Origin: a virus
Virus record (IMG/VR): IMGVR_UViG_3300037264_009886
Location: 1-34,635 of that record
Direction: 5' to 3' (one strand)
Length of the DNA: 34,635 nt
The first letter of the stretch is position 1; every line of letters starts with the position of its first letter. The position numbers and the translations under genes were made by a program. Shown one piece after another: positions 1 through 34,635 of this stretch. The notes below the pieces were generated by a model. That model worked only from the letters and a program-made list of their open reading frames with translations. It did not search any database and had not been told where the DNA came from.

Positions 1-714
1 TCAGATCCCCCGCACGTAATCCCATACCACCACCCCCAGCGCCGATTTCTGGAGGACCATGTAGGCGCTGCCGCCGGCCGGCAGGGTGTCACCTTTCTCA
101 TCGGTCCCCCAGTAGACGGACTGCGTGTCTTGGTCCCACTTGAGGACCTGATTGTCCTGCGTGCCGTCGGGAATCACGGTCCCGCCCGCCCCAAGGCGCA
201 CCAAGGCCCACTTCACTCCGGTGCCCGCCTCTTTCCAGAGGATCTGGGCGACGCCAGCGCTGCCGCTGCGCAGGTTCCCCGCCGTGCCCTCGGCCACATC
301 CGCCAGGCGGTGGGCCTGGTCCTGCACGTTGATGTGGACGATGCTCACGCCGGCGGCGAGGGCCAGTCCGATGGCATCGGCCTTCAGCGGCTCTTGCAGG
401 ATGACGAACCTGCCGGCGTGGTCGGCCGTGGGGGTAATTCCTGTCAGCGCCAGCGTGTTCTTGAAGCTCTCCAGGTTGTCCGAAGGGCCGAACAACGGGG
501 CATTCACCCCCAGCACGTCAAAGCGCTCCCGATCAGCCCCGCTGGCGTTTTTCACCAAGACCAGGCCGCTGCTGCGCGAGGCGGGTTGTGCGGTCTGCTG
601 GCGATCCTGCTGGCGCTGCTGATGAGCGCGTGCCGTATCGACGAAGGCATTGTACGCCGCCGCCGGAATACGCAGCTTCTGGGTCTGCTGGACTTTCTTC
701 AGTGCATCGCCCAT
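1..714 (-). CDS. Predicted distal tail or appendage structural protein
   Basis: I do not recognise a named family. The protein is 237 aa from the chosen ATG. An upstream in-frame ATG at 756 would translate the inverted repeat at 730-790, so I prefer the internal start at 714 (MGDALKKVQQ), although no clear Shine-Dalgarno sequence precedes it. The N-terminal ~60 residues are helical and rich in Q, R and A, including a run of QQRQQ. The rest is G/V/A-rich and looks like beta structure, with a C-terminal W-rich part (VYWGTDEKGD, VVVWDYVRGI). It is the last gene read from the late operon in this window, after the tape measure and a 269-aa tail protein, so a tail-tip or appendage role is an inference from position. 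The stop codon is at the very first bases of the window, so the gene is complete. Confidence 0.7.
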   Translation of the reverse strand: MGDALKKVQQTQKLRIPAAAYNAFVDTARAHQQRQQDRQQTAQPASRSSGLVLVKNASGADRERFDVLGVNAPLFGPSDNLESFKNTLALTGITPTADHAGRFVILQEPLKADAIGLALAAGVSIVHINVQDQAHRLADVAEGTAGNLRSGSAGVAQILWKEAGTGVKWALVRLGAGGTVIPDGTQDNQVLKWDQDTQSVYWGTDEKGDTLPAGGSAYMVLQKSALGVVVWDYVRGI

Positions 715-729
715 CGCTGTGCAGGCCGT

Positions 730-790
730 AGGCTGTAGGCTGTAGACCGTAGGCAAATGCCTACAGTCTACGGTCTACAGCCTTCAGCCT
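730..790. repeat. Inverted heptamer repeat between two tail genes
   Basis: The left arm is a run of 7-bp units: GTAGGCT, GTAGGCT, GTAGACC, GTAGGCA. The right arm is the inverted equivalent (TGCCTAC, AGTCTAC, GGTCTAC, AGCCTTC). The arms meet with almost no loop at 756-757, so the transcript could fold into a long hairpin. One extra unit in the right arm would bulge out. It lies between the stop of the 269-aa gene (795) and the start at 714. The unit length matches the heptamer arrays at 1615, 10236 and 11548. Confidence 0.8.
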
Positions 791-794
791 CTCC

Positions 795-1604
795 TCATGC
801 TCCGATCCCCAGGTCCGCGAAGCTGCCGTCCTCGTAGACCTTTTCCACGTACACCGCCACCGGCTTCTTCACCAGCACCTTGGCATTGGTGTCCTCGGCG
901 TCGGCATAGCGCACCCACAGGTACTCCCAGCCCTTCTTGTTGATGCCGCTGATCGAACCGATGGTCAGGTTGGCGACGTTGGGGCTGCCGGCGAAGCGGA
1001 AGGTGATCTCCCAATCCTCCGCTCCGCGCTTGGCGCCGCAGGCCCCCAGGAACAAACACTCCCCGGCCGCAAAGCCACGGAAAGGGGCATCGTTCACCTT
1101 GCCGGTGAGCCGGAAGAGCACCGCCTTGTAGACATCAGCCACGAAGGCTGTGGCCAGGTAGTGGGTCTCGGAGAACTGATACACCGGCACGGTGATATCC
1201 ACGCCCTCGACATTGTCATGGGTGACGGCGATGGCCCCCTGGAAGTCCGGAGCGGTGGAGGGCGGATACCGGGCCACGGTAGCCAGGGACTGGGTGATGT
1301 GTTGCGTGCCACCGCCAGTGTCGAAGCTGAAGGTGGATTCTCCGATCTGCGGCGGAATCCAGGGACCATAGCGCACCGTCACCAGCCAGCGCCCGCTGCC
1401 GCTGGCACTATCCACCCCCTGCGGCTCCAGGGTGATGCTCTGGCGGACCAGGCCATCATAGGTGGTGGGCGTGGAATTGGTGGCCAGCATCTTGGCGGTG
1501 AGGTCGTCGCTGGTCCCCTCCAGGTCGTACAGCAGCGTCACCGAGGGATTCTCGCCCAGTTGGGTTTCGCGGCTGTCGATCTTTTCGCGCAGGGTAAAGG
1601 GCAT
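795..1604 (-). CDS. Predicted distal tail protein
   Basis: This is a 269-aa protein of unknown family that follows the tape-measure gene. The composition is typical of beta-rich phage structural proteins: many G, T, S and aromatic residues, with no signal peptide or membrane segment. Recognisable stretches are an N-terminal MPFTLREKIDSRETQ and a C-terminal region with GWEYLWVRYADAED and KKPVAVYVEKVYEDG. In siphophages the genes just after the tape measure encode distal-tail and hub proteins, so that role is inferred from gene order alone. The ATG at 1604 has no obvious Shine-Dalgarno sequence and is preceded by the heptamer array at 1615-1677, which separates it from the tape-measure stop. 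Translation may therefore depend on readthrough coupling or on the repeat RNA structure. Confidence 0.75.
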   Translation of the reverse strand: MPFTLREKIDSRETQLGENPSVTLLYDLEGTSDDLTAKMLATNSTPTTYDGLVRQSITLEPQGVDSASGSGRWLVTVRYGPWIPPQIGESTFSFDTGGGTQHITQSLATVARYPPSTAPDFQGAIAVTHDNVEGVDITVPVYQFSETHYLATAFVADVYKAVLFRLTGKVNDAPFRGFAAGECLFLGACGAKRGAEDWEITFRFAGSPNVANLTIGSISGINKKGWEYLWVRYADAEDTNAKVLVKKPVAVYVEKVYEDGSFADLGIGA

Positions 1605-1614
1605 AATAGCGTCG

Positions 1615-1677
1615 GTGGTCCGTTGTCAGTGGTCTGTTGTCAGTGGTCCGTTGTCAGTGGTCAGTGGTCCGTGGTTA
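1615..1677. repeat. Tandem heptamer array, nine units
   Basis: On the plus strand this spacer is nine perfect-register 7-bp units: GTGGTCC, GTTGTCA, GTGGTCT, GTTGTCA, GTGGTCC, GTTGTCA, GTGGTCA, GTGGTCC, GTGGTTA. The last unit supplies the TAA stop codon of the tape-measure gene on the minus strand (1675-1677). The array fills nearly all of the space up to the next start at 1604. Unlike the other three arrays, I see no inverted arm here. Confidence 0.9.
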
Positions 1678-3693
1678 CTCGAAAGCCAGGCCACCTTGCT
1701 GGACCTGCTCCAGCAGCCGCTTGGTGTTGCGGGCGGTGGCCTCGCTGGCATTGGCGATGCGATCGGCCACGCCGCCGCCGGCCAGGCCCCGGGCTTCGGC
1801 GGCATTGAACGTGCCGGCCACGCCCACGGTGGCTTTGGCCTTCTGATCCAAGAGGTCGCTCAGACTGCTCAGCCTCTCGGCCAGGTCGTCGATATTCGGG
1901 CCGCCGCCAAGCTTCGGTGGACTGGAATCCTGACCCTCCCAAGCCTGCCGCTTGCGGCGAGCCGAGGCGATGGCCTCCTGCCATTCCTGCCGTGCCGCCG
2001 CCAGCGCCGCTTCGGTCTGTTTCATCTTCTCGGCCCGCTCGGCTTCCACGGCCTCGGCGATGCCCTGGTAGTCCTGGCCGATATTGGCCAGGCGGCCTTC
2101 ATGCCGTTGCGATTCGGCGGCCAGGCCCGTATCCCGCTGCTTCTGCGCCGAATCCAAGGCCGAGCGTCGCTGGGCTTCATTCTGCTGGCCCTGCTGCTGG
2201 TGCTGGCCTTGGGCATAGTTCCGCTCATAGGCAGCCTGCTCGGCGGTAATGTCTCCGGTCTTCTCCCGTGCCCAGATCCACGCCTTGACCATCGCATCGG
2301 CCGAGCCTTCCACCGCCTTGGCATGCCAGCTCGTAAACTCCGTCCACAGCCGGCGCAGGAATGACACGCCTTCGATCCAGACCCCCTTCATCGCATGCCA
2401 GGCGATTTCGGCAGCGGCCAAGGCCCCGTAGAAGGCCCCGTAGGCGAGTTTGACGAAGAATCCGGTGAAGCGGACCCACACCCCCTTGAGCGTGGCCACG
2501 CCGTTGTCCCAGGCGAGTTTGAGGGTCAGCCACAGGATGCGAGCCGCCAGGGCGATGTCACCGGCGGCCAGAGCATCGGCGATGCCCCCGAAGGCCTGCA
2601 AGGCTGCTTCCTTGAGGGCGGTAAACCGCTCCCCCAGCCACTGGAGGGCTTGCGCCCCGGTGCCGGTCGCATACAGTATATAGGTGGCCAACGCCGCCAC
2701 GGCGGTGATGGTCAGACCGATGGGTGACAGGATCGCGGCCAGAACGGTGCCGAGAAACCCAACGGCCGTGCCCACAGCCGTAATCACCGTCGCCGCAGCG
2801 CCCATGATTGCGCCAACGGCGGAGACGGCATACCCCAAGCCCATCAGGGCCACGCCGCCGGCGAGTGCTGCGGCGGCAACCTTCAGCGCGGTGACGATCA
2901 GTTCCTTGTTCGCCTGGAGCCAGGTTCCGACGTTTACAGCAATGCGGATGATCGTCTGGCTCACCGTGGACAAGATTGGCTCCAGGGCTGAGCCAATGAT
3001 GAAGACGCCGCGTTTCAGCACCTTCCACAGCACGTCCAGCGTGTCGCCGAAAGCCTCGGCCGCCTGGGCATCCTCGGTGCTCATGGTCAGGCCCAGGCTG
3101 CGGGCGTATTGCTGAAGCTGGTCGATCCCTTTGGCGCCGCTGTTCATCAGGGGCAGCAACGCCGTGCCGGAACGGCCGAAGAGTTCCATCGCCAAAGCGG
3201 CCTTGATGGTGGGGTCTTGGATGCCGGCCAGACGATCCGCGATCAGCTTGAACTGCTGATCGGGCGAGAGGCCTTCCAAGTCACGGATGCTCAGGTTCAG
3301 AAGATTCAGGGCCTCCTGGGCGCTGGCTGATCCGCTGGCGGCGTTCACGATTGTCCTCTGCATCTTCCGCAGTCCCGCCTCCAACGCGGCCAAGTCACTG
3401 CCGGACTGTGCCGCCGCGAATCCCAGTTCCGACAGCGCCTCGACCGACACGCCGGTGCGCTGGCTCATATCCACCAGTTCGCTGCCCATGTCGGCGAAGA
3501 CCTTGGCGCTGGCCGCCAGGGGAGCCAGGACCAGCGCCCCGAAGCGTGCCATGCGGCCGCCCATGTCGCTGATGGCGGTGCCGAAGGCTTTGAGTTTGGC
3601 GGAGGCTTTCTGGAGGCCGCGCGTCAGCTTGTTGTCGGTGACAAACAGCTCGACATACGCCGCCCCGGCCCGGATGCCGCGTGCATCAGCCAT
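1675..3693 (-). CDS. Phage tail tape measure protein
   Basis: This 672-aa protein sets tail length in long-tailed phages and is carried inside the tail tube. Evidence is the overall architecture. An N-terminal helical region (about 1-130, including LTRGLQKASAKLKAFG and FADMGSELVDMSQRTG) matches the TP901/lambda tape-measure N-terminus. A long hydrophobic alanine/glycine-rich block at about 270-370 holds several potential membrane helices. A charged, Q/E/R-rich coiled-coil region lies at about 500-620 (repeated E, K, R and A with RNEAQRR-type stretches). At about 1.5 angstrom per residue this length predicts a tail near 100 nm, using the usual tape-measure rule. The start ATG at 3693 overlaps the upstream membrane-protein gene by 8 nt. 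The stop codon is formed by the heptamer array. Confidence 0.93.
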   Translation of the reverse strand: MADARGIRAGAAYVELFVTDNKLTRGLQKASAKLKAFGTAISDMGGRMARFGALVLAPLAASAKVFADMGSELVDMSQRTGVSVEALSELGFAAAQSGSDLAALEAGLRKMQRTIVNAASGSASAQEALNLLNLSIRDLEGLSPDQQFKLIADRLAGIQDPTIKAALAMELFGRSGTALLPLMNSGAKGIDQLQQYARSLGLTMSTEDAQAAEAFGDTLDVLWKVLKRGVFIIGSALEPILSTVSQTIIRIAVNVGTWLQANKELIVTALKVAAAALAGGVALMGLGYAVSAVGAIMGAAATVITAVGTAVGFLGTVLAAILSPIGLTITAVAALATYILYATGTGAQALQWLGERFTALKEAALQAFGGIADALAAGDIALAARILWLTLKLAWDNGVATLKGVWVRFTGFFVKLAYGAFYGALAAAEIAWHAMKGVWIEGVSFLRRLWTEFTSWHAKAVEGSADAMVKAWIWAREKTGDITAEQAAYERNYAQGQHQQQGQQNEAQRRSALDSAQKQRDTGLAAESQRHEGRLANIGQDYQGIAEAVEAERAEKMKQTEAALAAARQEWQEAIASARRKRQAWEGQDSSPPKLGGGPNIDDLAERLSSLSDLLDQKAKATVGVAGTFNAAEARGLAGGGVADRIANASEATARNTKRLLEQVQQGGLAFE

Positions 3694-4255
3694 GATCCGC
3701 CGCCTTTCGCCGCGCCAGCAGCCAGTCCCGAATCCACGAGAACGGGTTCATCACCGGCAAGAGACGGGTGAGTTCCTTGCCGATTCGCCAGGTCCAGGAG
3801 AGGGGATTGCCCAGGCCGAAGGCGACCGATGCCACGCCCAGCACCAGCCAGGTGATGCCGATGATCCACAGCAACCGTTCGATCCGGCGGCCCCAGCGGA
3901 CATACCAGCGGCTTTCCAGCTTGCTGTAGGCCGCCTGGCCCTGGGTGATGCTGTCGGCAAGCGTGGCCACCTGCTGCTGAGCGCCTTTGAGGACGTCGTA
4001 GGTGTGGGCGACATTGGCGAGCACCTCCGCGTGCTCATCCGACGCCGCCGTCAGATAGACCTTGCCGGTGGGGTTCGCGTGCGGGATGGCCCTCCGCACG
4101 TGCCGCTCGGCCGACTCGGTATGGGCCACGATGCCGGCCACGCCGACGGAGGCTTGGGCCACGGGGTCCGGTTGAGGGGCCTGGATAGTGCTCGTGCATC
4201 CGCACACCACCGACACGATCACGATGAGGTTGAGCCTGGGGTAGAAGTGCCGCAT
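3686..4255 (-). CDS. Predicted lipoprotein with a C-terminal membrane helix
   Basis: This is a 189-aa protein of unknown family. The N-terminus looks like a lipoprotein signal: basic residues, the hydrophobic core LIVIVSVV, then VCGC with Cys20 as the candidate lipidated residue. The Cys at -2 is unusual for a lipobox. Residues 80-115 are helical and Q/A-rich. A strong transmembrane helix lies at about 127-148 (LLWIIGITWLVLGVASVAFG), followed by a basic tail. The gene sits between the tail assembly chaperone and the tape measure, overlapping the former by 37 nt and the latter by 8 nt. A protein with both a lipid anchor and a membrane helix could be a lysis, spanin-like or superinfection-exclusion factor. 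Function is not established by the sequence. Confidence 0.75.
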   Translation of the reverse strand: MRHFYPRLNLIVIVSVVCGCTSTIQAPQPDPVAQASVGVAGIVAHTESAERHVRRAIPHANPTGKVYLTAASDEHAEVLANVAHTYDVLKGAQQQVATLADSITQGQAAYSKLESRWYVRWGRRIERLLWIIGITWLVLGVASVAFGLGNPLSWTWRIGKELTRLLPVMNPFSWIRDWLLARRKAADHG

Positions 4256-4539
4256 AGGTTGTCCACAAAAATGGTCTTGAGCAGTCGAATGTCACCCTTG
4301 AGCACCGCCGGCTTTTCCGGAGCGGCTTTCTGCATGGGATGAAAGTCCGCCGGCCGCAATGCCCGGCCCTTCCTGGGGTCGCGGTTGACGTTGGCCAGCA
4401 TCGCCAGCACGACCGAGGTATGGTTCCAGCTTTCGCGGATGCGTCCCTCGGCCATCGCCAGCAATTCCCGCAGTGTCAGCCCGCCGGGATCGACGCCGAC
4501 GATGCCGGCGCACTCCCAGATAAGCTCCCAGGCTCGATC
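4219..4539 (-). CDS. Tail assembly chaperone, -1 frame extension (GT-like)
   Basis: This reading frame lacks any ATG, GTG or TTG near where its protein-like sequence begins. From about 4539 it encodes AWELIWECAGIVGVDPGGLT, LRELLAMAEGRIRESW and ANVNRDPRKGRALRPADFHP, the typical sequence of the second tail assembly chaperone in lambda-like phages (W-E-L-I, LTLREL and the MAEGR box are characteristic). The frame is -1 relative to the preceding chaperone ORF and overlaps its end (4476). The likely product is a fusion made by programmed -1 frameshifting, as for lambda gpG-GT. I could not identify a canonical X XXY YYZ slippery heptamer in the overlap. The start coordinate marks where homology-like sequence begins, not a start codon. 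The open frame itself extends upstream to 4761. Confidence 0.8.
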   Translation of the reverse strand, partial: DRAWELIWECAGIVGVDPGGLTLRELLAMAEGRIRESWNHTSVVLAMLANVNRDPRKGRALRPADFHPMQKAAPEKPAVLKGDIRLLKTIFVDNLCGTSTPGSTSS

Positions 4540-4964
4540 CGCGCCAACTCCGCCGCCAGGCGTTTCTCCAGTTCCGGCGAGTCCAGTCTCGCCTCCACGG
4601 CCGCCAGGGCGGTTTCCTCCAGCTTCCGCAGTTTGGCCAGGGCCTTGCTCAGCACCCGCCGCCGGCCCTGCGGGAAAAAATCGACGAGTTCCTCCAGCAG
4701 CGCCGTGGTGGCGTGGTCGATGGCATCCCCACCCATGGCGCGACCAAAGTCGCTGTCGCACAGGTTCCGGGCATCGGCTTCAGGCTTGCACAGGCAGTAG
4801 AGCACATCGCACAGCAGCACCGGGTCGGCAATCAGCCGCTCGATGAGCTTGCCCTCGACCACTTCCAAGAGGTCCACCTTGGCCAGGTCCCGCACGCGCT
4901 TGATGGCGTCCACGTTGACTTGCACCGTCCAGGTTCTTCCTGCGTTGTCGGTAAAGGTTTTCAT
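4476..4964 (-). CDS. Tail assembly chaperone (gpG-like)
   Basis: This 162-aa protein precedes the tape measure region, the invariant position of tail chaperones. It starts MKTFTDNAGRTWTVQVNVDA and continues with a helical body containing ERLIADPVLLCDVLYCLCKP and a Lys/Arg/Leu-rich helix at about 105-150. The chaperone coats the tape measure protein during tail assembly. The last ~25 residues (SLSGSAPASSASIPAG) are low complexity. At the same DNA positions the -1 frame encodes the conserved second chaperone, which supports a frameshift before this ORF terminates. Its upstream region doubles as the promoter region of the divergent vapBC-like genes. Confidence 0.82.
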   Translation of the reverse strand: MKTFTDNAGRTWTVQVNVDAIKRVRDLAKVDLLEVVEGKLIERLIADPVLLCDVLYCLCKPEADARNLCDSDFGRAMGGDAIDHATTALLEELVDFFPQGRRRVLSKALAKLRKLEETALAAVEARLDSPELEKRLAAELARIEPGSLSGSAPASSASIPAG

Positions 4965-4965
4965 G

Positions 4966-5020
4966 TTGACCTCCGTGTTTGTAGACCCGATACTATTTGT
5001 GTACGCAATGAATGTACGCA
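4966..5020 (+). promoter_or_regulatory. Promoter and direct-repeat operator for the toxin-antitoxin pair
   Basis: A sigma-70-like promoter can be read upstream of the antitoxin: TTGACC at 4966-4971 and TACTAT at 4991-4996, with a 19-bp spacer that is longer than ideal. Immediately after it lie two direct repeats GTACGCA at 5001-5007 and 5014-5020, 13 bp apart. Antitoxins of this type normally bind repeats over their own promoter and repress it, so these are the candidate operator. A ribosome-binding site GGAG follows at 5021-5024. Confidence 0.45.
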
Positions 5021-5032
5021 GGAGCGCAACCT

Positions 5033-5275
5033 ATGACCCAAATCAGCGCCCGGGAAGTTCGTCGGCGGCTGGCGGAACTGCTGGATTCGGCCCAGGCCGG
5101 CCAGACCATTGAGATCACCCGCCACGGCAAGGCCGTCGCCCGCATCACCCCGCCGCCCCGGCAGCCCGTTCCGCGCAAGCTGCCGGACATGGCGGGCTTT
5201 CGCCGCAGCCTGAAGATGTCGGGCAAGCCGCTCTCGCGGATCGTCACCGAACAGCGCCGCGGCGCGAGGTACTGA
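5033..5275 (+). CDS. Antitoxin of type II toxin-antitoxin system, Phd/YefM-VapB type
   Basis: This 80-aa protein begins MTQISAREVRRRLAELLDSA and continues AGQTIEITRHGKAVARITPP. That is the standard Phd/YefM fold N-terminus (DNA-binding, self-repressing) followed by the G-K-x-V-A-x-I-x-P motif. The C-terminal ~40 residues are basic and probably wrap the toxin. I chose ATG 5033 over the upstream ATG at 5012 because GGAG at 5021-5024 is well spaced from it and the conserved domain begins exactly there. The stop codon is 3 nt before the toxin start. It is encoded against the direction of the surrounding tail genes, with its own promoter, so it is an inserted cassette. It neutralises the PIN toxin and probably stabilises the prophage. 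Confidence 0.92.
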   Translation: MTQISAREVRRRLAELLDSAQAGQTIEITRHGKAVARITPPPRQPVPRKLPDMAGFRRSLKMSGKPLSRIVTEQRRGARY

Positions 5276-5278
5276 GCT

Positions 5279-5701
5279 ATGGCGCTGATCGACACCAGCG
5301 TGCTGGTGGCATATTTCTGTCCCGAACCGCTTTCCGAGCGGGCCTCGTGCGAGCTGGAGAAGGCCAACCAGCGCATTCTCACCCCCCTGATCGAGGTCGA
5401 ACTGGCTTCCGCCCTGGCGATCAAGACCCGCACCAGGCAAGCCGATCCGGCGTCGGCGCGGGCGGTGATCCGGGAGTTCCGCAAGCAGGTGGACGCGGGC
5501 CTGTTCACGCTGCGCGAGGTGACGGTGGCTGATTACCGGCGGGCGTTTGACTGGCTGGCGGCGTTTGACACGCCGCTGCGCACGGCCGACGCCATCCACC
5601 TGGCCTGCGCGGCGAATCAGAAGCAGCGCCTGGTGACCGCCGACCAGGAACTGGCCCGCGCAGCCCGCAAGCTGGGCGTTGCCTGCACGTTGCTCAAGTA
5701 G
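5279..5701 (+). CDS. PIN-domain ribonuclease toxin (VapC type)
   Basis: This 140-aa protein is a complete PIN domain. The predicted acidic active-site residues are visible: Asp5 in MALIDTSVLV, Glu39/Glu41 in LIEVELASAL, Asp104 in LRTADAIHLA and Asp122 in LVTADQELARAA. In this family these residues bind Mg2+ or Mn2+ and cleave RNA, often tRNA or rRNA. It follows the antitoxin in one operon, the usual antitoxin-first order. The length is normal for VapC, and no active-site residue is missing, so it should be functional. It ends 30 nt from the convergently oriented tail tube gene. The RNA target cannot be told from sequence. Confidence 0.93.
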   Translation: MALIDTSVLVAYFCPEPLSERASCELEKANQRILTPLIEVELASALAIKTRTRQADPASARAVIREFRKQVDAGLFTLREVTVADYRRAFDWLAAFDTPLRTADAIHLACAANQKQRLVTADQELARAARKLGVACTLLK

Positions 5702-5730
5702 TGGGGGCATAGAGGTTCCTCCAAGCCACT

Positions 5731-6174
5731 TTACGGCACCGTCTTCCAGAGCGGCGGATTGGCCGAATACGTTGGTTTGACGGTTACCTTCACCGTGATG
5801 GCCTCCTCCAGCGGCTCCTCGCGCGAGAAGTCGATGACCTGGCAATCCGCCCACAGCCCCTGGCTGCCGTTGCCGGCGATGTCCCCATCCATCGCGGCGA
5901 TGCCGATGACGCTGTTGGCAAAGTAGGCGTTCTCGAGGGCGGTGAAGCCGGCATCGGCGGTGTCCCAGACCATCTCAAACTCGATGCTGCCTTCCTTGAG
6001 CGTGGCGGCGGTGGCCTTCCAGCCATTGTTGGCCCGCGTGGTCACATCCGCCTCGCCTTTCTGGAGATTCAGCGTCACGTTCTTGACATTGGCCAGGATC
6101 GTCCAGGCCGGCGTGCCGCCGATGCCGGCGGCACAAAAATACAGCTTGGCATCCATTCCCAACTTCACGCTCAT
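5731..6174 (-). CDS. Major tail tube protein
   Basis: This 147-aa protein is the expected building block of the tail tube. It starts MSVKLGMDAKLYFCAAGIGG and then shows the tail-tube pattern: NVKNVTLNLQKGEADVTTR, WKATAATLKEGSIEFEMVWD and a C-terminal AITVKVTVKPTYS strand. The 'trigger point' E-A-D-V-T-T-R and the W after N-G are features I associate with TP901-1/lambda gpV-type tail proteins. A Shine-Dalgarno GAGAGG precedes the ATG. Its neighbours (gp10-like protein upstream, chaperone and tape measure downstream) fit. The gene order is interrupted by the toxin-antitoxin cassette, which separates it from the chaperone. Confidence 0.85.
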   Translation of the reverse strand: MSVKLGMDAKLYFCAAGIGGTPAWTILANVKNVTLNLQKGEADVTTRANNGWKATAATLKEGSIEFEMVWDTADAGFTALENAYFANSVIGIAAMDGDIAGNGSQGLWADCQVIDFSREEPLEEAITVKVTVKPTYSANPPLWKTVP

Positions 6175-6183
6175 GATGACCTC

Positions 6184-6570
6184 TCATTTCACGCTATTGC
6201 CCCAGAAGGCGGGCAGGCGGTCTTGCACTTTTGTCAACGCCGGTCCCATGAAAGGCCGGCGCGGATACTGCTCCTGGCGGTAATGCCCGCCAAACTCATG
6301 GGCACGGCCTGAATCGGCCGCCACGGCATAATCCGGGCCGATCACTACGCTCTGGCTCGCCTGCACCAGGGCGTACTTGATGGCATTCTTCAATCGGCCC
6401 TTTCTCGTATGCGGGGCCGTGCCCGCTGGTGCGGGCTTGGCGCTCTTGCGGATCGACCGCCGTGCCGCCAGGCGGATCGCCGCCCCGGCATGACCCAGGT
6501 TGGTGATGCTGGCCTTCTTCGCGGCCCGCTTCACCCTGGCGGCATCGAACTGGACCCTGGCTTTCATCAT
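6184..6570 (-). CDS. HK97 gp10-like head-tail/tail completion protein
   Basis: This 128-aa basic protein has the features of the HK97 gp10 family: an N-terminal Lys/Arg-rich helix (about 1-45), then APHTRKGRLKNAIKYAL, a central VVIGPDYAVAADSGRAHEFGGHY (here written as part of a longer stretch), and the C-terminal YPRRPFMGPALTKVQDRLPAFW. The motif of a protein-protein strand ending in H-E-F-G-G and R-P-F-M-x-P-A is characteristic. The protein joins the tail to the head. The gene begins with two adjacent ATG codons; I use the first. It is 9 bp from the next gene. Confidence 0.85.
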   Translation of the reverse strand: MMKARVQFDAARVKRAAKKASITNLGHAGAAIRLAARRSIRKSAKPAPAGTAPHTRKGRLKNAIKYALVQASQSVVIGPDYAVAADSGRAHEFGGHYRQEQYPRRPFMGPALTKVQDRLPAFWGNSVK

Positions 6571-6583
6571 CGTTGCGTCCCAC

Positions 6584-8191
6584 CTACTGATTGCCCGGCG
6601 TATACCGGCCCAGAATCTCCGGCAATTGTGTCGTTGCCGCGTCGGATACCATCACCTCCACCCACGGCCCCAGGTCGCGGCGGAACTGATAGCGGCCTCC
6701 GCGCACCAGCGTCACCGCCAACAACCCGTTGGCATCCGCCGCCGGCGTGGTGCCGGTGGTGCGGGGATAGGACGCCCCATCCGCTCCCGGCCCCTCCACC
6801 AGGCGATACTCCAGCGTCGCGGCGGCGGCCGGGTTGCCGTTGCGGTCATAGAGAATCAGGTACCCCGTGCTCTGACCCGGATCGGCCGCCGGGGTGATCG
6901 CCAGGTCCTGGCCATCGAGGTTGAAAGTTCCGTCACCGACCACGGTGATGGCCGTCTCCGGCCAGAGCACCCCGCTCTGGGGGCTGGCGCGGATCGTGTA
7001 CTGGCCATCGTTGAGTCCGAGGGTGATCGAGCCGCTGGCATCGGTAGCGCCCGCGCCTACGCCCGCTACGGCAAAGATCACCCCAGGCACCGGATGGCCG
7101 GCGGCGTCACGGAAGTTCAGCGTCACCGCCCGCGAGCCATTGAACCCGCCCCCGCTTCCACCGCCCGCCGGGGCCTGCTCCAACGCCTGGGTTGTAAACC
7201 TGTAAACCGCACCGTCCAGTTCCATCGCGGTGTTGAGCCGGGCCGCGGTGGTCGCCGCCGCGGCGATGCCGGCATTGTCGGGAGTGGTGTAGGCCGCCGC
7301 CGTCAATAGACCCGACACATCCGCCTGGAACAGATCCGCGTTGCCGCTGTGCGCCAGCGTGCCAGCGACATTGAGCTTGTCCAGGTACCCGGCCCGCACG
7401 TCGGTCAGTCGCGCCAGCAATGTCGTTACGCCCGCTGGATCGGCCGGAGCGTTGCTCAGGCTGGTCACCACCGGCACGGTGATGTTGTTCAGCGTGGTGG
7501 CGCTGGTGGCCTGCTTAAGGTTGGAAAAATCCACGCCCGCCTCACCGGTGACCGCCACATCCAGCGTGCGACCGGCGACGGTGGGAGCCAGCCGCGTGGT
7601 GATGGCCGCGTCGAGATTTTCCAGCCTGCCCGCCCTGGCCACGGTGTAGCCCTGGCTGGTCAAGGCGGATTGCACGCCGCTTTCGCTCAACAGGCCTGGG
7701 GCATCGCCGCCCGTCCACTTCTGCACGTTTACGGCAAGGTACGCCTGCCCGCTGCTGGGTTCGAGGTAGTAGTCGGGGGCATGGCCGTCGAGGAAACGCA
7801 CGTCCGCCAGCACCGCGCCAGTGGCATCCTGAAGCGGCAGGCCGCCAGCGCCACCCGCCGTGGCGTCGGGCAGCGCCGACACGCCCAGATTCATGCCGTT
7901 GAACGGGTCCCAGGGCACGATGGTATACGCCCCGTGAAACGGATCCGCCCCGGCCGCCGTGGCATACACTACCAAAGCCCCCAGGGTGTTGCGGTCGGTG
8001 GCGTTGCCGGCCAACCAATACACGCCGTTGCCCCGCTCCGTTATCGCCCCCGCCGCCGCCACGAACGCCCCGCCATCTTTCGACAGCGTGACCGTCACCG
8101 TGGCCCCCGTCACGGGCGTCACATGGTCGCTCGATGACACCAACAGGATCGGAATCGGTCGATCGGTACTGCCTTGTTTCCGCGGTTCCAT
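6584..8191 (-). CDS. Predicted tail fibre/baseplate protein with Ig-like domains
   Basis: This 535-aa protein begins MEPRKQGSTDRPIPILLVSS. The start forms a TGATG overlap with the beta-helix gene, which favours ATG 8191 over the upstream 8248. About residues 20-120 look like an Ig-like/BppU domain (GATVTVTLSKDGG, AITERGNGVYWLAGNATD). The middle (about 190-350) is rich in DVRAGYLDKLNVAGT-type repeats typical of fibre stalks. Residues about 375-450 resemble a carboxypeptidase regulatory-like Ig domain (FRDAAGHPVPGVIFAVAGVG, then SGSITLGLNDGQYTIRASP). The protein probably contributes to host adhesion. Its position before the tail tube gene is unusual for a fibre. Family assignment is by feel of the sequence, not search. 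Confidence 0.72.
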   Translation of the reverse strand: MEPRKQGSTDRPIPILLVSSSDHVTPVTGATVTVTLSKDGGAFVAAAGAITERGNGVYWLAGNATDRNTLGALVVYATAAGADPFHGAYTIVPWDPFNGMNLGVSALPDATAGGAGGLPLQDATGAVLADVRFLDGHAPDYYLEPSSGQAYLAVNVQKWTGGDAPGLLSESGVQSALTSQGYTVARAGRLENLDAAITTRLAPTVAGRTLDVAVTGEAGVDFSNLKQATSATTLNNITVPVVTSLSNAPADPAGVTTLLARLTDVRAGYLDKLNVAGTLAHSGNADLFQADVSGLLTAAAYTTPDNAGIAAAATTAARLNTAMELDGAVYRFTTQALEQAPAGGGSGGGFNGSRAVTLNFRDAAGHPVPGVIFAVAGVGAGATDASGSITLGLNDGQYTIRASPQSGVLWPETAITVVGDGTFNLDGQDLAITPAADPGQSTGYLILYDRNGNPAAAATLEYRLVEGPGADGASYPRTTGTTPAADANGLLAVTLVRGGRYQFRRDLGPWVEVMVSDAATTQLPEILGRYTPGNQ

Positions 8192-9249
8192 CACAACCCT
8201 CCCATCACGCGGGCACGGGAGACGCCGCCGCTCAGCAAACCCTGCCACGCCCCGATGTCAAGGAGCGCAGGGTTGCCTCGGCCAATCGGCACCTGGCGGC
8301 TCAACCAGGGACTGCCCGCCAGCAACCGCAGATCGCCGTTGGGTTGATCCTGGTACAGCGGATTGGCGGTGACGGGGTTGGAGTTCCACGCCGGCCCCGT
8401 CGTGCGAATCAGAGTGCCGCCACTCAACCCGCAGTGAATCAACGTCAGTTCGGGCACGAGGGTGCCGGTGCCATTGTCGATGCCGTAGGTCGTGCCATTG
8501 GTGAACCCGGACAGGACCGCCAGGCAGCTTCGCAGCGTCGGCGTCACCCAGATGGCCCCGGTGTTGCCATCGTCGCCGCTGCACAGGATCAGGTGCCGCA
8601 CGCCGTCGAAAGGAATGGAGTTGTCCAGCGACTCACAGATAGTACACACGCCGACACCTTTGAAACCGGGACCGCCGTTGCCCTTGGCCCGGCAGAGCGC
8701 CGCCAATCGACTCTCGGTGGCGACCAAGTGAAAGCCCCCGGAGGTGTTGAAACTGCCGTCACAGCGGGACCAGAAGTGGGACGCATTCGCGGCCCAGTTG
8801 TCGATGAACCCCCAGCCGCCGTGGTGGTGCGAATAGACATTGTCGAAGAAATTAAAAACGTTCGCTGATCCGCCGCTGGTGTTGGTCAACTCGACGCCGT
8901 GGCTGGTGCAGTTCTTGACCTCAAAGTTCCGCACCCCCACCGAGGCCGTCGAAGCGCCGTTGTTGTCCACCTCGATCCCGTTGTCCCGCGTGCTCTGTCC
9001 GTCAATGACCGCCACGCCCTCGTCGGTGAGGGAACTGCCGTAACCGATGAGCATGAGGTGCTTGCCGCCCCAGGCCACCTTCTCGTTGTAATTGCCGCTG
9101 TTCTTGACGTAGATCGTGTCGTAGGCGGCATAGGTGGTGCCGCTGCTGGCCGACACCGCGGCGCCGATGGTGGCCTTGGCCGCACCGGCCGACAAGCCAT
9201 TGTTGGAGTCGTTCCCGGCGGCGGCATCAACGTAATAAGTAGTAGCCAT
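8191..9249 (-). CDS. Right-handed parallel beta-helix tail spike-like protein
   Basis: This 352-aa protein starts MATTYYVDAAAGNDSNNGLS, a motif typical of right-handed beta-helix proteins (the YVDAAAGNDSNNG box opens many pectate-lyase-like/DUF1565 proteins). It then shows repeated short strands with conserved N and G turns, such as VRNFEVKNCTSHGVELTNTSG, DNVYSHHHGG and LTLIHCGLSGG (each quoted only in part). Such proteins act as tail spikes that bind or degrade surface polysaccharide. I see no clear catalytic site, so binding without cleavage is possible. It starts in a TAATG overlap with the upstream gene and ends in a TGATG overlap with the fibre gene, so the three genes are translationally coupled. 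Confidence 0.82.
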   Translation of the reverse strand: MATTYYVDAAAGNDSNNGLSAGAAKATIGAAVSASSGTTYAAYDTIYVKNSGNYNEKVAWGGKHLMLIGYGSSLTDEGVAVIDGQSTRDNGIEVDNNGASTASVGVRNFEVKNCTSHGVELTNTSGGSANVFNFFDNVYSHHHGGWGFIDNWAANASHFWSRCDGSFNTSGGFHLVATESRLAALCRAKGNGGPGFKGVGVCTICESLDNSIPFDGVRHLILCSGDDGNTGAIWVTPTLRSCLAVLSGFTNGTTYGIDNGTGTLVPELTLIHCGLSGGTLIRTTGPAWNSNPVTANPLYQDQPNGDLRLLAGSPWLSRQVPIGRGNPALLDIGAWQGLLSGGVSRARVMGGL

Positions 9250-9533
9250 TACTCGCCTCGAAACCCCCCCGCCAGTTCATCCCCGGTCTTCTGCTGTCCA
9301 GCATTCAGCGCCTCCAGGCAGCGCACCAACCCCTCGGTGATTCGCGTCCGCATCCCCCGCGCGGATCGCGCCGCCGCCCGCTGCGGTCCAAAGTCCGGAG
9401 GGGTCTGGAGCATGCCGCTGGTCAGGCGATATTCCTGCCACGTTACGGCCTGCTCATTGAGCCGGTCCGCCACCTGCTGATCCGACAACTCCGACCACTC
9501 GGACCTCTCGGCAATAGGCTCTTCCAGGCTCAT
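9249..9533 (-). CDS. Small phage protein of unknown function
   Basis: This 94-aa protein is acidic at its N-terminus (MSLEEPIAERSEWSELSDQQ) and helical, with a C-terminal segment RITEGLVRCLEALNAGQQK. I do not recognise the family. A clear Shine-Dalgarno sequence (AGGAGAG) lies upstream of the ATG. The TAA stop overlaps the spike start (TAATG). Given its coupling to the spike gene, a chaperone or a connector of the spike is possible, but nothing in the sequence shows it. Confidence 0.7.
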   Translation of the reverse strand: MSLEEPIAERSEWSELSDQQVADRLNEQAVTWQEYRLTSGMLQTPPDFGPQRAAARSARGMRTRITEGLVRCLEALNAGQQKTGDELAGGFRGE

Positions 9534-9542
9534 GCTTCTCTC

Positions 9543-9983
9543 CTACCGAATCACCCGGTATGTCAGCGTCAGCACACTGGTGAAGACCCGGTGCTGCTCC
9601 AGGTGCTCGGGGGCATAGACGGGGGAGTTCTCCGTCTTCAGCCACAGGGCCGCCGGCATGCTCAGCAGCCGTCGCAGGCGGAAGTAGTCGGCCATCCGCT
9701 CCACCAGCAGCATCAAGCCGTCCAGTTCCGCCGTGTTGGCCGGGTCCACCTTCTTCTGCACCGCCACATCCACGCTCAGGTCGTGCTGGTTGCTGCTTCG
9801 GTTCAGGCTGCTGATGGCCAGAGACCGGGGCACCACCGATACCCGCAGGTTCTTGAGTTCCCCCAAGTCAAACTGCGGCCGGTAGTGGCGCTGGGCCGCC
9901 AGGGGCGGAGCAAAGGGGGCATCGGGCAGGTTCAGCTCGGTGACCAAGGCCTCGGCCAGCTCGATCAGCAACGCCTGGCTCAT
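9543..9983 (-). CDS. Predicted tail completion/connector protein
   Basis: This 146-aa protein of unknown family starts MSQALLIELAEALVTELNLP and contains VSVVPRSLAISSLNRSSN and a C-terminal beta strand FTSVLTLTYRVIR. The layout (an N-terminal helix, then strands with a terminal T-L-T-Y-R-V) resembles tail completion proteins such as gpU-like proteins and is common in the head-to-tail interval. Its ATG overlaps the upstream membrane-protein gene as ATGA, and the Shine-Dalgarno sequence is GGGAGA. Function is inferred from fold-like pattern and gene order. Confidence 0.72.
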   Translation of the reverse strand: MSQALLIELAEALVTELNLPDAPFAPPLAAQRHYRPQFDLGELKNLRVSVVPRSLAISSLNRSSNQHDLSVDVAVQKKVDPANTAELDGLMLLVERMADYFRLRRLLSMPAALWLKTENSPVYAPEHLEQHRVFTSVLTLTYRVIR

Positions 9984-10231
9984 GACTTTTCTCCCGGGGC
10001 CTTGGCCGGGGCCTGCAGGCGGTGCTGGCCTTCCAGATTGGACAAACGCCGCTCGATGGATTGATACTCCGAGCGCAGGGTGCGGGCCTCGAAGAGCATC
10101 TCATCCAGCCGCTTCTGCATGGTGTCCAGCTTGGTGTTGACCACGCCCCACTGGACTGTAATCGCCAGCAGTGCTGACAAAGCCGTCAGCAGCACCCCCG
10201 CCCAACCGGACCATTCGATTTTGCTTCGCAT
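9980..10231 (-). CDS. Small membrane-anchored coiled-coil protein, holin- or Rz-like
   Basis: This 83-aa protein has one predicted membrane helix at about 9-30 (WAGVLLTALSALLAITVQWG) followed by a coiled coil (about 33-72, TKLDTMQKRLDEMLFEARTL). Its size and topology match small lysis proteins (holin or i-spanin) or a phage membrane accessory. No second helix is present, which argues against classic type I holins. Its Shine-Dalgarno sequence (AAAGGAC) is supplied by the heptamer repeats at 10236. The stop is in an ATGA overlap with the next gene. Confidence 0.72.
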   Translation of the reverse strand: MRSKIEWSGWAGVLLTALSALLAITVQWGVVNTKLDTMQKRLDEMLFEARTLRSEYQSIERRLSNLEGQHRLQAPAKAPGEKS

Positions 10232-10235
10232 GTCC

Positions 10236-10367
10236 GTTGTCCTTTGTCCGTGGTCAGTAGTCCGTGGTCAGTGGTCCGTGGTCCGTGGTCCGTGGTCCGT
10301 GGTCCGTAGTCCGTGGTTCGTTGCCATTGCTCCTCAGCAACGGACCACGGACTACGGACCACTGACT
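10236..10367. repeat. Heptamer array with inverted arm
   Basis: On the plus strand 13 heptamers run in register from 10236: GTTGTCC, TTTGTCC, GTGGTCA, GTAGTCC, GTGGTCA, then five GTGGTCC, GTAGTCC, GTGGTTC, GTTGCC. After a short spacer (10327-10335) the inverted units follow (AACGGAC, CACGGAC, TACGGAC, CACTGAC), so the transcript can form a hairpin with a stem of about 30 bp. The right arm encodes the last codons of the 119-aa gene (V-S-G-P) and its TAG stop. The left arm encodes the Shine-Dalgarno sequence of the 83-aa gene. Confidence 0.9.
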
Positions 10368-10711
10368 TCGATCTGTTTCGTATGAATCCGCAGCGTTTGG
10401 CGGTACGGGTCGCTGTAGCGCCAGGCCGGCTCCTGGCCGAAGCTGGCCACCTCGTACACCCAGCCCTGGTCCACGATCCGGTCGCCGCTTTGGGGTAAGC
10501 CCAGGCTCAGGTCCGCGGCCAGGATCAGGTAATCCCGTGACTCGGTTCGCAGCACCGCTCCGGCCCCATCGTCCAGCTCAAAGACCGTCTTGCCGACCGT
10601 GGCCGCGACCGGGATGGAAGCCGCGCCCCGGCGATACGTGACCGTGCGGGTCAGGTGCCGGGTACGCTGCTCTTCCAGCCAGGCCGAGGCTCGTTCGAGG
10701 AGGTCCGCCAT
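10352..10711 (-). CDS. Predicted head-tail connector protein
   Basis: This 119-aa protein starts MADLLERASAWLEEQRTRHL and has a beta-rich body: VTYRRGAASIPVAATVGKTV, DYLILAADLSLGL and GDRIVDQGWVYEVASFGQEP. The alternation of helix, strand and a W-x-Y-x-D-P motif is typical of head-tail joining or minor capsid proteins of lambda-like phages. It begins in a TAATG overlap with the DUF2190-like gene. Its last residues and stop codon are encoded by the heptamer array, so the original end may have been lost to a repeat insertion. Family membership is inferred, not confirmed. Confidence 0.72.
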   Translation of the reverse strand: MADLLERASAWLEEQRTRHLTRTVTYRRGAASIPVAATVGKTVFELDDGAGAVLRTESRDYLILAADLSLGLPQSGDRIVDQGWVYEVASFGQEPAWRYSDPYRQTLRIHTKQIEVSGP

Positions 10712-11535
10712 TACGACTTGCTCATCAGTTGCACATCCAAGACATCCAGCCGAGCAATGTCGCCGGCATTGGCCACCGACCACTGGGCGCTGGCCTTGAG
10801 GGTCTGGGCCACCGTGGTATCCAGGGCGGTGGCGCCCAGGATAAACGGCTTGGCTGTGACCGTGCCCGGCACGCCCAGGGCCTGTACGCCGACCGCGACA
10901 AACGAGCCGGCGGCGCCGATGGCCCGGATCACCAGGTCCGTCTCGATATAGCCCGCATCGTTGTTGGCCACGTCCACCGCACCGGTACTGATGATGACGG
11001 TATTGCCGAGCTTCAGCTTCAGGGTGAGCGTATCGGTCGCATTGGTGGAGGGAGCCAGAGCGCCCAAGCGCACACGGAGGACATCCCCCACCTTCAAGCT
11101 GTTGGCGGGAATGCTCACCGACTTATCAAAGTCGGTCTCAGCGACGGTGTTGGTGACGTTGGCACTGGCACCTTCGGCCGAGTAAATCAGCTCCTTGGGA
11201 ACCGTGTCCGAAAGCAGCCGCACCCGCACCGAGCTGTCCGCATCCGCCGCGGCCTTGACGGCCACGCCCAGGGGAGCGCTGCCGTATGAAAGCGTGCCCG
11301 CCTGCTGGGCCGCAGCGTTCCAGTAGACATTGGCACCGACATTGATGGCGGTGCCGGCTCCCGTGGCCTTGGGGAAGTCAAAGACGCCCACCACCGCCAG
11401 CGCACCCGGCGTGTTGGCCGGAATCGGCCGCTTGGCCACACCCACCAGCTCGCCCTGGACCACTACCGCGCCGACCGCAACATCCGCCGCGGGCGTGTAG
11501 TCGATAGAGCAACCTTCCTGCACGAATTGAGCCAT
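10711..11535 (-). CDS. DUF2190-type capsid decoration (cement) protein with C-terminal extension
   Basis: This 274-aa protein starts MAQFVQEGCSIDYTPAADVA and contains VGAVVVQGELVGVAKRPIPA and VGVFDFPKATG, followed by VYWNAAAQQ. I recognise this N-terminal ~110 residues as the DUF2190 fold, found in small decoration proteins that stabilise lambda-like capsids. The usual length is near 110 aa; here another ~160 residues follow (from LIYSAEGASANVTNTV onward), with a beta-rich, Thr/Val/Ala-rich pattern that could be an exposed extra domain. It follows the capsid gene, the normal place for decoration proteins. Its Shine-Dalgarno AGAGGAC abuts the heptamer repeat at 11548. Confidence 0.82.
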   Translation of the reverse strand: MAQFVQEGCSIDYTPAADVAVGAVVVQGELVGVAKRPIPANTPGALAVVGVFDFPKATGAGTAINVGANVYWNAAAQQAGTLSYGSAPLGVAVKAAADADSSVRVRLLSDTVPKELIYSAEGASANVTNTVAETDFDKSVSIPANSLKVGDVLRVRLGALAPSTNATDTLTLKLKLGNTVIISTGAVDVANNDAGYIETDLVIRAIGAAGSFVAVGVQALGVPGTVTAKPFILGATALDTTVAQTLKASAQWSVANAGDIARLDVLDVQLMSKS

Positions 11536-11547
11536 GTTGTGTCCTCT

Positions 11548-11634
11548 GTCAGGGGTCCGTTGTCAGTTGTCAGTTGTCAGTAGCCATATCGATCCGCGAG
11601 CCCTCACAACGGACTGCGGACCATGGACGACTGA
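11548..11634. repeat. Heptamer array with inverted arm
   Basis: The left arm (11548-11585) reads GTCAGGG, GTCCGTT, GTCAGTT and so on in 7-bp steps. The right arm (11604-11634) is the inverted equivalent in the same 7-bp register (CAACGGACTGCGGACCATGG and GACGACTGAC). The arms are less perfect than in the array at 10236. It lies between the capsid gene stop (11639) and the DUF2190-like start (11535), and it probably forms a hairpin in the late transcript. It could limit expression ratios or serve as an RNA processing site. Confidence 0.8.
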
Positions 11635-11638
11635 CCCA

Positions 11639-13687
11639 TTACGCTTCGCCCTTGCTCTTGATTCCTGCACGGGGGTCCTGCAGGGAACAGCCAAAATCAT
11701 GGAATCCCCGCATCTGGATGCCCAGGCAGTGGAAGTCCGCCTCCGCCGTCTCGATGGTGGGACTCTCCTGGCCATTGAGGAACGCCACCTCGATCACCGG
11801 CAGGTCGGCAGGATCAGCCAGCAGATACCAGGCCTTGGCGGAGTTGCCGGTGTACCGGGCATTGGACAGGTAGCGGCTGACCTCACTGCGGAACTTGCCC
11901 TGGTGGGGGTTGGCCACGGGGAACTTGGTATTGGCGGTGGTGTCCCGGATCTCCAGGCTCTTGTGCAGTTGCGTACCCAGCGCCGAGAGGGCCGTGGGCA
12001 GCAGCAGGATGGCGGGCATGATGCCGATGGGCTTGCCGTCGCTATCCACCTGGTCCATGAAGCCCACTTCGGCCTTGGTCAAGCCGTCGATGCCCAGGAC
12101 CGTATCCGCCCCGGCCAGGTAGTTCTTGTTACCAGCGGCGAAGAAGGCGGCATTGTTCAGGAAGGCGGTCCAGAAGACATCGTTGATCTTCAAACCACTG
12201 CCCCGGCCAAGTTTTCTCGGCACCGTGGTGATGGCCCCCAGGTCATCGTTGATGATGTCCCGCCGGTCGATCGACAGCATCAAGCCATAGGTGTCGGCCT
12301 TGTTGGAGTAGGATTCATTGCCCAAGGTCCCGTGCTTCAGCTCGCCACCGGGCTGGACGGTTTCGTAGGTGTCGGTGCCGATCAGGCGGTAGCTGGTGAC
12401 AGTCTTAAAGTCGCTGACGTTGCGGACGGCACAGAGGTTCCGCCAGGTGCGCTCGACCGAGAAGAAGCCGTCCAGGAGGAACTTGTTGGCCACATTGGAG
12501 AGGATGCCGCCCAGGTCGATGGTGGAGAGGGAGGCCTGGAGGCTCTGGCCAAAGGCAAAGCGCAGGACCGCTTGGCTGTCGCGGAAGTTGCGGCCGGTGT
12601 AGCCATTGGCCCAGGCGGCTTCCAGCAACAGTTCCTGCAGGCCGATGCCGCCGCGGAAGCGGCGGGAGGCCGCCTCCAGCGTGGGTTGTTCGTACTGCTT
12701 CTCGATGCCCTCCAGCTTGGCCGTCAGGAGACAGGCCGCCTCCAGGATGGGGGTATTGAGCGATTCATCCCGAATGATCACCGCCGGCGCCTTGGGCCGA
12801 CTGGCCCGCAGGACCTCCAGCTCCGTCCTGGTGGCATCCCAGCCCTCGGCAATCGCCTTGGCCTCGATATCGCCATAGCGGCCATGTCCTGAACCGCACA
12901 CCTGGCGGATGACCGCAATGCGCTGGGTCTCGGCCAGGGCCTCGGCCCGGATTTGATCGGGGGTGCGCTCGGACGTGGAGGCAGACGCCGCGGCCTGAAT
13001 AGAGGGAGCTGGCGCGCTGGGCGCTGGCGGCGTGGTCGCGGGGGTATGGGCGGACGCGGGGACGGGAGCGATGGCGGGGGCATTGACTTCCATGATCGGG
13101 TTCTCCTTCTGGTCAGCGGCCGACGCTGCGACTTGGGCCGAGGTATTCCCGTCGGCGCCCAGGTCCACAAAACTGATCTCGCCCAGCGTCGCCTTGCGGA
13201 CGACGTTCACGGGGCCGTCGAACGTGCGGCCGTTGACGATGATCTTCTGGCTGTCCTTGACGAACTCGAACTCCTCGACGCTGGCCCCGATGGAGGCCTG
13301 CCAGGGGAAGCCATTCTTGCTGGAGACGACGATCTCTTTGGCTGCCGCCGTGTCGCGCGAGACGACACCCGTGGCGACCAACTGCCCGGCTTCCACGCGA
13401 ATCGCGTCGGTGTGGCCAACTCCGCCGCCAGAACTGGCATCGTGTCCGAAGCGGATGGGCCGGTTCTGGCTAGGGATGGCCAGACCCGCCAGGTCCACGA
13501 CCACCGGGTAGCGCCAACCGGCAAGGCGCATCGGGCCGCCGGTGTAGGCGACCATGCGGAACTTGGGCAGCGCCGAAGCGCTGCCACTCTCCGTGCCAGG
13601 CGCGGCCGCTTCGATCTGAAAGCGCGCCGTGAGTGCCAGTGGCCCCGCCTCAGGCGGCGCGTTGGTCTTGAGCGCTTGGCTCATCAT
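11639..13687 (-). CDS. Fused prohead protease and major capsid protein
   Basis: The 682-aa product joins two parts that are usually separate. Residues about 1-195 form a beta-rich region with FRMVAYTGGPMRLAGWRYPV, RFGHDASSGGGVGHTDAIRV, GASVEEFEFVKDSQKIIVNG and VVRKATLGEISFVDLGADG, as in the prohead protease domains of such fusions. A proline/alanine-rich linker (about 199-245) is followed by a helical, scaffold-like part (about 250-350). The rest (about 380-680) contains GGILSNVANKFLLDGFFSVE and SYSNKADTYGLMLSIDRRDI, typical of HK97-fold capsid fusions. The start has two adjacent ATGs (13687/13684) with AGGAG. A further ATG at 13093 has its own AAGGAG and could give a capsid-only or scaffold product. 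Confidence 0.9.
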   Translation of the reverse strand: MMSQALKTNAPPEAGPLALTARFQIEAAAPGTESGSASALPKFRMVAYTGGPMRLAGWRYPVVVDLAGLAIPSQNRPIRFGHDASSGGGVGHTDAIRVEAGQLVATGVVSRDTAAAKEIVVSSKNGFPWQASIGASVEEFEFVKDSQKIIVNGRTFDGPVNVVRKATLGEISFVDLGADGNTSAQVAASAADQKENPIMEVNAPAIAPVPASAHTPATTPPAPSAPAPSIQAAASASTSERTPDQIRAEALAETQRIAVIRQVCGSGHGRYGDIEAKAIAEGWDATRTELEVLRASRPKAPAVIIRDESLNTPILEAACLLTAKLEGIEKQYEQPTLEAASRRFRGGIGLQELLLEAAWANGYTGRNFRDSQAVLRFAFGQSLQASLSTIDLGGILSNVANKFLLDGFFSVERTWRNLCAVRNVSDFKTVTSYRLIGTDTYETVQPGGELKHGTLGNESYSNKADTYGLMLSIDRRDIINDDLGAITTVPRKLGRGSGLKINDVFWTAFLNNAAFFAAGNKNYLAGADTVLGIDGLTKAEVGFMDQVDSDGKPIGIMPAILLLPTALSALGTQLHKSLEIRDTTANTKFPVANPHQGKFRSEVSRYLSNARYTGNSAKAWYLLADPADLPVIEVAFLNGQESPTIETAEADFHCLGIQMRGFHDFGCSLQDPRAGIKSKGEA

Positions 13688-15161
13688 CGTTCTCCTCACT
13701 TCGCGGGTCTGCCGGTGCGGCGGGCGTGGCCTGCGCAACCGCCAGTCCCAGTTCGTTAATCAGCGCCACTTCCTTGGCCCGCTGGCGAAGCTCGGCTTCC
13801 CAGTCGCGGCCCTGGCGGGCGTACTCGTAGGCGAGCGTGGTGGTGTGGCTGGTGAGGCGCGTCGCTTGCGCGGACGCTTCCTTGGCCGGATCGACGTGCT
13901 CCATTCCGTCCCAGAACCACTGGTGTTCGGGAAAAACGTCGGCGCGGCGCATCGACTGCGGCAACAGGCCCTCGACGAGCGTAGCTTCATCGAGCCAGGC
14001 GCGCAGCAGCGGGTCGAGGACCACGCGCCCCATGTGGGCCTGATCTACACGAATGGATTTGTAGTAGGTCTGGTGGTCGAGTCGCCCCGAGGCGTAGTTG
14101 TAGCCCGAGGAGTTTCCGGCGGCGACGTTGAAGGGCATGTTCAAACAGCGGGCGATCTCGTTGAGGATCTCCTTCTTAAACTCCCCATAGGTGGTCGCGG
14201 GCTGCTCGGCCGTGATCTGGCCCAGTTTCCAGCCGCTGGGTAGGACCGTCGCCATCCGACGCTCCAAGTCCACGATGTCCATCGGCTCCACCGGGTCGGC
14301 CTCCCCGTTGGCCGGGGCATCCGTGTAAAGCACGGCGGCAAAGTCAGCGGCGGTCTCGGCGGCGGCGATAACGGCCAGGGTGTAGCGCCGGAGCTGGGCA
14401 AACAGCGGCAGCGCCGGCGTGATCTCCGGGATGCCCCGGTTCTGGCCCGGCCGGTCGGTGCGGAAGTAGTGGAGGATGTTCCTCGCCGGCACGCGGTCAT
14501 ACGCACCAGCACCCACCGCCAAGCCCCGCCCGTCGCCCGGATGGAACCGCAGGACGTGGTACTCGCTGGGGTTGCCCAAGCCGTCGAAGACAATCCCATC
14601 CACTGCCGACTGCCGGCTGCCCACGGCCAACGGATCGGGCGTGGCGACCTGATCGGCCTCGATCAGCCGCAGGTCCAGCTTGATGGGCGAGTCCACCAGC
14701 GGGTTGGCGGTGAGCATGGCGAACCCTTCGCCGCTCTCCGCCCGCGCCATACGCAGGGTGCGGAGATTCTCGGCCAGGCGAACCGCCTCGGCCCAGCGGG
14801 CAAAGGCCTGTTCCACCGTGCGGTTGGCGGCGTCGTCACCGGTCAGCAACTGCAATCGCGGGCCGGTGCCCACCACGTCGTTGGCCAGCGTCAGCACGAT
14901 CCCACGGGCGTAGGAGTTGTTTGCGACCTCGTAGCGCGCCCGGCCGCGGAGGATGCGGCGAACGGTCGGGTTGTTGGCGGCGTTGGCGGACAGATGATCG
15001 GCGTTGGCCCAGTGCCGACGGTTTTCGTCCGTCGTCGCGGCCGCGTCATAGCGGCCCCGCACGCGCAGCGGCACGGGCATGAACCCCGGCGGCGAAGCCG
15101 TGGGGCGCGTGACGCGCTGCGGCGTCGGCGCGGCAAAGAGGTTGCGAAAGAATCCCGGCAT
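13650..15161 (-). CDS. Phage portal protein, lambda gpB type
   Basis: This 503-aa protein forms the dodecameric channel for DNA entry at the capsid vertex. It starts MPGFFRNLFAAPTPQRVTRP. The conserved features I see are NNPTVRRILRGRARYEVANN, SYARGIVLTLANDVVGTGPR, LRTLRMARAESGEGFAML, EADQVATPDP and RVPARNILHYFRTDRPGQNR, then the C-terminal MPFNVAAGNSSGYNYASGRL and DHQTYYKSIRVDQAHMGRVV. Together these match the lambda-family portal. I chose ATG 15161; the longer open frame to 15419 would overlap and obliterate the 65-aa gene. The 3' end overlaps the start of the capsid gene by about 35 nt. Confidence 0.93.
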   Translation of the reverse strand: MPGFFRNLFAAPTPQRVTRPTASPPGFMPVPLRVRGRYDAAATTDENRRHWANADHLSANAANNPTVRRILRGRARYEVANNSYARGIVLTLANDVVGTGPRLQLLTGDDAANRTVEQAFARWAEAVRLAENLRTLRMARAESGEGFAMLTANPLVDSPIKLDLRLIEADQVATPDPLAVGSRQSAVDGIVFDGLGNPSEYHVLRFHPGDGRGLAVGAGAYDRVPARNILHYFRTDRPGQNRGIPEITPALPLFAQLRRYTLAVIAAAETAADFAAVLYTDAPANGEADPVEPMDIVDLERRMATVLPSGWKLGQITAEQPATTYGEFKKEILNEIARCLNMPFNVAAGNSSGYNYASGRLDHQTYYKSIRVDQAHMGRVVLDPLLRAWLDEATLVEGLLPQSMRRADVFPEHQWFWDGMEHVDPAKEASAQATRLTSHTTTLAYEYARQGRDWEAELRQRAKEVALINELGLAVAQATPAAPADPRSEENDDEPSAQDQRAA

Positions 15162-15177
15162 GGCGGTTTCCGCTTGG

Positions 15178-15375
15178 TCAGTCCGTTCCCGGCGGCACGA
15201 GCTTCTTGAGGGTGATCCCCAGCCCTTTGCCGCGCGTGGCCTTCTTGCCCTGAAGGTAGCGGTCGGCGGCGATCTGGTCGGGCAGCGAGTGCTGCTCCAT
15301 CTCGGCGCTGTCGCTCTTGGCCCGCTTGGGGCCGGCGGCGTTGTCGAGGATGCTCTGGTCCAAATCGTCTGCCAT
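15178..15375 (-). CDS. Small conserved phage protein between terminase and portal
   Basis: This 65-aa protein starts MADDLDQSILDNAAGPKRAK and ends TLKKLVPPGTD. From memory I recognise the general form (LENAQGP...VEQHSLxDQIxADRYL...LVPPG) as a conserved small protein next to lambda-like portal genes. It corresponds in position to gpW, the head-joining protein. That role is inferred from position; the sequence is not clearly gpW. The start is weak (no strong Shine-Dalgarno), so it may be coupled to the upstream 79-aa gene, which ends 10 bp away. Confidence 0.75.
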   Translation of the reverse strand: MADDLDQSILDNAAGPKRAKSDSAEMEQHSLPDQIAADRYLQGKKATRGKGLGITLKKLVPPGTD

Positions 15376-15385
15376 GACGTCGTCT

Positions 15386-15625
15386 TCAGAAACGCCTGCG
15401 GACCTGCGCCACCGGGCACAGGTCGAAGTTGGGCTTGCGGGCCTTGTGCCGCTGCTCATCGCGTAACAGCGCCCGCACCGCCGAATCGGGCTTGCGCCCC
15501 TCGGCGTGGGCCAGCCACGCCGCCTGCAGCGCATCGGGGCGCAGCGAAAGCGGGCAGTGGCTCATTGCCGACCGGGTCAGACCCGGCGGCCATTGCGTGG
15601 CGTTGTCGAGCGTGAGCGCTGCCAT
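15386..15625 (-). CDS. Small protein of unknown function, portal region
   Basis: This 79-aa protein begins MAALTLDNATQWPPGLTRSA and carries KPDSAVRALLRDEQRHKARK. I do not recognise a family. It is helical with a basic C-terminus (PVAQVRRRF), consistent with DNA or packaged-DNA contact. The first ATG at 15625 is used; a GTG at 15628 is an alternative. It is the first gene after the low-GC insertion at 15629-16328, so transcription of the downstream portal-tail genes must either cross the terminator at 15750 or begin between the terminator and this gene. Confidence 0.65.
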   Translation of the reverse strand: MAALTLDNATQWPPGLTRSAMSHCPLSLRPDALQAAWLAHAEGRKPDSAVRALLRDEQRHKARKPNFDLCPVAQVRRRF

Positions 15626-15749
15626 CACTCTTCTAGGACAGGAAGTCGAAGCAGAATGGCTGTTTGATATCGGTATGGTGTTAGATCGTTACACCCGTAG
15701 ACCTCCGGCGGTGCCGGCGAGCGGAAAGCGGTCTGTATCAGGGGCCAAA

Positions 15750-15787
15750 ACGAAAATCGCCCCCGTTTGGGGGCGATTCTCTTTCGT
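15750..15787 (-). terminator. Intrinsic terminator of the small hydrophobic ORF
   Basis: On the minus strand a GC-rich stem (AATCGCCCCC at 15778-15769 pairing with GGGGGCGATT at 15764-15755) with a 4-nt loop is followed by TTTCGTTTT. Flanking bases ACGAAA and TTTCGT extend the stem. It begins a few nucleotides after the stop at 15789. The stem is symmetrical, so it may also act on plus-strand transcription. In the late operon it would stop readthrough from the terminase region unless the phage antiterminates or restarts transcription downstream. Confidence 0.85.
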
Positions 15788-15788
15788 C

Positions 15789-15884
15789 TTAGTGCCGTCG
15801 GCTCCAATCAAGGATGAGACTGACGACAGAGCAAATCGCGGCGATGATCTCCACCGCCAAGGTAAGACACTCGAAGTTTGTCAT
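15789..15884 (-). CDS. 31-aa hydrophobic peptide, candidate type I toxin or holin-like toxin
   Basis: This ORF codes for a 31-aa peptide: MTNFECLTLAVEII at the start, then a hydrophobic helix (AAICSVVSLIL) and a charged end DWSRRH. One membrane helix with a polar start and a basic tail is the form of type I toxins and of the short Hol-Tox peptides (M-T/S-x-x-E-x-L-x-L pattern), a match I make by eye only. An AGGTG Shine-Dalgarno lies 8 nt upstream, and a strong terminator follows the stop by 2-3 nt. The Shine-Dalgarno can be sequestered by an upstream inverted repeat. The block is low in GC and interrupts the late operon, which suggests acquisition. A peptide of this length could be chance; the paired SD, sequestration element and terminator are what support it. 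Confidence 0.6.
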   Translation of the reverse strand: MTNFECLTLAVEIIAAICSVVSLILDWSRRH

Positions 15885-15886
15885 GT

Positions 15887-16003
15887 GAAACACCTGACTG
15901 AGACACGAAAGTCGTGTTCCGGAGGTGCTGCGACAAACTAAACGAACGCTGCTTAGGCATGTGAATGAGTGGTAGAGGTGTCCGTTGTAGAGTCAGGTGT
16001 TTC
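15887..16003 (-). promoter_or_regulatory. 5' leader with 13-nt repeat that can hide the ribosome-binding site
   Basis: A perfect 13-bp inverted repeat, GAAACACCTGACT at 15887-15899 and AGTCAGGTGTTTC at 15991-16003, is separated by 91 nt. On the minus-strand RNA the upstream copy is GAAACACCTGACT and the downstream copy is AGTCAGGTGTTTC. The downstream copy contains the AGGTG Shine-Dalgarno and is followed 2 nt later by the ATG of the 31-aa ORF. Pairing of the two arms would block ribosome access. A small hairpin (ACACGA/TCGTGT at 15905-15917) lies in between. The unpaired remainder of the leader is A/C-rich. Confidence 0.65.
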
Positions 16004-16046
16004 TGTGAGTTTGAGTGTGATCGCTGTAGTTTTTGGTCGTTGCTTT

Positions 16047-16270
16047 TCAGTGTCGAGTGCGATGGAAGTCGTGTTGTTCAGTTAGATGTTGTTTGTTGTT
16101 GGTGTTGAGTAGTTGTAGCTGAGTAGTCGCCACAGCGTCCGGCGGTCGCAGACGAATACGATTCCGGAACCACCAATGGGCCATCACCCCACGGGCGACG
16201 TTGCCCATTGGAAGCTGAATGTTATCGCCGGGACATTATGCGATCCAGTATAATCTCGCGTCTCGCCCAT
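16047..16270 (-). other. Low-GC block with a 53-codon ORF and hairpin, unassigned
   Basis: This stretch lies between the terminase-side zinc ribbon gene and the 31-aa ORF. On the minus strand an ORF at 16208-16047 reads MGNVARGVMAHWWFRNRIRL, then becomes rich in T, N, Q and H (TTQLQLLNTNNKQHLTEQHD), because the strand is A/C-rich. No Shine-Dalgarno is visible. A 9-bp inverted repeat CCAATGGGC/GCCCATTGG flanks a 22-nt loop near 16173-16210. A TATAAT at about 16249-16254 is present on the plus strand. It may be an untranslated leader or a structured RNA. I have a vague, unverified impression that similar intergenic blocks recur in planctomycete genomes. The flank 16271-16328 holds nothing I can name. 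Confidence 0.35.
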
Positions 16271-16328
16271 AATCGTCGCTCCATCGCTCGTTGACAGACA
16301 TCGAGAACGATCTTACTGGCAGGGGCGT

Positions 16329-16508
16329 CTACTTCCCAATCTCCTTCTCCCAGGTCGTGATCCGCTTCCCGCAATGCCGGCACTCCCGCCGGCGAATGAT
16401 CTTGGCACCGAACGACGCGCGCGTGTACACCACTTCAAAGTGGCGACAGCCGCACCTGGGGCAAACCAGCCCGCGCGGCAGATCGGTGGCTTTGTCCTTC
16501 GTCTTCAT
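16329..16508 (-). CDS. NrdR-like zinc ribbon protein
   Basis: This 59-aa protein has two Cys pairs, C16/C19 (LVCPRCGC) and C43/C46, with RRRECRHCGKRITTWE between. The second part closely matches the zinc ribbon of the transcription repressor NrdR (R-R-R-E-C-x-x-C-G-x-R-x-T-T), although the ATP-cone domain of NrdR is absent. It is therefore a stand-alone zinc ribbon that probably binds nucleic acid. The start is in an ATGA overlap with the terminase stop, so it is co-translated with the packaging ATPase and may assist terminase. It could also be a regulator. A long frame that contains this sequence extends to 17282 but is a terminase shadow. Confidence 0.8.
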   Translation of the reverse strand: MKTKDKATDLPRGLVCPRCGCRHFEVVYTRASFGAKIIRRRECRHCGKRITTWEKEIGK

Positions 16509-18793
16509 GATCGCCTCCCCTGGAGCGCTGAGAGTTTCAGTCGCGGCCGGGACGTCTCGCGCCGGGCATCGGTGCCAAAGAGCACGGCGCCTTGCATGCT
16601 GGCGGCGACCGTGCAGCCGACCAGGCAGTCCAGCCAGTGGTTGTCGGTGCCGGGGGTGCGGAGCTTCCATTCCTCCAGTTCCCGCCCGCGGCCGCTGGTC
16701 TTGACGCGATATTCCGCCGTGAGATGTTCCGAGAGCAACCGATGATCCACGCCGCCGCCGGGGGCGAAGAGCGATAGACACCCCGGATCGCCCATCGGCA
16801 CCGCCAGGCGGGCATGGACAAAGGACTTCCAGTAGTTGGTGTCGATCAGAGCGTAGCGCGTGGCACGCTTCCCCTGGACACCGGGAATCCGCCAATGCAG
16901 GCCCATGCGGTCGCCGCGCCTGGCTTTGTACTCGGCGAACGGCGTGCTGGCGGCGCCCACGTAGCGCCCGTGACTGGGCATGACGATGGCCGCGTGCGCG
17001 GACTGCCGGCAGAACTGATAGACCACATCCGTGCTGTTGCCCCAGTTGGCGTCGATCAGGCAGCGTTCGATGGTCATCTCCGCGCCGTCGTCGCGGCGGA
17101 ATTTCCGCGCCAAGCGGTCGGCGGTCAGCGCTGCCAGCCCGGCATAGATGACCCCTTCCTGCCCGGTGCCTTTGTGAACCGTCATGAGCGTGCGCTTGGC
17201 ATCCCGGAGTGTGAAGTAGGCCCGCTTCTGATCGGGGTATTCCCCGTAATCCAGCACGTAGCCGGTGAAGTCCTCCTCCCACCCGCAGAGCATCCAGAAC
17301 AAGAGGTTTCCCTGGACGTCGATGAACATCGTCAGATGGTTCACCCCCACCGGCACTTCCCCTCGCTTCATGCCGTTGGTCTTGGCGGCAAGGGTGTCGG
17401 CCGACAGGGATTCACCTTCGACCGCATCCGGCAGGGGTTCGTTCTGGTATTCCGCCCAGAAGGCCGCCTCCCCCTGGTCCAGCTTGAGATTCATCGCATG
17501 CTGGAGGGCGGAAAGCTCGTCGGGGTTGTGCCGCTGCGGCCAGGCAACCTTCGCTCCCGCGTCCATGTCGATCTGGTTGACGCGGTAGAACTCCGTGGCC
17601 TCCACGGTCCCCCGGTCGTTGCGCTGGCCTTGGGCGCGGAGCTGCGCGTACTGCTGCCACAGCTTCTCATTCGTTGGGAAGGCGTAGACCATCTTGGTCC
17701 GCTGGCCCTGCCACTGCGGGTGCTGCTCCCGATCCAGAATGCGGTCGGCCATGTCGTCGGGGCGCACCACCGTCAGCGTCATCAAGCCCGCGATCTTCCT
17801 TCCGGGACCGGCCAGACCCAGGATCGCGCCGGCGAGGATCTGTTCCCGCGTGGCGCACTGCGAGGGGCTGCGCGCCGATTCATCGGTCTGCGGATCGTCC
17901 AGCAACACCAGCGACGGGCGGACGCTCTTGCCGTCGGCCCGCTTGTGCTTCATCCCCCGGATGCGCCCGGTGATCCCCGCGACCTTCACCACCGCACTGC
18001 TGGCGACGCTGCCCTCGATGGTCGGCAGCACAATCTCCTTGGCCGTCCACCCCACATGCGTGCGCGCCCCGCGATAGAGCTGCCCGGCGGCGCGTTGGTG
18101 AATCCCTTCCAGTGCCCGGATCGGCCCACACACTTCGGAAAAGTCCTCCTCCAGCAGGTCGTTGTTCTCCAGTTCCGATTTGATCGAGTCGAGCATGTCG
18201 GCGGCGTGTTCTTCATCCGATCCGATCAAAGCCACGAACTCCCGGTGCCCGTAGACCAGCGCCCACAGGCAGGCCGTCTCGCACAACGTCGTCTTGCCCG
18301 ACCCGCGGGGCATGGCCATCGCAAACAACCCGCCCTCCAACACCGCCGTCTCGATCTTGCTGATGACCTTCAGGTGGTCCGACGACCAGGCCAGATGAAA
18401 CGTCTGCGGGAAGTACGCCTCGCAGAACCCCCAGAAAGAGTGCCGGCACGGGTTCTTTCGTTCCAGGTTCCGGGCTTCATGCACCCACCCCTCGGCGGCG
18501 ATGTCACGGGAGGATTCGCTCTGCGCCCGGCTCCGCGCGTTGACCGCATCCTTGTGCGCTTCGTAATCCCCCTCCGTCCACCCCGGTTCAAACGCCTCGC
18601 GCCGAGCATGGAACAGCCACGCGGCGTACTTGAGGAGATCGACCTTCCGGCCATCCCCGATCTTGTACGCCGCACGATTCAGGTGCCGGTAGACCACATG
18701 CGGCTGCACCACCTCGCCCAGCGGGGTCGAGTTCAGCAACCGCACGGCTTCGGCCACGCGAAGTTGGCGCGGGTCAACGCTCCGGGGGTTCAT
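16505..18793 (-). CDS. Terminase large subunit, GpA-like
   Basis: The 762-aa protein packages DNA into proheads and cuts it to length. It has a Walker A motif at about 162-169 (PRGSGKTT), a Walker B-type SLVLLDDPQTDES in the 290s and a C-terminal nuclease region where MFIDVQGNLLFWMLCGW matches the lambda gpA-type D-V-Q segment. An unusual N-terminal domain (about 1-65, VAEAVRLLN to KYAAWLFHAR) resembles the separate 73-aa protein encoded just upstream, so the small-terminase-like domain seems duplicated and fused. ATG 18793 is chosen: it has GGGAGGTG upstream and overlaps the 73-aa gene stop (ATGA). An ATG at 18820 is the longer alternative. Coupled zinc ribbon downstream. Confidence 0.92.
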   Translation of the reverse strand: MNPRSVDPRQLRVAEAVRLLNSTPLGEVVQPHVVYRHLNRAAYKIGDGRKVDLLKYAAWLFHARREAFEPGWTEGDYEAHKDAVNARSRAQSESSRDIAAEGWVHEARNLERKNPCRHSFWGFCEAYFPQTFHLAWSSDHLKVISKIETAVLEGGLFAMAMPRGSGKTTLCETACLWALVYGHREFVALIGSDEEHAADMLDSIKSELENNDLLEEDFSEVCGPIRALEGIHQRAAGQLYRGARTHVGWTAKEIVLPTIEGSVASSAVVKVAGITGRIRGMKHKRADGKSVRPSLVLLDDPQTDESARSPSQCATREQILAGAILGLAGPGRKIAGLMTLTVVRPDDMADRILDREQHPQWQGQRTKMVYAFPTNEKLWQQYAQLRAQGQRNDRGTVEATEFYRVNQIDMDAGAKVAWPQRHNPDELSALQHAMNLKLDQGEAAFWAEYQNEPLPDAVEGESLSADTLAAKTNGMKRGEVPVGVNHLTMFIDVQGNLLFWMLCGWEEDFTGYVLDYGEYPDQKRAYFTLRDAKRTLMTVHKGTGQEGVIYAGLAALTADRLARKFRRDDGAEMTIERCLIDANWGNSTDVVYQFCRQSAHAAIVMPSHGRYVGAASTPFAEYKARRGDRMGLHWRIPGVQGKRATRYALIDTNYWKSFVHARLAVPMGDPGCLSLFAPGGGVDHRLLSEHLTAEYRVKTSGRGRELEEWKLRTPGTDNHWLDCLVGCTVAASMQGAVLFGTDARRETSRPRLKLSALQGRRS

Positions 18794-19011
18794 CGCGTCT
18801 GCACCTCCCGCACCAGCCACGCCGTGTAGTGAACGAGGTTGAGCCGGCCGCCGGGACCAACCGGCGCGCCGGCGTCGATGTCCGCCTGGACCTGTTCGGG
18901 GGTCACTTTCTTACCACCGCCGACGCTGAGCAGCCGCGACATGTCCTCTACGGATAGCGCGGCCGGATTGACCGCCGGGAGGTTGGGGTTGGGCGTGCTG
19001 GCGGGCGGCAT
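18790..19011 (-). CDS. Small terminase-like domain protein
   Basis: This 73-aa protein has LSVEDMSRLLSVGGGKKVTP, VQADIDAGAPVGPGGRLNLV and HYTAWLVREV. It is aligned by eye with the N-terminal ~60 residues of the terminase (VAEAVRLLN..., GRKVDLLKYAAWLFHAR). Both end in a G-G-R-x-x-L-x-x-Y-x-A-W-L motif. A DNA-recognising small terminase-like role is therefore plausible. It is first in the late operon, with AGGATGG upstream of its ATG, and its stop overlaps the terminase start (ATGA). Not a recognised named family. Confidence 0.75.
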   Translation of the reverse strand: MPPASTPNPNLPAVNPAALSVEDMSRLLSVGGGKKVTPEQVQADIDAGAPVGPGGRLNLVHYTAWLVREVQTR

Positions 19012-19046
19012 GTTTCACCATCCTAACATCTTGAAAAACATGGACT

Positions 19047-19052
19047 TATAAT
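19047..19052 (+). promoter_or_regulatory. Candidate -10 box of the small-gene operon
   Basis: A perfect TATAAT at 19047-19052 lies upstream of the first plus-strand gene (19122). The matching -35 region is poor. The 110-bp gap to 19011 separates two divergent operons, and a minus-strand TATAAG on the same stretch could serve the late genes. A second candidate, TTGCTG (19064-19069) with an 18-bp spacer to TTAATG, is also present. None is confirmed. Confidence 0.35.
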
Positions 19053-19121
19053 CGGAATTATGCTTGCTGACCCCGAAAACCCGTGGCTTAATGTGCATGT
19101 ACAAACGCAAAGGAGAACGCC

Positions 19122-19361
19122 ATGAAGAACGACACGACCAACAACGCCCGCGACGCCTACCAAGCCCGCAGCAACGACATCGCCCGCCTGATCGACGTCC
19201 TGCAGATGGAACTCGACAAGCACGCCGACGCCGCCAAGGCGAACGCCAAGGGCTGGGGCAAGGTCGGCGACCTCGGGAAGGTCCGCAGCGACCTGATCGA
19301 CCTGGTCGGCTTCATGAGCGGGATAGACCGCGAGGCCGTCGAGGGCTTCCTGGCCGAGTAA
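19122..19361 (+). CDS. Conserved small acidic protein, operon gene 1
   Basis: This 79-aa protein starts MKNDTTNNARDAYQARSNDI and has LIDVLQMELDKHADAAKANA, then a helical domain VRSDLIDLVGFMSGIDREAV. It is acidic and helical with no cysteine or membrane segment. I do not recognise a named family; proteins of this form exist beside recombinase elements in planctomycete-like genomes as far as I recall. A good Shine-Dalgarno sequence (AAGGAG) precedes the ATG. It heads a five-gene plus-strand operon that diverges from the terminase operon. A role as an anti-host or regulatory early gene is inference only. Confidence 0.78.
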   Translation: MKNDTTNNARDAYQARSNDIARLIDVLQMELDKHADAAKANAKGWGKVGDLGKVRSDLIDLVGFMSGIDREAVEGFLAE

Positions 19362-19385
19362 CGCCAAACCCCAAGGAGCACGACC

Positions 19386-19613
19386 ATGACCATTCAGATC
19401 AAAGGGATCGAGTACGCGAACGCCGACGAAGCCCTCCAGCACCTCAACGCCAGCGGACGCGGGGTCGCGATCAGCATCGGCGGCAAGGTGCTGGTGGTCG
19501 AGCAGGCCGAAGCCGACCGCATTGCCGAGCGCCGGATTGAGTTCGCCTACCTGGTGGACCACGAGATGCCCGACGGCAGTTGGCGAATCATGACCATCCC
19601 GGTCAACGACTGA
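19386..19613 (+). CDS. Conserved small protein, operon gene 2
   Basis: This 75-aa protein starts MTIQIKGIEYANADEALQHL and continues GVAISIGGKVLVVEQAEADR and FAYLVDHEMPDGSWRIMTIP. The pattern is beta-beta-alpha-beta with an acidic middle. No family is recognised. The Shine-Dalgarno sequence is AAGGAG. It lies 24 bp after gene 1 and is followed by a GC-rich hairpin. Confidence 0.78.
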   Translation: MTIQIKGIEYANADEALQHLNASGRGVAISIGGKVLVVEQAEADRIAERRIEFAYLVDHEMPDGSWRIMTIPVND

Positions 19614-19625
19614 CTCCCCTCCCTC

Positions 19626-19650
19626 CCGAGGCCCTGAACAAGGGCCTCGG
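19626..19650 (+). terminator. Hairpin inside the small-gene operon
   Basis: A 9-bp perfect stem, CCGAGGCCC and GGGCCTCGG, with loop TGAACAA, starts about 13 nt after gene 2 and is followed by TGGTTT. It looks like a weak terminator that would reduce transcription of genes 3-5, or an RNA stability element. The T-run is short. The rest of the gap up to the gene at 19746 is GC-rich with further small inverted repeats. Confidence 0.5.
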
Positions 19651-19745
19651 TGGTTTACGGGGCATGGCGCCCCGCGGGTTCCCGCGCCCGATCCACGCGG
19701 GATACGGGCCTGGCCAGCCCCAACAAGGCCAAAGGAAACAGTGCC

Positions 19746-20318
19746 ATGAAGAAGGACCAGATCAAACTCGGCGGAACGTACCTGGCGAAGGTCACCGACA
19801 AGGTGGTGCCCATCCGTCTGGACGCCCAGAACCCGCACGGCGGGTGGGACGCGACCAACCTGGTGACCAACAAGAAGGTCCGCATCAAGAGCGCCCAGCG
19901 CCTCCGCGGGCCGGCCCCGGAGCGCCAGGCCAGCCAGCGGGCCAAGGCGGTTGCCGAGGCGCAGGCCACTGACGCCGCTGCCAACGCCCACGCCGTCGAT
20001 CCCGACCGCGTCCCGCTCACCGAGGCGATGAAGCCCGCCAAGGCGACCAAGGGCACGAAGGTCAAGGCAGCCAAGGCCGACAAGGTGAAGAACCCCAGCG
20101 GGCTCGACGCCGCCGCCCAGGTACTCAAGGACGCCGGCGAGCCGATGCGCTGCGGCGACATGGTCGAGAAGATGCTGTCCGGCGGGCTCTGGCAGACCGG
20201 CGGCAAGACGCCTGCCGCCACCATCTACGCCGCCATCCTCCGCGAGATCTCGGTGAAGGGTACGGACTCTCGCTTCAAGAAGACCGACCGGGGCCTGTTC
20301 ACCGTCAACGCCAGGTAG
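19746..20318 (+). CDS. HARE-HTH domain protein, operon gene 3
   Basis: This 190-aa protein starts MKKDQIKLGGTYLAKVTDKV. Residues about 1-55 form a small beta domain (GGTYLAKVTDKVVPIRL and NKKVRIKSAQRLRG) followed by an Ala/Lys-rich linker (about 60-115). Residues about 118-188 (LDAAAQVLKDAGEPMRCGDM, GGLWQTGGKTPAATIYAAIL, DSRFKKTDRGLFTV) match the HARE-HTH winged helix, a fold found in restriction endonucleases and chromatin proteins that recognises DNA modification states. That last point is family knowledge, not shown here. The ATG is at 19746 with AAAGGAA; an upstream frame starts at 19650 but has no RBS. It may recognise DNA modified by the neighbouring methyltransferase. That is inference. 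Confidence 0.82.
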   Translation: MKKDQIKLGGTYLAKVTDKVVPIRLDAQNPHGGWDATNLVTNKKVRIKSAQRLRGPAPERQASQRAKAVAEAQATDAAANAHAVDPDRVPLTEAMKPAKATKGTKVKAAKADKVKNPSGLDAAAQVLKDAGEPMRCGDMVEKMLSGGLWQTGGKTPAATIYAAILREISVKGTDSRFKKTDRGLFTVNAR

Positions 20319-20327
20319 GAGAACCCC

Positions 20328-20543
20328 ATGAAGATTGTTATCCAGTTCCACGAGGGCGAGTGGCCAATCGACACCGCCAACCCGCCCGAGCGTAGCCTCG
20401 ACGAGTTGCTCGACACGTTCACCCAGCCGGAGGTGCGCGAAATCATCAACGAAGCCCTGCCCGTGTTCCGGGGCATGTGCGACATCTGGAACCAGCGGGA
20501 GCTGGCCGCGCGCCGCCAGGCCGGGCTGGGCGAGGGAGGTTGA
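20328..20543 (+). CDS. Conserved small acidic protein, operon gene 4
   Basis: This 71-aa protein is acidic: MKIVIQFHEGEWPIDTANPP, SLDELLDTFTQPEVREIINE and FRGMCDIWNQRELAARR. It is probably helical after an N-terminal strand. No family recognised. Shine-Dalgarno TAGGAG precedes it, and it begins 9 bp after the HARE-HTH gene and ends 3 bp before gene 5. Confidence 0.75.
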   Translation: MKIVIQFHEGEWPIDTANPPERSLDELLDTFTQPEVREIINEALPVFRGMCDIWNQRELAARRQAGLGEGG

Positions 20544-20546
20544 GCC

Positions 20547-20894
20547 ATGCGCACCTACCTCACAGACCGCGACATCGCCTTCCGCCACGAGGATGGGTGC
20601 CTCGTCCGCACCGTAGCGGGTGCGGACGGGCGCACCTACACCCACCGCTGCTCGCTGGAGGTCTTTGAAAAGGTCGCGTGGGTCCTGGAGGAGACGCCCG
20701 CCGAGGGCAACGGCGTCGCCATCAACGAGATCGCCGCCGCGCACAACCTGCCGCACACGCAGGTGGACGTGACGCTGGCGTTCCTGTCCGAGCGCGGGGT
20801 CATCGACCGCCGGCACCGGCGGAACTACCCGGCCAGCCCCAGCGTCCACCTCGACGCGCTGGTCGAGTGGCACGCCCTGCGCGAAGAACCCTAG
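20547..20894 (+). CDS. Winged-helix-like small protein, operon gene 5
   Basis: This 115-aa protein starts MRTYLTDRDIAFRHEDGCLV. Its second half (about 40-100) looks like a winged helix: LEVFEKVAWVLEETPAEGNG, VAINEIAAAHNLPHTQVDVT, LAFLSERGVIDRRHRRNYPA. I read this as a DNA-binding domain by pattern. It is the last gene of the operon and ends convergent to the HNH gene at 20906. Shine-Dalgarno GGAGG precedes the ATG. Confidence 0.78.
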   Translation: MRTYLTDRDIAFRHEDGCLVRTVAGADGRTYTHRCSLEVFEKVAWVLEETPAEGNGVAINEIAAAHNLPHTQVDVTLAFLSERGVIDRRHRRNYPASPSVHLDALVEWHALREEP

Positions 20895-20905
20895 CCCGTC
20901 TGAGA

Positions 20906-21373
20906 TCATTTCCCCTCCGTCGCAGCGACCCCGGTTAGCGCCGGGGTTTTCTCCGGTGTGTCCGTTCCCGCCGCCGTGCGGAGCCGCTTTCGCTTCTTGT
21001 TGGCCACGGCCAACTCAATGCAGCAACGCTTGCACACGCCCATGACGCCGCTTCGATGTGGATAGACATAGAACTCTTCATCCACGGTTCGATACCAGCG
21101 GCAGCGCCGGCAACGTTTGAACCATCGGCCGTTGCTTCGATAACACCTCTCATGGATTCGCTTGTGATCCAGACGGTTCACGAGCATAAGATTCTCGATA
21201 CGGTTATCGAGCTTGTTACCATTGATATGGTGAATCTCCATTCCGGGCGGAATAGGACCATACGCCGCTTCCCACACCATCACATGCTCGAAACGTTTGC
21301 GGCGGTCCTTGCATGTGATTCGTCGATACCCATACGGAGTAAGATTGCCCTGCGGTTTTGGGTACTGCCTCAT
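20906..21373 (-). CDS. HNH endonuclease with extra zinc ribbon
   Basis: This 155-aa protein is a homing-type HNH nuclease. The HNH core is GPIPPGMEIHHINGNKLDNR followed by IENLMLVNRLDHKRIHER, with the His pair at 48-49, Asn51 and Asn61 visible. After it lie Cys88/Cys91 (KRCRRCRW) and Cys114/Cys117/Cys118 (VCKRCC), which suggest a zinc-binding DNA-contact domain. It starts as ATGA with the methyltransferase stop, so it is co-translated with it. Such nucleases cut one strand or both at a target and usually spread by homing. A plus-strand terminator is embedded in its 3' end. Confidence 0.9.
   Translation of the reverse strand: MRQYPKPQGNLTPYGYRRITCKDRRKRFEHVMVWEAAYGPIPPGMEIHHINGNKLDNRIENLMLVNRLDHKRIHERCYRSNGRWFKRCRRCRWYRTVDEEFYVYPHRSGVMGVCKRCCIELAVANKKRKRLRTAAGTDTPEKTPALTGVAATEGK
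20928..20950 (+). terminator. Terminator of the small-gene operon, inside the HNH gene
   Basis: A stem ACCCCGG/CCGGGGT with a 6-nt loop is followed by TTTT at 20947-20950 on the plus strand, 34 nt after the stop of the operon's last gene. It is encoded within the C-terminal codons of the convergent HNH gene (T-P-A-L-T-G). The two genes are therefore constrained to share this DNA, or the terminator is fortuitous. Confidence 0.7.
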
Positions 21374-22749
21374 CGCATTGCCTCCTCACGGGGGCGCATA
21401 GGGATCGGTGACGTACCGGTCCGCTGCAGCACCGCGGACTTGCCGCTAAATCGCTGGAAGCGGTCGACGATAACATCGCAATAGGGCGGATCGAGTTCCA
21501 TGAGGAACGCACGGCGGCCCGTCTGCTCGGCGGCAATGAGCGTGCTACCGCTGCCGCCGAAGAGGTCCAGCACGTTCTCGCCCGCCAGCGATGAGTACTG
21601 CAGGGCGCGGACGGCCAGTTCGGCAGGTTTAGCTGTCAAATGTTCCATCTGTTGTGGCGGAATCTTCTTCACATGCCATAGGTCATACGCGTTGTTGGGG
21701 CCGTAAAACTTGTGGGCCGCGCCTTCCTTCCAGCCGTAGAACGCGATCTCGAACGCCCCCATGAAGTCCTTGCGGGTCAACACCGGGTGCTGCTTGTCCC
21801 ACACGATGCCCTGGCTGAAGTAGAGGCCGTTCTTCTTGAGGAACGGCGGGTAGTTGCCCAGGTTGGCGTAGCCGCCCCAGATGTAGAACCCGCGACCATC
21901 CTCCAGCACCCGCGCCATGTTGCCGAACCAGGCGTCGAGCATCTGGTCGAAGTCGGCGTCGCTGACAAAGTCGTTGGCCAGCGGCCGGTCCTTGGCCCGC
22001 ATCTGCTTGGTCGTCCCCTTGGCCTTGGTCTTGTCCCTGGCCAAGTCGAACCCCTGGTGGTGCATCCCTCGCGCGTCGGCGGCGTCGATCACGCCGCGCT
22101 TCGTGGCGGTGAACGACGACAGGCCGGCGGCGATGGCGTTGTTGCTGCGCGGTTCGACCTTCACGTTGTAGGGCGGATCGGTGTTGACCAGGTGGATCAC
22201 CGCGCCGTCGAGCAGGCGGTCCACATCTTCGGCCTTGCTGCTGTCGCCGCAGAGCAGGCGGTGGTTGCCCAGCACCCACAGGTCGCCCGGCTGGGTGGTC
22301 GCGGCGTCCGGCGGCAACGGCACATCATCCGGGTCCGTCAAGCCCTGTTCCACGTCGCCGGACATGATCCGGAGCAGTTCCTCCTGGTCGAACCCCAGCA
22401 GGTTCAGGTCGAAGTCCATCTCCTGCAACGCCGAGAGTTCGATGGGCAGCAGTTCGTAATTCCACTCCGCGATCTCGTTGGTGGCGTTGTCGGCGATGCG
22501 ATACGCCTTGACCTGGGCCGGCGTCAGGTCCGTGGCGACATGCACCGGCACCTTGGTCAGGCCCAGCTTCTTGGCCGCCTTGTAGCGGGTGTGGCCGCAA
22601 ATGATCATCAGCCCCTGATCGCAGACAATCGGAACGCGCCAACCGAATTCCCGGATCGACGCGCACACCGCATCGACGGCCGCATCGTTGTCGCGGGGGT
22701 TGTTCGCATAGGGAATCAGCCGGTCGATTTCAATGATCTCTACCTTCAT
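21370..22749 (-). CDS. ParB-domain-linked DNA methyltransferase (N4/N6 type)
   Basis: This 459-aa protein has two parts. Residues 1-115 form a ParB-like nuclease/partition domain (MKVEIIEIDRLIPYANNPRD, LMIICGHTRYKAAKKLGLTK, LTPAQVKAYRIADNATNE). Residues about 160-440 form a DNA methyltransferase: DPPY at 191-194 in LVNTDPPYNV, the SAM-binding FGGSGS at 397-402, and ELDPPYCDVIVDRF near the end. The order of motifs (catalytic DPPY first, SAM loop later) matches the beta-class amino-methyltransferases. It probably protects phage DNA from host restriction. No restriction enzyme is beside it, so a restriction-modification pair is not supported. Start 22749, SD AAAGGA, in ATGA overlap with the ParB-HNH gene. 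Confidence 0.93.
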   Translation of the reverse strand: MKVEIIEIDRLIPYANNPRDNDAAVDAVCASIREFGWRVPIVCDQGLMIICGHTRYKAAKKLGLTKVPVHVATDLTPAQVKAYRIADNATNEIAEWNYELLPIELSALQEMDFDLNLLGFDQEELLRIMSGDVEQGLTDPDDVPLPPDAATTQPGDLWVLGNHRLLCGDSSKAEDVDRLLDGAVIHLVNTDPPYNVKVEPRSNNAIAAGLSSFTATKRGVIDAADARGMHHQGFDLARDKTKAKGTTKQMRAKDRPLANDFVSDADFDQMLDAWFGNMARVLEDGRGFYIWGGYANLGNYPPFLKKNGLYFSQGIVWDKQHPVLTRKDFMGAFEIAFYGWKEGAAHKFYGPNNAYDLWHVKKIPPQQMEHLTAKPAELAVRALQYSSLAGENVLDLFGGSGSTLIAAEQTGRRAFLMELDPPYCDVIVDRFQRFSGKSAVLQRTGTSPIPMRPREEAMR

Positions 22750-23417
22750 GCTGCACGTCCTTTCTGAAGCAACCGCAATCGCGGCAGTGGTGCCGGATCG
22801 GTTACGGTGGCCCACGTTTGACCCACAATCGCCTGGTACGCCGTCACCTTCGCGACCCCCAGCGCGCCAGCGACTGCACCGAGGGTGCAACCCGCCGCAA
22901 TCTGCCGTCGCATGCACTGAACGATGGCCACGTTCAGCTTCGCCCCATGATGAGCTTCCCCAGGACGCGCTCCCCGCTGAGTTCCGTGCCGGCGCTTGTC
23001 CGCCTCATTCTCAATCGGAGTTGCCCAGCGCAGGTTCGACACGTGATTGTTTGTCTTGTCGCCATCACCGTGGGCAACGTGGGCCCCTGAAAATGGCGGC
23101 AAGCCCAGAAAGGATACGGCGACGAGGCGGTGCGCCTTGACGTGCCAGTACCGTTGGTGTTTGCAGAGTCCGTATTGTACGTAGCCGTCCCAAGTGAGAC
23201 GCGACTTGAGGATGTAGCCGGCGGGTGCCATGCGGGAAGCGCTGCTTCGCCGCACACGGCCGAAAGACGAGACCTCATAGAGCCCTTCGTGCCTGAACGC
23301 AGGAACCCATATTTCCTCCGTGTTCGACGCCGCCACGGCGTCCACCGCTTCGTCGTTTTGGCGCGGGTTGCCGGGGTAGGGTTTAATCTGGTCGAGGGGT
23401 CGAAGTTCGATCTGCAT
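22746..23417 (-). CDS. ParB fragment fused to a NUMOD4-HNH homing endonuclease
   Basis: The 223-aa protein starts MQIELRPLDQIKPYPGNPRQ. Residues 1-31 match the ParB N-terminus of its neighbour (MKVEIIEIDR, PYANNPRDNDAAVDAVCAS) position by position, with the last shared residues A-S. There the sequence switches to NTEEIWVPAFRHEGLYEVSS, a NUMOD4-like motif, followed by an HNH core (VAHGDGDKTNNHVSNLRWAT) and a C-terminal helix-turn-helix (about 175-200, LGAVAGALGVAKVTAYQAIV). The rest of the ParB domain (GHTRYK box) is gone. I interpret it as a homing endonuclease inserted in, and deleting, a second ParB gene. ATG 23417 has AGGAG. It ends in ATGA with the methyltransferase. Confidence 0.9.
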   Translation of the reverse strand: MQIELRPLDQIKPYPGNPRQNDEAVDAVAASNTEEIWVPAFRHEGLYEVSSFGRVRRSSASRMAPAGYILKSRLTWDGYVQYGLCKHQRYWHVKAHRLVAVSFLGLPPFSGAHVAHGDGDKTNNHVSNLRWATPIENEADKRRHGTQRGARPGEAHHGAKLNVAIVQCMRRQIAAGCTLGAVAGALGVAKVTAYQAIVGQTWATVTDPAPLPRLRLLQKGRAA

Positions 23418-23440
23418 GGGTGGTCTCCTGAAAGTTTTTC

Positions 23441-23890
23441 TCACGAAGGAAAGACTGATGCCATTGGTGATCGTTCCCACGGGCATCTCCGGCCAGCCAG
23501 CGCCGGGAAGTACCTATTGGCCGGGGGGGTGGTCAGCAGAGAGGCTCTGCCACTTTGGCACCCCGCCCAGTCGAACCGTGGCGCGTCGCGGTGCGGGAGG
23601 GGATCGTTGGCCAACCCGGCGCGAAGAACGCGCCGTGGGCCAAACGGGTGCGAACGGGCGGGAGCGCGGACGGGTTGGGACGGGCTACCGTCGCAGACCG
23701 TCGCGACGGTTCCCATTGCGCGCAAGACATTTCCGCGTGCGCACGCGCCCATGCGCCCGCGTAAGTGGGGGTGATCGCAGCGGTCTGCTACGGTACGCAC
23801 GTAAGTGCTTGTGCCGCCTGGCGTGGCTACCGTCGCAGAGCGGCGGAGCATCGCAACGGTATCGCGGCGGTACGCAGCGGTGGTCTTCAT
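23441..23890 (-). CDS. Doubtful small gene downstream of the primase
   Basis: An open frame starts with an ATGA overlap on the primase stop and an AAGGGGG ribosome-binding site: MKTTAAYRRDTVAMLRRSAT. This coupling supports a gene. The protein (149 aa) is Arg/Ala-rich, with VRTVADRCDHPHLRGRMGAC, and its second half does not look protein-like. The same DNA has short imperfect repeats (CTACCGTCGCAGA at 23687 and 23828) and many CGCA/GTGC patches, so it could be noncoding, for example an origin or spacer. If noncoding, the whole 23418-23886 gap (470 bp) holds nothing else I can name. Confidence 0.3.
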   Translation of the reverse strand: MKTTAAYRRDTVAMLRRSATVATPGGTSTYVRTVADRCDHPHLRGRMGACARGNVLRAMGTVATVCDGSPSQPVRAPARSHPFGPRRVLRAGLANDPLPHRDAPRFDWAGCQSGRASLLTTPPANRYFPALAGRRCPWERSPMASVFPS

Positions 23891-26292
23891 GGCCGTGCCC
23901 CCTTGAGTTCCATGCCCTCGTAGAACGGCACGTCTCCGGCCCCGCGCCGGCGGACCACGCCGGGCACGGCAGCGGCCAGGTCGCGGCCAAAGGTCTGCTT
24001 GTTGGTGATGGCGGTGCGGCCGTCCTGCTCGCACCACTGTTTCCAGGCGTTGTAGAGGTCGTCCACCCAGACCCGATGGCCGGAGGCGACCACGCAGCAG
24101 TCGCGCACGAAGGCCAGGACGGGCGAGGCGAGATCTTCCATCTCGCGCACCGCTTCCGAGACGGCCTTGGGTTGCACGAAATGCCCCCTCTCGCGCAGAC
24201 GTTTGAGGCCCTCAATCGCCCACAGCAGGATGCCCGGCAGTTCCTCCATCAACTTGCCCGTCAGCGCCACGTCCTCCTGGCCGTAGAAACTGTGCATGAG
24301 GCGCAGAATGACGAAGCGGCCGGCGAGCGCACCGCTGGAATCGTTCATGCGGGGAAGTTCATTGGTCAAGAACACGAACCGCGTCGGCAACTTCATGGTC
24401 ACGCTGCCGAGGAACTTCCGGTCCACGGTCAGGGTGTCCTCGCCGGAAATGCACAGCAGGCGTTCCACGACCACGCCGACGTTCTCGCCGGTAAAGCGGG
24501 CGTCGGAGACAATGGCCAGGTTCTTGGCGATCAGGGGCTGGAGGCCGAAGGTGCCCGCCAGACTGGAGGTGGTCGGCCCGACGACGTTGCCTGCGCCGAC
24601 CAGGCGGGTGAGGATGCGCCCGATGGTTCCCTTGCCCGAACGCTTGGGGCCGACGAGCAACAGCATCTTCTGCTGCGAGGTGTCGGCGACCAGGCAGTAG
24701 CCCATCCATTCCTGGAGCAACTCGACGGATTCCAGGTCGTCGCCCCATAACTGCTTGAGGAATTTGAGCCAGCGCTCCGGCCCTTCCGCGTTGGGGTTGT
24801 AGTCGAAATCCAGGGCGTTGATGTTGAACAGCGCTGGAGTCGGGGCCAGCATCTGGCCGCTGGGGATATGCAGGTTGCCAGAGAGGCAGGGCAGCAGTTC
24901 GCGGGGATCGGGCCGGGCTCTGTCGCCCGCAAGCCAGGCCGGGGGCGTTACGCTGGCAGGCAGGTGGACATGGGCGCGGAGCGATTCGACGGCGGCTTTG
25001 ACCGAGCCCGGATTCGACTCGAAGTCCACCAGTTCCAGCGCCCCGGCCTGCTTGTTGAACACGTAGCGCAGCGCCCCATGCAGCCACGGCTGGAGTTTCT
25101 GACGCAGCGTCTCCTCCTCGATTTCCACGAAGCGGTTGCCCCGCCAGGCCAGCAGCGTTCCGGCATAGCTGTAGAGGGTCCGCCCTTCACGATGATGATG
25201 AAACTCGGCGACGAACGCCTCGGCGGTGGGCAGGGTCTTCTTGGGCGAAAGCACCAGCCGCTTGGTCTTGGGGTCGCGCGTGCCCAGGGCAACAAGGCCG
25301 TCATCACCGGGATCAGGATCGTCCGCATCGCCGGCGGCGGGCGCTGCGCGGGGGGCGGGAGCGGTGCGGCGGGGCTGATATTGGCCCGTCACCTGCGCCA
25401 GCGCCTTGTCGATGGTCATCTGCCCGTAGGTCTTGGCCCCGTGCTTTTCATCCCATTTCGGGCGGATGAGACCCGAGGTGCGGAACATGCGGTCGATCTG
25501 CGCGGCGTCCTTGGTGTAGAACGCCAGGGTGAACACGACCGACGAGTCGGCTTCGCTGGCGGAATTGAAGTGGTTGTTCCATTGCCCGGCCCACAGCGCC
25601 GAGAACTTCGCGCCGCTCTTTCGGCTGCGGCGGGCTTTCTCCAGAATCTGCTCGTCGGACAGGCCCGTGTTGGTAGGCGCGACGACGGGCGGAGCGATGG
25701 GAAGTTGAGGCGCTGGCGGCGACCTCGTCGCGCCGAAGACCTCCCCATACAACAGGTCCAGCGCCGCCTGCCGCAATTCGACCTGTGCCGACGCCACGTC
25801 GATCCGCCGACCAGTGACGGTGAAGAACCGCCCCTGGTCGTACATCTCGACTTCGCCGTCCTCGAACCCCTTGCGGCACCGCTCCCCCGGCTTGGACGCT
25901 TCGAGGAAAACCTTAACACCGCTGCCGGACGGACTGATCTCGCAGTAACTGTCGAGGGCCGCGACCACCCGCTGGCCCCACGGTTTCATCTCGCCGGTCG
26001 CCAGGTCAATGCAATCATCCAGATCGACGCCGCAGTAGGGATCGTCGGCGGCAAAGACGAACCCCACCCCCTCGTACTGGTTGTTCCCTTGCCAGGCGGC
26101 GACCGCATCGTCAAACGCGCTCCAGGTGCCGGGATCGGTGGAATCCGCCATCGCCCCCGTCCGGGCGTTGAACGGGCACTTGGTCGGCTTCCCATCACGC
26201 TCGATGTAACGCCAACAAACCCACTGCGGGCGTTGCCGGAGGCAGGCCGGGACGGTTTCCACGAGAGGCTGGACCGGCGGATCGGAAATCAT
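23887..26292 (-). CDS. Primase-helicase, NrS-1/phage D5 type
   Basis: This 801-aa replication protein combines priming and unwinding. N-terminal residues about 20-165 look like a PrimPol domain: WVCWRYIERDGKPTKCPFNA, the acidic GVDLDD (Asp90, Asp92), PSGSGVKVFLEA and FFTVTG. Residues about 210-300 are a spacer. From ~360 a helicase follows: a D5-N-like region and a superfamily 3-type Walker A GPKRSGKGT (548-556), then LIAKNLAIVSDARFTGENVG and VFLTNELPRMND. Such proteins initiate DNA synthesis in NrS-1-like phages and satellites. The gene starts in an ATGA overlap with the 101-aa gene upstream. It is the largest early gene of the element. Confidence 0.93.
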   Translation of the reverse strand: MISDPPVQPLVETVPACLRQRPQWVCWRYIERDGKPTKCPFNARTGAMADSTDPGTWSAFDDAVAAWQGNNQYEGVGFVFAADDPYCGVDLDDCIDLATGEMKPWGQRVVAALDSYCEISPSGSGVKVFLEASKPGERCRKGFEDGEVEMYDQGRFFTVTGRRIDVASAQVELRQAALDLLYGEVFGATRSPPAPQLPIAPPVVAPTNTGLSDEQILEKARRSRKSGAKFSALWAGQWNNHFNSASEADSSVVFTLAFYTKDAAQIDRMFRTSGLIRPKWDEKHGAKTYGQMTIDKALAQVTGQYQPRRTAPAPRAAPAAGDADDPDPGDDGLVALGTRDPKTKRLVLSPKKTLPTAEAFVAEFHHHREGRTLYSYAGTLLAWRGNRFVEIEEETLRQKLQPWLHGALRYVFNKQAGALELVDFESNPGSVKAAVESLRAHVHLPASVTPPAWLAGDRARPDPRELLPCLSGNLHIPSGQMLAPTPALFNINALDFDYNPNAEGPERWLKFLKQLWGDDLESVELLQEWMGYCLVADTSQQKMLLLVGPKRSGKGTIGRILTRLVGAGNVVGPTTSSLAGTFGLQPLIAKNLAIVSDARFTGENVGVVVERLLCISGEDTLTVDRKFLGSVTMKLPTRFVFLTNELPRMNDSSGALAGRFVILRLMHSFYGQEDVALTGKLMEELPGILLWAIEGLKRLRERGHFVQPKAVSEAVREMEDLASPVLAFVRDCCVVASGHRVWVDDLYNAWKQWCEQDGRTAITNKQTFGRDLAAAVPGVVRRRGAGDVPFYEGMELKGARP

Positions 26293-26594
26293 GCAACGGC
26301 CCCCGCGACCTCGCCCTTGCCGGACACGCCGGCACGTTCCATCCGCACGGCACCGTCGCCAAACTCACGGCGGACATATCCGGCGAAGATCATCGCCAAG
26401 GCGCGGCCGACCTCGCAGGCGGCGTCGATCATGCAGGTGTGCGTGGTGCGGTCGATGGCAAACTTGGCGTCCAGGCGGACACGGTCCTTGCCATGCAGGC
26501 TCTCGACGGCGAGGCGGGCCAGGTGCAGTGTGCCCTCGACCTCCTCCATTGAGGCGGTCTTGGCGAAGGTGAATCGCACGAGAATCTCCGGCAT
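26289..26594 (-). CDS. Small conserved protein of unknown function
   Basis: This 101-aa protein starts MPEILVRFTFAKTASMEEVE and contains VRLDAKFAIDRTTHTCMIDA. The chosen ATG at 26594 has the strong AAAGGAG sequence; an ATG at 26612 is the longer alternative. The protein is mixed alpha-beta, without membrane or cysteine motifs. It lies between the sigma factor and the primase-helicase and overlaps the primase start (ATGA), so it could be a replication accessory factor. I do not recognise a family. Confidence 0.78.
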   Translation of the reverse strand: MPEILVRFTFAKTASMEEVEGTLHLARLAVESLHGKDRVRLDAKFAIDRTTHTCMIDAACEVGRALAMIFAGYVRREFGDGAVRMERAGVSGKGEVAGAVA

Positions 26595-26634
26595 GACGGT
26601 CTCCTTTCTCACGTGGCCAGCGTCTATGACTTAC

Positions 26635-27192
26635 TTACCGGGAACGCAGGCGAGTTGGTTGTTCATCGGGCGGATGCGGGGAGACGCCAGCGCCCTCGAG
26701 ATGAACCCGAATCGCCTCCATCCGCTGACGCATCTGGCCCCGGGTCAGGCCCAGCATCCGGGCGACTTCCGAGGGGCTGTGCTTGGCCAGCCGGATGGCT
26801 ACCTCCCGCAACTCGGGCGGCAGCGCCGACACCGCACTGCCAACGTCCATGCCAAGATCGACCGCGTGGGCATCGGTCTGTCCGTCCAGCAGCAACCCCT
26901 CGGGAACCGCATCGAGCGCCAGCGGGCGTTTGCGCCCGCCGCGCTTAAGGGCCATGCGGCTCTCCAGGATGTTGGCGATTTTGTTGCGGACGATCCTGTC
27001 CACGAACGTGCTGCGTGCGCCGCGCGCCGGATCGTGTCGCGCCATGCGCGTCGAGACGTGCATGGCCAACTCCTGCTGGAGGTCGGGTTCGTCGCTGGCG
27101 TTGAATCCGTAGCGCCCGATGAGTTTCCTAACTTTGTGCTTGATGATCTCTGCATCGGCATTGGTAAACCGAGGGTCCGCGTGGTTGCCCAC
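26635..27192 (-). CDS. Phage-encoded RNA polymerase sigma-70-like factor
   Basis: This 185-aa protein resembles a compact sigma factor. Region 2 is at about 36-84 (PDLQQELAMHVSTRMARHDP, STFVDRIVRNKIANILESRM). Region 4 with a helix-turn-helix is at about 122-165 (LPPELREVAIRLAKHSPSEV, ARMLGLTRGQMRQRMEAIRV). Such factors redirect host polymerase to element promoters, here probably the late or replication genes. The start is GTG at 27192 with a strong SD (GGGGAGG); no upstream ATG exists in frame. The SD is part of a perfect palindrome. Whether it behaves as an ECF factor or a regulator cannot be told. Confidence 0.82.
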   Translation of the reverse strand: MGNHADPRFTNADAEIIKHKVRKLIGRYGFNASDEPDLQQELAMHVSTRMARHDPARGARSTFVDRIVRNKIANILESRMALKRGGRKRPLALDAVPEGLLLDGQTDAHAVDLGMDVGSAVSALPPELREVAIRLAKHSPSEVARMLGLTRGQMRQRMEAIRVHLEGAGVSPHPPDEQPTRLRSR

Positions 27193-27198
27193 GATGTC

Positions 27199-27216
27199 CT
27201 CCCCCGGCCGGGGGAG
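27199..27216. promoter_or_regulatory. Perfect palindrome containing the sigma-factor ribosome-binding site
   Basis: The 18-bp palindrome CTCCCCCGGCCGGGGGAG lies upstream of the GTG start at 27192. On the minus strand its 3' arm (GGGGGAG) is the Shine-Dalgarno sequence. Hairpin formation would mask it, so translation of the sigma factor may be controlled by RNA folding, or the site may be a binding site for a dimeric regulator. The remainder of the 27217-27360 gap shows no other feature I can name. Confidence 0.6.
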
Positions 27217-27360
27217 AGTTCGGGTGGGTGCGAACCGAGTTGGGGCGCAAAGAGGCCACGCGGGTGCGTTGCGGAGTCGCCTTCATCGGCGGCACCCACA
27301 ACGACCTCCACTGCGTGGCCGGTCTGTTATGCGGTGAACGAAATCAGTGAAAGAACACGA

Positions 27361-27690
27361 TTAGACGGTCGTCTCCACATGCATCCCGAACGGCAGGCCG
27401 TGCTTGACGGTCAGCGCTTCGATGCGCCCGTTGCCAAGCCGATTGAGATGCGCGAACAGGTCCGCGACCTGCGTCTTGAGGGAGAAGTCGGCGATGCCGG
27501 ACTCGGGTCGCGGCCCGTTGTCCCCGCCAAACTTGACCTCCAGTACCACGCGGGGCGGCGAGAGGTCGTCAAAGACGGGATCGCCGTCGCGGACGACCAG
27601 CCCCTCGATGCGGCCGAAGTTGACGCGCTGCATCAACTCGACCAGACGCCTGCGACCAGGGGAGAGCGATGACTTGGGAATAGCGTTCAT
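27361..27690 (-). CDS. Conserved small protein, recombinase-element type
   Basis: This 109-aa protein starts MNAIPKSSLSPGRRRLVELM and contains QRVNFGRIEGLVVRDGDPVF, PPRVVLEVKFGGDNGPRP and IEALTVKHGLPFGMHVETT. The chosen ATG at 27690 has a GAGG site; the longer frame start at 27747 lacks one. The two beta-strand hairpins with G-R-I-E-G/A-L repeats suggest a small DNA-binding fold. I recall similar proteins beside recombinase genes in planctomycete mobile elements, but I cannot name a function. It begins the early module after the defence-like cargo. Confidence 0.78.
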   Translation of the reverse strand: MNAIPKSSLSPGRRRLVELMQRVNFGRIEGLVVRDGDPVFDDLSPPRVVLEVKFGGDNGPRPESGIADFSLKTQVADLFAHLNRLGNGRIEALTVKHGLPFGMHVETTV

Positions 27691-27813
27691 GCCAGGCCTC
27701 GTGTGCCCAATGGGCACGGTGCGATCCTGGGAAGCGAGGCCCGGCATTGGCTCTTCCCGAGGATGGGTCTATGTCTAGGAGATCGAGCCGGGCAGCCTCT
27801 CCGAAGGGGAGGG

Positions 27814-27854
27814 GCTACATCCGGCGTAGCGGCCGCTACATTTGGCGTAGCGGC
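27814..27854. repeat. Direct repeat pair beyond the cargo
   Basis: Two 20-bp copies, GCTACATCCGGCGTAGCGGC (27814-27833) and GCTACATTTGGCGTAGCGGC (27835-27854), differ at two positions and lie 1 bp apart. They sit between the end of the QueC-like gene (27867) and the start at 27690. The preceding stretch 27795-27817 can form a CCTCTCC/GGGGAGG hairpin that may end the cargo transcript. The repeat could be an operator or a recombination remnant. Confidence 0.7.
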
Positions 27855-27866
27855 GCTGGAGGTGGG

Positions 27867-29906
27867 CTAAAGATCCCAGTCGATGTCCGAACCCGGATCG
27901 TAAACCGGGCTGTTTCCGCAACGCAGACGCGGCGGCTGGAAATGTGCCGCCAGTTCCTTGTCGTATTCCGCAATCTGCTCGATGGCGCGGTGGATGGCAA
28001 TGCCGACAGCCTTGCGGATGCGGTCGCGGTCGCTATGTTCCTTCTTGGGCCGTCCACCCCAACTGCGATCCTTGAGTTCGTCGGCGAGAATGTTCATCTC
28101 CCCCCGCACCCGGTCCTTGGTCGCCTCGTCATTGTCTTTTTCCGCTCGGCCCATCTCCTCCTGGAGTTCTTGGTAGTGGGCGCGATACGCCGCCTGCGCT
28201 TCCTTGGTGGATCGCTCGCCGGCGTCGCCAAGGATGAACTGCTGGGGAACGCGGGCAACCTGAAACGCCATGTTGACGGCCGACAGAAGTTGGCGCGGGC
28301 TCGACAACAGGAGGTGGAGGTAGGCCGCACCCTTGCTGGGCAGAAGGATGAAATCCTGCTTGCCTTTGTGCCGCACGACCCAGGCCTGGCCCTTCTTGCG
28401 GAACACAAAATCCTTCAGCGCCAGTTGCGGCTCCTGCGGCGTGGCCGGCGCAGCCGTCGGCGAGACCATCGACATCGGGATCGCCGTGTCGCAGGCCAGA
28501 CGCAGCAAACAACTATCGGGCAGTTCCCGATTGCGGATCGCGCTCGCATGCCCCGCGATGGCATCGTCCACGACCTTCACGACCTGCTTGCTGTGACGCT
28601 GGTACATCTCATACATCTGCAGCGCCGCCATGTCTGGAGTTCCAGGCAGGTGGTTGACCACGCGACCGACCTCGCCGTAGCGCCCGAAGAAGTCCGTCGC
28701 CGACAGCTTCGTCACTTCGGACGCCGTCTCGACATAAGCGGCAAGCATCGTGCGAGGCTCTCCCTCGGAGCGAGGATCGAGCAGCAAATCCACCTCATAG
28801 GCTTCGCCGGGATCGAGCGCTTCGGCACCCGCACCAAGCACCGCAAACCTCCGGTCGATGCATTGTGAACACGTCCCGCAGTGCGTCTTGAGCTTTGTCC
28901 GCCCCCACGTATGGGTGCAACTGGTCGCGTACTTGATCATCTCGCCGCAGCCGGAGTCGACGATGTGCTTGACCACCTCAGATTTCGTCTTCCAGATATA
29001 CGGGTTGTCGACTTTGAAATCGCGCTCGGCGACCAGGGAGAGGATGCGTGCGAACCCCTTGATGACCCGCGGGTGGGTCGTCCGCGTCGCCTTCGCCCCG
29101 ACAACCTGCGGTGACAGCGGCAGGTTCAGGCTGACGACGCCGTTCTCGTAGAAGCGGATACGCGACAGGTCGTATGCCTGCGCGATCGTCGCAGCGATGC
29201 TCGCGTATAGAAACGATCTGCTGCGCTGGGTGTACTCCCCTCCCAGCCCCTTCTCTTTATTGATGTGGACGGGGACATGCAGCGGCTGGGGAGCGCCAAC
29301 CTCCGTGGCCTTCGCCGCCAGCAACTCCTGCAAGCGACGGTAGCGCCGGGAGAGTTTCTCGGTCGGGCGGTGATTGACCAGCGCGATGCCGCGCTTGTCA
29401 CGCACGACTTCTTGCACAGCGCCGCCGAGCGAATCCAGCCCGCCGGAGAACAGCATCACCTCCTGGATGGCCTGCGTTTTGCCGGTCTTCGAGAACGGCA
29501 AGTAGTGTTGGATCGGCCGGGGATGCGTGAGATCGATGAAGTCGAAGTGGTATTCATCCTCGGAGAGGAAACTCAGCGTCTCAACCAGCGCCGTCATCAC
29601 GTCCGGTTTGCGCCAGAACTTGGGGTTACGCACCGGGATCGTGAACAGCAGACGGCGACGCCAATCCGCGCCCACGTTCTCGACGCCGTTGCCGCCGCGC
29701 TTCACCGCCTGGTCCGCCACGTAGACGTAGGTCGCGATCTCGATCAGGTCGGCGAAGACCGTCGGAATGTTGGCGGAGACGGGCCGGGAAAGGTCATCGC
29801 CCTTGAGGTGGACCTCGTCGTCCAGACGGAGTTGCAGCGACTTGGCCGATTGCCCATTGCCGCTGGCCGGCGCGTTGCCGCACAGGATGGCACGTTCATT
29901 TGGCAT
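27867..29906 (-). CDS. QueC-like PP-loop protein fused to a C-terminal signalling-ATPase domain
   Basis: This 679-aa protein has a beta-rich N-terminus (about 24-140, with RRRLLFTIPVRNPKFW), then an ATP-pyrophosphatase core with the PP-loop LFSGGLDS at 152-159. A QueC-type zinc site follows: C330, C343, C346 and C349 in THCGTCSQCIDRR. QueC makes 7-cyano-7-deazaguanine; relatives are used in type IV CBASS and Qat defence. Residues about 498-675 match, by eye, the C-terminal domain of large signalling ATPases (FRKKGQAWVV, GDAGERSTKEAQAAYRAHYQ, ELQEEMGRAEKDND, RKAVGIAIHRAIEQIAEYDK, ending in a Y-D-P motif). The fusion is unusual. Start 29906 overlaps the partner gene by 11 nt. Confidence 0.85.
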   Translation of the reverse strand: MPNERAILCGNAPASGNGQSAKSLQLRLDDEVHLKGDDLSRPVSANIPTVFADLIEIATYVYVADQAVKRGGNGVENVGADWRRRLLFTIPVRNPKFWRKPDVMTALVETLSFLSEDEYHFDFIDLTHPRPIQHYLPFSKTGKTQAIQEVMLFSGGLDSLGGAVQEVVRDKRGIALVNHRPTEKLSRRYRRLQELLAAKATEVGAPQPLHVPVHINKEKGLGGEYTQRSRSFLYASIAATIAQAYDLSRIRFYENGVVSLNLPLSPQVVGAKATRTTHPRVIKGFARILSLVAERDFKVDNPYIWKTKSEVVKHIVDSGCGEMIKYATSCTHTWGRTKLKTHCGTCSQCIDRRFAVLGAGAEALDPGEAYEVDLLLDPRSEGEPRTMLAAYVETASEVTKLSATDFFGRYGEVGRVVNHLPGTPDMAALQMYEMYQRHSKQVVKVVDDAIAGHASAIRNRELPDSCLLRLACDTAIPMSMVSPTAAPATPQEPQLALKDFVFRKKGQAWVVRHKGKQDFILLPSKGAAYLHLLLSSPRQLLSAVNMAFQVARVPQQFILGDAGERSTKEAQAAYRAHYQELQEEMGRAEKDNDEATKDRVRGEMNILADELKDRSWGGRPKKEHSDRDRIRKAVGIAIHRAIEQIAEYDKELAAHFQPPRLRCGNSPVYDPGSDIDWDL

Positions 29907-30690
29907 CGGGACGTGCCCCCGCTTTCAACTCGTCCACCAACTTGCGCATCGCCACATGCGCAAAGCCGCGCGCGTCGTCGCGCGAGATGCCGCCCTTCTC
30001 GAAGTTGGTCTTCGACAACCAGCCCCCGGAGAAATCCTCGACGATCTTCGACGCCTCTCGGCAATGCACCTCCAGAGCGTTACTGAATGCCGCCTGCTGC
30101 GCCAGCGTGGCAAAACGCTTGCCTTCGCCGAGGTGGTATGTCACGGCCCGGCTGAGGAAATAGTCGAGACACCGGTTGGTGATGCGCGAGAAGAACTGCC
30201 GCGAGAACTCGCTGAATTGCTTGTTGGTCGCCAGCCCCGCCAACGCCTTCTGGACATCCTGCGGCTGGGTTCCGAAGAGACTCTGCGTGCGCGTGCCCAG
30301 CACCTTGGCGATGGTCTCGGACGCGGCCATCTGCGCCATCTCGCCCAGGTCCGTGCGCCCGCTATTGTTCGAGACGCGCGCGTCGATGGCGTCGGAGAAG
30401 GCCCCGACCACCTCCATCACGCCGGGTTCATCGGAAACCTGGATACCGGCCTGCCGCAGCGCGCCGACAAACCCCTTGAGGTCTTTCGCGCGGGCTGCCA
30501 GCGGTAGTTGGGTCAGAAGCCAGACGGTCTCGACAAGGGCCTTGTCCTCGGCGGCAAGGTTGAGGCCGCGCTCAGCGGCGGCCATCGTCGCGCTGGCGAC
30601 TTGCGCGGTGCCGGCCCCGCAAGCGAGGAGGCCGACCACCTCGCCCCATCTTCTCGTTCTCGGAAGATCGCCAAGCCTTGTATGGCCCAT
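29896..30690 (-). CDS. Unknown protein paired with the QueC-like gene
   Basis: This 264-aa protein starts MGHTRLGDLPRTRRWGEVVG and is helical: GTAQVASATMAAAERGLNLA, ALVETVWLLTQLPLAARAKD and SRQFFSRITNRCLDYFLSRA. No known domain, membrane segment or catalytic motif is visible. It is the upstream partner of the QueC-like gene, overlapping by 11 nt, which argues that the two act in one complex. It is not recognisable as QatB. By analogy with Qat and type IV CBASS, where PP-loop enzymes modify a partner, this protein could be the substrate or effector. That is inference. The SD upstream (GGAACCC) is weak. Confidence 0.8.
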   Translation of the reverse strand: MGHTRLGDLPRTRRWGEVVGLLACGAGTAQVASATMAAAERGLNLAAEDKALVETVWLLTQLPLAARAKDLKGFVGALRQAGIQVSDEPGVMEVVGAFSDAIDARVSNNSGRTDLGEMAQMAASETIAKVLGTRTQSLFGTQPQDVQKALAGLATNKQFSEFSRQFFSRITNRCLDYFLSRAVTYHLGEGKRFATLAQQAAFSNALEVHCREASKIVEDFSGGWLSKTNFEKGGISRDDARGFAHVAMRKLVDELKAGARPDAK

Positions 30691-30825
30691 GACACCGGGT
30701 TCCCAAACGCCGGCAATGTGGCACGAACATCTGGTTGCCGTAACTTAAAGCCACAGTTGCTGTTATCGGCCATAGGCGAGGGGATTCTGAAATGCGAACC
30801 GTCGTCGGGGGGGCCGGCGTGATGA

Positions 30826-31251
30826 TCACGCGACCACCGACACTCGGAGCGCGCGCCAGGCCCGGCGCTGTTTCGCCCATTCGGGTTGGGCGGCGATGGG
30901 GCGAAGTTGCCATTCCTTGATCACGTCCCGGCCCGCTTCGATCGGCGGCAGGAACAACAGTTCTTCCTGGATGTCGGGGGCGAGGTTCAGGAAGTTCATG
31001 ATCTGCGTCACCCGCGCCCGCGTAACGTGGCCCAGCCGCGCCAGGTCGGCGTAGTCGCGCACCTCGCCCTGCAACACCAGCCCCTCAAAGCGGATGGCCA
31101 GCGCCATGAGACGGGCGATCCGGGGCACGCGTCCCAGCGGAACCGGGGCCGGCGCGGGGGCTTCGCCCACGGCCATCTGTTTCCGCCCGCGCCGGGCCTG
31201 GGTGAAGTGAACCTTGCATTGGAACGTCAGACTGGATTGTGGCGTCGTCAT
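30826..31251 (-). CDS. HTH protein coupled to serine recombinase
   Basis: This 141-aa protein starts MTTPQSSLTFQCKVHFTQAR, has a Pro/Ala linker, then VPRIARLMALAIRFEGLVLQ and a helix-turn-helix at about 65-90 (VRDYADLARLGHVTRARVTQ, IMNFLNLAPDIQEELLFLPP). It is the last gene of the recombination operon, starting in an ATGA overlap with the recombinase stop. Its position and ParB/KorB-like HTH style suggest a recombination directionality factor or an operon regulator. Small HTH proteins of this sort are common beside large serine recombinases in planctomycete-like elements, as I recall. Experimental role unknown. Confidence 0.82.
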   Translation of the reverse strand: MTTPQSSLTFQCKVHFTQARRGRKQMAVGEAPAPAPVPLGRVPRIARLMALAIRFEGLVLQGEVRDYADLARLGHVTRARVTQIMNFLNLAPDIQEELLFLPPIEAGRDVIKEWQLRPIAAQPEWAKQRRAWRALRVSVVA

Positions 31252-32816
31252 GCCGCGACCTCATCGAGTTGCTGGGCCAGGGTCTTGATGCCATTGGGCC
31301 GGAAGGTCACCGAGACCGTTCCGTGCTTGCCGTCGTAGTCCACCCGCTCGACCAGCAGGTGGATGATCCGCGCCTGCTCGCGCGGGCTGAGCGTGTCCCA
31401 CGCCGGGTCGAAGACCGACAGCGCCGCCTCGACCTCCCGTTCGTCCACCATCTCGCGGCTGAGCGCTACGACCTGGTCCCGGACCTCCGTCGCCCGTTGC
31501 TCGGCCGCTCGGATGCGATCTTGCAGGTTGGCCAGTTCGCCGGCCTTCTCGCCGTTCTTCACCGCCGACGCCAGTTTCCGCAGTTCCGCGTTGTGGCGGT
31601 CCAGTTCCCGCCCGAGGCCCCGCTCTTCGGCCTCCAACTCGGCCAGGGAGCGTTGGCCTTGGCCCCGCGCCTGGCGTAGCGTCTCGGCCAGGACGGTGGG
31701 GTCTTTGCCGATGCCCTTGATCTGCTCGACGACGAACCGCTCGATCTCGCCAGCAGGCACCGACTTGGTCGGGCAGTTGTGCCATCCACGTTTCTGGGCC
31801 TTGAGGCAAACATAGTAGCGGTAGCGCTTCGTGCCCTGGGCCGTGTAGGCGTGGCCCATCGAGCATTTGCAGGGGGCGCATCGGAGCAGGCCCTTGAGTA
31901 GCGCGCCGTGCTTGTTCCGCACCAGCGCCCCGCCCGTCCGCCGGTTCCGCTGGAGCATCGCCTGGACGCGCTGCCAAATCTGCTCGTCCACGATGGCGGC
32001 GTGTTCGCCGGGGTGGACCTCGTCCCGATACTGCACCTTGCCGAGGTAGACCACGTTGGTCAGCAGGTGGTACAGCATGTTCTTATCGAAGGGGCGACCG
32101 CCCACGCGCCGACCTTCCTTCGTCTGCCAGACCTTGGTCGTCCATCCGCGCCGGTCCAGTTCCATGACGGTCGGGATCAGCGCCTCGTACTTCAGGTACA
32201 ACTCGAAGATCGCCCGCACCTGCGCCGCCTCGTCGTCGTTGACCAGCAGTTTGGGGCCGGTGGGATTGCTCAATAGGTTGTAGCCCAGGACGGGTTTGCC
32301 GCCGGCGAACTTCCCCTTCCGCCGCGCCGCCGCGATCTTGTCCCGCGTGCGCTCGGAGATGATCTCCCGCTCGAACTGGGCGAACGATAACAGCACGTTG
32401 AGCATCAACCGCCCCATCGACGTGCTGGTGTTGAACTGCTGGGTCACCGAGACGAAGGCGATCTTGTTCTTGTCGAACGCCTCCATGATCCGGGCGAAGT
32501 CCAGGAGCGAGCGGCTGAGGCGGTCCACCTTGTAGACCACCACGCAATCGACCTTGCCCGCCTTGATGTCCTTCATGAGGCGTTGGACCGCAGGCCGATC
32601 CAGGTTGCCGCCGGTGAACCCGCCGTCATCGTAGCGGTCGGGCAGGCAGACCCACCCCTCGTGCTTCTGCGCGGCGATGTACGCCTCGCCGCTTTCCCGT
32701 TGGGCGTCCAGCGTGTTGAACTCCTGCTGGAGGCCTTCCTCGGTGGACTTGCGGGTGTAGACGGCGCAGCGGACGATCCGCTTCTCGCTCGATGCTTTTC
32801 CGTTCGCCTTACTCAT
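31248..32816 (-). CDS. Large serine recombinase/integrase
   Basis: This 522-aa protein catalyses site-specific recombination. The resolvase domain is at about 13-165, with catalytic Ser24 (VYTRKSTEEG), VYKVDRLSRS and FAQFEREIISERTRDKIAA. The recombinase domain follows (about 175-290, including GYNLLSNPTGP and IWQRVQAML). A zinc ribbon uses C313, C316, C337 and C348, and a coiled coil at about 385-460 completes the large-serine family layout. ATG 32816 has GGAGA and overlaps the DUF2924 gene as ATGA. The attachment site should lie near this gene, but none was found. It may integrate the prophage or a separate island; gene order leaves both possible. Confidence 0.95.
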   Translation of the reverse strand: MSKANGKASSEKRIVRCAVYTRKSTEEGLQQEFNTLDAQRESGEAYIAAQKHEGWVCLPDRYDDGGFTGGNLDRPAVQRLMKDIKAGKVDCVVVYKVDRLSRSLLDFARIMEAFDKNKIAFVSVTQQFNTSTSMGRLMLNVLLSFAQFEREIISERTRDKIAAARRKGKFAGGKPVLGYNLLSNPTGPKLLVNDDEAAQVRAIFELYLKYEALIPTVMELDRRGWTTKVWQTKEGRRVGGRPFDKNMLYHLLTNVVYLGKVQYRDEVHPGEHAAIVDEQIWQRVQAMLQRNRRTGGALVRNKHGALLKGLLRCAPCKCSMGHAYTAQGTKRYRYYVCLKAQKRGWHNCPTKSVPAGEIERFVVEQIKGIGKDPTVLAETLRQARGQGQRSLAELEAEERGLGRELDRHNAELRKLASAVKNGEKAGELANLQDRIRAAEQRATEVRDQVVALSREMVDEREVEAALSVFDPAWDTLSPREQARIIHLLVERVDYDGKHGTVSVTFRPNGIKTLAQQLDEVAA

Positions 32817-33304
32817 TGCTTGTCTCCGTTCTTGAGGCCGAAGAAGAGATGCCCGTTCCAATGCGCCCCGGTCACCGCCTGGGCCACGGCGCTGAGCGAC
32901 CGGAAGACCCGGCCTTCCCATTCAAACCCCTTGGGCAGCACCGTCACCTCGATCAATCGGCCCCGGTACTGGCGGGCCAGCACCGTTCCGGGGATCGGCA
33001 CACGCTCGCCGTTGGCGGCGGGTGCCGGCTGGACGCGTTGGGTTGCCCCCGCCGTGGCCGTTGGCGTGCGGGGCATGGTCATGCGGATGTCGGCGTCGCG
33101 GGCCAGTTCCGCCGCCCGTTGCCGCGCCCGGTCGGACAGGCTGCCCTCGGCCATCGACTGCAACCGCCAGGCGATCCGCTTGCAGAGGAAGTCCTTGTTG
33201 CCCGTGCGGGTGGGCTCGCCGAAGACCGCCAGATACTTCTCGCGGAGTTCGGCAGGCGACATCCGCCGCAGCGCCGCGACCTCGATTTTCACGTTCTGGA
33301 CCAT
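32813..33304 (-). CDS. DUF2924-like protein, recombinase partner
   Basis: This 163-aa protein starts MVQNVKIEVAALRRMSPAEL, then REKYLAVFGEPTRTGNKDFL, CKRIAWRLQSMAEGSLSDRA and the C-terminal RQYRGRLIEVTVLPKGFEWE, GRVFRSLSAVAQAVTGAHWN with HLFFGLKNGD. This matches my memory of DUF2924, commonly encoded before serine recombinases; the C-terminal GRVFRSLSAVAQAVTG motif is the diagnostic part. I chose ATG 33304 with AGGAG over the long frame to 33496. It overlaps the recombinase start as ATGA. Probably an accessory DNA-binding factor for recombination. Confidence 0.88.
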   Translation of the reverse strand: MVQNVKIEVAALRRMSPAELREKYLAVFGEPTRTGNKDFLCKRIAWRLQSMAEGSLSDRARQRAAELARDADIRMTMPRTPTATAGATQRVQPAPAANGERVPIPGTVLARQYRGRLIEVTVLPKGFEWEGRVFRSLSAVAQAVTGAHWNGHLFFGLKNGDKQ

Positions 33305-33338
33305 CGTGTAACTCCTGTTCTCTGCCTCTCTTGAGGCG

Positions 33339-33560
33339 TTAACCACGGTGTCCATGAGGGCTTGTTCCGGCGCAGTCATCAAGGCCATTCTGCCCAGATT
33401 CCAGAGGATTCCTGACGAGGGGAACATCGCCCGGAACCGCCGGAACAGCGGCCCCGCGCCGCAGACGCAGCACGCCCTCGGCGAGGATGGCGGCAACCGC
33501 AGCGACTCGCTCCTCGGGGGTCATGTTGGCGGGGTCGGTCGGATCGTTGACAAAGGTCAT
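33339..33560 (-). CDS. Small first gene of the recombinase operon
   Basis: This 73-aa protein starts MTFVNDPTDPANMTPEERVA and contains VAAILAEGVLRLRRG. Its N-terminal half (DPxDPxNMTPEERxxxVAAILAxGVLRL) is, from memory, a motif seen in small proteins before DUF2924-recombinase pairs. The tail is low complexity. SD GGAGAG. It is the most upstream gene of the operon and diverges from the channel gene. The 244-bp spacer (33561-33804) holds the operon promoter region and nothing else I could assign. Confidence 0.72.
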   Translation of the reverse strand: MTFVNDPTDPANMTPEERVAAVAAILAEGVLRLRRGAAVPAVPGDVPLVRNPLESGQNGLDDCAGTSPHGHRG

Positions 33561-33804
33561 CGGCGCTCTCCGTGAGAGGCGATGCCCGCAACGACCTTCG
33601 CTTGGCGACCGGCGCGATGCCTGGCAGCTTGGATGGATCGGGACCGACGCGTTGTCGATCCCCTCATCTGTTAACTACCGGGTTCGCGGTCGAGATGGTT
33701 GTTGGGACTGAGGGATTGTGTTGGTATCCGATCAAGATATGACCCCAGCGGGCCTGGTGGTACGATGGCTGCATTGAACGTCTCGTAGACGAAAGGAGCA
33801 GAAC

Positions 33805-34635
33805 ATGGCGGTTGGCGCTCGCTTTGTCGGCACCCTCGGCAGTCGTAGCCCTAAGTTCTACCTGTTGTGCTACCTTGCGGTGGTCTTCATCTTTGCGTTG
33901 TGCTTCTGGCTTATTCGTGATCAGTTCTATCACCCTTATGCTCGCTACGAGGGTGCTATGTATGCGGAGGAGCAGAATTTGCGTGTCAGCCTTACTTCGG
34001 CCCTCCGAGACGCGGCACAAGGGCGACCCCTGCAAATTGAGGGCACCTCAATCGTTGCTGATTCTATCCGCGTCGGGAAGATCGATGCGGAAGAGGACCA
34101 TCTGGTGATTCACGTCGGAATGACGTTTATGGCGGGTCCACCTGATTGGCACTGTGAACTTTACACCCACACTGTCATGAAGTTGCCGCCAGTGGCCGTC
34201 AAAGAGCAACGCCCGGATGGGTCGCAGGCACTGATGATATTCCCCCAACTTCCCGACCCCTTGGTTACACTATTCATTCCCAAATCTGCGGGCGACGTAG
34301 GCGCGAGTCCAACTCAGGTATCGATATTGCCCGTCTTCATGCGAATCTATGTGTCCGAGGGTGACCTGGAAAGGCTTCGCGGGTATACCGCAGGTAGGGC
34401 CGGCTTTCCTTCCCGAGTTCCGAATTCCTTCGGACGCCTCCTGTATCTGAGCGTAGTCACGATCACGACGCTCGGTTACGGGGACGTCGTCCCGTTGAGT
34501 GACCTAGCTCGTGGACTCTGCGGCTTGGAGGCGACGATAGGCATCATCCTCCTTGGGCTCTTCATCAGCATCTTGACGACAAGGAAGGCTGGTCATCAGG
34601 GACCTTCATCCTCTCCATCGGAGGTTCAGCCGTGA
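33805..34635 (+). CDS. Two-helix potassium-channel-like protein with large periplasmic domain
   Basis: This 276-aa membrane protein begins MAVGARFVGTLGSRSPKFYL. The first membrane helix is at about 18-37. A ~175-residue extracytoplasmic domain follows (about 38-205). Then comes a pore loop with the filter TLGYGD (about 222-227, in SVVTITTLGYGDVVP), a conservative variant of the K+ filter TVGYGD, and a second helix at about 238-257. The core therefore is an Ion_trans_2-type channel. The usual ligand-binding RCK domain is missing; the large external domain is unusual. Its base composition is lower in GC than the phage genes, so it is probably host chromosome. SD GAAAGGAG precedes ATG 33805, and a stop falls on the last bases of the window. 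Confidence 0.88.
   Translation: MAVGARFVGTLGSRSPKFYLLCYLAVVFIFALCFWLIRDQFYHPYARYEGAMYAEEQNLRVSLTSALRDAAQGRPLQIEGTSIVADSIRVGKIDAEEDHLVIHVGMTFMAGPPDWHCELYTHTVMKLPPVAVKEQRPDGSQALMIFPQLPDPLVTLFIPKSAGDVGASPTQVSILPVFMRIYVSEGDLERLRGYTAGRAGFPSRVPNSFGRLLYLSVVTITTLGYGDVVPLSDLARGLCGLEATIGIILLGLFISILTTRKAGHQGPSSSPSEVQP

What the first reader, a model, noticed from the sequence alone, without database searches (positions are those of the whole stretch)
15750..16003. Hidden 31-aa hydrophobic peptide with sequestered ribosome site and own terminator
Seen: ORF 15884-15789 with one hydrophobic helix and basic end; AGGTG SD; a perfect 13-nt inverted repeat whose downstream copy contains the SD and whose upstream copy lies 91 nt earlier in the leader; a strong terminator 2-3 nt after the stop. 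Known: type I toxins are short membrane peptides with leader-controlled translation. Inference: a compact toxin (or holin-like) unit inserted as a moron between terminase and portal genes.
Basis: seen in the sequence. Interest (0 to 1): 0.75.

Follow-up and report, generated by a model that had tools for sequence, protein, structure and literature searches.

The report
Gated small membrane-peptide cassette in prophage
A prophage of planctomycete bacteria carries, in a slot where its relatives store toxin and anti-virus genes, an extra 600-base cassette that appears to make a 31-residue membrane peptide whose ribosome site is locked by RNA folding; it resembles known bacterial 'type I' toxins, but no relative or antitoxin was found, so the toxin reading is a plausible guess.

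Summary
The 31-aa ORF (15884-15789, -), the AGGTG ribosome site, the perfect 13-nt inverted repeat and the hairpin terminator are all present. Their combination is unlikely by chance: 1% of shuffled inserts give such an ORF and 0 of 400 give the repeat.

The 'moron' reading is well supported. A close relative (L005) lacks about 600 bp here and has the empty site. The slot, between an NrdR-like zinc-ribbon gene and the head operon, is a cargo hot spot in this Phycisphaerae prophage family. 58 of 181 slots are enlarged, with AbiEi/AbiEii, DarT-NADAR, IetAS, IrrE, REase-ARP or sigma-factor genes.

New here: a 171-nt leader (16130-15960) that is 76% A+C and almost unstructured. No other such window occurs in 2.3 Mb of related loci. 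With the sequestered ribosome site about 100 nt downstream, this resembles the E. coli tisB standby layout. The same leader also fits a Rho-utilization (rut) site.

The 'toxin' claim is unproven. The peptide has no homologue in any collection searched, no antisense RNA or promoter is recognisable, and no conservation test is possible. Best reading: an orphan, translationally gated membrane-peptide cassette that works like a type I toxin mRNA (0.40). Membership in type I TA is not established.

The parts
15707..16328 (-). insert (cargo cassette, about 600 bp net) between the zinc-ribbon gene and the head-operon motif
   Evidence: absent in L005, where the zinc-ribbon stop is followed after 22 nt by TCTACCGGTGTAACGATC; no homologous DNA in 238 related loci
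16173..16211 (-). hairpin CCAATGGGC...GCCCATTGG near the 5' side of the insert
   Evidence: sequence; window 16120-16239 folds with z = -2.6 on the - strand and -0.9 on the + strand
15960..16130 (-). 171-nt A/C-rich, G-poor, almost unstructured leader (A 69, C 61, G 16, T 25)
   Evidence: E = -6.3 kcal/mol; no comparable window among 91,065; strongest C>G bubble in the window
15991..16003 (-). upstream arm of the 13-nt inverted repeat (anti-SD arm)
15887..15899 (-). downstream arm, contains the Shine-Dalgarno sequence
15891..15895 (-). AGGTG Shine-Dalgarno, 6 nt from ATG
15789..15884 (-). 31-aa peptide ORF: one hydrophobic helix, C-terminal W-S-R-R-H
   Evidence: Kyte-Doolittle 2.64 over 17 aa; helix 3-30, pLDDT 96
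15745..15781 (-). intrinsic-terminator-like hairpin with TTTTCGTTTT tail
16329..16508 (-). upstream flank: 59-aa NrdR-type zinc-ribbon protein gene
   Evidence: PF22811 E = 4e-11
15683..15702 (-). downstream flank: conserved motif GTCTACGGGTGTAACGATCT before the head operon
   Evidence: matches in 81 of 181 slots
15386..15628 (-). downstream flank: first small head-operon gene (about 80 aa), followed by the portal gene
   Evidence: conserved in relatives; portal PF05136

Best explanation
A self-contained cargo cassette sits in the terminase/head slot of a Phycisphaerae prophage and is read on the - strand together with the late genes. Its transcript has a 5' hairpin, then a long single-stranded A/C-rich stretch, then a 13-bp long-range helix that hides the ribosome site of a 31-residue single-helix membrane peptide, then a terminator. 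Most likely it works like the tisB kind of type I toxin mRNA. Ribosomes cannot reach the hidden site directly. They load on the unstructured leader (standby) or wait until the helix is opened by cleavage or remodelling, and then make a peptide that inserts in the inner membrane and depolarises it or stops growth. Shown here: the insertion, the slot's cargo nature, the sequence parts, and the predicted folding. Inferred: transcription, translation, standby loading, membrane insertion and toxicity. Any antitoxin RNA is hypothetical.
For: Empty site in L005. Slot enlarged in 58 of 181 loci, including AbiEi/AbiEii, DarT with NADAR, IetAS, IrrE, REase-ARP and sigma-factor cargo. Only small ORF of 270 in the window with SD and membrane segment; 1% of shuffles. 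GC by codon position 47/41/69%, the pattern expected of coding DNA in a G+C-rich genome. Single helix 3-30. SD sequestered in all modelled transcripts. A/C-rich unstructured leader unmatched in 2.3 Mb of relatives. Published tisB layout: a single-stranded region about 100 nt upstream of a sequestered RBS plus a 5' structure (PMC7708055). Positive C-terminal residues are common in type I toxins (PMC8309996).
Against: No homologue of peptide or cassette anywhere searched, so no conservation or covariation test. No sigma-70-like promoter on either strand and no complementary RNA elsewhere in the window. Leader folding is only modestly better than shuffles (z about -1.7; 4.3% of shuffled leaders hide the SD as well). 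The leader also fits a rut site.
Confidence: 0.4

Rival explanations
1. Transcriptional insulator. The A/C-rich, G-poor leader is a Rho-utilization (rut) site which, with the downstream hairpin terminator, stops read-through from the terminase/zinc-ribbon operon before the separately controlled head operon. The ORF is incidental or only couples ribosomes to Rho.
For: Strongest C>G bubble of either strand of the window (C/G 4.67, 16160-15915) with regularly spaced C. Rho prefers unstructured, C-rich, G-poor RNA of at least 70-80 nt (PMC6407284; PMC9160355). It lies just after an operon end and before a conserved head-operon motif.
Against: Relatives without cargo lack any such segment, so the phage does not need it. 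It does not explain a membrane ORF with a good SD or the SD-covering repeat. Rut-like scores are not specific (1284 merged regions with C/G above 2 in 2.3 Mb).
Confidence: 0.2
2. A regulated small membrane peptide that is not a toxin of the type I kind: for example a superinfection-exclusion, lysis-timing or membrane-modulating peptide of the prophage.
For: Same anatomy; prophage cargo slots carry host-interaction genes (precedent PMC9122126).
Against: No homologue or partner gene; holins usually have more than one membrane segment and lie with endolysin genes (general knowledge), and no lysis gene was recognised next to this ORF.
Confidence: 0.2
3. Chance ORF in non-coding or decaying foreign DNA; the repeat and hairpins are remnants.
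For: No homologue; the sequence combination is rare but not impossible; other small ORFs overlap on both strands.
Against: ORF, SD, membrane segment, SD-covering 13-nt repeat and terminator occur together in order within 260 nt (about 1% for the ORF and below 0.25% for the repeat in shuffles). Third-position G+C is raised.
Confidence: 0.17
4. The inverted repeat is a duplicated ribosome site serving two divergent small hydrophobic ORFs: 15884-15789 (-) and a GTG ORF 16005-16085 (+, VSLSVIAVVFGRCFSVSSAMEVVLFS), not an RNA switch.
For: On the + strand the other arm reads the same AGTCAGGTGTTTC with AGGTG 5 nt before GTG.
Against: The + strand is G/T-rich, so hydrophobic codons are expected by composition; GTG start; no + strand terminator downstream; + strand folding z near 0.
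Confidence: 0.03

Closest known systems
tisB/istR-1 type I toxin-antitoxin (E. coli)
   Same: 29-31-aa single-helix peptide; sequestered ribosome site; unstructured stretch about 100 nt upstream; 5' structural element (PMC7708055)
   Different: no recognisable antisense RNA or promoter; no sequence similarity; leader A/C-rich; phage cargo in Planctomycetota; standby not tested
Ldr/Fst, AapA and ZorO-type type I toxins
   Same: size, one hydrophobic helix, positively charged C-terminus (PMC8309996)
   Different: no Pfam/NCBIfam/PDB sequence match; known type I TA phyla are Proteobacteria, Firmicutes, Tenericutes, and one cyanobacterial case (PMC12390103)
Rho-dependent terminators / rut sites
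   Same: long C>G unstructured bubble downstream of an operon
   Different: followed by an SD-preceded ORF and an intrinsic terminator; Rho action untested
Prophage defence hot spots of P2-like phages and P4-like satellites
   Same: variable cargo slot in a conserved phage gene order, with toxin-antitoxin and anti-phage genes (PMC9122126)
   Different: here the slot is between an NrdR-like zinc-ribbon gene and the head operon in Phycisphaerae prophages; the window's cargo is very small and unrecognised

Membership tests
Type I toxin-antitoxin system | small (<60 aa) hydrophobic peptide, usually one membrane helix | tested here: met
   31 aa, KD 2.64, helix 3-30
Type I toxin-antitoxin system | RNA antitoxin that base-pairs with the toxin mRNA | tested here: inconclusive
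   no consensus promoter on either strand, no other complementary stretch in the window above chance; RNA not measurable here
Type I toxin-antitoxin system | expression of the peptide inhibits growth | not testable with these tools
   needs experiment
Type I toxin-antitoxin system | homology to a known toxin family | tested here: not met
   no hit in Pfam, NCBIfam, PHROGs, PDB, PADLOC, phages, plasmids; families are poorly connected, so this is weak evidence
tisB-like ribosome standby | ribosome site sequestered in stable structure | tested here: met
   SD unpaired probability 0.0006, prediction only
tisB-like ribosome standby | single-stranded region about 100 nt upstream | tested here: met
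   15960-16130 folds at -6.3 kcal/mol
tisB-like ribosome standby | 30S/S1 binding to that region drives translation | not testable with these tools
   needs toeprinting or mutants
Rho-dependent terminator | at least 78-nt C>G region with regularly spaced C | tested here: met
   C/G 4.67, best of window
Rho-dependent terminator | Rho-dependent 3' ends downstream | not testable with these tools
   needs RNA 3'-end data
Phage moron / accessory cargo | absent from close relatives at the same site, own terminator | tested here: met
   empty site in L005; terminator
Phage moron / accessory cargo | own promoter | tested here: inconclusive
   no sigma-70-like site found; other promoter types not covered

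The most novel reading that the evidence does not exclude
A previously unseen type I-like toxin cassette of Planctomycetota prophages: a membrane peptide gated by a composition-extreme A/C-rich standby leader and a long-range anti-SD helix, stored in a newly recognised defence/toxin cargo slot between the terminase and head operons.
Probability: 0.25. Interest if true: 0.7.

Novelty: new variant of a known kind. Interest (0 to 1): 0.46.

Why it matters
Type I toxin-antitoxin systems were reported only from Proteobacteria, Firmicutes and Tenericutes until a single cyanobacterial case (PMC12390103). A working example from a planctomycete prophage would widen their range and show that standby-style gating evolved outside enterobacteria. 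Independently of that, the comparison exposes a cargo hot spot in Phycisphaerae prophages that collects toxin-antitoxin and anti-phage systems and could be mined for new ones.

Tried and rejected
Rfam at gathering threshold and up to E = 10: nothing convincing. DNA similarity of the insert to phages and plasmids: none. Peptide tblastn to phages and plasmids: none. Collection-wide exact patterns (inverted repeat with variable gap, back-translated peptide core, repeat plus flank): none. Peptide in 397 genomes of the host class and 392 of the phylum: only chance hits inside larger reading frames. A 32-bp DNA match lies at the start of an unrelated gene and carries an indel, so it was rejected as chance. 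Search for the same leader or small membrane ORFs in 181 slots: no equivalent; L219 and L221 have short hydrophobic ORFs before the portal, not followed up. Idea that the whole insert is one large structured RNA: z = -2.9 for 15845-16328 but -1.4 for 15780-16328 and no Rfam match, so not pursued. Overlapping ORFs on both strands: no Pfam match. Terminal inverted repeats or target duplications of a transposon at the insert ends: none seen.

Full report
Observation. The ORF 15884-15789 (-) encodes MTNFECLTLAVEIIAAICSVVSLILDWSRRH. AGGTG lies 6 nt before ATG. A perfect 13-nt inverted repeat has its downstream arm over the SD and its upstream arm 91 nt before it. A hairpin with a T-rich tail follows the stop by about 4-7 nt, slightly farther than stated. 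Against shuffles, such an ORF with SD and membrane segment arises in 1% of inserts and the repeat in none of 400; it is the only such ORF of 270 in the window. AlphaFold gives one helix, residues 3-30.

Setting. The window is an IMG/VR virus record of 34,635 bases with a gpA-type terminase, lambda-type portal and serine recombinase. Its nearest named relatives are Phycisphaerae (Planctomycetota) genomes. In relative L005 (88% terminase identity) the zinc-ribbon gene is followed after 22 nt by TCTACCGGTGTAACGATC and the small head-operon gene. The window has 622 bp (16328-15707) in that place, so about 600 bp is inserted. No DNA or peptide relative of the insert exists in 238 related loci.

The slot is a cargo site. 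In 181 loci with both flanks, 123 have the short form (zinc ribbon to portal up to 820 bp) and 58, the window included, are enlarged, 1.0-4.9 kb. Cargo includes AbiEi with AbiEii, DarT with its NADAR partner, IetA with IetS, an IrrE-type protease, REase-ARP, DUF488 genes and sigma factors. In many enlarged slots, as in the window, the cargo ends just upstream of a conserved motif near TTCTACCGGTGGAACGATCT, found in 81 of 181 slots. Comparable hot spots are known in P2-like phages and P4-like satellites (PMC9122126).

The leader. Upstream of the ORF lies a 171-nt tract (16130-15960, - strand) with 69 A, 61 C, 16 G and 25 T that folds at only -6.3 kcal/mol. Among 91,065 windows of 150 nt in 2.3 Mb of related loci none is as skewed. 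The 13-bp helix forms in all modelled transcripts that contain both arms, and the SD remains paired in others when the upstream arm is removed. SD accessibility is 0.0006, against a median of 0.36 for long-ORF starts in this phage, but 4.3% of shuffled leaders do as well and the leader's folding z-score is only about -1.7. The RNA evidence is suggestive, not strong.

Mechanism. The arrangement of 5' hairpin, single-stranded tract, sequestered RBS about 100 nt downstream and a roughly 30-aa membrane peptide matches the described layout of tisB, where ribosomes load at a distant standby site (PMC7708055). I therefore take a standby- or remodelling-gated membrane peptide as most likely (0.40). 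The same tract is also the best rut-like C>G bubble of the window (criteria in PMC6407284, and PMC9160355), so a Rho-dependent insulator is a serious rival (0.20). A non-toxic membrane peptide (0.20) and a chance ORF (0.17) remain open.

Membership. The peptide's size and helix meet the type I toxin description. The antisense RNA and growth inhibition are untested, and homology to known families was tested and not found. It should be described as working like a type I toxin mRNA, not filed as a member. Negative searches are of limited weight because a 31-residue query is insensitive and the host phylum is thinly sampled.

Verdict. Real, unusual, orphan cassette in a newly noticed prophage cargo slot. 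The toxin claim is plausible and directly testable.

Noticed in passing
slot 16328-15707 and equivalents in L006, L019, L046, L086, L089, L174, L187, L226 and others: The site between the NrdR-like zinc-ribbon gene and the head operon is a cargo hot spot of Phycisphaerae prophages, filled with AbiE, DarT-NADAR, IetAS, IrrE, REase-ARP, DUF488 and sigma-factor genes (58 of 181 slots enlarged). Many cargo ORFs have no known family.
   Followed up: partly
window 15702-15683; L005:7497-7515; 81 of 181 slots: Conserved motif near TTCTACCGGTGGAACGATCT at the downstream edge of the slot, next to a 59-aa NrdR-type zinc-ribbon gene: a candidate late operator or promoter element for that protein.
   Followed up: partly
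window 5012-5701 (+): Phd/YefM antitoxin and PIN-domain toxin pair on the strand opposite to the late genes.
   Followed up: no
window 27867-30690 (-): QatC-like (QueC-domain) 679-aa protein with a 264-aa neighbour, possibly a partial or variant Qat-type defence module near the recombinase.
   Followed up: no
window 1611-1675, 10231-10366, 737-783: Heptanucleotide tandem repeats (GTCCGTG / GTCAGTG) at separate places, partly palindromic.
   Followed up: no
window 23887-26292 (-): Large replication protein with NrS-1 polymerase helical-bundle and D5-type helicase domains (primase-polymerase-like).
   Followed up: no
window 33805-34635 (+): Ion-channel-domain protein at the contig end, possibly host flank or cargo.
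   Followed up: no
L002 and L006 (one 102-kb contig), L202/L223/L225/L229/L231 (one genome), L188/L193/L205/L209: Several Phycisphaerae genomes and one viral contig hold two to five copies of this terminase region: heavy polylysogeny.
   Followed up: no
window 16005-16085 (+): A GTG ORF of 26 hydrophobic residues preceded by the other arm of the inverted repeat, which reads the same AGTCAGGTGTTTC ribosome site on the + strand.
   Followed up: partly
L219 and L221, just before the portal gene (slot offsets about 1.0 kb and 3.8 kb): Short hydrophobic ORFs (MDVFQLLLLGGGTFWAFLYAVLQLLLPFLPDVIG and a relative) with SD just before the portal gene in two other prophages.
   Followed up: no
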